Source of the DNA: Nevskia sp. | GTDB taxonomy: Bacteria; Pseudomonadota; Gammaproteobacteria; Nevskiales; Nevskiaceae | DNA length: 64,000 nt | Direction: 5' to 3' | NCBI GenBank assembly: GCA_021732745.1 | Contig: JAKFUK010000001.1 | Coordinates: 694,931 to 758,930 of the forward strand | Part shown: positions 1 to 64,000 of the stretch, piece after piece | Layout of the letters: every line of letters begins with the position of its first letter | Numbering within the stretch: position 1 is the first letter of the stretch | The notes under the pieces: model-generated | Databases searched by the model: none | What the model was told of the DNA's origin: nothing | Seen by the model: the letters and a program-made list of their open reading frames with translations, nothing else | Program-made: the position numbers and the translations under genes

Positions 1-1084
1 CGGCGCGGGCGGTGACGACACCCGGGACGTTGGTCACGGTCATGCCGACCATCGGCGAGCGGTGCTGCGCGGCCTGGATCTGGTAGATGCGGGCACCGAC
101 GACGGGCGGCGGCGAAGGATCGTTCTCGACGATCGTGGCGGTGACATTGTCCGGCGAGCCGGCCGTGGCGTTGTCGAGGCTGGCGATCGACACGATGACG
201 CTTTCGTTGCCTTCGAAGACGAGATCGTCGATGGCGCTGAGCGTGGTCGAGGCGCTGAGGCTGCCGGCCGGGATGACGAGCACGGTGGCCGAAGACGAGT
301 AATCGGTGCCCAGCGTGGCCATGCCGCCGAAGCTCAAGCTCACCGAGACGTTGGTGGTGTAGGCCGCCGACAGCGTGGCGGTGACCACGGCCGAGCCGCC
401 CAGTTCGCTGAACGCGGTGGTGTCGAGGCTCAGGGCGACGGTCGGCAGATTGCCGCCCGGGCCGCCGACGATGGTCGCGGTGTTGCGCGGCGTGCCGGGG
501 GCAGCCGGGCCGGGGAAATCGACGACGTTGTTGTTGGCGTCCTGCACGACACCGGCAACCAGGCGGCGCAGGAAAGCGGTGTTCGGACCGGTGGCGGCCG
601 GGGTGACGATGCCGGTGCCTTCGTGGCAAGGGCTGACGTTGCCACCCACGGCATCGACGAACGGCGCAGTGGCGACAACCGAATTGCCGGCCACCAGGCG
701 GATACCGGAGAAGCCGGCGGCCGTGAAATCGGTGAAACCGGTCGCGTAGGTGGCGTCAGGCGCAACACCCAGCGAGTAACCGGCCGCAGCCGTGTTCGCG
801 AACAGGTAGTACTGACCGGCGAGCAGGACGGTGCCGGCGGGCACCGTGGTCCGCACCGACGGATTGCCCGGCGTGCCGTTGGCACAGCCTTGCAGGGTCC
901 AGCCGCCGATGGCGATCGGGGACGCGCTGGTGTTGAAGATTTCGACGAACTCGTCATTGCCGCCGGCCGGACCGCGCACGGCGAATTGCGAGATCACCAC
1001 ACCGCTGGCGGCCTGCGCGAACGCCGACCCGGCTGCTGCCATTGCCGTTGCCGCGATCAGGCCCCTGATCAGATTGTTGGACAT
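1..1084 (-). CDS. Secreted ExeM/NucH-like nuclease, N-terminal part (runs off left edge)
   Basis: The frame is open from the ATG at 1084 to the window edge, giving about 361 residues of a longer protein. It begins with a clear signal peptide (MSNNLIRGLIAATAMAAAG, cleavage likely after AFA). Next comes a lamin-tail-like domain (residues about 28-170, with GGNDEFVEIFNTS and IAIGGWTLQG), then a Calx-beta-like segment (about 195-320, with LGTDYSSSATVLVIPAG and LDDLVFEG-type strands). The last residues (IYQIQAAQHRSPMVG) resemble the linker that precedes the ExeM/NucH endonuclease/phosphatase domain. The catalytic domain lies outside the window, so extracellular nuclease activity is inferred from this domain order. 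A GGGGAG sequence lies just upstream of the ATG. It is transcribed divergently from the M20 peptidase gene. Confidence 0.75.
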   Translation of the reverse strand, partial: MSNNLIRGLIAATAMAAAGSAFAQAASGVVISQFAVRGPAGGNDEFVEIFNTSASPIAIGGWTLQGCANGTPGNPSVRTTVPAGTVLLAGQYYLFANTAAAGYSLGVAPDATYATGFTDFTAAGFSGIRLVAGNSVVATAPFVDAVGGNVSPCHEGTGIVTPAATGPNTAFLRRLVAGVVQDANNNVVDFPGPAAPGTPRNTATIVGGPGGNLPTVALSLDTTAFSELGGSAVVTATLSAAYTTNVSVSLSFGGMATLGTDYSSSATVLVIPAGSLSASTTLSAIDDLVFEGNESVIVSIASLDNATAGSPDNVTATIVENDPSPPPVVGARIYQIQAAQHRSPMVGMTVTNVPGVVTARA

Positions 1085-1241
1085 GCCCACTCCCCAAAAA
1101 AATAAGAAAAAATGACTGCTGCGAACGACCGATGATCGCAGCCGCGCATGACCACCACGCGACAGCACTGTCAGACGGTTCACAGGACAACAAGCAAACT
1201 CGCGTGTGTCCCGACCGGCGGTCGGCGACTACACTCGGATC

Positions 1242-2498
1242 ATGACCACGATTTCCAAGCTGCTGGCTACCGGAAACCCCGACTTCGACTCCGTTGCGGA
1301 CGTCGATGTCTGGATCGACAGCGCCGCCTCCAGTCTGCGCGACGAACTGATCGCACTATCGAACCAGAATTCCGGCAGCTTCAACCCCGATGGCGTCAAT
1401 GCTACGGGTGCGCGGCTGAGTGCGCTCTTGATACCGTTCGCTGCCACTGTCGAAAAAATCACCCTGCCCGACTACGTCAGCACCGGCGACCGCGGCGAAC
1501 GCGGCAGCCGCCCGCTCGGACAAGCAGTACGGCTGCGCCAGCGTCCGGATGCGCCGCTGCAGATATTTCTCGGCGGCCACCTCGACACCGTGTTCGCAAT
1601 CCAGCATCCGTTTCAAGAAGCGCGCCATCTTTCCGATGATGTTCTCAACGGCCCCGGCGTCGCCGATCTGAAAGGCGGCTTGCTGGTGATGACGCTGGCG
1701 CTCGCCGCGCTGGAACGCAGCCCGCATCGCGACCGCATCGGCTGGGAAGTGCTGATGAATCCGGACGAGGAAATCGGCAGCCAGGCGTCCGCACCGTTGT
1801 TGCGCGAAGCCGCCAGCCGCAATCACCTCGGGCTGATCTTCGAGCCAGCCTACCCGGACGGCGGGCTGGCCTCGGCACGCAAGGGCAGCGGCAATTTCGA
1901 TCTGGTCATCGAAGGCCGCGCCGCCCATGCCGGCCGCAACCCCGAAGACGGCCGCAACGCCATCGCCCTGGCCTCGGAACTGGCGCTGGCCCTGCACCGC
2001 CTGAACGGCCAGCGCCCCGGATTGACGCTCAATCTTGGCTACACGCACGGCGGTGGTGCACTGAACATCGTCCCCGACCGCGCCGTGCTCAAGTTCAACG
2101 TGCGCACCTCGGTACCGGAAGACGAATGCTGGCTCGAAGAACAGCTCGACCTGCTGCTGACCCGCGCCAACGACCGCGAAGGCTTCAAGCTCAGCCGCTT
2201 CGGAGGCTTCACCCGGCCGCCGAAGATCGTCAGCGCCGGCACGGCAAGGCTGCAATCCCTGCTCGGCGACTGCGGCCGCGAACTCGGTCTGGACCTGCAA
2301 TTCCGCCCGACCGGCGGCTGCTGCGATGGCAACAACCTGGCCGCAGCCGGTCTGGCCAATGTCGACAACCTCGGCGTGGTCGGCGGCGACATCCATTCCG
2401 ATCGCGAGTGGATGCGCTTTTCCAGCCTCGCCGAGCGCGCCAAGCTGTCGGCGCGGTTGTTGCTCGGGCTGGCTGATGGTTCGCGTAGCTGGGGCTGA
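1242..2498 (+). CDS. M20 family metallopeptidase (carboxypeptidase G2-like)
   Basis: A 418-residue zinc amidohydrolase. Family landmarks are in order: GGHLDTVF (first metal His and Asp), GPGVADLKGG (bridging Asp), NPDEEIGS (catalytic Glu pair), IFEPA (metal Glu), the dimerisation-domain segment GRAAHAGRNPEDGRNA, and the C-terminal GGDIHSDREW metal His. These place it with glutamate carboxypeptidases and aminoacylases that remove an N-terminal or C-terminal amino acid. The exact substrate cannot be read from sequence. The frame continues 12 codons upstream, but the ATG at 1242 matches family N-termini. There is no signal peptide, so it is probably cytoplasmic. An open frame follows directly after its stop codon in the same reading frame (see the next entry). 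Confidence 0.9.
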   Translation: MTTISKLLATGNPDFDSVADVDVWIDSAASSLRDELIALSNQNSGSFNPDGVNATGARLSALLIPFAATVEKITLPDYVSTGDRGERGSRPLGQAVRLRQRPDAPLQIFLGGHLDTVFAIQHPFQEARHLSDDVLNGPGVADLKGGLLVMTLALAALERSPHRDRIGWEVLMNPDEEIGSQASAPLLREAASRNHLGLIFEPAYPDGGLASARKGSGNFDLVIEGRAAHAGRNPEDGRNAIALASELALALHRLNGQRPGLTLNLGYTHGGGALNIVPDRAVLKFNVRTSVPEDECWLEEQLDLLLTRANDREGFKLSRFGGFTRPPKIVSAGTARLQSLLGDCGRELGLDLQFRPTGGCCDGNNLAAAGLANVDNLGVVGGDIHSDREWMRFSSLAERAKLSARLLLGLADGSRSWG

Positions 2499-2636
2499 GC
2501 GGCGGCGGTTCCGACCATCAGCTGGATCGACGGGATCAACCGCAAGGTCGCAGCGCATGTTCATCGCAAGGCACCGCAATTCACTGTCGCGGGCGATGCG
2601 CTCACCATCACGGAACCCGGTGGCGAAGCGCGGACC

Positions 2637-2882
2637 TTGCCACTGGCATTGCTGACCCGCGCCACCTTGCTGCACCGCGATGTCCATTCGCACGATGCCA
2701 TCCTGATGGCGCTGGCCTTCGCGGATGGCAGCCGCATCGAAATCTTCATGGACGACCCGCAATGGGTGCCGTTGGCCGAAGCGCTCGATCGTGACAGCCA
2801 GTTGGTGATGCCCTCGGCGACGTGGCAGGTTCAGGCGATCGCCGACGGACCAGGTGCCGCCCCGATGGAGTTGCTGGGCTAG
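2637..2882 (+). CDS. Small hypothetical protein, start uncertain
   Basis: The frame ends at 2882 and is open back to the M20 stop at 2496-2498, in the same phase, giving about 127 codons without any ATG or GTG. The first conventional start is TTG at 2637 (81 residues). However, the codons between 2499 and 2636 also look coding: they are GC3-rich and read SWIDGINRKVAAHVHRK. The product ends with an acidic, hydrophobic segment (RIEIFMDDPQWVPLAEALDR). I do not recognise the family. Possible explanations are a non-canonical start coupled to M20 termination, a one-base sequence error linking the ATG at 2476 (overlapping the M20 end in another frame) to this frame, or a decayed 5' end. Confidence 0.45.
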   Translation: MPLALLTRATLLHRDVHSHDAILMALAFADGSRIEIFMDDPQWVPLAEALDRDSQLVMPSATWQVQAIADGPGAAPMELLG

Positions 2883-2898
2883 CGGTCTGCGGAAGCAA

Positions 2899-4251
2899 TC
2901 AGGGCGTCGAGTACAACTGTAACTGGATGGTTTCGGCAAAGTTCACCGGCGTCACCAGCCGGCTGTCGTTGCGTTCCCAGACGATGGCGAAGCGTCCGCC
3001 GTCGGCGGCGAGGTCGGGCAGTCGCAGGCGGGCGGAAGGCTCGCCCGATACCAGCACTGCCGGTCCCTGTGCGGCACCGTTTGCGCCGTGCAGGCGCAGG
3101 AACAGATCGCTGTTGACACCGGTCCAGCTGGTGACGAAGCCGCCGCCGAGTGCGGCCACCGCCGGCACGTCGACGCCCTGCCCGGTGCCACTGACGATCT
3201 CGCCACCGACCGGCCGCGCCTGCGCGTCGTAGCGGCGGTTCAAGACCATCGACGGCGTGTTGCCGGCTTCGCCACGCTGCCAGCTGACCACGGCGTCGCC
3301 GGCCGGTGACAGCGTCAGCGCCGGCTCCGACAGGCGGCGGATCGGCCCGGCGTTCAAGCCAGGACCGCCGTCGACGGTGCGCAGGATGCCGACCGCCCGG
3401 CCCAGCCGGTCGTAGCGCCGGAAGCGGATGAACTGCGGCGCCAGGCTGAAACCGAGGTAGATCGGCGAGGAATAGCCGATCGGCAGCGGAATGCCGATCT
3501 GGGTTTCGCCGCGCGACAGCCAGGACAGCGCGAAATCGCCGTCGCTGTCCATGGCCACTGCGACATTGGGAAACAGGTCGCGCTCGCTCACCGCCGTGTC
3601 GCCGGGCTGGTGGGCGACCACGATCCGGTCGCCCTGCAATTGATCGTCGGCACCGAGCCGGCGCGCTTCGATCCGCTGGCCGGCGTTGCCGCCGCTCGCC
3701 GTCTGGCTGCTGCGTCGCCAGGCGATCACGGCATCGCCATCGTCATCGACCGCCACGGCCGGCGGGCCGAGCAATTCGCCTTCCGCCGCTTCGTCGACGA
3801 GCAGGTCGACGCCGATCGGCACGCCGTCGGCACCATAGCGCCGGGCGATGACGCTGCGGCCGCTGTCGGCACTGAATGCCACCAGGAAGCGGCCGGTGTC
3901 GTCGACGGCCACGTCGATGCCGCTGACGGCAGCGCTGATCACGAAGCCACCATCGAGCGGGCTGCCGTTTTCGGCGAAGCGGCGGCCGAGCACCGAGCCA
4001 GCGAGCCGGTCGGTCCAGACCACGACGAAGCTGCCGTCCGGCGCGCGCGCCACGGCCGGGGCGTTCTGGGTGGTCATGCCGGTTTGCGGAAACACGGCCA
4101 GCGGAGGTCCGACCGGATCGGCAGCCATGACCTGCACCGGCATCGCCACTGCCGACAGCAGCGTGATCGCCGCTACCAGGGGCCGCTGACGCCAGATGCG
4201 GGGTGCGGCAACGGCCGACGAGAAAACCGCAGGCGGGAACGGTCGAATCAT
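2899..4251 (-). CDS. Secreted repeat protein of unknown function
   Basis: A 450-residue exported protein. The N-terminus is long (about 43 residues) and ends in a hydrophobic stretch, LVAAITLLSAVAMPVQVMA, before AADPVG. The mature part repeats a strand pattern of the type APAVARAPDGSFVVVWTD, IDVAVDDTGRFLVAFS, PAVAVDDDGDAVIAWRR and VAVAMDSDGDFALSWLS. About every 50-60 residues it carries an Asp/Gly-rich turn followed by a hydrophobic strand ending in W, which suggests a beta-propeller-like fold. Start 4251 is supported by GGAGG seven bases upstream. A related protein lies on the other side of astA (5497-6822); both share an RDLFP.VAV motif. Its biological role is unknown. Confidence 0.7.
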   Translation of the reverse strand: MIRPFPPAVFSSAVAAPRIWRQRPLVAAITLLSAVAMPVQVMAADPVGPPLAVFPQTGMTTQNAPAVARAPDGSFVVVWTDRLAGSVLGRRFAENGSPLDGGFVISAAVSGIDVAVDDTGRFLVAFSADSGRSVIARRYGADGVPIGVDLLVDEAAEGELLGPPAVAVDDDGDAVIAWRRSSQTASGGNAGQRIEARRLGADDQLQGDRIVVAHQPGDTAVSERDLFPNVAVAMDSDGDFALSWLSRGETQIGIPLPIGYSSPIYLGFSLAPQFIRFRRYDRLGRAVGILRTVDGGPGLNAGPIRRLSEPALTLSPAGDAVVSWQRGEAGNTPSMVLNRRYDAQARPVGGEIVSGTGQGVDVPAVAALGGGFVTSWTGVNSDLFLRLHGANGAAQGPAVLVSGEPSARLRLPDLAADGGRFAIVWERNDSRLVTPVNFAETIQLQLYSTP

Positions 4252-4469
4252 GGCGAAGCCTCCGAGGCGATCAGGTGATTTCAGGTTTGATCGACCTCGG
4301 CCACGGGCTGCGTCGATCCTTTGCGCACCCGCTTATAACGCAGCCCGCGCGGGCTTTACCATGATCCGACGCAAGCCGCCGGCCGCAAATTTCAGGCGCA
4401 CGAACTGCGCCCGGCACCGGGCTTGCAACCCGAAAGCCAGGCCTTTCGAGTCGCGTAAGCTCCACGCCC

Positions 4470-5483
4470 ATGAAGATCATCCGCCCGATCCGCAGCGACG
4501 ACCTGCCCTCCCTGCTGCACATGGCCGAGACCGCCGGTGCCGGCTTCACATCGCTGCCGCCGGTGCCAGAGTTTCTGGCGGCCAAGATCGCGCTTTCGGA
4601 AGCTTCGTTCGCGGCGGAGGTCGATGCGCCCGGCCATCAACGCTACATGTTCGTCATGGAGGAGACCGAGACCGGCGAAATCGGGGCTTGTTGCGCGATC
4701 GAAGCGGCCTGCGGGCTGGACGAGGCGTTCTACAACTATCGGGTTGGCCTCGCCGTTCATGCCTCGCGCGAACTGGGCATCTACAACAGTGTGCCGACCC
4801 TGTATCTGTCCAATGATCTGACCGGCACCAGCGTGCTCTGCTCGCTATACATGAAGCCCGACTTTCGCGGTGCCGGGGCCGGCAAGCTGCTGTCGAAATG
4901 CCGCTTCCTGTTCATGGCCAACCATCCGCAGCGCTTCGCGCAAAAGGTGATCGCGGAGATGCGCGGGGTGTCGGATGAGCAAGGCCACTCGCCGTTCTGG
5001 GAAGGGCTGGGCCGGCATTTCTTCACGGTCGATTACGAACGCGCCGAGCACATCGTCGGCACCGGCAACAAGGCCTTCATCGCCGAACTGATGCCGCCGC
5101 ATCCGATCTACACCGTGCTGCTGCCGGACGCCGCGCGCGCGGTGATGGGCAAGGTCCATCCGCAGACCGCACCGGCGCTGCATCTGCTGGAACAGGAAGG
5201 TTTTCGCTATCAGGGCTACATCGACATCTTCGACGGCGGCCCCAGCGTGGAAGCGCCGCTGAACGAAATCCGCAGCATCCGCCGCGCCCAGGTGGTGACC
5301 GTGTTCGTCGGCAAGCCTTCGCCGGGCACGCCGTGCATGATCGCCAACACCCAGCTCGGCAATTTCCGCTGCGCCTACGCCGATTTCGCGGTTCGCAACG
5401 GCCACATCACCCTGCCGCCGGACATGGCGCGGGCGCTGGATGTCGATGGCGGCGACGAAGTGCGGATCAGTGTGCTGAGCTGA
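4470..5483 (+). CDS. astA: Arginine N-succinyltransferase
   Basis: A 337-residue protein matching the AstA/AruG family over its full length. It transfers succinyl from succinyl-CoA to the alpha-amino group of arginine, the first step of the AST catabolic pathway. Diagnostic segments are the N-terminal IRPIRSDDLPSLLHMAE, the GNAT-fold core SVLCSLYMKPDFRGAGAGKL, the family signature FWEGLGRHFFTVDYERAE, and PHPIYTVLLPDAARAVMG. It is an orphan here: no astB, astC, astD or astE lies beside it, whereas many proteobacteria have them as an operon. The gene sits between two divergent secreted paralogues on the opposite strand. No strong ribosome site is seen before the ATG. Confidence 0.93.
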   Translation: MKIIRPIRSDDLPSLLHMAETAGAGFTSLPPVPEFLAAKIALSEASFAAEVDAPGHQRYMFVMEETETGEIGACCAIEAACGLDEAFYNYRVGLAVHASRELGIYNSVPTLYLSNDLTGTSVLCSLYMKPDFRGAGAGKLLSKCRFLFMANHPQRFAQKVIAEMRGVSDEQGHSPFWEGLGRHFFTVDYERAEHIVGTGNKAFIAELMPPHPIYTVLLPDAARAVMGKVHPQTAPALHLLEQEGFRYQGYIDIFDGGPSVEAPLNEIRSIRRAQVVTVFVGKPSPGTPCMIANTQLGNFRCAYADFAVRNGHITLPPDMARALDVDGGDEVRISVLS

Positions 5484-5496
5484 TCCGCACGAGGCT

Positions 5497-6822
5497 TCAA
5501 GGCTGCCGGTAGCCGCGCGCGAACAGCCGATCGTTGGCGCGCCAGACCTGGATGTAGCCGCCACTGCCGTCACCGCCGACCGCGGATTCGTCAGCCGCAG
5601 GAGCCGTGTCGACGATGGTTGCCGAGCGACTGCCGGTCGCGGCATCGATCAGCAGCGTGTCGACCAAGGCGGCTGCACGCGCGACCGCCAGACGGCCGGA
5701 CGCCGCGAAATCGACATCGAAGGCACCGGCAGGCTCGATGCCGGGCACGCGCCGTGTCGCGGCCAGCGGCGCACGGTCGATGAACGCGAGGTCGAGCAGG
5801 GCATTGCTGTTGCCACCGCCGGATCCCCAGGCCACCGCGGTCGTGCCCTCGGTGTCGACGGCAATCCGCACGGCACCGTAGAGAACTTGAGGATCGCGGT
5901 TTTCGGCAACGACGCGCTGCAGGCCGTACGGCAGGCCCGCCACCGTGAATCGAGCCAGGTGCAGGGATTCGACGAAGTTCGCCGTCACTTCGGGGTTGGG
6001 CAGGCCGGCAATCACCAGGGTCGACAGGTCGGTATGCCAGACCACCGACGCGGTCCCGTTGCCAGCAATCCCGACATCGACCCGCGACGGGGCCCGACGA
6101 TCACGCACGGCACCGCCTGCAAACAGGAACAGATCGCTGTAGCGCGCTTCACCCTGCGTCACCGAGCGAACCGTGGCGGTACCGTCCGCGCGCTGCAAGC
6201 GCAGCAGGACCGAGCAGCGCGCCGACAGCGCGGTCGAGGACAGCGCGAAGATCGGCAGGAAGCGGACACTGTTGATGACGCGGCAGCGCTGCCAGGCCAG
6301 CGCCTGATCGCCATTGGCATTGACGGCGACCGCTGGGAACAGGTCGCGCAGCGGGGCATCGGCAGGTCCGACCGGGTTCATCGCGGCCGGCACCTCGACT
6401 TCCGACGCCGGGGCAGTCGGCGTTGCCGTCGCGCTCAAGGGGCGCGTGACGATGGCACCGTTGCCTTCGACCCAGGTCAGCACGAATCCGCCGTCGGGCA
6501 AGGCGGCGACATCCGGGGCGCTGCGGCCATTGCTGCTGCCGTCGTCGACGCGCTGGACGCTGCCCAGCGGACTGCCGGCCGCCGTGAACGCGCGCGCCAT
6601 CACCCGGTTGCCGAAGGTCGATACCTGTTCGAGCCAGACCACCAACGTGGTGCCGTCCGGCTGTCTGGCCACGCTCGGAGATCGGGGACTCACCGCGCTG
6701 CCGTCGGTGACCGGGTAGGCAGGCGCGTCGGGCGCAGCCGCGTGCAGCACCGGCGGGAGCAGATAGCAAAGCGACAGCAGAAGGCGGGCAAGGCGCATGG
6801 CAGGAAAGTCCGGCGTCAACAT
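5497..6822 (-). CDS. Secreted repeat protein, paralogue of the product at 2899-4251
   Basis: A protein of about 441 residues with a signal peptide (MRLARLLLSLCYLLPPVLHA, then AAPDAPAYPV). The mature region has the same repeated style as the 2899-4251 product: SPSVARQPDGTTLVVWLEQ, APDVAALPDGGFVLTWVE, RDLFPAVAVNANGDQALAW. The frame is open upstream to 6945. I prefer the ATG at 6822 (weak GAGA upstream) or the one at 6798 that begins the hydrophobic core. Function is unknown; probably periplasmic or extracellular. A shared RDLFP.VAV.....QALAW-type block between the two proteins suggests gene duplication with astA caught between them. Confidence 0.65.
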   Translation of the reverse strand: MLTPDFPAMRLARLLLSLCYLLPPVLHAAAPDAPAYPVTDGSAVSPRSPSVARQPDGTTLVVWLEQVSTFGNRVMARAFTAAGSPLGSVQRVDDGSSNGRSAPDVAALPDGGFVLTWVEGNGAIVTRPLSATATPTAPASEVEVPAAMNPVGPADAPLRDLFPAVAVNANGDQALAWQRCRVINSVRFLPIFALSSTALSARCSVLLRLQRADGTATVRSVTQGEARYSDLFLFAGGAVRDRRAPSRVDVGIAGNGTASVVWHTDLSTLVIAGLPNPEVTANFVESLHLARFTVAGLPYGLQRVVAENRDPQVLYGAVRIAVDTEGTTAVAWGSGGGNSNALLDLAFIDRAPLAATRRVPGIEPAGAFDVDFAASGRLAVARAAALVDTLLIDAATGSRSATIVDTAPAADESAVGGDGSGGYIQVWRANDRLFARGYRQP

Positions 6823-6954
6823 TGGCAGATTCTCGATTCGAGACCCGAGGTAAAAAATTCGGGGCGTGGAAGTCAGCCCCGGGCGGCCACTCGCCGCCGG
6901 TGAACTAAGCCTCAGACTGTGCCTGCAAGTCGCGGAAGTCGACAACTGGCCGCA

Positions 6955-7983
6955 TCAGCCGTTGGTGTGGCCGTGATCTCCAGCGCTGTCGTCGACCATC
7001 GCCTGCCAGGCTCGGCTACGGGTCACCACAGCTTCGGCAAGCTGCCAGCGCGCTGCCAGCCCGAGCCGATCGGCCAGCGCCAGCCCGACATCCGGCCCGA
7101 GCACGGTCAGCGCCGTGGCCCAGCCGTCGGCCTCGCGGCACAGCGGGTGGATGACGGTGACGGTGGCCGGGGCATCGAGCAGCGGCGCGCCGGTCCTCGG
7201 ATCGAGGCTGTGCGCGTAGTGTCGGCCGCCGTGCTCGAAGCGGCGGATCGCGTCGCCAGAGGTGGCGATGCTCAGGCCGTCAAGGGCGATCCGGGTCGGC
7301 AGCGCGGCATCGACGCCGGGCGGCGCTTCGATCTCCACCCACCAGGGCATGCCGTCGGGCTTGACGCCCTGCCCGCGCAGTTCGCCGCCGATCTCGACCA
7401 GATGGTGGACGATGCCGGCACGTTCAAGCCAGATCGCGACCCGATCGACTGCGTGACCCTTGGCGATCGCGGAGAAATCGAGCTGCACGCCACCGGCCTG
7501 CAACAGCCCGCCGGCATCGCGATGCAAGCGCCGCCAGCCGACCCGCGCCTGTGTCGCCGCGATCGCTTCGGCGCTCGGCACGCCGTGACGCGGCCCCGGC
7601 GGGCCGAAGCCCCAGAGATCGACCAGCGGGCCGATGGTCGGATCGAGCGCGCCGTCGCTGGCCTCGGCGATGGCCAGCGCTGCATCAAGCACGCGGGCGA
7701 AGTCCGGCGGCAGCGGATGGCGGCTGCCGGCCGGTGCGCGGTTGTAGCGGCACAGCGCCGAATGCGGCTGCCAGTGGCTGAGCTGGTCGACGAGATCGGC
7801 CAGCACCGCTTCGATGCCGCAGCGGATCGCGCCGAGCTGCTCCGCCGAGCGGGCCACGAACTGCACCGACCAGCCGGTGCCCATGGTGTCGCCGGCCAGA
7901 TACAGGATCTGCCCGGCGCGCTCCGGTCCAGCATGGGTCGCGGCGCTGAACTGCGCGGGGATCAGGACCTGCGCTGCCGTCAT
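6955..7983 (-). CDS. apbE: FAD:protein FMN transferase
   Basis: A 342-residue ApbE-family enzyme, which attaches FMN covalently to a Thr/Ser of extracytoplasmic redox proteins using FAD and Mg2+. Visible landmarks are GDTMGTGWSVQ near the N-terminus, LSHWQPHSALCRYN, the DPTIGPLVDLWGFG block, LDFSAIAKGHAVDRV (substrate/metal region), LVEIGGELRGQG, HSLDPRTGAPL, and the C-terminal DGWATALTVLG. No classical lipobox is apparent at the N-terminus. The gene overlaps the upstream DUF4198 gene by an ATGA and closes the block of PepSY, DUF2271, DUF4198 and apbE genes. Its likely substrate is encoded two genes upstream (DUF2271, candidate site T113). Confidence 0.93.
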   Translation of the reverse strand: MTAAQVLIPAQFSAATHAGPERAGQILYLAGDTMGTGWSVQFVARSAEQLGAIRCGIEAVLADLVDQLSHWQPHSALCRYNRAPAGSRHPLPPDFARVLDAALAIAEASDGALDPTIGPLVDLWGFGPPGPRHGVPSAEAIAATQARVGWRRLHRDAGGLLQAGGVQLDFSAIAKGHAVDRVAIWLERAGIVHHLVEIGGELRGQGVKPDGMPWWVEIEAPPGVDAALPTRIALDGLSIATSGDAIRRFEHGGRHYAHSLDPRTGAPLLDAPATVTVIHPLCREADGWATALTVLGPDVGLALADRLGLAARWQLAEAVVTRSRAWQAMVDDSAGDHGHTNG

Positions 7984-8786
7984 CAGGGCGACAGCACTTC
8001 GACGATGCCGGTGTAGCTGGCGCGGCGCACCGTGGCCTGCGGCACGCTGGTCTTGCTGTCCTGAACGCTGGCACCGATCCAGTGCAGGCCGGGTTCGGTC
8101 CAGCGCAGGGTGACCTGCCCGGCGGCATCGGTCTTGAAGTGCGCTTCGCCGACAGCGTTGCGGTAGCGGGTGCCGTCGCGGATCACTTCGATGTCGAGAT
8201 TGGCGGCGGGTGCGCCGTCGAGCAGGAAGCGGAAAGTGGCGTCTTCGCCGACGAACAGATCGGCAATGCCCGATACCGGCACCAGTTCCAGGCCCTTGCC
8301 GGTCGGCTTCAGGGCACCGTCGTTGGGCTTGCCGGCGGTGGCAAAAGTTTCCAGCCGGCCCTGCGATTCGCTGACCTTCAGATCACGGGCCTTGGCCGGC
8401 ACTTCGGCCGCAAAGGTGGCCGCAGTGCCACGCCAGCGCTTGGGCTTGCCGTCCTCATCCCAGCTCGCCATCAGACCGGCGTTGAGCACGGCGATACGGT
8501 AGGTGCCGGCCTGCTTGAGCTGGAGGTCGAAGGTCGAGCGCAGCTTGCCGGTGGAGGCGTTCTCGGGGGCCACGGTCGCGCCATCGGGTGCTGTGATCAG
8601 CAGATTGTCGAGGCGCATGGCGTTGTGATCGCGCACGAAGGGATCGGTGGAAGCGCCGGCATCGACGGTGATCCATTGATCGACATTGAGCACGGTTTTC
8701 GACGGGGCGAGCCAGCCTTTATGGGCCTGCGCCGCAAAAGGCAGCAGGGCGGCGGCGATCAGCAGGATTTTCGGCATCGGAGTCAT
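7983..8786 (-). CDS. DUF4198-type periplasmic protein
   Basis: A 267-residue protein starting at ATG 8786 (GAGG eight bases upstream). It has a signal peptide, MPKILLIAAALLPFAAQA, followed immediately by the HKGWL mature start typical of DUF4198/NikM-like proteins, where the N-terminal His could be a metal ligand. The rest is predicted to be beta-rich, with segments DQWITVDAGASTDPF, GTYRIAVLNAGL and a carboxypeptidase-regulatory-like domain near the C-terminus (AAGQVTLRWTEPGLHWIGA). DUF4198 proteins occur with TonB-dependent uptake and metal transport; the biochemical role is not established. The stop overlaps the apbE start (ATGA), so translation is probably coupled. Confidence 0.85.
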   Translation of the reverse strand: MTPMPKILLIAAALLPFAAQAHKGWLAPSKTVLNVDQWITVDAGASTDPFVRDHNAMRLDNLLITAPDGATVAPENASTGKLRSTFDLQLKQAGTYRIAVLNAGLMASWDEDGKPKRWRGTAATFAAEVPAKARDLKVSESQGRLETFATAGKPNDGALKPTGKGLELVPVSGIADLFVGEDATFRFLLDGAPAANLDIEVIRDGTRYRNAVGEAHFKTDAAGQVTLRWTEPGLHWIGASVQDSKTSVPQATVRRASYTGIVEVLSP

Positions 8787-8796
8787 CGAAGAGGCC

Positions 8797-9351
8797 TCAG
8801 GGTTTGACGGCGACGCGGATCGCGCCGAGTTCGGATTTGCCTTGCGCTTCCAGCGTGGTCGCAGCCTTGGCTGGCCAGTCGAACGCCACATCGATGAGTT
8901 CGCGGCCGCCGTCTTCGCGGGCCGCTTCCACCACCAGCTTGTAGCGGCCGGGTGGCAGGCTGGCCAGCGGGCTCTTGTCGCCGAAGTTCTGTTCGTGGGT
9001 GCCGACCGGCTTGGTGGCGCTGCTCAGGCCATCGGCCGGCATCGACAGATCGCGTCCGCCGCGACGCCACCATTGGCGCAGATCGGGCAGCCACTTGGTG
9101 CCGGATTCGCTGCTGGCCGGCGGCTTGGCTGCACCCGGTGCAGCCGGCGGCGCATTGCGCTTGACCTGGTACCAGACGCTCAGATTGGCCGCGACGCTGC
9201 GGTCCTCGCGCTCGACCCAGACCGCGACATACGGGCGGTGGTACTCGGCGACGTCGAGCTGCGGAATCTGCACGCTGAGATCGAGCTGGGCGGCCTGCGC
9301 CGGAAGCGCGCCGAGGGCGGCGAGCAGGGGAATCAGATGACGCTTGTTCAT
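8797..9351 (-). CDS. DUF2271 protein, candidate flavinylated partner of ApbE
   Basis: A 184-residue exported protein (signal peptide about residues 1-20, MNKRHLIPLLAALGALPAQA). The DUF2271 core includes IPQLDVAEYHRPYVAVWVE and the C-terminal PPGRYKLVVEAAREDGGREL. Residues 107-113 read DGLSSAT, close to the DxxS/T-G-AT pattern that ApbE modifies in NqrB/NqrC-type proteins, making T113 the likely FMN attachment residue. A Trp/Arg-rich loop (RQWWRRGGR) precedes it. The gene is ten bases upstream of the DUF4198 gene and part of the same strand block as PepSY and apbE. I infer that it is an extracytoplasmic electron carrier; no direct proof is available in the sequence. Confidence 0.87.
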   Translation of the reverse strand: MNKRHLIPLLAALGALPAQAAQLDLSVQIPQLDVAEYHRPYVAVWVEREDRSVAANLSVWYQVKRNAPPAAPGAAKPPASSESGTKWLPDLRQWWRRGGRDLSMPADGLSSATKPVGTHEQNFGDKSPLASLPPGRYKLVVEAAREDGGRELIDVAFDWPAKAATTLEAQGKSELGAIRVAVKP

Positions 9352-9385
9352 GGAATCCTCGTGATCCGTGGATGAAACGAAACCC

Positions 9386-9457
9386 GTAGGTCGGGTTTCA
9401 ACCCGACTGCGCCACGGTTGATCGGCAGGCGCACCGTCGGGTTGAAACCCGACCTAC
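9386..9457. repeat. REP-like palindrome between PepSY and DUF2271 genes
   Basis: The arm GTAGGTCGGGTTTCAACCCG at 9386 onward (22 bases in total, to 9407) is repeated in inverted orientation at 9436-9457, separated by 28 bases. Each arm is itself palindromic (GTCGGGTT/AACCCGAC). This is the common GTCGGGTT-type REP sequence known from several gammaproteobacteria. It lies between two co-oriented genes and could attenuate or stabilise the transcript at this point. Confidence 0.85.
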
Positions 9458-9473
9458 AAAAGCAAGGCGTTGC

Positions 9474-10154
9474 TCAGTGAATGAAAATGATCGCCACCAG
9501 CATCGGCACCAGCATCCCGAAACCCACCAGCGGCCAGGTCAGCCGCCGGCCCTTGGAATGCAGGTGCAGCAGCCACAGGCCGGTCAGCGAAAACAGCAGG
9601 CAGGCCACCGCGAACACATCCAGAAAAACGCTCCAGGCGAAACCGGCGTGACGGCCCTTGTGCAGGTCGTTCAGATAGCTGATGACGCCGCGATCGGTGG
9701 TTTCGCGCTCCACCGTGCCGCTGGCGAGATCGACATTGATCCAGGCATCGCCGCCCGGCCGTGGCAGCGACACGTAAACCTCGTCGGCCGACCATTCGAC
9801 GGCCTGACCGGCGACGCGGACATCCAGCGTTTCCGCGAGCCAGGCGGCTGCAACATCCGGCATCGCGGCGGCGGCACCGTCATCGACCGCACGCTTCGCG
9901 GTGGCTTGCAGTTCCGCCAGCAGCGGCGCCGGCACCACGGCCTGCGTGCGAGCGACGACCGGCTTGGTCGGGATATCGGCAGCGTGATTCAGGGTGATGC
10001 CGGTGACCGAGAACAGCAGCATGCCGATCAGGCTGATCGCCGCGGAAATCCAGTGCCAGGTGTGCAACTGCTTGAGCCACCAGGCGCGGCGTTTCTGCTT
10101 GGCGCGCGCCGGGTCTTTTGCCTGCGGCGCTGAGGTGACGGCAGCGCTTCTCAC
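9474..10154 (-). CDS. PepSY-associated transmembrane helix protein
   Basis: A 226-residue inner-membrane protein with a first helix after a basic N-terminus (WHWISAAISLIGMLLFSVTGIT), a periplasmic PepSY-like domain, and two helices at the C-terminus (VFLDVFAVACLLFSLTGLWLL and LVGFGMLVPMLVAIIFI). The segments LNDLHKGRHAG and FSLTGLWLLH, plus the His residues near the helices, are typical of the PepSY-TM family, which has been associated with transmembrane electron transfer and ferric reduction. It starts with GTG at 10154, overlapping the exbD stop (GTGA). Context suggests reduction of iron or electron delivery to the DUF2271 protein. Confidence 0.85.
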   Translation of the reverse strand: MRSAAVTSAPQAKDPARAKQKRRAWWLKQLHTWHWISAAISLIGMLLFSVTGITLNHAADIPTKPVVARTQAVVPAPLLAELQATAKRAVDDGAAAAMPDVAAAWLAETLDVRVAGQAVEWSADEVYVSLPRPGGDAWINVDLASGTVERETTDRGVISYLNDLHKGRHAGFAWSVFLDVFAVACLLFSLTGLWLLHLHSKGRRLTWPLVGFGMLVPMLVAIIFIH

Positions 10155-10615
10155 GGTGCGGGTGCGCTCCCCACCGGCACCACGTCCGGCAGCGGCGCAC
10201 CACCCGGATCGGTGACGAAGGCGACCTTGGTGACGCCGGCCTTGGCCGCTTGGCTCATCACGGTGGCGATGATTTCGTAGCGGGCATCGCGGTCGATGCG
10301 CAGATGCAGTTCCGGCGTCGGCTGCTTCTGGCCAGCGGCGCGCAGGCGTTCGATGGTCTGCGCTTCATCCACAGCCTCGCCGTTCCAGAAACGCTGGTTG
10401 CTGCCGTCGATCGCGAACTGCACGGCGTCGGCCTGCTGGACGTTGCTCGCCGAATCCGCCTTCGGCAGGTCGATCTTCACCGCGTGGGTCAGCAGGGGTG
10501 CCGTGATGATGAAGATCACCAGCAGCACCAGCATGATGTCCACCAGCGGAATGACGTTGATTTCCGCCATCGGTGCCGAATTGCGGGCACCGCCGCCAAA
10601 GCTGCCGAAGGCCAT
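10151..10615 (-). CDS. exbD: Biopolymer transport protein ExbD
   Basis: A 154-residue ExbD/TolR protein. The N-terminal segment AEINVIPLVDIMLVLLVIF contains the single membrane helix with the essential proton-pathway Asp (D26). The periplasmic domain follows (VKIDLPKADS, ELHLRIDRDARYE, VMSQAAKAGVTKVAFVTDP). With ExbB it harvests the proton gradient for TonB. It starts one base after the exbB stop and overlaps the PepSY gene by four bases. Size and motifs are normal. Confidence 0.95.
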   Translation of the reverse strand: MAFGSFGGGARNSAPMAEINVIPLVDIMLVLLVIFIITAPLLTHAVKIDLPKADSASNVQQADAVQFAIDGSNQRFWNGEAVDEAQTIERLRAAGQKQPTPELHLRIDRDARYEIIATVMSQAAKAGVTKVAFVTDPGGAPLPDVVPVGSAPAP

Positions 10616-10616
10616 G

Positions 10617-11360
10617 TCAGCGCGCTCCGCTGCCGGTCTTCAGCGGCGTGACATTGCCGCCGCTCGCCGCGTCGATCTTGCAGCCGGTGCCGAGGAAGGC
10701 GAACAGGTCGTGAGCAAAGGCATCGAGCTGCGCCAGCGTCAGGCGATTGGCGCGGACGATCAGGTTGTAGCCGAGCACCGCCGGAATCGCGACTGCAAGG
10801 CCAATCGCGGTCATGATCAGCGCCTCGCCAACCGGGCCGGCGACCTTGTCGAGCGTGCCAGCACCCGACACGCCGATCGCCACCAGCGCGTGGTAGATGC
10901 CCCAGACCGTGCCGAGCAGGCCCACGAAGGGTGCCGTGGCACCGACCGAGGCCAGCACCGTCAGGCCCGATTCGAGGCTGGCGGTTTCCTCATCTATCGT
11001 CTTGCGCATGGTGCGGGTGACGAAATCGGAGGCCGAGCCGGCTTCGTTCAAGCGATTGATGCCGTGGCGCTCATGATGGCGGCTGGCGGCAATCGCGTGG
11101 TGCACCAGATGCGAGAACGGCTCGTCCGGATGCTGTTCCTCGACTCGGGCAGCCACCACGTCCAGCGACGGCGCATTCCAGAAGAAATCGAGGAATTTCT
11201 CGCTGCGCCGCTTGGCGCGCGAATAGCTGACCAGCTTGGTGACGATCAGATACCAGCTCGTCGCCGAGGCGAGCGCCATCAGCACAAGGATGAATTTCGC
11301 CACGCCGTCGGCCTGGGCGAGAAAGTGGCCGAAGCCGATGCTGCTGCTTGCTGGATCCAT
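10617..11360 (-). CDS. exbB: Biopolymer transport protein ExbB (MotA/TolQ/ExbB family)
   Basis: A 247-residue protein with three membrane helices: VAKFILVLMALASATSWYLI near residues 20-40, SGLTVLASVGATAPFVGLLG near 130-150, and VGEALIMTAIGLAVAIPAVL near 180-200. The last two carry the family-conserved GATAPFVGLLGTVWGI and GPVGEALI motifs. It powers TonB together with ExbD. The start codon at 11360 has an AGAGAGA ribosome site. This leader and the first nine to ten codons are part of a 183-bp unit repeated three times upstream, so two extra start sites lie ahead of the real one. Confidence 0.95.
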   Translation of the reverse strand: MDPASSSIGFGHFLAQADGVAKFILVLMALASATSWYLIVTKLVSYSRAKRRSEKFLDFFWNAPSLDVVAARVEEQHPDEPFSHLVHHAIAASRHHERHGINRLNEAGSASDFVTRTMRKTIDEETASLESGLTVLASVGATAPFVGLLGTVWGIYHALVAIGVSGAGTLDKVAGPVGEALIMTAIGLAVAIPAVLGYNLIVRANRLTLAQLDAFAHDLFAFLGTGCKIDAASGGNVTPLKTGSGAR

Positions 11361-11363
11361 TGC

Positions 11364-11543
11364 CTATCTCTCTGAAACCAATACGAAACTGAAAGCCCTC
11401 TCCCCCCGGGAGAGGGTTGGGTGAGGGACTCGGCCCGACCGTTGCGCACTGATCGGACGACGCGCCCTCACCCCGGCCCTCTCCCGGGGGGAGAGGGAGT
11501 ACAACCGCCTTCCAAAGCCGATGCTGCTGCTTGCTGGATCCAT
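11364..11543 (-). CDS. Upstream ORF (59 aa) beginning with a duplicated exbB start
   Basis: Starts at the second-copy ATG with the same AGAGAGA ribosome site as exbB and the same first nine to ten codons (MDPASSSIGF). It then reads through the palindrome as an Arg/Ser-rich tail and stops at TAG 11366-11364. That stop is followed by GCA and the real exbB ATG, so a ribosome ending here is three bases from the next start. It is probably a by-product of the tandem duplication that may couple translation into exbB. Whether the peptide does anything is unknown. Confidence 0.4.
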   Translation of the reverse strand: MDPASSSIGFGRRLYSLSPRERAGVRARRPISAQRSGRVPHPTLSRGERAFSFVLVSER

Positions 11544-11546
11544 TGC

Positions 11547-11726
11547 CTATCTCTCTGAAACCAATACGAAACTGAAAGCCCTCTCCCCCTGGGAGAGGGT
11601 TGGGTGAGGGACTCGGCCCGACCGTTGCGCACTGATCAGACGACGCGCCCTCACCCCGACCCTCTCCCGGGGGGAGAGGGAGAACAACCGCCTTCCAAAG
11701 CCGATGCTGCTGCTTGCTGGATCCAT
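11547..11726 (-). CDS. Upstream ORF (59 aa), third copy of the exbB start
   Basis: Same arrangement as the ORF at 11364-11543, one unit further upstream. ATG at 11726 is behind the repeated ribosome site, there is no internal stop, and TAG at 11549-11547 is followed by GCA and the next copy's ATG. A few substitutions relative to the downstream copy leave the frame intact. Confidence 0.35.
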   Translation of the reverse strand: MDPASSSIGFGRRLFSLSPRERVGVRARRLISAQRSGRVPHPTLSQGERAFSFVLVSER

Positions 11727-11887
11727 TGCCTATCTCTCTGAAACCAATACGAAACTGAAAGCCCTCTCCCCCTGGGAGAGGGTTGGGTGAGGGACTCGGC
11801 CCGACCGTTGCGCACTGATCGGACGACGCGCCCTCACCCCGACCCTCTCCCGGGGGGAGAGGGAGAACAACCGTCTTCCAGGCAAGC

Positions 11888-12559
11888 TCAACGCCTCAAC
11901 TCGAACAACACCGGCACGATCACCCAGGCGTCAACAGCTTCATCGCCGCGTTTGGCCGGCACGAAGCGCCATTTGCGGAACACCACATCGCGGGCGGCGG
12001 TGTCCAGGCTGGTCGAGCCGCTGGATTTCTCGATTCTCACGTCGCCAGCCGTGCCGTCGGCCAGCACCAGCACGCGCAGCCGCACTTCGCCGGTTTCGCG
12101 GCGCAGCTTGGCCGCGTACGGATAGACCGGCGGCGGGTTGTTCAGGTAGGCGGCGACGAAGTTCGGCGGCACGATCGCAGGCTCCGCCGCAGGGGCCGGT
12201 GCCGCCGGCGGCGCAGGCGGGGTTGGCGCTTCGGCCACGGGTTCGGTCACCGGTTCCGGGTCCGGCGGTGGCGTGACGATGGCCGACGGCGTCGGTTTCG
12301 GCGTCGACACCAGACGCGGCTGCGGTTTCGGCTTCACCGGTTCCGGCGGCGGTGGTGGCGGCTCGACCAGCACCACCGGCGCTTCGGCAATCATCCGCAC
12401 CTGCATCACCACCGGTTCCGGCGGTGGCGCAGGCGCTTTCGCGACCAGCAAGGCCGCCAGCCCGCCGACATGCAGGCCGATCACCGCGAACGCCGCGATC
12501 AGCCGGCCGCGCCTGGACATCCGCTGCCCGGCTTCGTACGCGCTGGCTGTCACCGCCAT
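11888..12559 (-). CDS. tonB: TonB family energy transducer
   Basis: A 223-residue TonB. It has a short cytoplasmic N-terminus, one membrane helix (RLIAAFAVIGLHVGGLAALL), a Pro/Val/Glu-rich periplasmic spacer (about residues 43-125), and the C-terminal TonB domain (NPPPVYPYAAKLRRETGEVR, VRIEKSSGSTSLDTAARD, WRFVPAKRGDEAVDAW). It spans the periplasm and transmits ExbBD energy to outer-membrane receptors, presumably the siderophore receptor two genes upstream. I chose ATG 12559, six bases after the piuC stop; a longer start at 12580 would overlap piuC. The 183-bp repeat array begins just after its stop. Confidence 0.93.
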   Translation of the reverse strand: MAVTASAYEAGQRMSRRGRLIAAFAVIGLHVGGLAALLVAKAPAPPPEPVVMQVRMIAEAPVVLVEPPPPPPEPVKPKPQPRLVSTPKPTPSAIVTPPPDPEPVTEPVAEAPTPPAPPAAPAPAAEPAIVPPNFVAAYLNNPPPVYPYAAKLRRETGEVRLRVLVLADGTAGDVRIEKSSGSTSLDTAARDVVFRKWRFVPAKRGDEAVDAWVIVPVLFELRR

Positions 12560-12564
12560 CGCGC

Positions 12565-13248
12565 TCACAGATCCGACCACTTGCGCAGCAGGTTGTGATA
12601 GCTGCCGGTCAGCCGGATCAGCGCCGGATGACCTTCCGGATGCAGTTCGCGCAGTTGCATCAAGGCCCGGTCCATCTCGTAGAGCAGGCGGCGGTTGTCG
12701 TCATCGCGAACCATGCTTTGCACCCAGAAGAACGACGCCAGCCGCCCGCCCCGGGTCACGGGACGCACCTCGTGCAGGCTGGTTGCCGGGTACAGCAGCA
12801 GATCGCCTGCCGCAAGCTTCACGGCCTGTTCACCGTACGTGTCTTCGATGACCAGTTCGCCGCCGTCGTAGCTGTCCGGATCGGCCAGAAACAGGGTGGC
12901 CGACAGATCGGTGCGGACCCGGAACGGTGCTTGCCGGGTCAGCCGCACGGCGGTGTCGATATGAGCCCCGAAATGGCCGCCGCCGGTGTAGCGGTTGAAC
13001 AGTGGCGGGAACACTTTCAGCGGCAGCGCAGCGGATGTGAACAGGCTCGATCGTGCAAGTGCTGCCAGCACCACATCGCCGAGTTCCTTGGCCAGCGGGT
13101 GATCTTCGGTGAGCTGGTCATTGTGCTTGACCTTCGCCGCTTCCGGCCCGGCCGTGATTCGTCCGTCTTCCCAGTTGACCAAAGCCAGCCGCTCGCGGAT
13201 GAACGCGAGCGGGCGGGCTTCGAGCAGGGCGGGAATGCGGACGATCAC
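12565..13248 (-). CDS. piuC: Fe2+-dependent dioxygenase PiuC (PKHD-type hydroxylase)
   Basis: A 227-residue 2-oxoglutarate/Fe(II) dioxygenase of the PiuC/YbiX family. Metal ligands are visible as H96 and D98 (FGAHIDTA) and H159 (SLHEVRPV), with R169 as the 2-oxoglutarate Arg. The N-terminal [11 protein letters not shown] and KHNDQL segments are typical of the family. PiuC genes are iron-repressed and sit next to PiuA/Fiu catecholate receptors, as here (16 bases after the receptor gene). The substrate is not established. Confidence 0.93.
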
Positions 13249-13264
13249 GGCCTTGGATGGACGA

Positions 13265-15556
13265 TCAGTAGCGAATGTTCAAAGTGGCAAGGAACGAGCG
13301 CGGCACGCCCGGCGAATAGCGCTGGCCGGAGTTGTTGACGCTGGCGACGTAGCGCTCGTCGAGCAGGTTGTAGATGTTGGCCTGCACGCCGATCTTCGGG
13401 GTGAACTCGTAGCCGAGCACGGCATCGACGACCACGTAGTCATCGACCGACACGATGCCGGTGGTGATGGTGTTCGGGTTGTTGCTGACGGTTCGCGCCT
13501 GGCTCGACAGGTAGCGGATACCGCCGCCCAGCGTCAGCGGGCCGTTCAGATAAGTGCCGAGCGCCACCGGAACCTTGTAGCTGGACCAGACGGTGACGCT
13601 GTTTTCCGGCGAGAAGTTGATCGGCGCGCCGCTTTGCGTCGACGTGCCGTCGGTGGCGATCACGCCTTCCGACACCTTGGTCTTCTGGTAGGTGTAGCCG
13701 GCGCTGAGCTGCCAGGCGGCGGTGATGTTGCCGACCAGACCCAGTTCCACGCCCTGCACGCGGCGTTCGCCGTACTGGACGATGGAATCGTCGACCTGGC
13801 GGGCCAGATCATTGATGCTGACGGTGCGGAACAGCGCGGCATTGGCGGCCAGCCGGCCATCGAGCAGATCCCACTTGGTGCCCACTTCGACGCTGTCGGC
13901 TTCCGAAGGATCCAGCGCCGGCGAGTTGATGTTGGTGGTGGTGGCCGACAGGGTGAAGTTGTCGCCGCCCGGCGGCCGCATGCTGACGCCATACGCGGCG
14001 TACAGCGTGCCGTTCGGCAGGGGCTTGTAGATGCCGCCGACCTTGTAGCTGACCAGCACGTCGGAATCGCTGAGCCGCGACGGCACCAGGGTGCCGACCG
14101 GCAGGGTCGGCTGCGCGGCTGCCGTCGACAGCACCACCGCGCTGGTTTCGGTCCGGAAGCGCTCGATGCGGACACCGCCGTTGAGCTGGAACTCGTCACT
14201 GGCACCAAACTTCAGGGTGTCGAAGAAATAGACGGCGCCGGTGGTGGTTTCGCCATCGGCGAACGCGCCATTCTGCGACAGGCTCACCGCCGGATCGGAG
14301 GCATTCGGGTTGTAGACGTTGGCGCGGGTCTGCACCTGCGCCGGAGTGGTCGTGGTCACCGCGAAGGTTGGCGTGAACTGCGCTTCCTGGATGAACTCGA
14401 AGCCGGCGCTGAACTCGTGCTTGAGCACGCCGGTGGCGAACGCGCCGCGCAGATTGGTCTGGTTGGTCAGCAGGTCGTTGTCGCGATAGCTGGCCTGCCG
14501 CGAACGGCCCACGGTCCAGGTCGACGGATCGCCGGTGGTGGTCGGGGCCTGCAGCGGCGCGGTCAGGATGCGGTCCTGCGTGGTGCGGCTGTAGCGCGAC
14601 AGGTTGGTGATCTTGTAGCCCGGTGCCAGATCGTGTTCGATCTTGCCGCTGAAGATGTTCAGGTCAACCTTCTCGAAATCGGCATCGAGGCCGTAGAAAT
14701 TCGAGATCGGCACCCGCGCGGCATTGGCGGCGGCAGCATCGGCGGAGCGATAGCCGGACACGCCGATCGCGGTGACGCCGCCATCTGGCGTGTTGTCCTG
14801 GAACAGATGCTGGGTGAACAGGGTGATGCGGGTGTTGGTGCCGAGACCGAAGGCGACGCTCGGTGCGATGCCCCACTGCTGGCGCTCGACGACATCACGG
14901 CCGGCAACACCGCCGTCCTGACCGACGACGTTCAGGCGCACGGCGATCGACTCGGTGAGCTTGCGGTTGACGTCAGCGGTCAGGCGGCGACGATCGCGGG
15001 TGCCGTAGCTGAAGGAGCCGGTTGCCAGATTGTCGGCAAACGGTGTCTTGGTGACCAGATTGATGTAACCGGCGGCCACACCGCGGCCGTTGTCGGTACC
15101 GGCCGGACCCTTGACGATTTCCACCTGCTCGACATTGAACAGATCGCGCACCGCGGGCGAAATATCGCGGACGTTGTCGAGAAAGATGCTGCCCTGGGTA
15201 TCGAAACCGCGCAGGAATACCGAGTCACCGCTGGTTGAATTGCCGTTTTCGCCCTGCTGGAAAGTGATGCCCGGCGTCTGGCGCAGGGCATCGGACAGGC
15301 TCAGCGCGCCCTGCTGCTGAAGCAATTCCTTCTTCAGCACCGTGATCGTTTGCGGCGTGTCGACCAGCGGCTGGGTGAATTTCGGCGATGACACTTGATT
15401 GGCCTTGATCTCGCTGGCCGCCGAATCCTCGACCTTCACGGTCGGCAAGGTGGCCGCCGGCTCGGCGGCAGCAACCTGGGCAACGGCAGGGGCGGCATGA
15501 AAGGCCAGCACGGCAGCGGCGATCGGGCTCAAGCGAAACATCAATGACGACGACAT
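13265..15556 (-). CDS. TonB-dependent siderophore receptor (Fiu/PiuA-like)
   Basis: A 763-residue outer-membrane receptor. Signal peptide is about residues 1-26 (ending HAAPAVAQ). A candidate TonB box, LPTVKVED, is near residue 37. The plug domain (about 60-200) includes [31 protein letters not shown] and [12 protein letters not shown]. The 22-strand barrel follows and ends with the outer-membrane sorting signal FLATLNIRY (terminal aromatic). Adjacency to piuC points to a catecholate-type ferric siderophore or analogue. GGAGAG nine bases upstream supports ATG 15556. A Fur-like box lies about 135 bases upstream. It heads the block piuC, tonB, exbB, exbD. Confidence 0.95.
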
Positions 15557-15690
15557 GGACAGGCTCTCCGAATGGGGACGAAAAGCCCCGCGCCGCCTTT
15601 CGGGCGTGCTGCAGGGCCGTGGGTCTTTTCGGTATGTGTCGAAGCAGCGACGCTGCCCGGCTGTGCCTGACGAGACAGGCGCATTCTAAA

Positions 15691-15705
15691 TGATAGGTAT
15701 TCGCA
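15691..15705. promoter_or_regulatory. Candidate Fur box upstream of the siderophore receptor
   Basis: TGATAGGTATTCGCA matches the Fur 7-1-7 pattern TGATAATNATTATCA at 11 of 14 defined positions and is extended by AAA/TTT flanks. It lies in an AT-rich patch 135 bases upstream of the receptor start. This is consistent with iron repression of the receptor-piuC-tonB-exbBD block. Confidence 0.6.
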
Positions 15706-15757
15706 TTTGCAATAAAACCTGAATCCTTGATTTCGCGGGCTGCGGAAAGCACAAGCG

Positions 15758-15874
15758 AACCGTTAAACGCAAAGGCGCGAAGGGAAAAGAAAGAACGCAA
15801 AGAAAAGCTGTTTCGTTGAGGCTGTTCTTTGCGTGCTTTGCTTCATTCTTTTCCTTTGCGTCCTTTGCGTTGAA
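15758..15874. repeat. Long imperfect hairpin, family A (AAACGCAAAGGCGCGAAG type)
   Basis: The left arm (15758-15804, beginning AACCGTTAAACGCAAAGGCG) and right arm (15825-15874, ending TCCTTTGCGTTGAA) are inverted, imperfect complements separated by a short loop. The same sequence recurs at 51088-51205. It lies in the 450-base gap between the receptor gene and the downstream glycine-zipper gene, which otherwise holds only the Fur-like box and leaders. Confidence 0.85.
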
Positions 15875-16006
15875 CTTCTGCTTTTTGCTTCTTGCTGATT
15901 TTCCGACGCAGGCCCTTCCCGGGTTCAGGATCAATTCAGGAACCCTGCGTAGTCTTGCCCTCGCAACGTGCAAACCCGACGCACGTCCATCCGAGGAACA
16001 CCCGAC

Positions 16007-16552
16007 ATGAACGCCCAGCTGACATCCCTGTTGACCGCCGTCGCCGTGCTCGGCACGTCTGCCACCGCGCAGGCTGGCCGTCATGCCGACAACACCGAAT
16101 ACGCCGAAGTGGTCAGCAGCCGTCCGATCTACCAGGACGTGCGAGTGACCGTGCCGCGCGAAGAGTGTTACGACGAAAAGGTCGTCTACGACGACGGTTA
16201 TCGCGGCCGCGACAACGGCGGCATCGGTGCCGTGCTCGGTGCCGTGGTCGGCGGTGTGGTCGGCAACCGCTTCGGTCAGGGTCAGGGCCGCGCGGTCGCC
16301 ACCGCTGCCGGTGCCGTGGTCGGCGCCAGCGCCGGTGCCAGCATCGGCCGCAACAACAGCCGCGGCAATCGTGAGCCTTCCTACGGCTACGAACAGCGCT
16401 GCCGCACGATCGAGGAAAGCCGCATCGAGCAGCGTGTCGATGGCTATGACGTGCGTTATCGTTACAACGGCCGGGTGTACGACACCCATCTGCCGTATGA
16501 CCCGGGTGATCGTCTGGCCGTGAATGTCAGCGTCAGCCCGGCCGATTATTGA
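16007..16552 (+). CDS. Glycine-zipper 2TM envelope protein
   Basis: A 181-residue protein with a signal peptide (MNAQLTSLLTAVAVLGTSATAQ, mature from AGRHAD). In the middle, a Gly-rich hairpin of two helices (IGAVLGAVVGGVVGNRFGQG and ATAAGAVVGASAGASIGRN) matches the glycine-zipper/Rick_17kDa fold of small outer-membrane-associated proteins. The C-terminal half (YEQRCRTIEESRIEQRVDGY, VRYRYNGRVYDTHLPYDPGD) is typical of the UMP/UPF glycine-zipper family. It is probably a periplasmic or outer-membrane structural or stress protein. GAGGA ten bases upstream supports ATG 16007. Confidence 0.8.
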   Translation: MNAQLTSLLTAVAVLGTSATAQAGRHADNTEYAEVVSSRPIYQDVRVTVPREECYDEKVVYDDGYRGRDNGGIGAVLGAVVGGVVGNRFGQGQGRAVATAAGAVVGASAGASIGRNNSRGNREPSYGYEQRCRTIEESRIEQRVDGYDVRYRYNGRVYDTHLPYDPGDRLAVNVSVSPADY

Positions 16553-16590
16553 ACCCTGCCACTTGCGACCCAGAGCCATTCGAGAAGCCC

Positions 16591-16887
16591 ATGCGCGCCA
16601 TTCTGGCCACGATCGTCATCGCCATCAGTCTGCTGGCGACCAGCCAGCCGGCGACGGCGGATCGTCGCGGCAGCGCGCTGCGCCTCGACACGCCGTTCCT
16701 CGCTCCGGGCCGTGATGCCCGCGACCGCGACGAGCAGCCGCGCGGCGGCATGAGCCCGAACGAAGCCGCCAAACGCGCCCAGCGCGAAAACGGCGGCGGC
16801 CGCGTGCTGTCGGTCGAGCCCAGCGGCGACGGCTACCGGGTCAAGCTGCTGCGCGATGGTGAAGTGCGCGTCGTCCACGTCCAGTAG
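16591..16887 (+). CDS. Small exported PepSY-like protein
   Basis: A 98-residue protein with a signal peptide (MRAILATIVIAISLLATSQ, cleavage near ATA-D). A basic linker follows, then a single PepSY-like domain at the C-terminus (AAKRAQRENGGGRVLSVEPS, YRVKLLRDGEVRVVHV). Such small periplasmic PepSY proteins often precede PhoPQ-like two-component genes, as here (24 bases before the regulator), and may modulate the sensor or a periplasmic enzyme. The role is inferred from context. Confidence 0.75.
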   Translation: MRAILATIVIAISLLATSQPATADRRGSALRLDTPFLAPGRDARDRDEQPRGGMSPNEAAKRAQRENGGGRVLSVEPSGDGYRVKLLRDGEVRVVHVQ

Positions 16888-16911
16888 CACCACCCCGTTC
16901 CGGAGCTGTCG

Positions 16912-17589
16912 ATGCGCGCACTCGTCGTTGAAGATGATCCCGCCCTGCGCGAACTGGTCTGCCGCCATCTGACCGACGAGGGTTACATCGTCGACCAGGC
17001 AGCCGATGGCGAGCAGGGCCAGTACATGGCGGTCGAATATCCGGTCGATATCGCGATCATCGACCTCGGCCTGCCGAAGACGCCCGGCATCGCCATCATC
17101 AAGGCGGTGCGCAAGGCCGGCCGCAATTATCCGATCCTGATCCTGACCGCCCGCGACGGCTGGCAAAGCAAGGTCGAAGGCCTGGAAGCCGGCGCCGACG
17201 ACTATCTGGTCAAGCCCTTCCACAAGGAAGAACTGCTGGCCCGCGCCCGGGCACTGGTTCGCCGCAGCGGCGGCTGGAGCACGTCGCAGCTCGAATCCGG
17301 GCCGATCATCCTCAACACCGCCGCCAAGACCGTGAGCCTGCACAGCGCGCCGGTCGACCTCACCGCCTACGAATACCGCCTGCTCGAATATCTGGTCATG
17401 CATGCCGGCGAAGTGGTGTCGAAATCCACCCTCACCGAGCACCTGTACAGCGAAGACGAGGAACGCGATTCCAACGTCATCGAAGTATTCATCCGCCGCC
17501 TGCGCACCAAGCTCGACCCGGAAAGCACGCTCAATCCGATCGCCACCCAGCGCGGCTCGGGCTACCGCTGGACCTTGCCGCGAGCTTGA
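16912..17589 (+). CDS. Response regulator, OmpR/PhoP family
   Basis: A 225-residue regulator. The receiver domain (1-115) has the acidic triad E7/D8/D9, phosphoacceptor D51 (IIDLGLPK), T79 and K101 (DDYLVKPF). The winged-helix DNA-binding domain (about 125-222) carries LTAYEYRLLEYLVMHAGEVV, the recognition helix region SNVIEVFIRRLRTKL, and the wing GSGYRWTL. It is closest to PhoP among OmpR types. It is paired with the histidine kinase 112 bases downstream; the gap contains a hairpin repeat, so the two genes may be unequally expressed. Confidence 0.93.
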   Translation: MRALVVEDDPALRELVCRHLTDEGYIVDQAADGEQGQYMAVEYPVDIAIIDLGLPKTPGIAIIKAVRKAGRNYPILILTARDGWQSKVEGLEAGADDYLVKPFHKEELLARARALVRRSGGWSTSQLESGPIILNTAAKTVSLHSAPVDLTAYEYRLLEYLVMHAGEVVSKSTLTEHLYSEDEERDSNVIEVFIRRLRTKLDPESTLNPIATQRGSGYRWTLPRA

Positions 17590-17591
17590 AG

Positions 17592-17689
17592 CAGTTGTCA
17601 GTTGCCAGTTCCTGGTTTCCAGAGAAGCCCCGAGAAGCGGCACGCGCCATGCCCGACCCGCTTCTCTGGAAACTGGCAACCAACAACTG
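17592..17689. repeat. Imperfect hairpin between response regulator and kinase genes
   Basis: Left arm from 17592 (GTTGCCAGTTCCTGGTTTCC then AGAGAAG) pairs with the right arm ending at 17689 (GCTTCTCTGGAAACTGGCAA then CCAACAACTG). The loop is about 30 bases. It occupies nearly all of the 112-base gap within the two-component operon. It resembles mobile intergenic hairpins rather than a terminator (no T-run). Confidence 0.8.
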
Positions 17690-17701
17690 GAAACTCCAGC
17701 G

Positions 17702-19060
17702 ATGAAATCGCTGCGCACCCGCCTGCTGGTGGTCGCCACGCTGGTGCTGGTGGTGTTCATGCTGTTGTGCGGGGCGGGTCTCGATCAGGCGTTTCGCGGC
17801 ACCTCGATGCAGGCGCAGCGCGACAAGCAGCAGGGCATGATCTTCGCGCTGCTGGGCGCGGCCGATTTCGAGGACAGCGGCAGCGTCCGCATCAACGGCG
17901 GGGCCCTGCCCGACCCTCGACTCAGCCGCGTGCAGTCCGGCCTTGAAGCCCTGATCTTCAACGAACGCGGCAAGGTCATCTGGCGCAGTCAGAGTTTCGC
18001 CGGTGCAGTGCCGGAACTGCTGGCCCCTGAAGTCGGCAGCACCCTGTTCACCGATCTTGAAGACCGTTTCGCGATGACCTATGGCGTGCGCTGGGTCACC
18101 GAAACCGGTGCCCTGCGCCTGCTCGGCGGCGGCAAGAAGAAGCAGACCCGCTACACGGTCGCGGTCATGGAGGACAAGACCGACTACCGCGCCCAGCTCA
18201 AGGCCTTCCGGCGCGTGCTCTGGACCTGGCTGGGCGGTGCGGCCATCGCCTTGATCGCGGTGCAGGTCGCCGTGCTGAGCTGGGGGCTGGCCCCGCTGCG
18301 CAAGCTGGTGCGCGAGCTGCGCGGCGTGGAATCCGGCCAGCAGTCCCGCATCGAAGCCGGTTATCCGGACGAGCTCACCCCGCTCGCCGAAGGCCTGAAC
18401 ACCATGATCACCGCCGAGCGCAATCAGCAGCAGCGCTATCGCAACGCGCTCGACGACCTCGCCCATTCGCTGAAAACGCCGCTGGCGGTGCTTCGGGGGC
18501 TGGTCGAGGACGATGCGCTGGCCGCCGAAGCACGCGAACGCATGCGCGACCCGGTCGACCGCATGCAGCAGATCACCCATCACCAGTTGCGCAAGGCCGC
18601 CGCCGCCGGCCGCCGCACCTTGGCCGAGCCGGTCAAGCTCAAGCCGCTGGCCGACAAGATCGTCGGCGCGCTGGTCAAGGTCTACGCCGCCAAGCAGCTG
18701 CGCTTCGGCCTCGAGATCGCCGACAGCCTGAAAGCCCGCGCCGACGAAGGCGATCTCTACGAATTGCTCGGCAACCTGCTCGACAACGCCGCCAAGTGGG
18801 CGACGTCCGAAGTGCGGATGCGCGCCGAAATCCGCACCCGGATGCTGGTGCTGATCATCGACGACGACGGCCCCGGCTTTCCCGAAGACGCCGACAAACT
18901 GCTCAGCCGCGGCGTCCGCGCCGACAGCATCACCCCCGGCCAGGGCATCGGCCTGGGGGCTGTTGCCGAACTGGTCAAGGTCTATGACGGCAGCATCACG
19001 CTGTCGCGGGCCGACGGCGTGCTGAGCGGTGCCCGGGTGACGGTGAGCCTGTCGGTCTGA
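17702..19060 (+). CDS. Sensor histidine kinase, PhoQ-like
   Basis: A 452-residue membrane kinase. Helix 1 is about residues 8-28, a periplasmic sensor of roughly 150 residues follows, and helix 2 is about 178-200 (WLGGAAIALIAVQVAVLSWG). Next come HAMP, the phosphoacceptor H255 in DLAHSLKTPLAVL, and an ATPase domain with N-box LLGNLLDNAAKWA, G1 box DDDGPGFPED and G2 box GQGIGLGAVAEL. The HSLKTPL H-box is that of the PhoQ subgroup. The ligand (divalent cations or envelope stress in PhoQ) is not deducible. The frame is open upstream into the regulator gene, but ATG 17702 precedes helix 1. Confidence 0.92.
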   Translation: MKSLRTRLLVVATLVLVVFMLLCGAGLDQAFRGTSMQAQRDKQQGMIFALLGAADFEDSGSVRINGGALPDPRLSRVQSGLEALIFNERGKVIWRSQSFAGAVPELLAPEVGSTLFTDLEDRFAMTYGVRWVTETGALRLLGGGKKKQTRYTVAVMEDKTDYRAQLKAFRRVLWTWLGGAAIALIAVQVAVLSWGLAPLRKLVRELRGVESGQQSRIEAGYPDELTPLAEGLNTMITAERNQQQRYRNALDDLAHSLKTPLAVLRGLVEDDALAAEARERMRDPVDRMQQITHHQLRKAAAAGRRTLAEPVKLKPLADKIVGALVKVYAAKQLRFGLEIADSLKARADEGDLYELLGNLLDNAAKWATSEVRMRAEIRTRMLVLIIDDDGPGFPEDADKLLSRGVRADSITPGQGIGLGAVAELVKVYDGSITLSRADGVLSGARVTVSLSV

Positions 19061-19073
19061 GCGGCCCGCCGTT

Positions 19074-19883
19074 TCAGGTGCGCCGGGGCCGTTTCGGAGC
19101 GGCCAGGCCAGTGGTGATCGCCGCAAAGGCTTCGTCGACGGTTTCGACCATCACCAGCGCTTCGACATCGGCTCGGGAAATCAGCCCGCGCTCGACCAGA
19201 CGATCGAAGTTGACCAGGCCGTCCCAGAACTCCTTGCCGAACAGCACCACCGGCATCGGCCGCGCCTTGCCGGTCTGGGTCAGGGTCAGCGCTTCGAACA
19301 GTTCATCCAGCGTGCCGAAGCCGCCCGGGAACACCACGAAAGCTTCGGCGACGTTCATGAACCAGAACTTGCGCATGAAGAAATAGTGGAACTCGAAGGC
19401 GTGATCGGCATTCACGAACGGGTTGATGTGGGTTTCAAACGGCAGCGAAATGTTGAACCCGACGTTCAGGTTGCGATCCACCCGCGCGCCACCCTCATGC
19501 GCCGCTTCCATGATGCCCGGGCCGCCGCCGGTGCAAAGGAAATAGCGGTCGTCCGGCGCATGGGTGTCGATGGTCCAGCGGGCGAAGCGCTCGGCCAGAT
19601 CGGCAGCCATCGCGTAGTAATCCGGTGCCGATTCCGCACCCGGCGCCGGCTTCAGCCGACGCGTGCGCGCCGAGCCGAACATGATGATGGCGCGCTTGAC
19701 GCCGCTGCGTTCCAGCCGGTCCTTCGGCTCCATGTACTCGCAAAGGATGCGCACGCCGCGCGCTTCCTCGCCCATGAGGAATTCCTGATTGCTGTAGGCC
19801 TTGGTCATTTTCATCGTGATCGGATTCTTGTTGTTGTTGAAGTACCGGTAACGATATCCAAAAAGCTCGCCGTCGTAGGCCAT
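19074..19883 (-). CDS. LOG family nucleotide-binding protein
   Basis: A 269-residue protein with the LOG (lonely guy) Rossmann signatures GGGPGIMEAA (about residues 137-146) and PGGFGTLDELFE (about 202-213), preceded by RAIIMFGSAR. Small LOG enzymes are cytokinin-type nucleoside-5'-monophosphate phosphoribohydrolases. This is the longer bacterial form with extra N- and C-terminal parts, possibly a purine/pyrimidine nucleotide hydrolase. The N-terminus is uncertain: family members often begin near MTKAYSN, about 26 residues in. It is convergent with the kinase gene 13 bases away. Confidence 0.85.
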   Translation of the reverse strand: MAYDGELFGYRYRYFNNNKNPITMKMTKAYSNQEFLMGEEARGVRILCEYMEPKDRLERSGVKRAIIMFGSARTRRLKPAPGAESAPDYYAMAADLAERFARWTIDTHAPDDRYFLCTGGGPGIMEAAHEGGARVDRNLNVGFNISLPFETHINPFVNADHAFEFHYFFMRKFWFMNVAEAFVVFPGGFGTLDELFEALTLTQTGKARPMPVVLFGKEFWDGLVNFDRLVERGLISRADVEALVMVETVDEAFAAITTGLAAPKRPRRT

Positions 19884-19900
19884 CGCCGCCCAATCGTGGC

Positions 19901-20563
19901 TCAGAGCACCGCCGGTTTCGGAGCCTTGTGCTCGGGAAACAGGTTTTCCTCAAGCAAGGCGCACAGGATGTGGATGATCAGGATGTGGCATTCCTGGATG
20001 CGCGGTGTGTGCATGGACGGCACGCAGAGCGCGTGTTCGGCGATGTCCCGCGCCTTGCCGCCCGCGCCGCACAGCGCGATGCGGGTGACGCCACACTTCG
20101 CGGCCGACTCGAACGCCCGCAGCACGTTCTTCGAATTACCGGAGGTGGTGATGCCGATGAACAGGTCGCCGGGTAGCGCCAGCGCTTCAAGCTGGCGCGC
20201 GAACAGGAATTCGTAGCCGTAATCGTTGCCGATCGCAGTGAGCGCTGAGGTATCGGTGGACAGCGAAATCGCCGGCAGGCCCGGCCGGTCGTACTCGAAG
20301 CGCGCCACCAGTTCGGCCGCCAGATGCTGGGCATCGGCCGCCGAGCCACCATTGCCGCCGACCAGAATCTTGTTGCCGCGCCGGAAGGCGTCGATGCAGA
20401 TGCGGACCACGGCACCGATTGCATCGAGCAGCGCTGCATCGGCCAGCAGCGCCTGTTTCACCGCGATCGAATCGGCGACATAAGCCGCAATCGCGTCGCG
20501 GCTCACCGGGATGCGCTTCGGGTGTGCGGGATCAGGCAAACTGGGATCGAGGGTCAGGTTCAT
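19901..20563 (-). CDS. gmhA: Phosphoheptose isomerase (SIS domain)
   Basis: A 220-residue GmhA/DiaA-like protein. It contains the SIS substrate loop KILVGGNGGSAADAQHLAAE, RPGLPAISLSTDTSALTAIG, LFIGITTSGNSKNVLRAF, and the C-terminal metal/active-site helix ECHILIIHILCALLEE. GmhA converts sedoheptulose 7-phosphate to D-glycero-manno-heptose 7-phosphate for LPS core. The retained E-C-H-I-L-x-x-H residues favour catalytic GmhA over the initiation factor DiaA, but the two are close. It lies 17 bases upstream of the LOG gene on the same strand. Confidence 0.85.
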   Translation of the reverse strand: MNLTLDPSLPDPAHPKRIPVSRDAIAAYVADSIAVKQALLADAALLDAIGAVVRICIDAFRRGNKILVGGNGGSAADAQHLAAELVARFEYDRPGLPAISLSTDTSALTAIGNDYGYEFLFARQLEALALPGDLFIGITTSGNSKNVLRAFESAAKCGVTRIALCGAGGKARDIAEHALCVPSMHTPRIQECHILIIHILCALLEENLFPEHKAPKPAVL

Positions 20564-20629
20564 CGCTGTGATTCGGGGCTTGAGATGCTCGGATTGTAGA
20601 GGCGGCGCGGGGTGGCGGATCGAAAAGCG

Positions 20630-20970
20630 AAAAGCTGTTTCAGCGCGGAGGCGCGGAGAACAGCCAAGAGGAGAACGTCGAAAGACAGGAAATCGAAAAG
20701 CTTCCTGATCAGCGATGGAACGCAGCGAGCCCGAAACCGCAGGTCTCCCCTCTCCCCCCGGGAGAGGGGCCGGGGGTGAGGGCCTCGCAGGCGAAGGAAC
20801 GCTCCGCCCGGAAGTCCCTCATCCCAACCCTTCTCCCGGGGGGAGAAGGGCTTGCTCTCGGTCGGCGGAGATTCGCTTCCAGTCAAAAAAGCTTTTCGAG
20901 TCCTGTAGCGGTTCGCTTTTGAAGTCCTCCTCGTTGCTGTTCTCCGCGCCTCCGCGCTGAAAAAGCTTTT
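20630..20970. repeat. Long palindromic element with another palindrome nested inside
   Basis: The outer arms TTTCAGCGCGGAGGCGCGGA (within 20630-20664) and TCCGCGCCTCCGCGCTGAAA (within 20936-20970) are inverted copies. A second inner pair, TCGAAAAGCTT/AAGCTTTTCGA, sits near 20694 and 20889. The middle is occupied by an unrelated palindrome (20748-20850). The unit fills the 523-base gap between gmhA and clpB, which are divergent. Apart from leaders I see nothing else in this gap. The arms resemble family B elements elsewhere in the window. Confidence 0.85.
20748..20850. repeat. CCCTCTCCC-type palindrome nested in the gmhA-clpB hairpin
   Basis: The left part CCCTCTCCCCCCGGGAGAGG followed by GGGTGAGGG is matched by CCCTCATCCCAACCCTTCTC followed by GGGGGGAGAAGGG on the right. 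The same type of sequence forms the core of each 183-bp unit upstream of exbB. It is a widespread intergenic palindrome in proteobacteria. Confidence 0.85.
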
Positions 20971-21086
20971 GACGTCCCGGTCTCCCGGCGGGCCCGCCGC
21001 ACGAACGCGCTTGAAAGCCCGGCTCGCGTCCGCAGCTTGCCTGCATCCCGGCGCGATGGCGCCATTGATTGCAGCGAGGTTCTTCC

Positions 21087-23675
21087 ATGCGGATGGACAA
21101 GTTCACCAGCCGTTTCCAGCAGGCGCTTGCCGATGCCCAGAGTCTGGCGGTCGGCCGCGATCACAACCAGATCGACCCCGCGCATCTGCTTCAGGCGCTG
21201 ATCGAGCAGGACGGCGGCTCGACCCTGCCCCTGCTGGCACAAAGCGGTGCCAACGTCGACACCTTCAAAGCGAAACTCGCCGCCCTGCTCGACAATCTGC
21301 CGAAGATCGGCAACCCGACCGGCGAGGTGAATGTCGGAAGCGACCTCGCCCGCCTGCTGAATCTCACCGACAAGCTCGCCCAGCAGCGCAAGGATCAGTT
21401 CATCTCCACCGAGCTGTTCGTGCTTGCCGTGGTCGACGACAAGTCCGCACTCGGCAAGGCGCTGCGCGATTCGGGGGCGAAGAAGGACGGCATCGAGCGC
21501 GCGATCGACGCCATGCGCGGCGGCCAGAAGGTGGATTCCGCGAACGCCGAAGACCAGCGCCAGGCGCTGGAGAAGTACACCATCGACCTCACCGCGCGCG
21601 CCCTGAGCGGCAAGCTCGATCCGGTGATCGGCCGCGACGAGGAAATCCGCCGCGTCATCCAGGTCTTGAGCAGGCGCACCAAGAACAACCCGGTGATCAT
21701 CGGCGAACCCGGTGTCGGCAAGACCGCGATCGTCGAAGGGCTGGCCCAGCGCATCGTCAATGGCGAGGTGCCGGAAGGGCTCAAGAACCGCCGCCTGCTG
21801 TCGCTCGATCTGGGTGCCTTGATCGCCGGTGCCAAGTTTCGCGGCGAGTTCGAGGAAAGACTCAAGGCCCTGCTCAACGACCTCGGCAAGACCGACGGCA
21901 CAGTGATCCTCTTTATTGATGAGATTCACACGCTCGTCGGTGCCGGCAAGGCCGAAGGCTCGATGGACGCCGGCAACATGCTCAAACCCGCCTTGGCGCG
22001 TGGCGAACTGCACTGCATCGGCGCGACCACGCTCGACGAATACCGCAAGTATGTCGAGAAGGACGCAGCCCTGGAGCGCCGCTTCCAGAAAGTGCTGGTC
22101 GGCGAGCCGAGCGTGGAAGACACCGTCGGCATCCTGCGTGGCTTGAAGGATCGCTACGAAACCCATCACAACGTCGAGATCACCGACGGCGCGCTGATCG
22201 CCGCCGCCAAGCTGTCGAATCGCTACATCACCGACCGCAACCTGCCGGACAAGGCGATTGATCTGGTCGATGAAGCGGCCAGTCGCGTGCGCATCGAAAG
22301 CGATTCCAAGCCGGAGCCGCTGGATCGCCTGGAACGCCGCCTGATCTCGCTGAAGATCCAGCGCGAGGCGCTGAAGCGCGAGTCCGACGAAGGGGCCCGG
22401 CGCTCGCTGGAAACGCTCGACGCCGAAATTGCCAAGCTGGAGCGCGAGTATTCCGATCTGGAAGAAAAGTGGAAGGGCGAAAAAGCCAGCGTCGCCGGCA
22501 GCGCCGGGGTTCGCGAGGCGCTGGAGCGGGTCAAGGTCGAACTTGAAGCGGCGCGCCGCGCGGGCGATCTGGCGCGCATGGCGGAACTTCAGTACGGCCG
22601 GATTCCCGAACTGGAAAAGAAGCTCGCCGCCGCCAGCACGACCACGCAGACCAAATTCGAACTCCTGCGCACCCGGGTGACCGAAGAGGAGATTGCCGAA
22701 GTGGTCGGCCGCTGGACCGGCATCCCGGTATCGAAACTGCTCGAAGGCGAACGCGACAAGCTGCTGCGCCTCGAAGACACCTTGCGCCAGCGCGTGGTCG
22801 GTCAGGAAGAAGCGCTGACTTCGGTCGCCAATGCGATCCGCCGCTCGCGTGCAGGCCTGTCCGATCCGAATCGGCCGATCGGCTCCTTCCTGTTCCTGGG
22901 GCCCACCGGTGTCGGCAAGACCGAGCTGTGCAAGTCGCTGGCTGGCTTTTTGTTCGACACCGAAGACGCGATGGTCCGCATCGACATGAGCGAGTTCATG
23001 GAGAAGCATTCCGTGTCACGGCTGATCGGCGCGCCTCCCGGGTATGTCGGCTATGACGAAGGCGGTTATCTGACCGAAGCCGTGCGCCGCCGTCCTTACT
23101 CCTTGATTTTGCTCGATGAAGTGGAAAAGGCGCATGCCGATGTCTTCAATGTATTGCTGCAAGTGCTCGACGACGGCCGCCTGACCGATGGTCAGGGCCG
23201 CACCGTCGATTTCCGCAACACGGTCGTGGTGATGACCTCGAACCTCGGCTCGCAGTTGATTCAGGAGCTGATGGGCAACAGCGCGACACGCGAGGATTAC
23301 GCCGCCATCAAGGAAGGCGTGATGACCGTGGTCAGCCAGCATTTCCGGCCCGAGTTCATCAACCGGATTGATGAAGCGGTGGTGTTCCGGCCGCTGGCGG
23401 CGGCGCAGATTCGCGTCATCGCCGGCATCCAGACCGCCTACCTGCACAAGCGGCTGGCCGAGCGTTCGATCGGCATCAGCTTCAGCGATGCAGCCCTTGC
23501 GAAGCTGGCAGAAGCGGGCTACGACCCGGTGTACGGCGCCCGGCCTTTGAAGCGGGCGATCCAGACCCTGATCGAGAACCCGCTGGCCAGCCTGATTCTC
23601 AATGGCAAGTTCGCGGCTGGCGATACGGTACAGGTCGAAGCCGGCGACGGCGGGCTGCTGTTCAACCGCGGCTGA
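21087..23675 (+). CDS. clpB: ATP-dependent disaggregase ClpB
   Basis: An 862-residue Hsp100 chaperone. The N-terminal Clp repeat domain is about 1-145. AAA1 has Walker [11 protein letters not shown] and Walker [11 protein letters not shown]. The coiled-coil middle domain is about 400-520 ([18 protein letters not shown]). AAA2 has [12 protein letters not shown] and [11 protein letters not shown], and the C-terminal domain follows. It rescues aggregated proteins together with DnaK. ATG 21087 is preceded by GAGG with a seven-base gap; the longer reading from 21069 lacks this. Length and all motifs are standard. The MITE begins four bases after the stop. Confidence 0.97.
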
Positions 23676-23678
23676 AGC

Positions 23679-23958
23679 AGGGTCTGTTGACATTACTTTG
23701 ATCGCTGCGTTGCGGATCAAAAAGCCGCCGGGCGAGGCGCGAACCGCAGGCCATAGCCACCCTATGGCCAAGGTTCGCAACGAAGTCCCGGCGGCCCAGA
23801 GACATTACTTGGGGCCGCAACCCTTCGGGGCGGGATCGTTTTTGCCCATTGCTGCCTCTCTCGTCGCGCCAATGGAACAACCATTGGCCGCTCCGATCGA
23901 GTTGCACTGGGCGAAAACGACCTCCGCCGCAGCGACCAAAGTAATGTCAGCAGACCCT
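23679..23958. mobile_element. 280-bp MITE-like element between clpB and a GGDEF-EAL gene
   Basis: Near-perfect terminal inverted repeats of 22 bases bound the element: the left end contains GGTCTGTTGACATTACTTTG and the right end CAAAGTAATGTCAGCAGACC. Internal palindromes are GGCCATAGCCACCCTATGGC at 23749 and CCAATGGAACAACCATTGG near 23870. There is also a second copy of GACATTACTT at 23801, so it looks like two half-elements joined. No transposase is encoded. It fills the 303-base gap between the converging genes, and its right end is 21 bases from the stop of the minus-strand gene. Confidence 0.85.
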
Positions 23959-23978
23959 CGCTTGCCGCCGACGCCATT

Positions 23979-26045
23979 TCAGCTACTGAACGGCGTCGGC
24001 GGCGCGACCGCGTAGCCCTGCACGTAGTCGACTTTCGCCAGACGCATGCGCTCCCGGGTGTCGGCATCGCGGACCGCGCAGGCGACGGTTTTCGCGCCCA
24101 GCGCGTGGGCGCCGGCCACCAGCGCTTCGAGCTGCGCGCGGTCCGCGCGATCACTGCCGAGCCGGCTCACCCGCGATTCGTGCAGCTGGAACACCTGCGC
24201 CGGGAAGCTGCGCAGCGTGCTCAGGCCGTTGCCACCCCGGACCTCGTCGATCGCGAGCAGGCAGCCGAACGGCGACAGCAGCGTGCGCACGGCGGCTGCG
24301 CGCTGCGGATGGGCCAGGATGAAGGCTTCGTCGATCGCGAAACACAGTTGCGGCGTCGGCACGGCGCTGAGCAGCAGGCGTGCGCGCAGGCGGCCGAGAA
24401 AATCATCGCGCAGCAGCGAAGCGCTGGACAGCGGGATCGACAGCCGTGCCGCTCCGGGATCGTGGCGCAGGGCGGTGTCGAGCAGCCAATCGTCGACCTG
24501 CACGGTCAGGCCGAGCCGTTCGAGCATCGCGGCATGCGGCTCGATCGGCAGCCAGCTGCCGTCGTCGTCCTCGATGCGCAGCAGCAGCGCTCGCCACGGT
24601 CCCTCGCTGCGGCCGGGGGCCGGTTCAGTCGGCAGGATGGCTTGTACCGCGAGGCGCAGCGCCTTCGAGGCCAGCTTCTGCCGCAGCCAGTCCGCTGCGA
24701 TCTGCTCGGCCGCAAGCATGCCGGCCACGGCGAGCTGCACGTTGCTGCCGCCGAGTGCCCGCGCCCGCAGAAGCGCTTCGCCAGCCGCCGCGATCAGGGC
24801 ATCGGTGGCGGCGGTGCCGGCGTCGATCACGGCCACGCCGATGCTCAAGGTCGGGTGGCGCGCCTCGCCGTCCGGCGCGCGCCAGACCTGGGCGGCGACG
24901 ATGGCGGACAAGGCCTTGGCGCGCTCGAAACAGGCGTCTTCGGGCTGGCACGGCAGCAGCAGCGCGAAATGGCGGGCGGAGATGCGGCAGAAATCCTCGG
25001 GTGCCGCAGCAGCAGCGCGGATCGCCTGTGCGATCTGCCAAAGCTGCTGCTCGCCGGCGGCGATGCCGCAGGCGTCGTGCAAGCTGTCGAAGTGATCGGG
25101 CGTGATCAGCAGCAGGCCGTGGCGGCTGCCATCGCCTCGGGCGGTCAGCGCCAATTGCTCGATCCGGCGGCCGAGATGCTGGCGGCCGAAGGCGCCGGTC
25201 AGCGGGTCCGGCGGTTCGGTGTCGACGGTCACGGGCGGCGCGGCAGCTGCTTCATGCGGATCGAGACGCAGCAGCAGGCCGTGCACGCGATCCGCCTCGT
25301 CGCGCAGGAGCTGGCGCTCCAGCCGCAGGCGTACCGAAGTCAGCCCGCGCCGTTCCAGCAGCGCCGCCAGCGGCGGACCGGACGATGCGCCGTCGTCGAT
25401 CAGCCGCTGCAAGGCCGCGTTGAGCGGATGCTGCAAGGGCTCGGGGCGGCTGTCATCGAACAGCGGATACAGGCTGGCGAACGGCTGAGCCAGCAGTTCC
25501 GCAGGCGTTCGGCCGATCAAACGGGCCGCTGCCGGACTGGCGGCACCGATGCGGCCATCGCGATCGACGATCAGCAGGCAATCGCGGCTGGTCGCGAGCA
25601 GCGCATCAGTCTGGCAACGCTGCCGGTCGGCGGCGATCTGCGCTTGCCGCAGATCGAAGCTGGCGTCCTGCGCGACCGCCGACCCGGGCGCTTCGATCAC
25701 CGATTCGTGCGCCGGGCCGGCCGGTGCTTGCAGGCTCAAATCCTCGTAGGCGTGCAGCCGCAGCGCCTGCTCGGCGTTCAGGCCATGCGCGGCTTCCAGC
25801 GGTAACTGCATGCGCCGGAAGACGAGCATCGCGGCCACGCAGCTCAGGCTCAAACATAGCGAACAGAACAGCAGCAGAGCCGGCCAGCCATCGTCAGCGG
25901 CCAGCATCAGGAACAGGGCCGCGCCCGACAGCAGCCCGAACAGGATCGCGAAGGCGGCGAAGCGCGCCCGCGATGGCGGCGGAGCAGGATCGGTGAGCGG
26001 CGCGGGCGAGACCGGGTCGTCGGCGCGCTCGACCACTGCTTTCAT
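23979..26045 (-). CDS. Membrane protein with PAS and degenerate GGDEF and EAL domains
   Basis: A 688-residue protein. Two membrane helices lie near residues 28-50 and 57-76 (FAAFAILFGLLSGAALFLML, ALLLFCSLCLSLSCVAAML), a PAS-like segment (DCLLIVDRDGRIGAASPAAA, IGRTPAELL) near 150-230, a GGDEF-type domain near 280-440 and an EAL-type domain near 455-680. The GGDEF active loop is replaced (CRISARHFALLLP) and the EAL motif reads RALLLR, with other metal residues missing. Only DYVQGY near the end is well kept. Enzymatic c-di-GMP turnover is therefore unlikely; binding or scaffolding is more plausible. It overlaps the upstream FimV-like gene by one base (TGATG). Confidence 0.85.
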   Translation of the reverse strand: MKAVVERADDPVSPAPLTDPAPPPSRARFAAFAILFGLLSGAALFLMLAADDGWPALLLFCSLCLSLSCVAAMLVFRRMQLPLEAAHGLNAEQALRLHAYEDLSLQAPAGPAHESVIEAPGSAVAQDASFDLRQAQIAADRQRCQTDALLATSRDCLLIVDRDGRIGAASPAAARLIGRTPAELLAQPFASLYPLFDDSRPEPLQHPLNAALQRLIDDGASSGPPLAALLERRGLTSVRLRLERQLLRDEADRVHGLLLRLDPHEAAAAPPVTVDTEPPDPLTGAFGRQHLGRRIEQLALTARGDGSRHGLLLITPDHFDSLHDACGIAAGEQQLWQIAQAIRAAAAAPEDFCRISARHFALLLPCQPEDACFERAKALSAIVAAQVWRAPDGEARHPTLSIGVAVIDAGTAATDALIAAAGEALLRARALGGSNVQLAVAGMLAAEQIAADWLRQKLASKALRLAVQAILPTEPAPGRSEGPWRALLLRIEDDDGSWLPIEPHAAMLERLGLTVQVDDWLLDTALRHDPGAARLSIPLSSASLLRDDFLGRLRARLLLSAVPTPQLCFAIDEAFILAHPQRAAAVRTLLSPFGCLLAIDEVRGGNGLSTLRSFPAQVFQLHESRVSRLGSDRADRAQLEALVAGAHALGAKTVACAVRDADTRERMRLAKVDYVQGYAVAPPTPFSS

Positions 26046-27559
26046 CAGCTCTCCGTGCGCCGAGGAACCGTTTCGGTCTGCCGGACCTGGCCAAGATCGA
26101 GCACCGCCAGATCCAGGCTTTCAGCCGGCAGCACGCGGGCCGAAGCCGCTGACGGGGCCGCCACGGAGGTTGAAACGCTGCGCGCCACGACAGCCGCCGG
26201 CACATAGCGACTGGCTTGCGGAACTGGCGTGGTGACCACCATTTTCAGCATCAGCACCATGCTGAGGACAGCGGCCAGCAAGGCACCGCCGACCAGTCCG
26301 CCCGATGCCGCGAAAGCACTGCCGGCTGCGCGGCCCGCAGTCAACGCCGGCGGCAGGCCCGAAGGAGCAGCAGCAGAGCGCGCGGGGAACAAGGCCGAAC
26401 CGGCGGTGATCGTCAGCGCCGGGGCCAGCGCCGGGACAAGTGCCGGGACCGGGTCGATGTGCATCGCCTGCGCCAGCGCGTCGGCCGACGACGGCGTCAG
26501 CAGCTGGAACGATGGCGGCGGCACGGCGGTACCAGCCGCATCGGCCGTCGTCGTGGTGATGTCCTCGACCGTCCAGACGCCGCCGCTGACCGCCATTTGC
26601 GCGGCCAGACTTTCCGGTTTCGGGAAGCGCAGTTCGGCACCGACCAGCGGCACGCTGCCGACGCCATCAAAAGCACGCGGATTGAGCCAGCGCAGCAGCA
26701 TGGTGACCAAGGGCAGCGGCAAAGTGGTTTCCTTGCCGCGCACGCGCTCGGCGAGGCTGTCGATGCTGTCTCCCTCGACCACCTGCATCCGCTGCCAGCG
26801 GTCCACGCTCGACAGCGCCTGCGCGCGGTGCGTCGATGCGATCTGCGCTTTCAGACCGCCGCTGCCGAGCCGGTTGCTCACCGTCAGCGTGACCGGTGCC
26901 GCCGCCAGCGGCTTGGCGACCACGGCCGACGACAGGGCAACAACGGCCGGGACCGTGGTTGCCGGAAGGCGAATCGGCGCGACTTTTCTGATCAACACGG
27001 GCTCGACCACGGCTACCGGCGCCACCGCCTTGGCCGCCACCGGTGCCGACGCGGGTAAAGGCAGGGATGCGGGCGCTTCGGCAAGCTGCGTCACTGTCGG
27101 CGCTTCGACCGGCGCCGGGTCGAACAGCAGGGTCAGTTCGCGGACCGCCTGCACCTGCTGATCGCCGACTTCGACGCGCAACTGCATCAGCGGCTCGTCG
27201 ATCGCCTGATCGGTGGTGATCCGCAGCACGTAGCCGCCGCCATCGTCGACCCGCCATTCGCGCTGCAACTGGCGTCCAAGCCTTGTAGCGGTGTCCGGAT
27301 CGACACCGCTGACGCTGACCCCGACCTGCACCGCCGCCGGATCGACACCCCGGGTATCGACCGGGATATCGACGCGCAGCGGCTCGAACAGATGCGACAG
27401 GTAGCGCGGCTCGCCAACGCCGAGCGCAGCCACCGCCTGTGCGTAGATCAGCAGCACGCCGGTCATGGCGGCGAAGGCCATCTGGGCCGGTCGAGCAAGG
27501 CCCCGGACCCGGAGGCGACGGCTGCTGACGGCGGTGCGGCGCGGCTTGCTGGTGGTCAT
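26045..27559 (-). CDS. FimV-like protein with LysM-like segment
   Basis: A 504-residue protein. After a basic N-terminus and a hydrophobic signal/anchor (MAFAAMTGVLLIYAQAVA), it has the FimV N-terminal domain start ALGVGEPRYLSHLFEPLRVD and the strand-rich region to about residue 155. A Pro/Ala/Val-rich linker and a LysM-like segment follow (QRMQVVEGDSIDSLAERV), then a second hydrophobic segment near the C-terminus (GGALLAAVLSMVLMLKM). It lacks the long acidic TPR C-terminus of full FimV. ATG 27559 has AGGGGA seven bases upstream. FimV family proteins organise polar structures such as type IV pili. Coupling to a degenerate c-di-GMP protein suggests a joint regulatory role. Confidence 0.75.
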   Translation of the reverse strand: MTTSKPRRTAVSSRRLRVRGLARPAQMAFAAMTGVLLIYAQAVAALGVGEPRYLSHLFEPLRVDIPVDTRGVDPAAVQVGVSVSGVDPDTATRLGRQLQREWRVDDGGGYVLRITTDQAIDEPLMQLRVEVGDQQVQAVRELTLLFDPAPVEAPTVTQLAEAPASLPLPASAPVAAKAVAPVAVVEPVLIRKVAPIRLPATTVPAVVALSSAVVAKPLAAAPVTLTVSNRLGSGGLKAQIASTHRAQALSSVDRWQRMQVVEGDSIDSLAERVRGKETTLPLPLVTMLLRWLNPRAFDGVGSVPLVGAELRFPKPESLAAQMAVSGGVWTVEDITTTTADAAGTAVPPPSFQLLTPSSADALAQAMHIDPVPALVPALAPALTITAGSALFPARSAAAPSGLPPALTAGRAAGSAFAASGGLVGGALLAAVLSMVLMLKMVVTTPVPQASRYVPAAVVARSVSTSVAAPSAASARVLPAESLDLAVLDLGQVRQTETVPRRTES

Positions 27560-27655
27560 CGGCGGTCCCCTGTGCGGCGCGCCCGTTCGAGTGACGGGTC
27601 GCATGAAATTCAAGGGGTTATCGCTGAATCATCCGTCAGCGTCAATGGTCTGACT

Positions 27656-29280
<1,625 letters not shown>

Positions 29281-29450
29281 CGTCGAACGCGCGTCGGGAC
29301 TGGGGTCGCGCAGATTACGGCGTTTTTGGAGTGAACCGTCATACGCCGCTGCTGTCCGACCGGCTCGAACGACGCGACGCGCAGCACATCCTCTTGAGCC
29401 TTGGCCGCCGCACCCCAGCTTTTCCCCAGACCAACTGATCACTTTGCCCT

Positions 29451-31166
29451 GTGACCGATACCCTGACCGCCAACGCGCGCCGATCCGCGTTGTTCAAGGC
29501 CATCCTCGGACCCGAAAATTCCTTCTACTGGCTGGCCGCGATCTACAGCATCGCGACCTCGGTGCTGACCCTCGCCGTACCGCTGTCGGTCCAGGTGCTG
29601 ATCGCCACCGTGTCCAGCACTGCGCTGCTGCAGCCGGTGGTGGTGCTGTCGCTGATCCTGTTCGCCCTGCTCGGCATGTACGGCGCGCTGTACGCAGTGC
29701 AGGCGCATCTGATGGACCGCTTCGAGCGCCGCTTCTTCGCCCGCTACACGCAGGAAATCGTGCTGCGCAGCGTGCACAGCGCCGTGACCGCCGCGCGGCG
29801 GATGAATCGCGAAGAGCTGGCCAACCGCTTTTTCGAGATCGTCAGCGTGCAGCGCAATGTGCCGACCCTGGTGCTGAACGGCTCGGCAATCCTGATGCAG
29901 GCGATCGTCGGCATCATCGTGGTGTCGGCCTACCACCCGGCGTTCCTGGTGTTCAGTCTGGTACTGGTGCTTCTGGCCTGGCTGATCTGGAAGGTCTGGG
30001 CCGATCGCGCGATCCGCAGCAAGGTCGACGCCTCGAAAGCCAAGTTCAAGGTTGCCCGCTGGCTGGAGGAACTGGCCCGAGTCCATCCCTCGTTCCAGTC
30101 GACGCGCACCATCCGCTACGCCACCCGCGAGGCCGAACATCTGATCGCCGGCTATGCCGAAGCCCATCGCGGCCATTTCGGCCACAAGCTGGCGCAGACC
30201 GTCGGTTATTTCGGCCTCTACGCCGTCGCCAGTGCTGCCCTGCTCGGTGTCGGCGGCTGGCTGGTGATCGCCAACCAGCTGACCTTGGGCCAGCTGGTGG
30301 CCGCCGAACTGATCTTCGCTGCCGTTTTCGCTTCGCTGACCCGGCTGCCGGCCCTGCTCGACAGCTATTACGAGCTGTGCGCGGCGATCGACAAGCTCGG
30401 CGAGTTTCTGGAACTGGAGCTGGAAGAAGCGACGGCCGGGGAAGAAGTGCCCAGCGGCGCTGCCAGCCTGCGACTCGACGCGGCGACCGTTGCCGTCGGC
30501 GAGGTCACGGCGCGTTTCAGCTTCACCGTGCCGGCCGGCCGCAAGGTGTTCGTCAACTGCGACGACGATGCGCTGCGCGACACCCTGCTGGCGATCCTGC
30601 GCCGCCATCAGCCGCTGCAATCGGGGCGCGTGCAGCTCGGTGCTGCCGAACTCGGCGACCTGAATCTGCATCGCCTGCGCGAAGCGGTGCTGGTGGTCGA
30701 TTCCAGCGAGCCGCTGGAACGCACGATCGCGGAAAACCTGGGCCTCGGCGATCCGGCGATCAGCCGCACGGCGATGCGCGAAGTGCTCGACGTGCTCGGC
30801 CTGTCGCCGGCCATCGACCGCCTGCCGAACGGGCTGGATACCGTGCTCGCCCGTTGCGGCGATCCGCTGACGCCGGAGCAGATGCTGCTGCTGCGCGTCG
30901 CTTCCGCCCTGCTCGATCAGCCGCGCCTGCTGATCCTCACCCCGATCGCCGACCGTCTATCGCTGGCGCAGCGGCAAGCCGTGCTCGACGCCGTGCGCCG
31001 TCAGCCGTCGCTGAGCTTCCTGCAATTCAGCCGCCGTGCCGACATCGTCGGTTTCGATGCCGCGCTCGACATCACCGCCACCGAGCAGCGCTGGTTCGAC
31101 GACGTGCGCAGCCTGCCGCCCACCACCCCGGCGCTGCCGTCCGCCGTTCGCGGAGACGCCCGATGA
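29451..31166 (+). CDS. ABC-type exporter protein with degenerate ATPase domain
   Basis: A 571-residue protein starting with GTG. Residues about 15-310 form an ABC exporter membrane domain (helices such as YWLAAIYSIATSVLTLAVPL, VVVLSLILFALLGMYGAL, AILMQAIVGIIVVSAY). The C-terminal part has the length and layout of an ATP-binding domain, but the key motifs are lost. The Walker A position (about 363-375) reads AGRKVFVNCDDDALRD without GxGK. The signature near 470 reads PLTPEQMLLLR instead of LSGGQ. Walker B reads RLLILTPIAD without the Asp-Glu pair. ATP hydrolysis by itself looks impossible. It overlaps the HlyD gene by ATGA and is followed by a TolC-like gene, so it is the inner-membrane part of a type I export system. 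Confidence 0.85.
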   Translation: MTDTLTANARRSALFKAILGPENSFYWLAAIYSIATSVLTLAVPLSVQVLIATVSSTALLQPVVVLSLILFALLGMYGALYAVQAHLMDRFERRFFARYTQEIVLRSVHSAVTAARRMNREELANRFFEIVSVQRNVPTLVLNGSAILMQAIVGIIVVSAYHPAFLVFSLVLVLLAWLIWKVWADRAIRSKVDASKAKFKVARWLEELARVHPSFQSTRTIRYATREAEHLIAGYAEAHRGHFGHKLAQTVGYFGLYAVASAALLGVGGWLVIANQLTLGQLVAAELIFAAVFASLTRLPALLDSYYELCAAIDKLGEFLELELEEATAGEEVPSGAASLRLDAATVAVGEVTARFSFTVPAGRKVFVNCDDDALRDTLLAILRRHQPLQSGRVQLGAAELGDLNLHRLREAVLVVDSSEPLERTIAENLGLGDPAISRTAMREVLDVLGLSPAIDRLPNGLDTVLARCGDPLTPEQMLLLRVASALLDQPRLLILTPIADRLSLAQRQAVLDAVRRQPSLSFLQFSRRADIVGFDAALDITATEQRWFDDVRSLPPTTPALPSAVRGDAR

Positions 31167-32212
31167 GCCGGCAGACACCGAAGTTCGCCGCCGAGTACAG
31201 CGCCCCGTTCCGCACGGTCGAAGCGCTGGTGCCGCCGAAGCCGACGCGCGGCTTCGCGCGGATGATCCTGGTCATCCTCGTGCTGCTGGCCGTGGTGCTG
31301 ACGGTGACGCCGTGGATCCAGACCGCGCCCGGCGCCGGCCAGATCATCGCCCTGGACCCGACCAACCGCGTGCAGTCGGTCACCGCCGCCCTGAACGGCC
31401 GGATCAAGCAATGGCATGTGCAGGAAGGTGCCAAGGTGAAACAGGGCGATCCGCTGGTGGAGCTGACCGACAACGACCCGCGCTATGCCGAACGCCTGAA
31501 GGCCGAACTCGACGCCGCCCTTGCGCGCCTTGAAGCCACCCGCATCGCCAGCGAAATCGCGCTGCTGGATGTCGAACGCCGCCAGCGCCTGTACGACAAG
31601 GGCCTGGCCGCCAAGCGCGATCTGGAAGCGGCCAACATCCGCTGGCGCGAGTTGAAGGCATCCGAAGCCAGCGCCACCTCGGAAGTGGTCAAGGCCGAAA
31701 CGGCGGTGTCGCGCCAGCAGACCCAGCTCATCACTGCGCCGCGCGACGGCATCATCCTCAAGGTGTTCGGCGGCGATACCTCGACCTTCGTCAAGGAAGG
31801 CGAAGTGCTGGTCAGCTTCGCCCCCGAGGTCGGCCCGCGCGCTACCGAACTGTTCGTCACCGGCCTCGACGCAGCGCTGGTGTCACCGGGTCGCGCGGTG
31901 CGCCTGAGCTTTGAAGGCTGGCCGGCCGTGCAGTTCAGCGGCTGGCCGTCGGTGGCGGTCGGCACTTTTCCGGGCGTGGTGCAGTTCGTCGATCCGGCGG
32001 TGTCGATCAACGGCCGCTACCGCGTGGTGGTCAGCGAAAAGCCGGGCGAACCCTGGCCGGACGAGCGCTTCCTGCGCCTTGGTGGCCGCGCCCAGGGCTG
32101 GGTGCTGCTCAACGAAGTGAAGCTCGGCTATGAAATCTGGCGGCAGCTCAACTATTTCCCGCCCGAGCCGACGCCGGCCGTGACCGCCGCCGGCAACGGA
32201 GCCGCGAAATGA
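31163..32212 (+). CDS. HlyD-family periplasmic adaptor
   Basis: A 349-residue membrane-fusion protein. It has a cytoplasmic N-terminus of about 33 residues, one membrane helix (MILVILVLLAVVLTVTPWI) and a first biotinyl-lipoyl half (VTAALNGRIKQWHVQEGAKV, KQGDPLVELTDNDP). A coiled-coil hairpin of about 90 residues follows, then the second lipoyl half (TAPRDGIILKVFGGDTSTFV, EGEVLVSF) and a beta-barrel domain. The start ATG overlaps the ABC gene stop, and the end overlaps the TolC gene start, both as ATGA. It bridges the inner-membrane component and the outer-membrane channel. Confidence 0.92.
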   Translation: MSRQTPKFAAEYSAPFRTVEALVPPKPTRGFARMILVILVLLAVVLTVTPWIQTAPGAGQIIALDPTNRVQSVTAALNGRIKQWHVQEGAKVKQGDPLVELTDNDPRYAERLKAELDAALARLEATRIASEIALLDVERRQRLYDKGLAAKRDLEAANIRWRELKASEASATSEVVKAETAVSRQQTQLITAPRDGIILKVFGGDTSTFVKEGEVLVSFAPEVGPRATELFVTGLDAALVSPGRAVRLSFEGWPAVQFSGWPSVAVGTFPGVVQFVDPAVSINGRYRVVVSEKPGEPWPDERFLRLGGRAQGWVLLNEVKLGYEIWRQLNYFPPEPTPAVTAAGNGAAK

Positions 32213-33633
32213 TGCGGCGCGCAGCAATGTCGGCTGCCAGCCTGGTGCTGGCATTCACGGCAACCGCCCAGACGCCGGCGGCGGTGCCGCTGAATCTCGA
32301 CACCGTGCTGGCGAGCAGCCGCGAACGCTATCCGCAAGTGCTGGCCGCGCAGGAGAAGATCCGCGCACAAGGCGGCAAGCTGCTGTCGAGCGAAGGCGCT
32401 TTCGATCTCTACGCCGAACAGACCAGCAAGAGCCGCCTCAGCGGCTACTACGACGGCCGCTACACCAACGCCAAGATTGTTCAACCGCTCAGCAGTTTCA
32501 GCACCGACGTCTACGGCGGCTACAAAGTGTCCGGCGGCGACTTCCCGATCTACGAGGACGAGGCCTTCACCCTCGATGCCGGCGAGTTCAAGGTCGGCGC
32601 GGTGTTCTCGCTGCTGCGCGACCGCGACATCGACGACCGCCGCGCCAAGCTTCGCGACAGCCGTCTCACCCTGGACCAGACCGAGCTCGACGCCATGCTG
32701 ACCCGCGTTCGCGTGCAGCACGACGCGATGGTCAGCTACGTCGATTGGGTGGCGGCCGGCGAGGCGCTGACCGTCTATCGCGGCCTGCTGCAACTCGCCG
32801 AAGCGCGCGACGACGGTCTCGACACCCGCGTTCAGGAAGGCGATCTGGCGCGCGTCTATCTGAACGAGAACCGCCAGTACATCCTGCGCAGGCGCGGGCT
32901 CGTGGTCGAAGCCGAACGCAAGCTGATTGCGGCTGCGAACAAGCTGTCGCTGTACCTGCGCCATGCGGACGGCACGCCGCGCCTGCCGCAGGAAGCCGAA
33001 TTGCCCGGCCACTGGCCGAACCCGCCGATGCTGGTCGATCCGACCACCGTCGATGCCGCGATCCGTGCCGCGCTCGCCGCCCGTCCCGAAATCGGCGTGC
33101 TGGCAGCCGATCTGGAACGCGAACGCCTGAACCTGGCGCTAGGCAGGAACCTGCTGAAACCGCGCGTCGATCTCAATCTGGAAGCCGCGCGCGATTTCGG
33201 CAGCGGCGACCCGACCCGGGTCGGCACCGATGCCATCGTCCGACTCGATGTGGTGATCCCGATCGAAACCCGCACCGCGCGCGGCCAGATCGACGCCGCG
33301 CAAGCCAACCTGTCGCGCCTGGACCTCGACCGCCGCCTGCTCGAAGAACGCATCGCGGTGGAAATCCGCACGCTGGCCAACGACCTGTCGGCCGCCTACC
33401 GTTTTGTCGAACTGGCGACCCAGGAAGTCGAACAGGCCGACGTGCTGTCGCGCGCCGAACGCGACCGCTTCGCCGAAGGTGCCAGCGACTTCTTCCTGGT
33501 CAACCTGCGCGAAGAAGCCGCGGCCAACGCCCGCGTCCGCGAGATCGAAGCGCATCTGCGCTATCTGGGCGCACTGGCCGATTTCTATGCCGCGACCGTG
33601 CAGCGCGAGCCGCTGGGGTTGGGGGCGAGCTGA
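32209..33633 (+). CDS. TolC-family outer-membrane channel
   Basis: A 474-residue TolC-like protein with a signal peptide (RRAAMSAASLVLAFTATAQ). Two TolC repeats are visible: long coiled-coil helices such as LDQTELDAMLTRVRVQHDAM and the second half LDAAQANLSRLDLDRRLL-type helices, with FFLVNLREEAAANARVREIE near the end. It forms the outer-membrane exit duct for the three-gene export system. The 5' overlap with hlyD (ATGA) indicates coupled translation. Confidence 0.9.
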   Translation: MMRRAAMSAASLVLAFTATAQTPAAVPLNLDTVLASSRERYPQVLAAQEKIRAQGGKLLSSEGAFDLYAEQTSKSRLSGYYDGRYTNAKIVQPLSSFSTDVYGGYKVSGGDFPIYEDEAFTLDAGEFKVGAVFSLLRDRDIDDRRAKLRDSRLTLDQTELDAMLTRVRVQHDAMVSYVDWVAAGEALTVYRGLLQLAEARDDGLDTRVQEGDLARVYLNENRQYILRRRGLVVEAERKLIAAANKLSLYLRHADGTPRLPQEAELPGHWPNPPMLVDPTTVDAAIRAALAARPEIGVLAADLERERLNLALGRNLLKPRVDLNLEAARDFGSGDPTRVGTDAIVRLDVVIPIETRTARGQIDAAQANLSRLDLDRRLLEERIAVEIRTLANDLSAAYRFVELATQEVEQADVLSRAERDRFAEGASDFFLVNLREEAAANARVREIEAHLRYLGALADFYAATVQREPLGLGAS

Positions 33634-33651
33634 GGCAGCTTTCCTGCGCGT

Positions 33652-33948
33652 TCAGGGAATGCGAATCCCCGTTTCCCGCTGATGGCGTACGGCGAGGATC
33701 AGCACGCAGTCTTGCGCAGGCTCGTCGCTGTAGAGCGCGACATAGCCGCTGCGCCCGCGCGAGATGATCAGCTCCCGCAAACCCGCCTCGGCACTGCGCC
33801 CGATCAAGGGGTGGTTGGCGAGCACGTCGACGGCTTCCGCGGTCAGGTCGATGGTCGCGAGCGCGGCGGCCGGATTCGCCTCGATCAGGAAATCGGTCAG
33901 CCGCTCCAGGTCGTCCATCGCTCTGACTGCGTAAATCAGTCGCGCCAA
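33652..33948 (-). CDS. ParE/RelE-family toxin
   Basis: A 98-residue protein starting with TTG at 33948. It has the ParE fold pattern: ARLIYAVRAMDDLERLTDFL, a helix with ALATIDLTAEAVDVLANHP, then LIGRSAEAGLRELIISRGRSGYVALYSDE and the final strand CVLILAVRHQRETG. ParE toxins inhibit gyrase; RelE toxins cut mRNA; the sequence here is closer to ParE. It overlaps the upstream antitoxin gene by 13 bases, the usual order antitoxin then toxin. Confidence 0.85.
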   Translation of the reverse strand: MARLIYAVRAMDDLERLTDFLIEANPAAALATIDLTAEAVDVLANHPLIGRSAEAGLRELIISRGRSGYVALYSDEPAQDCVLILAVRHQRETGIRIP

Positions 33949-34220
33949 CGTCCAGCCTCCGGCTTGCGCGTTGGCTGACCACGCGCGCGGCTGCGCAGGT
34001 GGTCATGCACCGCCGCCGCGTCGACACCCAGCCCGGTTTCGAAGGCATCCGCCCGCGCCGCCACGGCATCGGCAACGAACGCGGCACGCAGTTCGGCTGC
34101 CAGCACCGCGGAGCGAATCGCCTCGACCATGAACGCATGCGTGCTGACCCCGTCGCGACGAGCCGCGCCGGCCGCCAGTTGCTTGAGGTCGTCAGGAATC
34201 TTGAGCGAGGTGGTGGACAT
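33936..34220 (-). CDS. Ribbon-helix-helix antitoxin (CopG/ParD type)
   Basis: A 94-residue protein. The N-terminus STTSLKIPDDLKQLAAGAAR is a ribbon-helix-helix DNA-binding motif (strand TSLKIP, then helices). The C-terminal half is an extended, charged segment expected to wrap the toxin. It precedes and overlaps the ParE-like toxin gene. A palindrome 24 bases upstream of its start is a probable autoregulatory operator. Confidence 0.85.
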   Translation of the reverse strand: MSTTSLKIPDDLKQLAAGAARRDGVSTHAFMVEAIRSAVLAAELRAAFVADAVAARADAFETGLGVDAAAVHDHLRSRARGQPTRKPEAGRWRD

Positions 34221-34243
34221 GGGCGCGTCGATGCTGGCAACGG

Positions 34244-34263
34244 GGTGTCACCAAAGTAACACC
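34244..34263. promoter_or_regulatory. Candidate operator of the ParDE-like pair
   Basis: GGTGTCACCAAAGTAACACC is a palindrome with one mismatch (arms GGTGT-AC and GT-ACACC), lying 24 bases upstream of the antitoxin start. Ribbon-helix-helix antitoxins bind such sites to repress their own operon. The remaining sequence to 34488 shows no other clear signal. Confidence 0.5.
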
Positions 34264-34488
34264 TTAGAGACCGCAGGTTCAACGCGTTCACTGAGGCCAT
34301 CCGCCAGCGGCGGGGTCATCAGGATGCAAAGCCAACGCTAATTCCATCAACGACTTGGGACACCGATACAACTTCGTGACGAATTCGTTGGAAATCCGTG
34401 AGGACTGGCTAACGCGTGGATGCGAGGGTTCTGCTGTCGCCGACAGCACCGTGTGCTTCGTGGCGGCAAACCATCGGAGACACAAGAC

Positions 34489-35118
34489 ATGAACAGGATT
34501 CGAGTCGTCGCAGCTTCCATTCTTCCTGCCGCCATCGGCCTGCTTCTGACTGGCTGCGCCGTATTTACCCCACCGATCGAGAAACCGATCATCGAAGACA
34601 AGTCGCATGCCTCAGGCAAGGGTGCAAAAGTCGCCGTGTTCTCGACGACCGCTGCCCGCCGCAGCGTACTGGTCCAATTCCCGAAAGGTGCCGTGGCTGG
34701 GAAAGTCTGCGCCGAGGCACCACCTGATACCGCCGACGCCCTCATCAGCAGCCTGACCTTCGCGGCCGGGCTGAAGGCGAAATCGGCGCAGGCCGAGGGC
34801 GAAGCAAAGGCAGAACTGAACCGCCAACTCGCGACCACGGTGAATGCGCTACTCGACCGCTCCCAAGGCTTGCAGCTGTTTCGTGATGGTGCTTTCCACC
34901 TCTGCCTTGCATGGCAGAACGGCATCATCGACGGCGCGACCTATGTGTCGCAGTACGTCGTCTTGCTCGACAAGACGTCCGCGTTGATCGGCGAAGAAAT
35001 CAAGCTCAAGGGCTCCAGGACGACTGAAAAGGCCGCAAAGGCGGACGCAACTTCGGCGAAAACTGACAAATCCGCAGTCACGAAACCCGTCACCGGCACC
35101 GCAGCAACTGGCCCGTGA
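34489..35118 (+). CDS. Predicted lipoprotein of unknown function
   Basis: A 209-residue protein. The signal peptide ends in a lipobox (IGLLLTGCA), so Cys 22 is probably lipidated. The mature part has KGAKVAVFSTTAARRSVLVQ near its start, an Ala/Lys/Glu-rich middle helix (KSAQAEGEAKAELNRQLATT) and VSQYVVLLDKTSALIGEEI. It ends in a low-complexity Lys/Thr/Ala tail, possibly interacting with peptidoglycan. I do not recognise the family. GGAG upstream supports ATG 34489. It stands alone between a toxin-antitoxin pair and the XRE/ICMT region. Confidence 0.75.
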   Translation: MNRIRVVAASILPAAIGLLLTGCAVFTPPIEKPIIEDKSHASGKGAKVAVFSTTAARRSVLVQFPKGAVAGKVCAEAPPDTADALISSLTFAAGLKAKSAQAEGEAKAELNRQLATTVNALLDRSQGLQLFRDGAFHLCLAWQNGIIDGATYVSQYVVLLDKTSALIGEEIKLKGSRTTEKAAKADATSAKTDKSAVTKPVTGTAATGP

Positions 35119-35168
35119 CCGGCCTATTTACCGGCAATGGATGAGACGCCTGTGGCTCCCAATCCGCG

Positions 35169-35414
35169 TCAGGGGGAGTCGGCGTCCGACTCCGCAAGCA
35201 AGGCACCGGCCGCAAGCCCGAGCGCGTCGCTGACCAACTGCAGGCTGTCGATCGAGATCGCCTGCACACCGTTTTCCACTCGGTTGATGAAAACCAGCGA
35301 CAAGCCCGAGTGCTCGGCGAGCTTTTCCTGGGTCCAGCCTCTGGCGGCTCTGGCCGCCCTGAGATTTTGCGAAAAGGCCCGGCGCAGGCGTTGTGGATCG
35401 GCTCGTCGGGACAT
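35169..35414 (-). CDS. XRE-family transcriptional regulator
   Basis: An 81-residue single-domain Cro/C1-type helix-turn-helix protein: FSQNLRAARAARGWTQEKLA, HSGLSLVFINRVENG (recognition helix) and SIDSLQLVSDALGLAAGALL. It is divergent from the ICMT-acyltransferase-oxidase operon, with 92 bases between the two starts, so it is the natural candidate regulator of that operon. Confidence 0.9.
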   Translation of the reverse strand: MSRRADPQRLRRAFSQNLRAARAARGWTQEKLAEHSGLSLVFINRVENGVQAISIDSLQLVSDALGLAAGALLAESDADSP

Positions 35415-35446
35415 GGCCGACAGCCTGAGTTTTTCGCCAGAAACAT

Positions 35447-35459
35447 CTATATCTTATAG
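35447..35459. promoter_or_regulatory. Palindrome in the XRE/ICMT divergent promoter region
   Basis: CTATATCTTATAG has perfect five-base arms (CTATA/TATAG) around TCT. It lies in the AT-rich 92-base region shared by the XRE gene and the divergent three-gene operon, and is a plausible XRE operator or part of a -10 element. Confidence 0.4.
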
Positions 35460-35506
35460 GACACATTCGATTTTCTATCCCGACGTCCAACGCTACTGGT
35501 GAAGCG

Positions 35507-36103
35507 ATGATTCAACACCTGAACCCTGCGGAATCCGGGATCTTGCATCTCGGAAATTTCGCCCTTGCCAGCATCAATCTCGCGATCTTCAGCTGGGCGA
35601 TCCGCGGCTACTTTCGTCCGGCCGTGGACGGTGGCCAGCGGCTCAAGTTCGCCGTCGTCTGTGGCATCGCCTGTACCGTCTTCACGCCGATCGCGTTCTG
35701 GCTTTGGGTGCCTGACTCGCCAGCAGTTGCGGCGGTTGCTTTGCCGCTCTACGCCGGGTCTGCCGTGTTGTTCATCTGGGCTGCCACGACCAACCGCAAT
35801 CAACGTCTGGCGCTGGCCTTGACCCGGGAGGGGCCGACCCACCTCGTTATCACAGGCCCGTATCGTCACCTGCGTCATCCGTTCTACACCGCGTACCTGT
35901 TGACCTGGCTGGCGGGCGTAGTGGCGCTCCAGCACCTGGCAATGGTGGTGCCGTTGATTGCGATGGGGGCGATCTACTGGATCGCGGCGAACGACGAGGA
36001 ACAGCGCTTTCTCGATGACGATCGCTTCGCCGCCGCCTACCGGCGCTACATCGGCTCGACCGGACGCTTCGTGCCGAAACTCGCGGCCGGAGCACGACCA
36101 TGA
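35507..36103 (+). CDS. Isoprenylcysteine carboxyl methyltransferase-like membrane enzyme
   Basis: A 198-residue integral membrane protein with about five helices. The ICMT/PEMT-family signature is GPYRHLRHPFYTAYLLTWLA near residues 120-140, followed by the Glu of AANDEEQRFLDDDRFAAAYR and RRYIGSTGRFVP; this is the SAM-binding half. Upstream helices include FAVVCGIACTVFTPIAFWLW. The family methylates carboxyl groups or lipid-linked amines at the membrane. It is the first gene of an operon in which each gene overlaps the next by ATGA. The substrate is unknown; a lipid product of the next gene is an attractive guess. Confidence 0.85.
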   Translation: MIQHLNPAESGILHLGNFALASINLAIFSWAIRGYFRPAVDGGQRLKFAVVCGIACTVFTPIAFWLWVPDSPAVAAVALPLYAGSAVLFIWAATTNRNQRLALALTREGPTHLVITGPYRHLRHPFYTAYLLTWLAGVVALQHLAMVVPLIAMGAIYWIAANDEEQRFLDDDRFAAAYRRYIGSTGRFVPKLAAGARP

Positions 36104-37221
36104 ACCTCGTGTTCCGGGAAGTCACGGAGGCGCAGGAACGCGATGCGGTGGCCCGCCTGCGCTACCGCATCCATGTCGCAGAGCTGGGCAAGCGGTCTGC
36201 GGAAGCTGACCACGTTCGCGAGATGCTGGTCGACGCGCACGACCTCGACAGCGTGCTGCTCGCGGCATTCGATGGCGAAGCACCGGTCGGTACCGTGCGT
36301 CTCACTCCTGGAACAGCCATCACACCCGACAGTGCCTGGTGGCGCTTCTATCAGTTCGACGAGTTCTGCGACTACGGCGACAGTGCGCGCTCGGTGACTT
36401 CCAGGCTGATGGTGCTCCCCGAACTGCGCGGCTCCCTGGTCGCCGCGCAATTGCTGGCGATGGCATACCAGCGCGGCCGCGAACTCGGCACCGTCTTCAA
36501 TTTCATGCACTGTGCGCCGGGTCTGGTAGCCATCCACGAGCAGATGGGCTTCCGCCGCTACACGAATGGCGCTCGGGACCCCGAAGTGGGCTATCGCATT
36601 CCGATGGTGCTGGTCGCTGATGACAGGTCTTATCTGTCATCACAGCGCTCGCCGTTCGCCGGGCTATCGCTCAAATATTCGTCTGATCCACGCAATGCCG
36701 CGTGGTTCATGCAGCGCTTCGGAACGCGGTGCGGGTTGTCGACCGCGCGAACCCTGGGCGTCGCCCGCTTCGTTGAACTGAACGCGGAAGGCGGCGGACA
36801 GAACCGCTCACGCGCGCTCACTGGACTTGATGACAACGAACTCGCCGTCGTGCTTGAAAGCGCTGTCCTGCATCAATTCGAACCGCAGTTTCGCGTGTTG
36901 AAGCGCGGCGACCGCGGCGGAGACCTGTTCCTGATCCTTCAGGGTGAGGTCACCGTCGGCGCGAATGCTTCTTCCACCCACTCACCGGCAGCGGTGATCG
37001 GTCCCGGCGACAGCTTCGGCGAGTACGCCTATCTGGGTGGCAACACCTGCGGTGCCAATGTCACGGCGCTCGCTGCGGTCACGGCGATCTCGCTCAGCCA
37101 AGAATCGTTTGGAAAATTGCAGCGCAAGCATCCGGCGCTGGCGTTCCGGCTGGTCCTCAATCTGGCGCTGGCGGCCAGCCATCGCTTTGAAATCACTCAT
37201 CTTCAGGAGCTTGCTGCATGA
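36100..37221 (+). CDS. GNAT-fold N-acyltransferase fused to a cyclic-nucleotide-binding-like domain
   Basis: A 373-residue two-domain protein. Residues 1-205 resemble FeeM/autoinducer-synthase-type N-acyltransferases: ARLRYRIHVAELGKRS, DAHDLDSVLLAAFDGEAPVG, TVRLTPGT, SRLMVLPELRGSLVAAQLLA, and the aromatic/FNFMHCAPGLVAIHEQMGFR block. Such enzymes join a fatty acyl group to an amino acid or amine. Residues about 235-365 form a cAMP-receptor-like barrel (VLKRGDRGGDLFLILQGEVT, GPGDSFGEYAYLGGN). In its phosphate cassette FGE is kept, but the usual PR-T/S-A is GANVTA, so the ligand-binding Arg is missing. It overlaps both neighbours by ATGA. Confidence 0.8.
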   Translation: MNLVFREVTEAQERDAVARLRYRIHVAELGKRSAEADHVREMLVDAHDLDSVLLAAFDGEAPVGTVRLTPGTAITPDSAWWRFYQFDEFCDYGDSARSVTSRLMVLPELRGSLVAAQLLAMAYQRGRELGTVFNFMHCAPGLVAIHEQMGFRRYTNGARDPEVGYRIPMVLVADDRSYLSSQRSPFAGLSLKYSSDPRNAAWFMQRFGTRCGLSTARTLGVARFVELNAEGGGQNRSRALTGLDDNELAVVLESAVLHQFEPQFRVLKRGDRGGDLFLILQGEVTVGANASSTHSPAAVIGPGDSFGEYAYLGGNTCGANVTALAAVTAISLSQESFGKLQRKHPALAFRLVLNLALAASHRFEITHLQELAA

Positions 37222-37898
37222 CCGTCATCAACGGCCTCGCCACGATACGCACGATCACCGACCTTGATCGGCTGGTCGACGACTGCGTATCGCGAATGAC
37301 CACCACGCTGGCTTGGCGTCTGTTGGACGATGAAGCCTTCCGAGCCGCGCATTACCAGCGCCTGATGCGCTTCATCTATCACCAGACGGTCAGCGCACCG
37401 CTGACCTTTGCACTGGCCGGGGCCAACTGCGGGCCTCGGCACGCTGTAATCCGCGACTACCTGCTGGACCATGCAGTCGAGGAGAAGGATCATTGGAAGT
37501 GGGCGCGGGATGATCTGGCCGCCCTCGGTGACGACATCAGCGGCATTGCCGACGAAGCTGCCCCGACCAGCGTCGCCGCCTTCGTGGCGTTCAATTTCCA
37601 TCTCGCCCACAAGGCCCCGTTCGCGCGGATCGGCACCGCGTATTTCCTGGAAACCATGAGTGCCCGACTCGGCCCCGATACCGCGAGGCGCATGGCTCGG
37701 CAGGCTGCTTTGACCGCCGACCAGATGGTGTTCTTCGTCGGGCATGCTGAATCGGATCAAGGTCACTCGGCCGATCTGCGTCGGATCATCACCGCCGCCG
37801 CACCCAGCGAAACGGAATACGGCATGCTCGGCTGGGCGGCGCAGACCAGTGCCGACCTGTATCGAATGATGTACGAGGAAGCGCTTTCTGGAGCTTGA
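37218..37898 (+). CDS. Heme-oxygenase-like diiron oxidase family protein (TenA/PqqC fold)
   Basis: A 226-residue all-helical protein. Candidate metal ligands are arranged as in HDO enzymes: E88/E89 and H92 in LDHAVEEKDHWKWARDDL, E145 in YFLETMSARLG, and H176, E178, D180 and H183 in GHAESDQGHSADLR. H55 and H85 also line this core. Family members such as UndA, BesC and SznF use O2 to cleave C-C bonds or hydroxylate nitrogen. The retained E-x2-H and D-x2-H pairs suggest an active oxidase. As the third gene of the ICMT/N-acyltransferase operon, it probably oxidises the acylated product. Confidence 0.82.
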   Translation: MTVINGLATIRTITDLDRLVDDCVSRMTTTLAWRLLDDEAFRAAHYQRLMRFIYHQTVSAPLTFALAGANCGPRHAVIRDYLLDHAVEEKDHWKWARDDLAALGDDISGIADEAAPTSVAAFVAFNFHLAHKAPFARIGTAYFLETMSARLGPDTARRMARQAALTADQMVFFVGHAESDQGHSADLRRIITAAAPSETEYGMLGWAAQTSADLYRMMYEEALSGA

Positions 37899-37972
37899 TC
37901 GGACGCGTTGCAAGGCGGGCGCAAGTGCGATGCAGCCCTCTGACGACGGGTTGCTCGGGTATCGTTGCGGCC

Positions 37973-39007
37973 ATGCAAGATTCCCTGTTCCCGGACGCCG
38001 AAGCGCCGCGCGACGAGCGCCCCGCCAGGCGCGCCAAACGATCCGCCGCGGTCGAGCCCGCGCCGCCCGATCCGGCGCACCTCGCGCTGGCGGCGGCATT
38101 GCCGCCCAACCTGCGCCTCGGCACCTCGTCCTGGTATTTCCCGGGCTGGGACGGACTGGTCTGGGATGGCGAGTACGAGCAGGCGCAGTTGTCGAAGCAG
38201 GGCCTGAGCGCCTACGCGCAGCATCCGCTGCTGCGCACGGTGAGCCTGGATCGCGCGTTCTATCGGCCGCTGACGGTCAGCCAGTACGCGGACTACGCCG
38301 CTCAAGTGCCGGACGATTTCCGCTTCGTGGTCAAGGCGCCGAGCCTGATCGCCGATGCCAGTCTCCGCTCGGATGATGGTCGCAGCCTCAGTCACAACGC
38401 GCTGTTCCTCGATCCGGACACGGCCCTGCGGGAGTTCGTACGTCCAGCGCTCGAAGGGCTGGGCCACAAGCTCGGGGCGCTGGTGTTTCAGCTCAGCCCG
38501 CTGCCTGGCTTGATGCTGGCGACCATCGGTCAGCAGATCGCGAAACTCGACGCGCTGCTGGCCGCGCTGCCGGACTTGCGCTTGATTGCGCCGGACGCCG
38601 TCATTGCCGTGGAGGTGCGCAATCCCGAATGGCTGAGCCCGGCGTTCACTGCCGTGCTCAAGCGCCATCGCGCCACTTATTGCCTGGGCCTGCACGCGAA
38701 GATGCCGCCGATCGCCGAGCAGTTGCCGATCCTGCGCGCGCTGTGGCCCAGCCCGCTGGTCTGCCGCTGGAACCTGCACATGAAGCACGGCGCGTTCGGC
38801 TATGAAGCGGCGCGGGAAGAGTACGCTCCGTTCAACCGGCTGGTCGATCCCGATCCGGAAACCCGTCAGCAACTGGCGCGGGTGATTGCAGGCACGGTGG
38901 CCCACGGGGTGCTCGCCTACGTGACCCTGAACAACAAGGCGGAAGGGTCGGCACCGCTGTCGATCGAGGCACTGGCGCAGGCGGTGCTGGACTTGCGCAC
39001 GCCCTGA
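37973..39007 (+). CDS. DUF72 family protein (YecE-like)
   Basis: A 344-residue TIM-barrel-like protein of the DUF72 family. Typical segments are LRLGTSSWYFPGWDGLVW near residue 45, DFRFVVKAPSLIAD, LGALVFQLSPLPG, DAVIAVEVRNPEWLSP, and LVCRWNLHMKHGAFGY. The N-terminus is a charged extension of about 40 residues. The activity of DUF72 proteins is unsettled. The frame is open upstream from 37895, but ATG 37973 gives the usual family start. It is convergent with alkB, with no gap between stops. Confidence 0.88.
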   Translation: MQDSLFPDAEAPRDERPARRAKRSAAVEPAPPDPAHLALAAALPPNLRLGTSSWYFPGWDGLVWDGEYEQAQLSKQGLSAYAQHPLLRTVSLDRAFYRPLTVSQYADYAAQVPDDFRFVVKAPSLIADASLRSDDGRSLSHNALFLDPDTALREFVRPALEGLGHKLGALVFQLSPLPGLMLATIGQQIAKLDALLAALPDLRLIAPDAVIAVEVRNPEWLSPAFTAVLKRHRATYCLGLHAKMPPIAEQLPILRALWPSPLVCRWNLHMKHGAFGYEAAREEYAPFNRLVDPDPETRQQLARVIAGTVAHGVLAYVTLNNKAEGSAPLSIEALAQAVLDLRTP

Positions 39008-39643
39008 TCAGCGGGCGCGGCGAAATGTCAGATTGATCCGCTGCGCGCCGAGCAGCGGATGCACGCCGGCCTTCATGGCCAGCACGCCGTGGAAGCGCAG
39101 TCGGGCGGCTGCGCCCCAGACCACGACATCGCCGTGGATCAGCGGCAGGCGCTGCACCGGGTCGGGGCGCTTGAGACCGCCGAACTGGAATGTCGCCGGC
39201 AGGCCGAGCGAAACCGAGACGATCGGCTGCGTGAAGTCTTGCTCGTCGCGATCCTGATGCAGGCTCAGCTTCGCGCCCGGCAGATAGCGGTTGATCAGGC
39301 AGGCATCGGGCGCGAAGTCCGGGAAACCGGCGGACGCTGCGGCGTTTGTCGCCAGTGAACGAAACAGCGGCGGCATCGCTGGCCAGGGCTTGCCGCTCAG
39401 CGGATCGCGGTTTTCGTAGCGATAGCCACGGCGGTCCGACACCCATCCGCAGGCGCCGCAATTGCTCATCGCCACCGACATGCGCAGGCCGCCCGGCGTT
39501 TCCAGATGCCGGAACGGAGCAATCGCCACGATCTGCTCAACCGCCGCCAGCAGCGCACGGTCATCAGGCAACGCGAAACCCGGCAGCCAGACCGCGCCGT
39601 CGGCAAGGGTGCGCGGGCCGTCGAACAGCGCCAGTGTCGCCAC
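39008..39643 (-). CDS. alkB: Alkylated DNA dioxygenase AlkB
   Basis: A 211-residue 2-oxoglutarate/Fe(II) dioxygenase that removes methyl groups from 1-meA and 3-meC. Landmarks are RMSVAMSNCGACGWVSD and GYRYENRDPLSGKPWP (nucleotide-recognition lid), LSLHQDRDEQDF (metal His and Asp), LRFHGVLA (metal His) and QRINLTFRRAR (2-oxoglutarate Arg). GTG 39643, five bases after the stop of the upstream oxygenase gene, is the likely start. It is the third gene of the ada operon. Confidence 0.93.
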   Translation of the reverse strand: MATLALFDGPRTLADGAVWLPGFALPDDRALLAAVEQIVAIAPFRHLETPGGLRMSVAMSNCGACGWVSDRRGYRYENRDPLSGKPWPAMPPLFRSLATNAAASAGFPDFAPDACLINRYLPGAKLSLHQDRDEQDFTQPIVSVSLGLPATFQFGGLKRPDPVQRLPLIHGDVVVWGAAARLRFHGVLAMKAGVHPLLGAQRINLTFRRAR

Positions 39644-39648
39644 CGGCT

Positions 39649-40347
39649 TCAGGTGGCGTCGTGAAAGATGATGCCGAGCGTATGCCGCTGCCCGGAACGG
39701 ATACGGCTGACGCCATGCCGCAGATTGACCCGGTAACTGCCGCGACTGCCTAGTACCGGCCGGTGATGGACGGCGAACACGACGGCATCGCCCTGGGCCA
39801 GCGACACCACTTCGGGTCGCGACTGCATGCGCGGCCGCTGCTCGGTCAGCACGAATTCGCCGCCGGTGAAGTCGGTGCCGGGCGCTGACAGCAGCACCGC
39901 GACCTGCAACGGGAATACTTCGTCGCCGTACAAATCCTGATGCAGGCAGTTGTAGTCGCCGGCCCCGTATTGCAGCAGCAGCGGCGTCGGCCGGGTCTGG
40001 CCGGCGGCGTGGCAGCGCGCCAGGTACTCGGCATGGGTGGCCGGGAAGCGGGTTTCGAGGTTCATTCGCTCGCACCAGCGATGCGCCAGCGGTACCAGTT
40101 GCGGATAGATCGCGCTGCGCAGTTCGGCAACCTGAGACGGCAGCGGGTAGTCGAAATAGCGGTACTCGCCCTGCCCGTAGCCGTGGCGCTGCATGACCAC
40201 GCGGCTGCGGAAGCCTTCAGCATCGAGATAGCGCGCGGCCATGGCCCGGCATTCGGCGGCATCGAGCAAGGCCGGGATGCGCGCCGCGCCGTGCGCGTCC
40301 AGCTCGGCGAGCACTGCCGACCAGTCGACGGCAGCCAGCCCGCTCAT
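39649..40347 (-). CDS. 2OG-Fe(II) oxygenase in the ada operon
   Basis: A 232-residue oxygenase, distinct from AlkB. The metal motif is NCLHQDLYGDEVFPLQ (His and Asp) with the distal His in AVHHRPVLGSRGSYRVNLRH and a following Arg for 2-oxoglutarate. The N-terminal half is helical (HGAARIPALLDAAECRAMAA). It overlaps ada by ATGA and precedes alkB. It belongs to a family found with ada genes in several proteobacteria and is plausibly an alkylation-damage hydroxylase; the substrate is not known. Confidence 0.85.
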   Translation of the reverse strand: MSGLAAVDWSAVLAELDAHGAARIPALLDAAECRAMAARYLDAEGFRSRVVMQRHGYGQGEYRYFDYPLPSQVAELRSAIYPQLVPLAHRWCERMNLETRFPATHAEYLARCHAAGQTRPTPLLLQYGAGDYNCLHQDLYGDEVFPLQVAVLLSAPGTDFTGGEFVLTEQRPRMQSRPEVVSLAQGDAVVFAVHHRPVLGSRGSYRVNLRHGVSRIRSGQRHTLGIIFHDAT

Positions 40348-41423
40348 GCTTGCGCCTCGCGATCGAGCAGGCTGCGCTTGCGCTCGACACCCCAGCGGTA
40401 ACCGGAAAGCGCACCGTCACTCCGGACCACGCGATGGCAGGGAATCGCCACCGCCAACGCGTTGGCACCGCAGGCTTGCGCGACGGCGCGCATCGAGGTC
40501 GGCGCGCCAATGCGTTTGGCGACTTCGGCATAGCTCGCGGTTTCGCCCGCCGGAATCTGCCGCAGGGCTTGCCAGACCCGCTGCTGGAAGGCCGTGCCGC
40601 GCACATCCAGCGGCAGGTCGTGGCCCAGACGCGGCGCTTCGACCAGCCCGACAACCTGCGCCACGGTGCGCTCGAAATCGGCATCGGCGCCGACCAGCGC
40701 GGCCTGCGGAAAGCGATCCTGAAGATCGCGGGCCAGCGCATCGGGATCGTCGCCAAGCAGGATCGCGCAGATGCCGCGCGCGCTCGCCGCCACCAGGATT
40801 GCGCCCAGCGTGCATTGGCCGATCGCGAAACGAATTTCGGTGTCGCGGCCGCCAGCGCGGAAGGCGGTCGGCGTCATGCCCAGCAGGCCGTCGGCCTCGG
40901 CATAGAAGCGGCCGTTGGAGTTGTAGCCGGCCTCAAAGATGGCATCGGTCACGGTGCCGGCGCGATCCAGTTCGCTGCGCACGCGTTTGCCGCGATGGGC
41001 GGCGGCGTAGGCGAGCGGGGTCAGGCCGGTCACCGCCTTGAACACGCGGTGCAGATGAAAGCTGCTGATGCCGGCTTCTATCGCCAGTTGGTCGAGCGTG
41101 GGGGCGATGTCGGCAAGCTCGATCCGCTTGCAAAGCCGGGCCACCAGGGTGGCGTGCTGCTCGGCCAGCGGTGGCTGATCCGGCTTGCAGCGCTTGCAGG
41201 CCCGGAAACCGGCGGCTTCGGCATCGGCCGTCGTCAGATGGAAAGCCACATTCTCCGGCCGCGCCGGGCGCGCGCCGCAGGACGGGCGGCAGTACACGCC
41301 GGTGCTTCGCACCGAATAGAAGAACTGGCCATCGGCGCTCGCATCGCGCGCCGTCACCCGCGCCCAGCGCGGATCATTCGAGGTGGCAGCAGCCTGGGTT
41401 TCCAGCAGCTTGGACTTGTTCAT
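40344..41423 (-). CDS. ada: Bifunctional Ada methyltransferase/regulator
   Basis: A 359-residue Ada. The N-terminal zinc domain has C45, C49, C76 and C79 (GVYCRPSCGAR, ACKRCKP), matching E. coli C38/C42/C69/C72 with a constant offset of seven. C45 is the phosphotriester methyl acceptor that switches on activation. An AraC-type helix-turn-helix follows (ISSFHLHRVFKAVTGLTPLA). The C-terminal O6-methylguanine domain has GTAFQQRVWQALRQIPAGET and the acceptor Cys in AIPCHRVV. It repairs alkylation damage and activates its own operon; an Ada box lies upstream. Confidence 0.96.
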   Translation of the reverse strand: MNKSKLLETQAAATSNDPRWARVTARDASADGQFFYSVRSTGVYCRPSCGARPARPENVAFHLTTADAEAAGFRACKRCKPDQPPLAEQHATLVARLCKRIELADIAPTLDQLAIEAGISSFHLHRVFKAVTGLTPLAYAAAHRGKRVRSELDRAGTVTDAIFEAGYNSNGRFYAEADGLLGMTPTAFRAGGRDTEIRFAIGQCTLGAILVAASARGICAILLGDDPDALARDLQDRFPQAALVGADADFERTVAQVVGLVEAPRLGHDLPLDVRGTAFQQRVWQALRQIPAGETASYAEVAKRIGAPTSMRAVAQACGANALAVAIPCHRVVRSDGALSGYRWGVERKRSLLDREAQA

Positions 41424-41496
41424 CGCGATTCTCCGGCGCTCATCTTGAGCGATGGTGGCAGTCTGGGCATCGCGAACGAGGCCGGCACTCCGAAGC

Positions 41497-41509
41497 TTGC
41501 GATCGAATT
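41497..41509 (-). promoter_or_regulatory. Ada box upstream of ada
   Basis: On the minus strand the sequence reads AATTCGATCGCAA, an exact fit to AAT-N6-GCAA, the A-box plus B-box spacing recognised by methylated Ada in E. coli. It lies 74 bases upstream of the ada start, at the expected promoter position. Confidence 0.7.
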
Positions 41510-41634
41510 CGCCGATTGGGGTCTGGCGTTTCAAAGTGGCGCTTGGCGCTACCCCTTGGCGAATCGGCGGCGACCGCGCAGCATGCACAGCGAAGGAAGA
41601 GCCAACACTACCAACCACCAGGGAGATTGCCGTC

Positions 41635-41868
41635 ATGCGCCATTCGTACCGCCTGTTCGCCGTTCCGCTGCTGCTGCTGATCACCGCGCTGGCGCAGGCC
41701 GGCGGCAAACCTTGTGAAGAACTGAAATCCGAGATCGCCGCCAAGCTTGACGCCAAAGGCGTCAAGGCCTACACACTCGACATCCTGCCGGTGGACGCGG
41801 AAAGCGACCAGAAGGAAGTCGGTCGCTGCGAAGGCGGGACCAAGAAGATCGTCTATCAGCGCAAATAG
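41635..41868 (+). CDS. DUF1161 small exported protein
   Basis: A 77-residue protein with a signal peptide (YRLFAVPLLLLITALAQA) and the mature DUF1161 sequence (KPCEELKSEIAAKLDAKGVK, YTLDILPVDAE, GRCEGGTKKIVYQ). Two conserved Cys residues in the mature part may form a disulfide. GGGAGA upstream supports ATG 41635. It is a periplasmic protein of unknown function, related to E. coli YjaH/YnfD-type small proteins. Confidence 0.85.
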   Translation: MRHSYRLFAVPLLLLITALAQAGGKPCEELKSEIAAKLDAKGVKAYTLDILPVDAESDQKEVGRCEGGTKKIVYQRK

Positions 41869-41875
41869 ACGTTCG

Positions 41876-42655
41876 ATGCAACTCGCCAACTACCGTACGC
41901 AATGCCGCTGCGCCGATGTCCAGCGCGACGAAGCTGGCGTGCTGTCTATCCGCCTGCATACGAACGGAGGCCCGCTGATCTGGGGCGCGATCCCACACGC
42001 GGAACTCGGCGAGTTGTTCGCGGCAGTCGCCTCGGATCGGGACAACCGCGTGGTGGTGCTGACCGGCACCGGAGATGCTTTCCTGTCGCTGCCGCCCGGC
42101 GACGGCCCTGGCGCACTCGCGCGCGGCGAATATCCCGCCGAAATCTGGGACCGGATCATCCGCGAGGGCAACCGGCTGCTGAACCAGTTGCTCGACATCG
42201 AAGTGCCGATGATCGCCGCCGTCAACGGCCCGGCCACCGTGCATTCCGAACTCGCCGTGCTCTGCGACATCGTGCTGGCGACCGACGCCACGTTCTTTCA
42301 GGACGCCCCGCATTTCCCCGGCGGGCTGGTACCGGGCGATGGCATGCAGGTGATCTGGCCGCTGCTGCTCGGCCCGAATCGCGGCCGCTATTTCCTGCTG
42401 ACCGGGCAGAAATTGTTCGCCGACGAAGCGAAGCAATTGGGCGTGGTTGGCGAAGTCCTGACAGCCGATGCCCTCATGCCGCGCGCGATGGCGCTCGCCG
42501 CCGAACTCGCCAGCCGCAATCCAGTGCTGCTGCGCAATACCCGCCATGTACTGACACGGCCCCTGAAACGAGCGCTGGCGCACGATCTGCACACAGGGCT
42601 GGCGCTGGAAGCGATCGCGTCGTTGTCGGGCGCGACGTGGTTCAAGAAGGAGTGA
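41876..42655 (+). CDS. Enoyl-CoA hydratase/isomerase family protein
   Basis: A 259-residue crotonase-fold protein. The first oxyanion strand is RVVVLTGTGDAFLSLPPGDG and the second is AAVNGPATVHSELAVLCDIV, where the usual GGG of hydratases is replaced by ATVHSE, close to the HisE-type pattern. FQDAPHFPGGLVPGDGMQVI and LLTGQKLFADEAKQLGVV are further family marks. The catalytic Glu positions of classical hydratases are altered, so the reaction (hydratase, hydrolase or other) is uncertain. ATG 41876 is eight bases after the DUF1161 stop. Confidence 0.85.
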   Translation: MQLANYRTQCRCADVQRDEAGVLSIRLHTNGGPLIWGAIPHAELGELFAAVASDRDNRVVVLTGTGDAFLSLPPGDGPGALARGEYPAEIWDRIIREGNRLLNQLLDIEVPMIAAVNGPATVHSELAVLCDIVLATDATFFQDAPHFPGGLVPGDGMQVIWPLLLGPNRGRYFLLTGQKLFADEAKQLGVVGEVLTADALMPRAMALAAELASRNPVLLRNTRHVLTRPLKRALAHDLHTGLALEAIASLSGATWFKKE

Positions 42656-42722
42656 GGGAGTTTTGTCCGTCGCAGGTCTGGATTCATCCGCACAACGATC
42701 CCAATCGGAACTGATGTCGCTC

Positions 42723-42775
42723 GGATGTAATCCGCGAGCGAAGCTCGCGCAATCCCGGCTTGCATCCGGGCTACG
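42723..42775. repeat. REP-like double hairpin
   Basis: Two adjacent palindromes, GCGAGCGAAGCTCGC (42734-42748) and CCCGGCTTGCATCCGGG (42754-42770), end in GCTACG. This is the GTAGCCCGGAT...GCGCGAGC REP-type unit known from many proteobacteria. It lies in the 205-base gap between the crotonase gene and the low-GC toxin-antitoxin pair; nothing else is evident there. Confidence 0.7.
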
Positions 42776-42860
42776 TGTAGCGGGCATAGATGCTTCATAA
42801 AATCGAGCGAGAAAGGGCATAGCCAACCTCTGCTCTGCCCATGCGCATCAACCGAATAAA

Positions 42861-43154
42861 TCAATCTTCTTCGTCTTCGTGCCTGGCATCAGCGGCCTTG
42901 TACGCCGCAAGCTTCTCGCGGTGACCGACGGCCAGAACCTTGATGCTCTTGTCGCCGGCAAGCACTTGATAAACAAGTCGAAACGGGCCGTGCTTGATCT
43001 TGTAGCAATCCTGCATGTTATGTAGCGCGGCTTTCGGAATTCGAGGTTCTTCAAGCCGTCGTATCAATTTCGCTTTCAGTGGCAGTTTGTTGCTCTCTTC
43101 CATTTTCTTCCATTCTTTCAAAGCTGCGGGGTGCCATTCCAATTCATAATTCAT
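42861..43154 (-). CDS. RelE-family toxin
   Basis: A 97-residue RelE protein: MNYELEWHPAALKEWKKMEE, the helix LPLKAKLIRRLEEPRIPKAA, the strand CYKIKHGPFRLVYQVLAGDK and the final SIKVLAVGHREKLAAYKAA. The basic residues and the C-terminal R and Y fit the ribosome-dependent RNase RelE. The gene overlaps its antitoxin by 11 bases. Base composition is clearly lower in GC than the neighbours, suggesting transfer. Confidence 0.92.
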   Translation of the reverse strand: MNYELEWHPAALKEWKKMEESNKLPLKAKLIRRLEEPRIPKAALHNMQDCYKIKHGPFRLVYQVLAGDKSIKVLAVGHREKLAAYKAADARHEDEED

Positions 43155-43407
43155 CTAATGGAACCTTGATTGACGGCTGTCTGGATTGCATGCGAGACGT
43201 GACGACAGCCGTCAATTCAAGGTCTTCAAGCATTTCAGCCAAGTCAAGCCGTTCAAAAAGTTCCGCTGGGACAAGATAGGACTGGGGCTTGTTGTGGTTG
43301 AGAACCGCCACAACTCTTGACCCCGCTTCCTTCATTACACCCGACGGATTTTTCTTGAGTTCGCTGATCGAAACGGCGAGTCCCGCATGGATTGCGTTAG
43401 TGATCAT
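43144..43407 (-). CDS. Phd/YefM-family antitoxin
   Basis: An 87-residue antitoxin. The N-terminal DNA-binding fold is AGLAVSISELKKNPSGVMKE, then AVLNHNKPQSYLVPAELFER, and a C-terminal helix that should bind the toxin. It precedes and overlaps the RelE gene. Low GC content is shared with the toxin gene. Confidence 0.9.
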   Translation of the reverse strand: MITNAIHAGLAVSISELKKNPSGVMKEAGSRVVAVLNHNKPQSYLVPAELFERLDLAEMLEDLELTAVVTSRMQSRQPSIKVPLDEL

Positions 43408-43678
43408 TGCTTTGATTGTCGGATGTTTTAAGAATTTGGAGATTTGGCGATCAACTTCAGAAAGTGTAATCGGATTTTTTTAGTACGTCAAATAGGTCAT
43501 TTTGGCTTTCCCCGCGCATTTTTCAACCAGCACTGTGCAGTCGCCCTTCTGGCGAACAGCGTGCGAATGATGTCAACGGAAGCAGAAAAGAATGCGCTCG
43601 GATCCTGGCGACTGCCAGAAACCCTTAGACGCGGAGCCAATCAGTTCGAGGTCGCAGTACGCCCCGACATCCAGGCAA
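43408..43678. other. AT-richer gap between antitoxin and guaA
   Basis: About 270 bases with lower GC than the surroundings, including a run of T residues (ATTTTTTTAGT near 43475) and no convincing ORF. It probably holds the toxin-antitoxin promoter on the left and foreign DNA brought in with that pair. The right part regains high GC next to the guaA stop. Confidence 0.4.
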
Positions 43679-45265
<1,587 letters not shown>

Positions 45266-45303
45266 GGTCTGGTCTCTTGGTTCACTGAATCAAAAGCTGT
45301 TCC

Positions 45304-45391
45304 TCACGCGGAGAACGCAGAGGACGCGGAGAACAGCAAAAGAAAATTTCTTGTCGTCGCTTTTCTCTGCGAACTCTGCGTTCTCCGCGCG
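45304..45391. repeat. Long imperfect hairpin, family B, between guaB and guaA
   Basis: The left arm TCACGCGGAGAACGCAGAGG (45304 onward) pairs with TCTGCGTTCTCCGCGCG ending at 45391. It occupies most of the guaB-guaA gap and might lower guaA expression relative to guaB, although there is no T-run typical of a terminator. Confidence 0.85.
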
Positions 45392-45417
45392 CGATCGCCT
45401 TTTTACAAAGCTCGCAA

Positions 45418-47531
<2,114 letters not shown>

Positions 47532-47535
<4 letters not shown>

Positions 47536-48872
47536 ACGCGCGCACCGTCTACGCGGTTTCCGAACTCGCCGACATCCTGCGCGGCCTGCTCGAAGACAGC
47601 CTGCCGAGCGTCTGGGTGTCCGGCGAAATCTCGAACTTCTCGCGCCCGGCCTCCGGCCATTGGTACTTCACCCTGAAGGACGATCGCGCCCAGTTGCGCT
47701 GCGCGATGTTCAAGAACACGAACTACTACGTGCGCCCGCAGCCGAAGGATGGCGACGCGGTGCTGGTGCGCGCCAAGGTCGGCATTTATCCGGCGCGCGG
47801 CGAATTGCAGATGATCGTCGAGCACCTGGAAGCGGCCGGCACCGGTGCGCTGCTGCGCGCCTTCGAGCAGTTGAAAGCAAAGCTCGCCGCCGAAGGCCTG
47901 TTCGACGCCGCCCTGAAACGGCCGCTGCCGCAGACACCGCGCGTGATCGGCGTCATCACTTCCGGCACCGGTGCGGCACTTCAGGACATCCTCAACGCCC
48001 TCGCCCGCCGCTGGCCGCTGGCGGAAGTCGCGCTGTATCCCGTGCCTGTGCAGGGCAAGGAAGCGCCGCCGGCGATCGTCCGCGCGCTGCGCGAATTGCC
48101 GCTACGAGCACCGGCCGATGTGATCCTGCTGGCGCGCGGCGGCGGTTCGCTGGAAGACCTGTGGGCGTTCAACGATGAAGCAGTTGCCCGCGCGATCCGC
48201 GCCTGTCTGGTGCCGGTGGTCAGCGGTGTGGGCCACGAAATCGACTTCACGATCGCCGATTTCGCGGCCGATGTTCGCGCCGCCACGCCCACCGCTGCCG
48301 CCGAACTGGCGACACCCGATATCGCCGAACGCTACTCGCGCGTCGACACCCTCGACATCAACCTGATCGGCCACATCCAGCGCCGCATCCAGCAGGGGCG
48401 CGAGCAGGCGCTGCAACTGGGCGGGCGCTTGCAGCGTCTGCATCCGGGCCGACGGCTGCAGGAGCGGGCGCAGCGGCTCGACGAACTGGACCAGCGCCTG
48501 CGCCACGCGATGCAGATGCGGCTGGCAGCGAAGCGTGACGCGCTGACCATCCGGAGCAAGCGCTTCGAGGCTGCAGTCCCGCTGTCCCGGTTGATCCAGC
48601 TACGCGAACGGCTGAGGCTGCTTGCCGACCGGCTGCAACGCGGTGGCCGCAGCACCCTGATCGAGCGCAGCGTGCGCCTGCGCCAGGCCGAAGCGCTGCT
48701 CAACAGCCTGAATCCCGCGGCGGTGCTGGAACGCGGCTACGCGCTGGCGATGTCAGCCGATGGCCGCGTGCTGCGCGATGGCGGAACCGTGGCGGCGGGC
48801 GACCGGGTGCGCGTGCGCCTCGCGCGCGGCAGCTTCTCTGCCCACGTCGTCCCCGATCCTACGGACGGCTGA
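47532..48872 (+). CDS. xseA: Exodeoxyribonuclease VII large subunit
   Basis: A 446-residue XseA, starting with TTG at 47532 (TTGA overlap with the Uma2 gene). The OB-fold is near residues 18-100 (PSVWVSGEISNFSRPASGHW). The catalytic domain has VITSGTGAALQDILNALARR, ADVILLARGGGSLEDLWAFN, PVVSGVGHEIDFTIADFAAD and RAATPTAAAELATP. A long coiled-coil follows to about residue 400. It needs XseB, which is not in the window. The end overlaps the convergent SDR gene by 14 bases. Confidence 0.95.
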
Positions 48873-49608
48873 GCGCCTGCCCGTTGACGCCAGCGCTGTC
48901 CGGCCCCAGCAACCAGATCAGCCCCGGTGCTGCAATCGCCGCTTCCGGCAGCTTCTGCACTTCCTCGGACACATAGCCCTTGGCACGCAGCGGCGTCTGC
49001 ATGGCACCCGGGTCGTAGCTGTTCATGCGCAGGCCGGGGCTGACAGTCAGTTCCTGTGACCAACTCTTGACCAGCCCTTCCAGCGCGTATTTGGCGACGC
49101 CGTAGCTGCCGCGCAGCGCTTTCGGCTCCCGCGCCACCGCATCGGTGACGAACACGATGCTGGCGTCGCGGGTCTGCTGCATCAGCGGCAGGCAGTGGCG
49201 AGTCAGCGAGTAGGCCGCCGTGAGATTGACCTGCAAGCCGTCCATCCAGTCCTTGGGCTTTTCCTCGGTCATCGGCGTGAAACCGGGGAAATGCGCGGCG
49301 CAGTGAACCAGGCCGTGAAGCGTGCCGAACTCGCGCTCGATCATCTCGGCGACCTCGAACAGGTCGGCCCAGGTGGCGCTGACCAGGTTCAGCGGCAGGA
49401 TCGCGGCCTGCGGACCACCGGCAGCTTCGATTTCGTCGAACACCGCTTCGAGCTTTTTCGTCGTGCGGCCGAGCAGGATCACGGTCGCGCCACATTTCGC
49501 GGCTGCTAGCGCCGTGGCACGGCCGAGACCGGAGCCGGCACCGGTGACCAGGATGGTGCGGCCGGCCAGCAGGTCGGCGCGGGGGGTGTAGGCGGCTGGG
49601 ATGCTCAT
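48859..49608 (-). CDS. YciK-like short-chain dehydrogenase
   Basis: A 249-residue SDR: cofactor loop TGAGSGLGRATALAAAKCGA, NxAH-type HCAAHF, catalytic SYGVAKYALEG region (Tyr and Lys) with VFVTDAVAR upstream, and NSYDPGAMQTPLRAKGY. The LGRTTKKLEAVFDEIEAAGG and FGTLHGLVHCAAHFPGFTP segments match the YciK group. The gene order ubiG, HAD phosphatase, YciK-like SDR is conserved in Pseudomonas. The substrate is unknown. It overlaps the phosphatase stop by one base (TGATG). Confidence 0.88.
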   Translation of the reverse strand: MSIPAAYTPRADLLAGRTILVTGAGSGLGRATALAAAKCGATVILLGRTTKKLEAVFDEIEAAGGPQAAILPLNLVSATWADLFEVAEMIEREFGTLHGLVHCAAHFPGFTPMTEEKPKDWMDGLQVNLTAAYSLTRHCLPLMQQTRDASIVFVTDAVAREPKALRGSYGVAKYALEGLVKSWSQELTVSPGLRMNSYDPGAMQTPLRAKGYVSEEVQKLPEAAIAAPGLIWLLGPDSAGVNGQALSRP

Positions 49609-50282
49609 CAGGCAGCGGGCGTAAGGTTCAGCAGCGAAATCAGGTCGCCAGGCGCGGCGACGATGTCATCGGCTTTCCACTTGGTCAGGTCCGGTTCGGC
49701 ACCGAGATAACCCCAGCCGGCCGCCACCGTGCGCATGCCGGCGGCGCGTCCGGCAACCACGTCGCGAACGTCGTCGCCGACATAGACGCAAGCGGTCGGA
49801 TCGACACCGATCTTGCGGGCGGCCAGCAGCAGGCCGTCCGGGGCAGGCTTCGGGTGTGGCGTCGAATCGCCGGAAATCAGCGTCTTGCAGTTGGCCGCGA
49901 AGCCCAGCTGCTCGACCACCGGCTGGGCCAGCCAGCCGGCCTTGTTGGTGACGATGCCCCAGGGCACGCCGGCCTCGTCGAGCGCGGCCAGCATCTCGAC
50001 CACGCCGTCGAACAGGTGGCTGTGGGTGGTCAGATTGGCTTCGTAGAACTTCAGGAACAGGGCCTTGCGGGCCTCGTAGTCCGGATGATCCATCGCGATG
50101 TTCAGCGCCACTTTCAGCAGGCCGCGCGCACCGTTGGAGGCCTGCGGGCGGTAGTCGGTGAGCGGCAAGTGCGTCATGCCCAGCGATTCGCGAACCAGAT
50201 TGGCGGCGTAGCCAAGATCGGGCGCGCTGTCGACCAGCGTGCCGTCGAGATCGAACAGCACGCACAGGGAGTTGGGAGTCAA
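49608..50282 (-). CDS. HAD phosphatase, MupP- or Gph-like
   Basis: A 224-residue HAD hydrolase. Motif I is LFDLDGTLVDSAPDLG, motif II VTNKAGW, motif III PKPAPDGLLLAARKIG and motif IV YVGDDVRDVVAGRAAGM. Alone it would be called phosphoglycolate phosphatase. However, position between ubiG and the YciK-like SDR is that of Pseudomonas mupP, an N-acetylmuramate 6-phosphate phosphatase of cell-wall recycling, so MupP is at least as likely. It starts with TTG at 50282. Confidence 0.9.
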   Translation of the reverse strand: MTPNSLCVLFDLDGTLVDSAPDLGYAANLVRESLGMTHLPLTDYRPQASNGARGLLKVALNIAMDHPDYEARKALFLKFYEANLTTHSHLFDGVVEMLAALDEAGVPWGIVTNKAGWLAQPVVEQLGFAANCKTLISGDSTPHPKPAPDGLLLAARKIGVDPTACVYVGDDVRDVVAGRAAGMRTVAAGWGYLGAEPDLTKWKADDIVAAPGDLISLLNLTPAA

Positions 50283-50286
50283 GACT

Positions 50287-51012
50287 TCAATCCTCGGCCG
50301 ACTTGCGGCAGTGCATGAGGTAGTTCACATCGAGATCGCTGACATTCAGCGAGGCCGACTTGAGCAGCGGGTTGTAGCGCAGGCCGGTGACATCCTGCGG
50401 CACCAGCCCGGCGGCGCGACACCAGCGATCCAGCTCTGACGGCCGAATGAACTTGGCGTAGTCGTGGGTGCCGCGCGGAACGATCCGCGCGACGTATTCA
50501 GCGCCGATGATCATCAGCGCGTAGGACTTCGGATTGCGATTGATGGTCGAGAACACCACATCGCCGCCCGGCTTGACCAGTTCGGCGATGGCGGCGACGG
50601 TTTCCGCCGGGTCTGGTACATGTTCGAGCATTTCCAGGCAGCAGACCAGATCGAAGCTGGCCGGCTGCTCGCGGGCCAGGGCTTCGGCGCCGATCACCCG
50701 GTACGCGACCTTCAGGCCGTTGGCGGCGGCGTGCTGCTTGGCCACTTCGATCGAGGCCGTGGCCAGGTCGATGCCGAGCGCATCGGCTCCGGCTTCGGCC
50801 AGCGCTTCCGTGAGAATGCCGCCACCGCAGCCGACATCGAGCGTGCGTTTGCCCTTGATTGAGGCCGTCACCCCACCCGTCTTCTGGCGGATATAGCGCA
50901 GGCGCGGCGGATTGATGACGTGCAGCGCGCCCATTTCGCCATCGGTGTCCCACCAGCGGGCGGCAAGCGCTTCGAAACGGCTGATTTCGTCGTGATCGAC
51001 GTTGGTATTCAT
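50287..51012 (-). CDS. ubiG: Ubiquinone biosynthesis O-methyltransferase UbiG
   Basis: A 241-residue SAM methyltransferase catalysing both O-methylations in ubiquinone synthesis. UbiG marks are HDEISRFEALAARWWDTDGE and HVINPPRLRYIRQ, motif I LDVGCGGGILTEALAEAGAD, DLVCCLEMLEHVPDP, NRNPKSYALMIIGAEYVARI and PRGTHDYAKFIRPSEL. It is first in the operon with the HAD phosphatase and YciK-like genes. Confidence 0.96.
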   Translation of the reverse strand: MNTNVDHDEISRFEALAARWWDTDGEMGALHVINPPRLRYIRQKTGGVTASIKGKRTLDVGCGGGILTEALAEAGADALGIDLATASIEVAKQHAAANGLKVAYRVIGAEALAREQPASFDLVCCLEMLEHVPDPAETVAAIAELVKPGGDVVFSTINRNPKSYALMIIGAEYVARIVPRGTHDYAKFIRPSELDRWCRAAGLVPQDVTGLRYNPLLKSASLNVSDLDVNYLMHCRKSAED

Positions 51013-51087
51013 GGTTTGGCGAGTTTACCAAACGGGGCCTTCTGGCCCTCAGCTCTTGCGTGGCTTACTTCGCCATCACGGCAAAAG

Positions 51088-51205
51088 GCAACCGTTAAAC
51101 GCAAAGGCGCGAAGGGAAAAGAAAGGACGCAAAGAACAACGAAAATGCTTTTCCTTGCGTCCTTTGCTTCATCTTTTACTTTGCGCCTTTGCGTTTAACG
51201 GTTGC
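51088..51205. repeat. Long imperfect hairpin, family A
   Basis: The left arm begins GCAACCGTTAAACGCAAAGG (51088) and the right arm ends CCTTTGCGTTTAACGGTTGC (51205); the outer 20 bases pair perfectly, the inner part imperfectly (GACGCAAAG / CCTTGCGTC). It shares this sequence with the element at 15758-15874. The right end touches the cinA stop at 51210. Confidence 0.9.
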
Positions 51206-51209
51206 TTTT

Positions 51210-51737
51210 TCAGCGTCCTTGATCAGCCTGGCGCGGAAGCTCCAGCAGGTCGATCAGCCCTTGCAGCGCAGCTTCGACGGTCCGGCGGCGTACCGCATCC
51301 CGATCGCCATCGAACTGGAAGCGGCTGGCCGAGGTGGCGATGCCGGCTCCTGACCAGCCGATGAACACCGTGCCGACCGGCTTGCCGGGCACCTCGCCGG
51401 TGGGGCCGGCGATGCCGCTGACCGAGACGGTCCAGGCCACCGGCGCGCGAGCGCGCAGGCCATCGGCCATCGCGATCACGGTCGGGCTGCTGACCGCGCC
51501 GAAGCTGGCGATCGTCGTCTCCGGCACACCCAGCAGTTCGGCCTTGGCCTCGTTGGAATAGCTGACGATGCCGCGCTCGAACCAGGCGGAGCTGCCGGAG
51601 AGATCGGTCAGCACCTTGGCGATCATGCCGCCGGTGCAGGATTCGGCGGTCGCCATGCGTTCGCCACGGGCGATCAGGCGACTGGCGATATGGCCGGCCA
51701 GTGCGGAAAGAGATGCGTAATCAGGGATCGTGTTCAT
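51210..51737 (-). CDS. pncC: CinA-family nicotinamide-nucleotide amidohydrolase (PncC)
   Basis: A 175-residue stand-alone CinA C-terminal domain. Marks are [40 protein letters not shown], and [20 protein letters not shown] followed by VGTVFIGW. The enzyme deamidates NMN to nicotinic acid mononucleotide. It overlaps the upstream dehydrogenase stop by ATGA. Confidence 0.93.
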
Positions 51738-52783
51738 GCGCGGAAAATCGCCTCTGCCATGGCATCGGCGATCACCCCGGTCGGCCGCTTTTCCGCCTTC
51801 GAGCGCTCGAAGATCGTGGTCAGCGTGCTGCCGATGCGCTGCAGGTGGGCGTGAACTTTCGCCTCGTCGTAGCCCGGGCCTTCGTAGTGGATGTCGATGA
51901 TGCCGCCGGCATTGATCACGTAATCCGGCGCGTACAGCAGGCCGCGATCGAGCACGCGCAGGCCGTCGGCCGGGGTCGCGAGCTGATTGTTCGAAGCACC
52001 GGCGATCACCCGGGCGCGAATCTGCGGGATGGTCCGCTCGTTGAGGATGGCGCCGAGCGCGCAGGGCGCGAAGACGTCGACATCGAGCGCATGAATGTCG
52101 TCCATCGCCACCGGCTTGGCGCCGAATTCGGCCACCGCGCGTTCCACGGCTGGTGCGTGGATATCGGTCACCCAGAGATTCGCGCCCGCTTCGTGAAGAT
52201 GCTTCGCCAGCCGGTAGCCGACATTGCCGACGCCCTGGATCGCGACATTCAGGCCGCGCAGTTCGTCATGGCCGAGGATGAAGCGCACCGCCGCCTGGAT
52301 GCCGATGAAAGTACCGAGCGCGGTGGCCGGGCTGGGGTCGCCGGTGCGGCCGGCGGCAATCGACTTTTCATCGGCCAGGCCGCCGACATGCCGGGTTTCC
52401 TCGGCCATCAGCCGGATGTCCGGCACGCTGGTGCCGGAATCCTCGGCCACCACGTAGGCCCCGCCCAGAGATTCGACGAAGCGGCCCATCGCCCGGATCA
52501 GCGCGGGTGTCTTGTCGCGGCGCGGATCGCCGAGGATCACCGACTTGCCGCCGCCCTGCGGCAATCCGGCCAGCGCGGCCTTGTAAGTCATGCCGCGGCT
52601 CAGGCGCAGGACGTCGGTCAGGGCGTCGGCATCGGAGGCGTAGGGAAACATCCGGCAGCCGCCGAGGCCGCAGCCGAGACGGGTGTTGTGGACGGCGATG
52701 ATCGCGCGCAGGCCGGAGCCGGCATCGTGATGGAAAGCGACGTGTTCGTGAGCGTCGAACTCGGGGTGTGAAAAAACGGACAT
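51734..52783 (-). CDS. Leucine (Leu/Val/Phe) dehydrogenase
   Basis: A 349-residue NAD-dependent amino acid dehydrogenase. The substrate pocket segment is [20 protein letters not shown]; the catalytic Lys is in [18 protein letters not shown]. The NAD-binding loop is [19 protein letters not shown], and [10 protein letters not shown] and [16 protein letters not shown] lie near the C-terminus. It reversibly deaminates branched-chain amino acids. Exact preference between Leu, Val and Phe is not certain. It is followed by pncC. Confidence 0.93.
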
Positions 52784-52830
52784 GGGTATGGGCCGCAGGG
52801 GAATGGCGCAAGTCTAAGGCGCAAGTAGCA

Positions 52831-52928
52831 GTCTCACGCGGAGAACGCGAAGAACGCAGAGAAAGAACAGCGAGAAAAGCGCTTGGCTTATGGCTTTTCT
52901 CTGCGTTCTCCGCGTTCTCAGCGTGAGA
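52831..52928. repeat. Long imperfect hairpin, family B
   Basis: The left arm GTCTCACGCGGAGAACGCGA (52831 onward, continuing AGAACGCAGAGAAA) pairs with TCTCTGCGTTCTCCGCGTTC ending in AGCGTGAGAC at 52928. It sits in the gap between two divergent genes (LeuDH and the transglutaminase). Confidence 0.9.
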
Positions 52929-53018
52929 CCAGTATTTGCCGTGCAGCCCAGCCCGGCCCGACGGCAGTCTTCTTGCTTCACAATCGGGTCACCCCACCTG
53001 GAACCGCCGACTCGCCTC

Positions 53019-56000
53019 ATGTCGATCCATGCCGTCCTGCATCACGAAACGACCTACCAGTACGACCGCCGGGTGACGCTGTCGCCGCAGATCATCCGTC
53101 TGCGGCCCGCGCCGCATGGCCGGACGCAGGTGCTGTCGTACTCGATCAAGGTCGAACCCGAAGGGCACTTCCTGAACTGGCAGCAGGATGCCTTCGCGAA
53201 CTGGCAGGCGCGCGTGGTGTTTCCGGAAAAAGTCACTGAATTCAAGGTGACGGTCGACCTCGTCGCCGACATGTCGATCTACAACCCCTTCGATTTCTTC
53301 GTCGAGGAAAAGGCCGAGACTTTCCCGTTCACCTATTCGGACGAACTGAAGGAGGACCTCAAGCCCTACCTGCGCCACGGTTCGGCAACGCCGCGTCTGG
53401 CGGCGTTCGTGCGTTCGATCTCGAAGGAAAAGATCCGCACCATCGACTTCATCGTCGCCCTCAACGGCCGCATTCAGGAAGCAGTGCGCTATCTGATCCG
53501 TCTGGAACCGGGCGTGCAGACGCCGGAAGACACGCTGACCCTGGCCTCCGGCTCCTGCCGCGATTCGGCCTGGCTGCTGGTGCAGGTGTTCCGCCAGCTG
53601 GGGCTCGCGGCCCGTTTCGTGTCCGGCTATCTGATCCAGCTGACGCCGGACGTGAAGTCGCTCGACGGCCCGTCCGGCACCGATCACGATTTCACCGACC
53701 TGCACGCCTGGTGCGAGGTCTATCTGCCGGGTGCTGGCTGGGTCGGCCTCGATCCGACTTCGGGCCTGCTGACCGGCGAAGGCCATATTCCGCTGTGCGC
53801 CACGCCGGAGCCGTCGAGTGCCGCGCCGATCACCGGCTCGATGAGCTTCGAGGGCAAGGGCGAACTCGGCACCGAGTTCGGTCACCAGATGATCGTGACC
53901 CGGCTGTTCGAGTCGCCACGAGTCACCAAGCCGTACACCGAGGAACAGTGGCAAGCGATCGACACGCTGGGCATCGCCGTCGATGCCCGGCTCAAGGCCG
54001 GCGACGTGCGCCTGACCATGGGTGGGGAGCCGACCTTCATCTCGATCGACGACATGCAGGGCGCGGAGTGGAACATCGCCGCCGTCGGCCCGACCAAGCA
54101 GGGTCTGGCCAACATCCTGATTCGCCGCCTGCGTGATCGTTTTGCGCCCAAAGGCCTGCTGACCTACGGCCAGGGCAAGTGGTATCCGGGCGAATCGCTG
54201 CCGCGTTGGGCCTACGCACTTTACTGGCGCGGCGACGGCAAGCCGATCGTCCGCACCGATCTTGCCGACGGCAAGACCGCGCCGACCATCGAAGCCGCGG
54301 CCCAACTGGTGCGCGGTATCGCCCAGCGGCTGGAAGTGAGCCCCGAGAACGCCGTGCCCGGCTACGAGGACGCCTTCTACTACCTGCACCGCGAGCGCCA
54401 GTTGCCGGACAACGTGCTGCCGGAAGACAACAAGCTGAAGGACCCGGAAGAGCGCATCCGCATCGCCAAGGTGTTCGAGCGCGGGCTCGATGTGCCGCGC
54501 GGCTACGCGCTGCCGGTGCAGCGCTGGCAGTCGAAGGCCTGGATTTCCGAGCGCTGGAGCTTCCGCCAGAAGCGCATGTTCCTGATTCCGGGCGATTCGC
54601 CGATCGGCTTCCGCCTGCCGCTCGATGCCCTGCCCTGGCTGCCGGCCTCGCGCATGCCAACCCTGATTCCGTATGACCCGATGGCGGTCGACATCCGCAC
54701 GGCCACGCCCTTGCCGGCGTTCGACGGCCGTCGCCAGCCGTTCCTGCAAGCGTCCAGCGACAAGCCGCGCGAGGAAGCGGAAAGCGAGGTCGTCAAGCGC
54801 CTGCGCGAGCGTCGCCAGTTGCTGACCGCCGAAAAGGACCAGCCGGAGCCGACGCGGCGCGGCGCCTATCTGGAAGGCGGCAACGTCCGTACCGCGCTGA
54901 CCGTGGAGCCGCGCGAAGGGCATTTGTGCGTGTTCCTGCCGCCGACCGAGTCGATGGAGGACTATCTGGAGCTGATCGCGGCGGTCGAAGATGCATCGGC
55001 CGAACTCGACACGCCGGTGCGCATCGAAGGCTATTCGCCGCCCAACGACCATCGCATCAACGTCCTCAAGGTCACCCCGGACCCGGGTGTCATCGAGGTC
55101 AATATCCATCCTTCGCATAGCTGGGAAGAGCTGCGCGAAACCACCCTGACGGTTTACGAGGAGGCGCGGCTGGCAAGGCTCGCCACCGAGAAATTCCTGA
55201 TCGACGGGCGTGCGGTCGGCACCGGTGGCGGCAATCATTTCGTGGTCGGTGGCGCCACCCCGGCCGATTCACCGTTCCTGCGTCGCCCGGACGTGCTCGC
55301 TTCGCTGATCCGCTACTGGCAGAACCATCCGTCCCTCAGCTACTTCTTCTCGGGCCTGTTCATCGGTTCGACTTCGCAGCATCCGCGCATCGACGAAGCC
55401 CAGGATTCCGCGCTCTACGAACTGGAAATCGCCTTGAGCCAGTTGCCCCAACAGGGCAACAGCGTGCCGCTGTGGATGGTCGACCGCACCCTGCGCAACC
55501 TGCTGACCGACCTCACCGGCAATACTCACCGCACCGAAATCTCGATCGACAAGCTGTATTCGCCGGATGGTCCGACCGGGCGTCTGGGTCTGGTCGAATT
55601 CCGCGCTTTCGAAATGCCGCCGCATGCGCGCATGAGCCTCACCCAGCAACTGCTGCTGCGGTCCTTGATCGCCTGGTTTTGGGAACAGCCCTACGAGCGG
55701 CCGCTGGTGCGCTGGGGCACGCAACTGCACGACAAGTTCATGCTGCCGCACTACGTCTGGCAGGACTTGGGCGATGTGGTCGCCGATCTCAATCGCGCCA
55801 ACTTCCCGTTCAAGCTCGACTGGTTCGCGCCGCACTTCGAGTTCCGCTTCCCGCGCCATGGCGCGATCCGGCACGGCAGCGTCGAAATGGAGATTCGTCA
55901 CGCGCTGGAGCCGTGGCCGGTTTTGGGCGAGGAAAACGCAGTCGGCGGTACCGCCCGCTATGTCGACTCCTCGATGGAACGCTTGCAGGTGCGGGTCACC

Positions 56001-56396
56001 GGGCTCACCGAAGGCCGACACTTCGTCACTGCCGGCGGTCGACGCCTGCCGCTCTTGAACACCGGCGTGAAGGGCGAATACGTCGCTGGCCTGCGCTATC
56101 GCGCCTGGCATCCGCCATCGGCCCTGCATCCCTCGATCGGCCTGCAGGTGCCGGTGGTGTTCGATCTCTACGACGCCTGGAACAAGCGCCCGGTGGCCGG
56201 CTGCACCTACCATGTCGCCCATCCGGCCGGCCGCAACTACGACACCTTCCCGGTCAACGCCTATGAAGCCGAAGCCCGTTTCCTGAGCCGCTTCGTGCCC
56301 TTCGGCCACACGCCGAACAGCTACTGGCCGGTCGAGGAAAAGCCGAATCCGGACTATCCGCACACGCTGGACTTGCGGCGGCCGGTGGGGCTTTAA
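53019..56396 (+). CDS. Large transglutaminase-like protein with DUF2126
   Basis: An 1125-residue protein. The N-terminal transglutaminase-like part (1-270) begins SIHAVLHHETTYQYDRRVTL. The triad is visible as C180 (SGSCRDSAWLLVQVF), H229 (DLHAWCEVYL) and D245 (GLDPTSGLL). The rest is DUF2126: LTMGGEPTFISIDDMQGAEW, GPTKQGLANILIRRLRDRF, EGYSPPNDHRINVLKVTPDP, GTGGGNHFVVGGATPADSPF and GLVEFRAFEMPPHARMSLTQ. This architecture often accompanies a second transglutaminase and alpha-E gene, but neither is beside it here. The function is thought to involve amide or peptide metabolism. It lacks a signal peptide at the chosen ATG (53019). Confidence 0.9.
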   Translation: MSIHAVLHHETTYQYDRRVTLSPQIIRLRPAPHGRTQVLSYSIKVEPEGHFLNWQQDAFANWQARVVFPEKVTEFKVTVDLVADMSIYNPFDFFVEEKAETFPFTYSDELKEDLKPYLRHGSATPRLAAFVRSISKEKIRTIDFIVALNGRIQEAVRYLIRLEPGVQTPEDTLTLASGSCRDSAWLLVQVFRQLGLAARFVSGYLIQLTPDVKSLDGPSGTDHDFTDLHAWCEVYLPGAGWVGLDPTSGLLTGEGHIPLCATPEPSSAAPITGSMSFEGKGELGTEFGHQMIVTRLFESPRVTKPYTEEQWQAIDTLGIAVDARLKAGDVRLTMGGEPTFISIDDMQGAEWNIAAVGPTKQGLANILIRRLRDRFAPKGLLTYGQGKWYPGESLPRWAYALYWRGDGKPIVRTDLADGKTAPTIEAAAQLVRGIAQRLEVSPENAVPGYEDAFYYLHRERQLPDNVLPEDNKLKDPEERIRIAKVFERGLDVPRGYALPVQRWQSKAWISERWSFRQKRMFLIPGDSPIGFRLPLDALPWLPASRMPTLIPYDPMAVDIRTATPLPAFDGRRQPFLQASSDKPREEAESEVVKRLRERRQLLTAEKDQPEPTRRGAYLEGGNVRTALTVEPREGHLCVFLPPTESMEDYLELIAAVEDASAELDTPVRIEGYSPPNDHRINVLKVTPDPGVIEVNIHPSHSWEELRETTLTVYEEARLARLATEKFLIDGRAVGTGGGNHFVVGGATPADSPFLRRPDVLASLIRYWQNHPSLSYFFSGLFIGSTSQHPRIDEAQDSALYELEIALSQLPQQGNSVPLWMVDRTLRNLLTDLTGNTHRTEISIDKLYSPDGPTGRLGLVEFRAFEMPPHARMSLTQQLLLRSLIAWFWEQPYERPLVRWGTQLHDKFMLPHYVWQDLGDVVADLNRANFPFKLDWFAPHFEFRFPRHGAIRHGSVEMEIRHALEPWPVLGEENAVGGTARYVDSSMERLQVRVTGLTEGRHFVTAGGRRLPLLNTGVKGEYVAGLRYRAWHPPSALHPSIGLQVPVVFDLYDAWNKRPVAGCTYHVAHPAGRNYDTFPVNAYEAEARFLSRFVPFGHTPNSYWPVEEKPNPDYPHTLDLRRPVGL

Positions 56397-56426
56397 TCGG
56401 CGCGTTCCGACCGCCGAGGGACCGCC

Positions 56427-57041
56427 ATGACTGCCCTGCGCAAGCTGACCGAGACCTACACCTACGCCGATTACCTGACCTGGGGTGACGAGGTGCGCGG
56501 CGAGTTGATCGACGGCGTGTTCTACGACATGACGCCGGCGCCGAGCTTCCGGCATCAGGATGTGGCGGGCGGGGTTTACGCGCAGTTGCGAACGAAATTG
56601 CGCGGCAAGGCCTGCAAGCCCTACATATCGCCGGTGGACGTGCTGCTGCTGAACGAAGGCGGTGGCGACGGCAAAGCCCGCAACGTCGTCCAGCCGGACG
56701 TGCTGATCGTCTGCGACCGCTCGAAAGTCACCGACAAGGCGATGCGAGGCCCACCGGACTGGGCGCTGGAAGTCTTGAGCCCCAGCACTTCGCGCAAGGA
56801 TCAGATCAAGAAGCTCGATCTCTACGAGCGCGCCGGCGTCCGCGAGTACTGGCTGCTGCACCCGATCGAGCGGGTGCTGACCATCTACACCCGTATCGAC
56901 GACGGTCGCTACGGCCGGCCGCAGGTGCTCGAAGCGATCGGCAGCACCGCGCTGGGCATCCTGACCGAGGTACTCATCGACTGGGCCGAGATCTTTGACG
57001 ACGAGGCCCCCGCCCCGGACGAGCGCAGCACGGACGCCTGA
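56427..57041 (+). CDS. Uma2 family (DUF820) endonuclease-like protein
   Basis: A 204-residue Uma2 protein: TYADYLTWGDEVRGELIDGV, FYDMTPAPSFRHQDVAGGVY, PDVLIVCDRSKVTD (catalytic Asp), and ALEVLSPSTSRKDQIKKLDL with YERAGVREYWLLHP. It is a second, clearly different member from the one at 46957 and carries the full E-V-L-S-P-S-T signature. Function is unknown. Confidence 0.9.
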   Translation: MTALRKLTETYTYADYLTWGDEVRGELIDGVFYDMTPAPSFRHQDVAGGVYAQLRTKLRGKACKPYISPVDVLLLNEGGGDGKARNVVQPDVLIVCDRSKVTDKAMRGPPDWALEVLSPSTSRKDQIKKLDLYERAGVREYWLLHPIERVLTIYTRIDDGRYGRPQVLEAIGSTALGILTEVLIDWAEIFDDEAPAPDERSTDA

Positions 57042-57075
57042 GATGCCGCCGACATCGCGGCGATAAAATCGCGCG

Positions 57076-58251
57076 ATGTCTTCGAAGCCCCCGCCCGACA
57101 AGGGCCCATTCCTGACGGATCGCCTGCAAGCGCTGCTCTGGCCCGCGCCGGTCACGATCAATGCCCGCGAACGGCTGCGCATCGTCGCCGGTGCAGCACT
57201 CGGCATCCTGTTCGCAGCGGTACTCAGTCAATGGTTGGCTGGCGCTTGGACCATCGCCGGTCCGTGGCTGATCGCCCCGCTCGGAGCAACGACAGTGCTC
57301 GTGTTCGCTGCCTCCGCCGGCCCGATGGCACAGCCGTGGGCGGCGGTCGGCGGCAATACGGTCTCGGCACTGGTCGGCATCGCTTGCGTGCTGGTGATTG
57401 GCGAGCCGCTGCCAATGGTGGCTGCGGCTGCGGTCAGTCTGGCAATCGCCACGATGCTGGCGCTGCGCTGCCTGCATCCACCGGGTGGCGCGGTGGCGCT
57501 GACCGTGGCGCTGCTGGGTGTCGATGACTTCGTCTTCGCGCTGTTCCCGGTTGCGCTGAATACCCTGCTGCTGGTGCTGGCCGGTGTGGCCTGGCACCGC
57601 GTCAACGGCCGGCGCTATCCGCATTCGCAACAGCCGGCCAGGCCAGCCGTGGGCGAGATCCCATCACGCTTCAGCTCGGCGGACTTCGACAAGGCGCTAT
57701 CGCGCTACAACGAGGTACTCGATGTCAGCCGCGACGATCTCGAAAATCTGCTGCGTCAGACCGAGCTGAACGCCTACCAGCGCCTGTTCGGCGGCCTGCG
57801 CTGCGCGGATGTGATGAGCCGTAATGCGGTCACCGTGCAATTCGGCGAAAGCCTGCAAGACGCCTGGAGCCTGATGCGCAGCCGCAAGATCAAGGCGCTG
57901 CCGGTGCTCGACCGCACCGGGCGGGTCGCCGGCATCGTCACGCAGGCCGATTTCCTGCGCCACGCCGATCTCGACCGCCGCGACGGCCTCGGCGAACGGG
58001 TGCGTGATCTGGTGCGTGGCAGCGGCACCCTGGTTTCATCGAAGCCGGAAGTGGTCGGCCAGATCATGACCCGTCGGGTGCGCGTGGCCCGCGACGACCG
58101 GCCGGTGGTCGATCTGCTGGCGGCGTTCTCGGAAGACGATCACCACCATCTGCCGGTGGTCGATGGCGACGGGAAACTGGTCGGCATCCTCACCCAGTCC
58201 GATTTCGTGCGGGCGCTGGCGCGGGTGATCGAGCCTGACGAGGCGCGCTAA
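57076..58251 (+). CDS. HPP family membrane protein with CBS pair
   Basis: A 391-residue protein. The N-terminal HPP domain has four helices and the family signatures LIAPLGATTVLVFAASAGPM and QPWAAVGGNTVSALVGIACV, and the name-giving LHPPGGAVALTVAL. The C-terminal half (about 240-385) has two CBS domains (SRNAVTVQFGESLQDAWSLM; MTRRVRVARDDRPVVDLLAA). HPP proteins have been linked to nitrite transport in chloroplasts and cyanobacteria. The CBS pair suggests nucleotide regulation. Confidence 0.9.
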   Translation: MSSKPPPDKGPFLTDRLQALLWPAPVTINARERLRIVAGAALGILFAAVLSQWLAGAWTIAGPWLIAPLGATTVLVFAASAGPMAQPWAAVGGNTVSALVGIACVLVIGEPLPMVAAAAVSLAIATMLALRCLHPPGGAVALTVALLGVDDFVFALFPVALNTLLLVLAGVAWHRVNGRRYPHSQQPARPAVGEIPSRFSSADFDKALSRYNEVLDVSRDDLENLLRQTELNAYQRLFGGLRCADVMSRNAVTVQFGESLQDAWSLMRSRKIKALPVLDRTGRVAGIVTQADFLRHADLDRRDGLGERVRDLVRGSGTLVSSKPEVVGQIMTRRVRVARDDRPVVDLLAAFSEDDHHHLPVVDGDGKLVGILTQSDFVRALARVIEPDEAR

Positions 58252-58278
58252 TCGGCGGATGCGCTTCGCTTATCCACC

Positions 58279-58638
58279 CTACTTCTTCAGCAGCGACTTC
58301 AGATCGGCAAACGGGTTGCCGGTCGACACCTTGTCCTTGGCGTTGCCGACCGTGGTCTTGTCGATGTAGCGCTGGTGTTCGTTGTCGTGGCAGTACAGGC
58401 ACAGCAGTTCCCAGTTGCTGCCGTCGGACGGGTTGTCGTCGTGGTTGTGGTTGCGGTGGTGGACGGTCAGTTCTCGCAAGTTGGCGCGATCGAAGGTCCG
58501 GGCGCAGCGGCCGCAGACCCAGGGATACAGCTTCAGCGCCTGCTCGCGATAGCCGAGCTCGCGGGCGTCGGCGTTGCGGCGGGTGTCGATGATGATCTGG
58601 TCGAGTTTCGACCGGTCCGGTGTCTTGTTGGTGCTCAT
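58279..58638 (-). CDS. yajD: YajD family HNH nuclease
   Basis: A 119-residue HNH protein. Zinc Cys pairs are CGRCARTF and LCLYCHDN; the HNH core is LTVHHRNHNHDDNPSDGSNW. The whole matches YajD length. ATG 58638 (MSTNKTPDRSK) fits family starts; the frame extends six codons further upstream. It is convergent with the HPP gene. Confidence 0.92.
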   Translation of the reverse strand: MSTNKTPDRSKLDQIIIDTRRNADARELGYREQALKLYPWVCGRCARTFDRANLRELTVHHRNHNHDDNPSDGSNWELLCLYCHDNEHQRYIDKTTVGNAKDKVSTGNPFADLKSLLKK

Positions 58639-58662
58639 GGCGGGCAGTCTAACCAACGGCGA

Positions 58663-58787
58663 TTCTCACGCGGAGAACGCAGAGGACGCGGAGAAAGACA
58701 AAAACAAGAAAAGCATTTCGAAAAACGCTGTTCTCGCTTCGGCTTTTCTCCGCGTCCTCCGCGTTCTCCGCGTTCTCCGCGTGAGAA
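58663..58787. repeat. Long imperfect hairpin, family B
   Basis: The left arm TTCTCACGCGGAGAACGCAG (58663 onward) pairs with CGTTCTCCGCGTTCTCCGCG ending in TGAGAA at 58787. The right arm has an extra CGTTCTCCG unit, so it is longer than the left. It lies between yajD and the SDR gene. Confidence 0.9.
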
Positions 58788-58806
58788 ATGCTTTTCAGCG
58801 CGCCAA

Positions 58807-59646
58807 TCAGCGCAGCATGCGCTTCATGTTCGAGCTGACCAGCGGCTGGTAGGCCGAACCGAGCACGCGGACCACGATATCCATCCCCTTGGCGTCGGGG
58901 CCGACAACTACGCGGCGGGCGTTCTTTTCGACCGCACGCAGGATGATCCGCGCCGCCTTGTTCGCCGAGGTGGTGTTGAGCATCTTGTCGAAGCGGTCGC
59001 GGGCGGTTTCAGCACTGACGCCCATCAGCTTTTCGATGCCCTCGCCGATCCGCGCATTGTTGTTGATCGCCGTCCGGATGCCGCCCGGATGCACGCAGGT
59101 GGCCGAAACGCCGCAGTTCATCAGGTCGAGTTCGATGCGCAAGCTTTCGGTGTAGCCGCGCACCGCGAACTTGGTCGCCGAATAGGCACCGGTGCCCGGC
59201 GTGCCGATCAGGCCGAACAGGCTGGAAGTGTTGATGATGTGGCCATCACCACTCGCTTTCAGATACGGCAGGAACGCCTGGGAGCCGTACACAACACCCC
59301 AGAAATTGATGCCGACGATCCACTCGAAGTCCTTCTGGGAGATCGTTTCCAGCGGGGCGTTGAGCGCGACACCGGCGTTGTTGAAGATCAGGTTCGCGCC
59401 GCCGTGATCCTGTGCGGTTTGCTCGGCCCAGGCGTAGAAGGCGTCGCGATTCGACACGTCGAGCTTCGCGGTGGTGACCTTGACGCCCTTGTCGCGGACC
59501 AGTGCAGCCGTTTCTTCCAGACCCTTGACGTTGACATCGGACAGGCTCAGCGCGCAGCCGCGCGAGGCCAGTTCCACGGCCAGTTCGCGGCCCATGCCGG
59601 ACGAGGCACCGGTGATCGCGGCGACCTTGTTTGCGAATGATTTCAT
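58807..59646 (-). CDS. Short-chain dehydrogenase/reductase
   Basis: A 279-residue classical SDR: AAITGASSGMGRELAVELAS, NLIFNNAGVALNAP, NTSSLFGLIGTPGTGAYSAT with catalytic Ser, Tyr and Lys (AYSATKFAVRG), and CVHPGGIRTAINNN. It lies 34 bases downstream of the flavin monooxygenase gene on the same strand, so the two enzymes may act in sequence on a ketone/alcohol pair (dehydrogenation, then Baeyer-Villiger oxidation). Substrate unknown. Confidence 0.9.
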   Translation of the reverse strand: MKSFANKVAAITGASSGMGRELAVELASRGCALSLSDVNVKGLEETAALVRDKGVKVTTAKLDVSNRDAFYAWAEQTAQDHGGANLIFNNAGVALNAPLETISQKDFEWIVGINFWGVVYGSQAFLPYLKASGDGHIINTSSLFGLIGTPGTGAYSATKFAVRGYTESLRIELDLMNCGVSATCVHPGGIRTAINNNARIGEGIEKLMGVSAETARDRFDKMLNTTSANKAARIILRAVEKNARRVVVGPDAKGMDIVVRVLGSAYQPLVSSNMKRMLR

Positions 59647-59680
59647 CGTTCTATCTCGTTATTTTGATGAGTGAATTGCT

Positions 59681-61180
59681 TCAGGCAGCGACAGCGGCAG
59701 ATGCCGATTCCAGCGCGTATTGATCGGTCTTGAAGCGGCGCGTCTTGCCCCGGTATACAAAGGTGAAGCCCGGCCAGAGGGTGGTGTTCTTGCCATTGGC
59801 GTCGACGTACCAGCTCTTGCAGCCCGAGGTCCAGACGGTCTTCGAAAGCTGACCCTGAATGCCCTTGTTGAACGTCACTTGTGCGTCCGGCTTGACGTCA
59901 ACGGCGCGCAGATTCTGCACCCGCATGGTCTTCAGTGCGTCCATCACGTAGGCGACCTGCGACTCGATCATGAACACCATCGAGTTGTGGCCCAGGCCGG
60001 TGTTCGGGCCGACCAGCATGAAGAAGTTCGGGAAGCCGGCGACCGACAGACCCAGATAAGCCTCAGGCCCGTTCTTCCAGGCGTCGAGCAGGTCTACCCC
60101 ACCACGGCCGAACACGGTGCCGCGCGGCATCGGGTCCTGGGCCTTGAAGCCGGTGCCATAGATGATCGCGTCGACCTTACGTTCCACACCATTGGCATCG
60201 ACGATCGAATTCGCTCGCACTTCCGCGATGTTGTCGGTGATCACCTCGACGTTGTCCTGCGCCAGCGCCGGGTAGTAATCGTTGGAGATCAGGATGCGCT
60301 TGCAGCCGATCGTGTAGTCCGGCGTGACCTTGGCGCGCAGTTCCGGGTTCTTGATCTGCTTCCTGATGTGGCCGCGGGCAATGCCTTCGACAAGGCCCAT
60401 CAGCTTGGGGTTGACCGCGAAGCCGAGCACCCGCGATTCCAGCGCCCAGTAGATCGCCTTGCGGTAAGCGTTCTGCACCGCCGGCAGCGTCTTGTAGAGC
60501 TTGCGTTCGGTCGGCCCGATCTCGCGATCCGGCTTCGGCATGATCCACGGCGCGGTGCGCTGATACAGATCGACACGGCCGGCGGCCTTCTGGATCTGCG
60601 GCACGAACTGGATGGCGCTGGCGCCGGTACCGATCACGGCAACCTTCTTGCCGGCGAGGTCGTAGCTGTGATCCCAGTGGGCGGAGTGGAAGGCTTTGCC
60701 CTTGAACTTCTCCAGACCCTTGACGTTCGGCATCGCCGGGTTCGACAAACCGCCCATGCCCGACACCAGCACGTTGGCGCTGTAGCTGCGGCCGTCGGCG
60801 GTGGTCACGGTCCAGGTCGCGGCGCGCTCGTCGTAGCGGGCCTGCTGCACGTTGGCACCGAACACGATATGGCGGCGCAGGTCGTACTTGTCGGCGCACT
60901 TTTCGAGGTAGGCGCGGATTTCCGGCTGGCGGGCGAACATCCGTGTCCAGTCCGGGTTCGGCTCGAACGAGAACGAATACAGGTGCGACTGCACGTCGCA
61001 GGCGCAACCCGGATAGTGGTTGTCGCGCCAGGTGCCGCCGACATCGGTGCCGCGCTCCAGGATCTGGAAGTCCTCGATGCCCTGCTCGCGCAACTTGATC
61101 GCCATGCACAGACCGGCGAAGCCGCTGCCGATGATCAGGACCTGCTTCGTATCTGCCGGTTTGCCCGCGTCGTACGCCAT
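59681..61180 (-). CDS. Flavin-containing (Baeyer-Villiger type) monooxygenase
   Basis: A 499-residue enzyme. The FAD motif is VLIIGSGFAGLCMAIKLREQ, then GGTWRDNHYPGCACDVQSHL. The monooxygenase fingerprint is FKGKAFHSAHWDH (FxGxxxHxxxW-D), and the NADPH motif is VAVIGTGASAIQFVPQI. GPNTGLGHNSMVFMIESQ near the C-terminus is typical of the family. It inserts oxygen into ketones or oxidises N/S; the substrate cannot be told. ATG 61180 has GAGGGGA upstream. Divergent from the TetR regulator, with two palindromes between. Confidence 0.92.
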   Translation of the reverse strand: MAYDAGKPADTKQVLIIGSGFAGLCMAIKLREQGIEDFQILERGTDVGGTWRDNHYPGCACDVQSHLYSFSFEPNPDWTRMFARQPEIRAYLEKCADKYDLRRHIVFGANVQQARYDERAATWTVTTADGRSYSANVLVSGMGGLSNPAMPNVKGLEKFKGKAFHSAHWDHSYDLAGKKVAVIGTGASAIQFVPQIQKAAGRVDLYQRTAPWIMPKPDREIGPTERKLYKTLPAVQNAYRKAIYWALESRVLGFAVNPKLMGLVEGIARGHIRKQIKNPELRAKVTPDYTIGCKRILISNDYYPALAQDNVEVITDNIAEVRANSIVDANGVERKVDAIIYGTGFKAQDPMPRGTVFGRGGVDLLDAWKNGPEAYLGLSVAGFPNFFMLVGPNTGLGHNSMVFMIESQVAYVMDALKTMRVQNLRAVDVKPDAQVTFNKGIQGQLSKTVWTSGCKSWYVDANGKNTTLWPGFTFVYRGKTRRFKTDQYALESASAAVAA

Positions 61181-61198
61181 CTCGTTTTCCCCTCGTGT

Positions 61199-61218
61199 TT
61201 GACAATGCACGTTGTCAA
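61199..61218. promoter_or_regulatory. Palindromic operator 1 in the TetR-monooxygenase intergenic region
   Basis: TTGACAATGCACGTTGTCAA is a near-perfect palindrome (arms TTGACA/TGTCAA with AAYGCACGTT core). It lies 19 bases upstream of the monooxygenase start and is a likely binding site of the divergent TetR protein. Confidence 0.6.
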
Positions 61219-61227
61219 TCTAAACTC

Positions 61228-61245
61228 TGACAACGATTGATGTCA
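61228..61245. promoter_or_regulatory. Palindromic operator 2 in the TetR-monooxygenase intergenic region
   Basis: TGACAACGATTGATGTCA has the same TGACA/TGTCA half-sites as operator 1, 10 bases away from it and 11 bases before the TetR start. Two sites fit autoregulation plus repression of the monooxygenase operon. Confidence 0.55.
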
Positions 61246-61255
61246 ATATCCGGCC

Positions 61256-61990
61256 ATGAAAGAAAAACAACTCAGTCCCCCCGGTACCCGCGGCGCCCGC
61301 CCGGTGCCAAGCATGAAAGGCGTGCCGATGCAGGAACGCGCGGCCCAACGCCGCGCGCTGCTGCTCGACGCCGCACTGGAAGCCTTCGGTACCCGGGGCT
61401 TTCACGCAGTGACGGTGCGGGAAATCTGTGCCGGCGCGCGGTTGACCGAGCGCTACTTCTACGAGTCGTTCAAGAGCCTCGAAGCGCTGTTCAGCGCGCT
61501 GTACCTGATGCTCAACGACCAGCTCAAACACGCGACCCTGACCGCGCTGATGGTGGCGCAGATGAAAACCGCCGCCAGCCCGGACCGCGAGCGCATCGAC
61601 GCCCTCGCCGGTGCCGGCCTGCGGGTGCTGCTGGAATTCATCCGCGACGACCCGCGCCGCGCCCGGGTGATGCTGATCGACGCGATCAGCATCAGCCATG
61701 GCGTCGGCCAGATTTCCGGGCAAATCACGCGCGAATATGCCGAGCTGACGCAGCAGTTCATCGAGCAACTGTTCCCGGATGCCGATGCGCGCGGCATCGA
61801 CATCGGCGTGATCGCCACCGGCCTGCTCGGCGCCAACATCCATATCGCCACCCAATGGGTGCGCGACGGCTTCAAGCCGTCGTTCGAGGTGGTGCTGCGC
61901 AACAACCTGGCGATCTATCAGGCGCTGAGCGCGTTCTGGCCGAAGCTCCAGCCGCTCGATACCGCTGCCAGCGCAAAGCCGCCGGTGTAG
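61256..61990 (+). CDS. TetR family regulator
   Basis: A 244-residue regulator. After a flexible 25-residue N-terminus, the helix-turn-helix is AAQRRALLLDAALEAFGTRG, FHAVTVREICAGARLTERYF and YESFKSLEALFSALY. The ligand-binding domain follows. It is divergent from the monooxygenase-SDR operon with two palindromic sites in between, so it is presumably its repressor. Its 3' end overlaps the converging membrane-protein gene by 73 bases. Confidence 0.92.
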   Translation: MKEKQLSPPGTRGARPVPSMKGVPMQERAAQRRALLLDAALEAFGTRGFHAVTVREICAGARLTERYFYESFKSLEALFSALYLMLNDQLKHATLTALMVAQMKTAASPDRERIDALAGAGLRVLLEFIRDDPRRARVMLIDAISISHGVGQISGQITREYAELTQQFIEQLFPDADARGIDIGVIATGLLGANIHIATQWVRDGFKPSFEVVLRNNLAIYQALSAFWPKLQPLDTAASAKPPV

Positions 61991-62283
61991 GCGGCGGCGC
62001 GGCTCAGCAGCGTCGGCATCGGCAGGGCGATCGCCGCATCGCTGCGGGCATACGGCAGGGCTGCCGCCATGACCGCGAGAAAGGCATGCACCGGCCAGCG
62101 CTGCCAGAGCAGGTCGGCACCGGCGAGGCTGTTCCACAGCGCTGCCGAGGCGGCCGCCAGCATCAGGCTGGCCATCAGTCGTTCAAGACGCTTCGACGCA
62201 TCGTCCGCGCCTCGGGCCTGCCACCAGGCCAGCACGATCATGGCCAGCGGCACGTCGGCGACCGCCAGTGCTGCGGCCGTCAT
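61918..62283 (-). CDS. Small membrane protein of unknown function
   Basis: A 121-residue protein from ATG 62283, with four likely helices: AALAVADVPLAMIVLAWWQA, RLMASLMLAAASAALWNSLA, VHAFLAVMAAALPYARSDAA and AAYTGGFALAAVSSGWSFG. I do not recognise the family. The start overlaps the Cys-rich small gene by ATGA. The 3' end overlaps the TetR gene by 73 bases in the opposite direction. The frame is open further upstream to 62439, but the shorter start fits the operon. Confidence 0.6.
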   Translation of the reverse strand: MTAAALAVADVPLAMIVLAWWQARGADDASKRLERLMASLMLAAASAALWNSLAGADLLWQRWPVHAFLAVMAAALPYARSDAAIALPMPTLLSRAAAYTGGFALAAVSSGWSFGQNALSA

Positions 62284-62420
62284 CGCGGCGTCGCCACGGG
62301 CTTGACCGGCGGCGGCAATGCTGTCCGCGCCAGCAAGGTGGCAAGCCGCAGTGCCGGTTCCGCCGGCTTGGGCTGTCGCTCGCAAGCCGGTTTCGGACAG
62401 GCCTGACAGCGCCCGCACAT
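62280..62420 (-). CDS. 46-residue Cys-rich protein (too short for standard ORF calls)
   Basis: Starts MCGRCQACPKPACERQPKPA, with cysteines at 2, 5, 8 and 13 (C-x2-C-x2-C-x4-C), then a Pro/Ala-rich tail. The ATG overlaps the upstream stop (TGATG) and has an excellent ribosome site, GAGGAA, seven bases before. Its stop overlaps the membrane-protein start (ATGA). The four clustered Cys could bind an Fe-S cluster or zinc. The frame extends open upstream, so a longer form is possible. Function unknown. Confidence 0.5.
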   Translation of the reverse strand: MCGRCQACPKPACERQPKPAEPALRLATLLARTALPPPVKPVATPR

Positions 62421-63025
62421 CAGGAAATTCCTCGCACAAGCAAGGGTTTGGCGAACATCGCCGAACAAGAAGCCGTCAACGCGCCCGGGGTGAGCGCGAA
62501 ACGGAACACGCGGCGGCCGCGAGTGCCGAGGGAACAGGCACGCCGAGTGAGAGAGACCAGGGTCACGCGGCGCATCAGCGCTTCACCGACCATTGGAGAC
62601 CGCCGTCGATCGGCAGCCGGAGGCTTGATGATGTCGACATAGCGCGACACCCCCGCCCGGCGCAGCACATCGCGGGCGCGCTGCGCCGAGGCTGGATTGT
62701 GCTCGAAGCCGATCAGCGCGCGGTCGCTGCGCCCGCCGGGAATGCTGCGCAGTGCATCGGCAAGCCAGACGGCGGCGATGCCGTCAGCCGTGCCGAGAGT
62801 GACCACCAATTGGGCGCGCGTCGCGACGATCAGTTGCTGCAACCATTGCCCGGACGTCGCCGACAGCGGCTCGCGCGCGTCGCGCGCCGACGGCCAGCAC
62901 GCCGCCAGCCAGTGAAGCAGCCGCTGCCGCGGATGTTCGCCGGAATAGCGGGTATCGAGTAACGCCCGGGCACGCGGCGACGCCGTGGTCATCGGGCTTG
63001 CAGCGGAATTGTCGACCGGCGTCAT
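62420..63025 (-). CDS. O-methyltransferase-like protein with atypical C-terminus
   Basis: A 201-residue protein from ATG 63025 (GGAGG ten bases upstream). Residues about 50-130 resemble the Rossmann part of class I methyltransferases (SGQWLQQLIVATRAQLVVTL; GTADGIAAVWLADALRSIPG; DRALIGFEHNPASAQRARDV). After about residue 135 similarity stops; the last 65 residues are Arg-rich and unlike the usual catalytic half. Either the C-terminus was replaced by a frameshift or this is a shortened, perhaps SAM-binding-only, form. It heads an operon with the Cys-rich and membrane proteins, about 95 bases after a Fur-like box. Confidence 0.6.
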   Translation of the reverse strand: MTPVDNSAASPMTTASPRARALLDTRYSGEHPRQRLLHWLAACWPSARDAREPLSATSGQWLQQLIVATRAQLVVTLGTADGIAAVWLADALRSIPGGRSDRALIGFEHNPASAQRARDVLRRAGVSRYVDIIKPPAADRRRSPMVGEALMRRVTLVSLTRRACSLGTRGRRVFRFALTPGALTASCSAMFAKPLLVRGIS

Positions 63026-63119
63026 GGGCGGAATGCCTCCCATCAGTGCGAAGCGCAGCGATTGCGCGTTCCGGCTGGCTTGCTCTGAAGGGCATGGCTG
63101 CGGCGTGATGGAGCTATTT

Positions 63120-63138
63120 AATGATAATCATTCGTATT
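63120..63138. promoter_or_regulatory. Candidate Fur box between the methyltransferase-like operon and a lipoprotein gene
   Basis: AATGATAATCATTCGTATT contains the Fur core GATAATCATT and matches TGATAATNATTATCA at 11 of 14 positions from its second T. It lies in an AT-rich patch 95 bases before the minus-strand methyltransferase-like gene and about 104 bases before the plus-strand lipoprotein gene. Confidence 0.6.
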
Positions 63139-63241
63139 TGTAAACCCTCCGCCGCACACTTTCGATCGAAACTTTCGCGGCCTTTCAGCCGTCATTCAGG
63201 CAGGGCCGCCCACGCTACCCGCCTTCATGAGAACTTCCGAC

Positions 63242-63718
63242 ATGACCACCGCGCCCCGCTTGCTGCTGCCGTCCCTTGCCCTCGCCTTGCTGCTGAGCGC
63301 CTGCGCAACGCCGCAGTCGCGCATCGAGCGCAATCCGGACAGTTTTCAGGCGCTGACGGCGGAGCAGCAGGCGCTGGTCAAGGCCGGCAAGATCGCCATC
63401 GGATTCAGCGAAGCGGCCGTGAAACTGGCGCTCGGCGAACCGCAGCGGATCACCAAGCGCACCACCGGCAAGGGCGACAAACTGGTCTGGCGCTACGTGG
63501 ACCGTGAAAACAGCAATGCCGATGTCGCTTTCACGGGCTACTACGGCGGTGGCCCGGGATTCGCCGGCTACGGCAGCGCGTTCCCGTACTACAACGGCTT
63601 CTACGGTGCCGGCGTGCAACGCATCTACACCGGCCCGGGCCCGACCATCGAACGCGACCGCATCCGCGTGGTGTTCACGGCCGGCAAGGTCAGCGCCATC
63701 GAAGAAGAAGTGAAGTAA
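63242..63718 (+). CDS. Predicted lipoprotein of unknown function
   Basis: A 158-residue protein with a signal peptide and lipobox (ALALLLSACA). The mature part has KIAIGFSEAAVKLALGEPQR (SmpA/OmlA-like helix pattern), KGDKLVWRYVDRENS, then a Gly/Tyr-rich stretch (TGYYGGGPGFAGYGSAFPYY) and the closing strand IRVVFTAGKVSAIEEEV. ATG 63242 (GAGAA nine bases upstream) is chosen over 63227. The BamE/SmpA-like pattern suggests an outer-membrane assembly or envelope role; not certain. Confidence 0.7.
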   Translation: MTTAPRLLLPSLALALLLSACATPQSRIERNPDSFQALTAEQQALVKAGKIAIGFSEAAVKLALGEPQRITKRTTGKGDKLVWRYVDRENSNADVAFTGYYGGGPGFAGYGSAFPYYNGFYGAGVQRIYTGPGPTIERDRIRVVFTAGKVSAIEEEVK

Positions 63719-63773
63719 CGCGGGACTTCGGTATCGGGCGGCGACTTTGCATGCGGCGAGATGCAAAAGCCTT

Positions 63774-63875
63774 GTTTCACGCAGAAAACGCGAAGTACGC
63801 AGAGAAAATCAGTAACGGGATAAAGCGTCTTACTTGACGTTTCTCTCCGCGTACTCTGCGTTCTCTGCGTGAGAC
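63774..63875. repeat. Long imperfect hairpin, family B, divergent copy
   Basis: The left arm GTTTCACGCAGAAAACGCGA (63774 onward) pairs with GTACTCTGCGTTCTCTGCGT ending in GAGAC at 63875. The CGCAGAGAAA / TTTCTCTCCGCG core is shared with the copies near 45.3, 52.9 and 58.7 kb. Confidence 0.85.
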
Positions 63876-63988
63876 CCGCTTTTCAAAGCCACCGCCCCCC
63901 CCAAAAGCACGACCTTCGGGTGGGCAGTCGCGGCTCCGCCATCGGCGATAATTGATCGGCCAATCATCCCGCCTACCCGGAGTTCCCG

Positions 63989-64000
63989 ATGTCCTCATCC
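63989..64000 (+). CDS. Start of a gene cut by the right edge
   Basis: ATGTCCTCATCC with GGAG eight bases upstream looks like a true start, but only four codons are in the window, so the product cannot be named. Confidence 0.4.

What the first reader, a model, noticed from the sequence alone, without database searches (positions are those of the whole stretch)
35169..37898. Compact operon of ICMT-like methyltransferase, N-acyltransferase/cNMP-like fusion and HDO oxidase with divergent XRE regulator
Three genes overlap by ATGA at both joints, so their products are made together. The middle protein looks like a FeeM/autoinducer-type N-acyltransferase fused to a cyclic-nucleotide-binding-like domain. 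The third is a heme-oxygenase-like diiron oxidase with the E-x2-H (E89, H92), E145 and D180/H183 ligands. The first is a membrane SAM methyltransferase of the type that esterifies carboxyls. Seen together they could make an acylated amino acid, oxidise it (decarboxylation or N-oxidation are known HDO reactions) and methylate it at the membrane. I know of no described pathway with this combination. The small-molecule proposal is inference.
Basis: partly seen in the sequence, partly recalled or inferred. Interest (0 to 1): 0.85.

Follow-up and report, generated by a model that had tools for sequence, protein, structure and literature searches.

The report
Paired N-acyltransferase and diiron oxidase operon
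A small bacterial operon pairs an enzyme that probably attaches an acyl chain to an amine or amino acid with a probable iron-dependent oxygen-using enzyme, and the same pairing recurs in distantly related bacteria, sometimes beside a quorum-sensing receptor, which suggests an uncharacterised route to oxidised acyl-amide lipids or signals.

Summary
Three genes overlap by ATGA at both joints: an ICMT/PEMT-type membrane methyltransferase, a FeeM/LuxI-type N-acyltransferase (NAT) fused to a cNMP-like domain, and a heme-oxygenase-like diiron oxidase (HDO). A divergent XRE gene lies upstream. The full trio was found in only one other genome, a congener; there a lipoprotein gene joins it and the XRE gene is absent. 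The NAT-HDO pair recurs more widely: a second locus in this genome, a gammaproteobacterium of another family, a member of another class, four genomes of one genus in the same family, and plasmids of the Pseudomonas syringae group and Agarilytica. One related HDO sits beside a GH3 amido synthetase. The other 39 HDO places of the class search had neither. In the four same-family genomes an autoinducer-type LuxR precedes HDO-NAT; the P. syringae cluster has one too. Best reading: the NAT makes an N-acyl amino acid (or amine), the HDO oxidises it, and here the ICMT-like enzyme methylates it. Known NAS+nitroreductase pathways use this logic with a flavin oxidase. I found the HDO version in no paper searched. 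Product, substrate and reaction are inferred.

The parts
34489..35118 (+). Small lipoprotein (lipobox LLLTGC, Cys23, by eye), no Pfam family
   Evidence: Pfam: nothing over cut-off (scanned from 34420). 66% identical in congener G015, where it ends 4 nt before the methyltransferase gene. A distantly related lipoprotein precedes the NAT in two other congeners by 15 nt; the two sequence families are joined through a G019 protein hit by both profiles.
35169..35414 (-). XRE/Cro-type HTH regulator, 81 aa, divergent
   Evidence: Pfam HTH_3 5e-13. No homologue in the 14-kb G015 locus.
35447..35459 (+). Perfect inverted repeat CTATA-TCT-TATAG in the 92-bp gap between the XRE gene and the operon; candidate operator (inference)
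   Evidence: Only match of CTATANNNTATAG in 64 kb; 0 of 100 shuffles had one. The pattern was chosen after seeing the site, so this count is post hoc.
35507..36103 (+). ICMT/PEMT-type integral membrane SAM methyltransferase, 198 aa
   Evidence: PEMT 5.3e-8, ICMT 2.4e-5; ICMT structure 4a2n 3e-8 over residues 102-192; hydrophobic segments.
36100..37221 (+). FeeM/LuxI-type N-acyltransferase domain (about residues 1-195) fused to a C-terminal cNMP-binding-like domain (about 240-360)
   Evidence: FeeM 3.5e-7, cNMP_binding 6.7e-13. NAT-domain profile matches an autoinducer synthase 5w8c 3.8e-5 and 4-coumaroyl-HSL synthase 6wn0 2.4e-4. Cys317 stands where three other NAT-cNMP fusions have Arg.
37218..37898 (+). 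Heme-oxygenase-like diiron oxidase (HDO), 226 aa; predicted ligands E89, H92, E145, H176, D180, H183; clade-typical H85
   Evidence: Haem_oxygenas_2 7.5e-12; profile vs 3dde_A 1.9e-40, MboA 9ypi 3.4e-10, CADD 1rcw 8.7e-10, UndA 4wwj 3.3e-6; ligand mapping through MboA.

Best explanation
The NAT and the HDO are successive enzymes of one small biosynthetic module. The NAT (FeeM/LuxI type) transfers an acyl chain to the amino group of an amino acid or amine. The HDO holds the product by its carboxylate at a diiron site and oxidises it with O2, most likely by C-H abstraction near the carboxylate giving a dehydro- or hydroxy-N-acyl amino acid. In this locus the ICMT/PEMT-type membrane enzyme then methylates the product, most likely the carboxyl as a methyl ester, and a lipoprotein may serve export or envelope retention. 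The product is a lipid-like signal or envelope lipid. Shown: domains, metal-ligand motif, gene overlaps, recurrent pairing. Inferred: shared substrate, reaction order, chemistry and purpose.
For: Pairing: a FeeM-like or GNAT-type NAT is next to an HDO in the window, in G015 and at a second own-genome locus; in G176 of another family, overlapping, and in G806 of another class, convergent; in four genomes of one genus; and in the three plasmid records read, two of the P. syringae group and one Agarilytica, 1 and 18 nt apart. A related HDO in G119 overlaps a GH3 acyl-amido synthetase instead. HDO tree: the seven window-type HDOs then known to be beside a NAT, plus the GH3-adjacent one, are split from 34 others at 96/87; three of those 34 were later found NAT-adjacent too. 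Concordance: (own second locus, G806) and (P. syringae, Agarilytica) are sisters in both the HDO tree and the NAT tree. The other 39 of 43 HDO places in the class search showed no NAT or GH3. Metal site: six ligands match MboA. Five structurally known 3H/3C HDOs bind substrate at Fe1 (PMC13108848, section 5), by the C-terminal carboxylate in MboA; an N-acyl amino acid has a free carboxylate. Methyltransferase link: also beside a NAT in G008. Precedent: NAS + O2-dependent flavin desaturase (+ methyltransferase) clusters.
Against: No product is known. The NAT family is broad: only 1 of 30 FeeM-family loci with flanks in the class had an HDO neighbour, and 2 of 25 non-own loci of the window-type NAT profile did. 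In 51 chosen genomes, nearly all NAT-bearing, 24 HDO places lay in 18 genomes and 7 of the 24 are beside a NAT; several genomes hold both apart. The closest NATs in the genus (G005, G008, G011) have no HDO beside them. The P. syringae acyltransferase is only weakly FeeM-like (0.038), as are those of the four-genome group (9.6e-4, 0.034, none for the one tested of the last two). Deeper branching of the NAT and HDO trees does not agree, and HDO pairing needs 5 label changes on the NAT tree. Structure models were too poor to test fold or pocket (pLDDT 46 and 35.5).
Confidence: 0.6

Rival explanations
1. The pair makes a quorum-sensing signal: the NAT is an autoinducer synthase (LuxI-like), the HDO tailors the signal, and LuxR receptors read it. 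In the window lineage the receptor has been replaced by another regulator or the signal is read elsewhere.
For: A LuxR lies upstream of HDO-NAT in 4 of 4 loci of one genus, two of them near-identical; Pfam on one of the four gives Autoind_bind 1.5e-18 and GerE 4.9e-17. LuxR with Autoind_bind (2.3e-23) in the P. syringae plasmid cluster, a LuxR-ASII-ASI arrangement like LuxR-solo group 12 (PMC4338825, passages). NAT profile matches AHL synthases.
Against: No LuxR of these types found in the stretches held around the window, G015, own second, G176, G806 or Agarilytica pairs. The methyltransferase and lipoprotein are not usual signal-system parts (recalled).
Confidence: 0.2
2. The operon makes or remodels a membrane aminolipid: the NAT acylates an amino acid head group (as OlsB does for ornithine), the HDO hydroxylates or desaturates it, and the PEMT-type enzyme N-methylates it.
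For: PEMT is the better Pfam match of the methyltransferase (5.3e-8 vs ICMT 2.4e-5); weak OlsB hit of the NAT (0.0076, far below its cut-off); lipoprotein in the unit in G015.
Against: No second acyltransferase among the unit's four genes; the other HDO-NAT pairs seen lack a methyltransferase of this type beside them, except G015.
Confidence: 0.12
3. The NAT is a regulatory acetyltransferase (like mycobacterial Pat, cNMP domain + GNAT) and the HDO is an unrelated neighbour.
For: GNAT + cNMP architecture; weak NCBIfam match to Pat over the cNMP part (0.0065); the best solved-structure match of the NAT domain is a small acetyltransferase, 5jph 3e-7.
Against: FeeM and AHL-synthase matches; Arg of the cNMP cassette lost; paired NATs without any cNMP domain (own second locus, G806); recurrent HDO adjacency in several lineages.
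Confidence: 0.06

Closest known systems
tyz cluster (TyzA-TyzC-TyzB, acyl-oxazolones) and NasY + nitroreductase + ThiF (+ methyltransferase) clusters for N-acyl dehydrotyrosines
   Same: FeeM-like acyltransferase followed by an O2-dependent oxidase acting on the N-acyl amino acid, with a methyltransferase in some clusters (passages of PMC10404671 and PMC12479983).
   Different: The oxidase there is a flavin enzyme of the nitroreductase superfamily; here it is a diiron HDO. No ThiF or nitroreductase was matched among the ten window proteins scanned, and the methyltransferase is of the ICMT/PEMT membrane type.
HDO superfamily (UndA, MboA, CADD, AetD, SznF)
   Same: Complete 3H/3C ligand motif; profile matches to MboA, CADD and UndA.
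   Different: Closest solved relative is 3dde_A, titled a domain of unknown function. His85 stands at the MboA Tyr82 position (proposed base there), where, of the 39 class places without NAT or GH3, 32 have Tyr, 3 Asp and 4 show no motif of this form.
FeeM / AHL synthase N-acyltransferases
   Same: Domain-level match; R21, D45, R67, R102, R110 invariant in the eight aligned NATs.
   Different: Fused to a degenerate cNMP domain; partner is an HDO.
LuxR-solo group 12 (P. syringae, P. brassicacearum, P. fluorescens; PMC4338825)
   Same: Same LuxR-ASII-ASI order as the plasmid cluster with GNAT+HDO.
   Different: The paper has no occurrence of 'heme oxygenase', 'acetyltransferase' or 'redox enzyme'. 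That the plasmid LuxR belongs to that group is inferred from gene order.

Membership tests
Heme-oxygenase-like diiron oxidases (HDO) | Six metal ligands, 3 His + 3 carboxylate | tested here: met
   E89, H92, E145, H176, D180, H183 align with MboA Glu86, His89, Glu143, His172, Asp176, His181; invariant in 17 HDOs. A sequence test; no metal was seen.
Heme-oxygenase-like diiron oxidases (HDO) | Seven-helix heme-oxygenase fold | tested here: inconclusive
   Sequence profile matches 3dde_A at 1.9e-40, but the own model is poor (pLDDT 46) and Foldseek gave nothing below E 0.4, with AetD and UndA ranked first and second.
Heme-oxygenase-like diiron oxidases (HDO) | Fe2 (or Fe/Mn) binding and O2-dependent activity | not testable with these tools
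   Needs purified protein.
FeeM-type N-acyl amino acid synthase | Match to FeeM model above curated cut-off | tested here: met
   30.6 bits vs cut-off 27.
FeeM-type N-acyl amino acid synthase | Forms N-acyl amino acids from acyl-ACP or acyl-CoA | not testable with these tools
   Needs assay.
AHL synthase (LuxI family) | Autoind_synth family match | tested here: not met
   No Autoind_synth match listed for the window protein. The NAT-domain profile does match AHL-synthase structures: works like, not filed as.
cyclic-nucleotide-binding domain (functional) | Phosphate-binding cassette with Arg (recalled) | tested here: not met
   Cys317 in the window protein and its G015 counterpart; Arg in the L095, L058 and L060 fusions.
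ICMT/PEMT methyltransferases | Pfam PEMT/ICMT above cut-off, membrane segments | tested here: met
   33.7 vs 25 and 25.1 vs 24 bits; hydrophobic segments near 48-66, 73-91 and 138-161.
protein-S-isoprenylcysteine O-methyltransferase (equivalog) | NCBIfam NF040696 cut-off 160 bits | tested here: not met
   54.3 bits.
tyz / NasY pathways | Nitroreductase-family flavin oxidase beside the NAS | tested here: not met
   The three operon proteins and seven neighbours scanned matched no nitroreductase family; the oxidase is an HDO. The membrane-fusion gene upstream was not scanned.

The most novel reading that the evidence does not exclude
NAT-HDO is a self-standing two-enzyme module for oxidised N-acyl amino acids that uses a diiron HDO where known pathways use flavin oxidases. 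Its LuxR-coupled versions are a signal system not found in print here, giving at least one group of 'LuxR solos' a candidate cognate ligand pathway. The window operon is a methylated, lipoprotein-associated version.
Probability: 0.35. Interest if true: 0.85.

Novelty: new variant of a known kind. Interest (0 to 1): 0.62.

Why it matters
HDOs are estimated at over 10,000 members with about a dozen characterised (PMC13108848, section 4). Partner genes are one way to guess substrates. A recurrent pairing with amide-forming enzymes predicts the substrate class for one HDO clade. Its LuxR-linked versions would make the ligand of some orphan LuxR receptors directly testable.

Tried and rejected
Rejected: the XRE gene as a conserved part (absent from the G015 locus). 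The DUF2799 lipoprotein upstream of the G176 pair as a relative of the window lipoprotein (no convincing profile match, Pfam DUF2799). HDO pairing as a general feature of FeeM-type NATs (1 of 30 loci). Direct homology of the two lipoprotein families was not found by hmmsearch and was weak by hhalign (probability 18.8%); the link through G019 is transitive. The lipoprotein family was found in 6 of 41 genomes (own included), beside a NAT in 4; in G019 and G024 no NAT, HDO or methyltransferase was found in the flanks held. P0002 had no plasmid match and A2 no viral relative. Structure models were unusable. Promoter scan: no sigma-70-like site in 34300-38100.

Papers: ten searches. Listings were capped: one search listed 20 of 1,826 papers, 10 of 848, 15 of 38. 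No listed title or abstract start joins an HDO with an N-acyltransferase or LuxR. Three listed papers that hold such words together were opened at the passages: PMC7602753, PMC13061610 and PMC10849742 do not join them there. Most subscription papers are not in the library.

Rows: all 43 HDO places were looked at, with about 1.5 kb on each side, less where a contig ends. Of the 26 order places, all came with flanks; one (L030) is cut by its contig end. Of the 24 plasmid HDO records, the neighbourhoods of 3 were read. Of the places, 30 came with flanks. In one search, 51 genomes were searched of 84 first meant. The GNAT sensors were profiles of my own, so other GNAT types beside HDOs could be missed.
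Full report
What is there. The window lies in contig 1 of a 4.0 Mb genome that was not named. Reading +: methyltransferase 35507-36103, NAT-cNMP 36100-37221, HDO 37218-37898, both joints ATGA; XRE gene on the minus strand 35414-35169. The 92-bp gap between XRE and operon holds one perfect palindrome, CTATATCTTATAG at 35447-35459, the only match of that pattern in 64 kb, a pattern chosen after seeing it; an XRE operator is an inference.

The HDO. A profile of 17 HDOs matches 3dde_A (1.9e-40), MboA (3.4e-10), CADD (8.7e-10) and UndA (3.3e-6) among solved structures. The MboA ligands Glu86, His89, Glu143, His172, Asp176 and His181 (PMC13185094, passages and section 10) fall on E89, H92, E145, H176, D180 and H183, which are invariant in the 17. 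The residue seven before the ligand His is Tyr82 in MboA, proposed there as a base; here it is His85. It is His in the eight HDOs of the window's type, Gln in a third group, L029/L031/L033, and, among the 39 class places with neither NAT nor GH3, Tyr in 32, Asp in 3 (L155, L198, L199) and without a motif of this form in 4. That this position acts as a base here is inference. The own structure model is too poor to use (pLDDT 46).

The NAT. Pfam FeeM and cNMP_binding are both over their cut-offs. A NAT-domain profile (8 sequences) matches the autoinducer synthase 5w8c (3.8e-5) and the 4-coumaroyl-homoserine lactone synthase 6wn0 (2.4e-4), behind the small acetyltransferase SACOL1063 (5jph, 3e-7); a FeeM/LuxI-like enzyme within the GNAT fold is supported, its substrate is not. 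The cNMP-like domain keeps the GE motif but has Cys317 where the fusions L095, L058 and L060 have Arg; canonical cNMP binding is doubtful in this lineage and possible in the others.

The methyltransferase and lipoprotein. The methyltransferase matches ICMT 4a2n over residues 102-192 (3e-8) and is far below the isoprenylcysteine equivalog cut-off. In congener G015, identified by its contig length as the Lake Pavin MAG contig JAPLSB010000019.1, the order is lipoprotein, 4 nt, methyltransferase, NAT, HDO, with no XRE gene. Protein identities to the window: lipoprotein 66%, methyltransferase 71%, NAT 82%, HDO 90%, with dN/dS 0.10, 0.21, 0.13 and 0.06 (NG86; dS is 0.8-2.4, so saturated for the lipoprotein and high for all). 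In G008 a related methyltransferase sits beside a related NAT without HDO. In G005 and G011 a distantly related lipoprotein precedes a related NAT by 15 nt.

The pair. With the NAT profile A2, 15 of 85 genomes of the order matched at 1e-3, 12 of 369 of the class and 12 of 398 of the phylum at 1e-8. Of 25 non-own NAT loci from the last two searches, 2 (G176, G806) have an HDO next door. With P0003, 23 of 85 order genomes matched, 26 places; 7 of these 26 have a FeeM-like NAT adjacent: window, G015, own second locus, and L029, L031, L033, L034. With an HDO profile of NAT-adjacent members (A7), 39 of 369 class genomes matched, 43 places: 3 have a NAT (window, own second locus, G176), 1 (G119) a GH3 amido synthetase, and 39 neither. 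A profile made from NAT-adjacent HDOs favours finding such members; G119 was the one new member of the His85 type that it found. In 51 chosen genomes Haem_oxygenas_2 was found at 24 places in 18 genomes; 7 of the 24 are beside a NAT (own genome two, G015, G176, G806, G054, G063), and several genomes hold NAT and HDO apart. On plasmids, 24 records carry an HDO like P0003 (23 Pseudomonas, 1 Agarilytica). In the 3 read, a GNAT-type gene lies 1 nt (Pseudomonas, two records) or 18 nt (Agarilytica) upstream; Pfam FeeM is 0.038 for the former and 1.6e-8 for the latter. The Pseudomonas cluster also holds LuxR, anthranilate synthase I and II, a CoA ligase, a flavodoxin-like reductase, an EamA transporter and a hydrolase. 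No expected rate was computed; with few HDOs and NATs in thousands of genes, chance adjacency in so many lineages is implausible (inference).

Joints. Own second locus: HDO and NAT overlap by GTGA if the NAT starts at that GTG. G176: by 4 nt with a TTG start or 1 nt with ATG. G119: GH3 and HDO by GTGA if the HDO starts at that GTG (start codons are my reading). G806: the two genes are convergent, not an operon.

Trees. In the HDO tree of 42 rows the eight HDOs of the window type (seven beside a NAT, one beside GH3) are separated from 34 others by one branch (96/87), with long branches as a caution; L029, L031 and L033, found later to be NAT-adjacent too, lie among the 34. In the NAT tree of 48 rows, 10 HDO-adjacent NATs need 5 label changes against a shuffled mean of 9.3 (0 of 500 shuffles as low), so pairing is clustered but not of one origin. 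The own second locus and G806 (another class) are sisters in both trees, as are the P. syringae and Agarilytica pairs, which suggests that these partners travelled together; the deeper branching of the two trees differs.

LuxR. In L029, L031, L033 and L034 a LuxR lies about 140-300 nt upstream of HDO-NAT (HDO places); L033 and L034 are near-identical. Pfam was run on the copy in L183, the same gene as in L034 (Autoind_bind 1.5e-18, GerE 4.9e-17); the others match it at 8.5e-88 or better. The P. syringae cluster LuxR has Autoind_bind 2.3e-23. A survey of LuxR solos lists LuxR-ASII-ASI as group 12 (PMC4338825, passages). With these three LuxR queries no such gene was found in the 64-kb window.

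How it likely works. NAT acylates an amino acid or amine. HDO, which in five known 3H/3C cases takes its substrate as a ligand to Fe1 (PMC13108848, section 5), oxidises the acyl amino acid. The methyltransferase finishes it at the membrane. If carboxyl methylation is right, the oxidation must spare the carboxyl group. The known analogues are TyzA/TyzC/TyzB (PMC10404671, passages) and NasY/nitroreductase/ThiF with methyltransferases (PMC12479983, outline and passages). Everything after the domain assignments is inference.

Novelty. Ten literature searches and three papers opened for the purpose (listed in Tried and rejected) showed no paper that joins an HDO to an N-acyltransferase, but the listings were capped and the library holds open-licence papers only. 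I file it as a new variant of a known kind (NAS + oxidase), with the LuxR-linked form the most novel reading.

Noticed in passing
L022:5218-6689 (own genome, G000:C1 about 623217-624688): Second HDO + FeeM-like NAT pair in the same genome, overlapping ORFs, no cNMP domain; sister to a pair in another class.
   Followed up: partly
L029, L031, L033, L034 / L183:4192-6795: LuxR (autoinducer-binding type) - HDO - NAT gene order in four genomes of one genus of the same family; a second LuxR lies further upstream in L183 (8476-9249).
   Followed up: partly
L149:493-9135 and L151:492-9135: Pseudomonas syringae-group plasmids carry LuxR, anthranilate synthase, CoA ligase, GNAT, HDO, flavodoxin-like reductase, EamA transporter and hydrolase together.
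   Followed up: partly
L154:1423-3650 (G119): Window-type HDO overlapping a GH3-family acyl-amido synthetase gene.
   Followed up: partly
window 29451-33633 +: Export genes upstream: ABC-type membrane protein (Pfam below cut-off), a membrane-fusion-like ORF (by eye) and a TolC-like outer membrane protein (OEP 3.3e-21), syntenic in G015; possible exporter of the product.
   Followed up: no
window 33652-34220 -: ParE-type toxin gene with a small upstream gene, likely a toxin-antitoxin pair.
   Followed up: no
L186:24-1175: A lipoprotein of the window's family in G024 lies beside transposase-like ORFs (assigned by eye).
   Followed up: no
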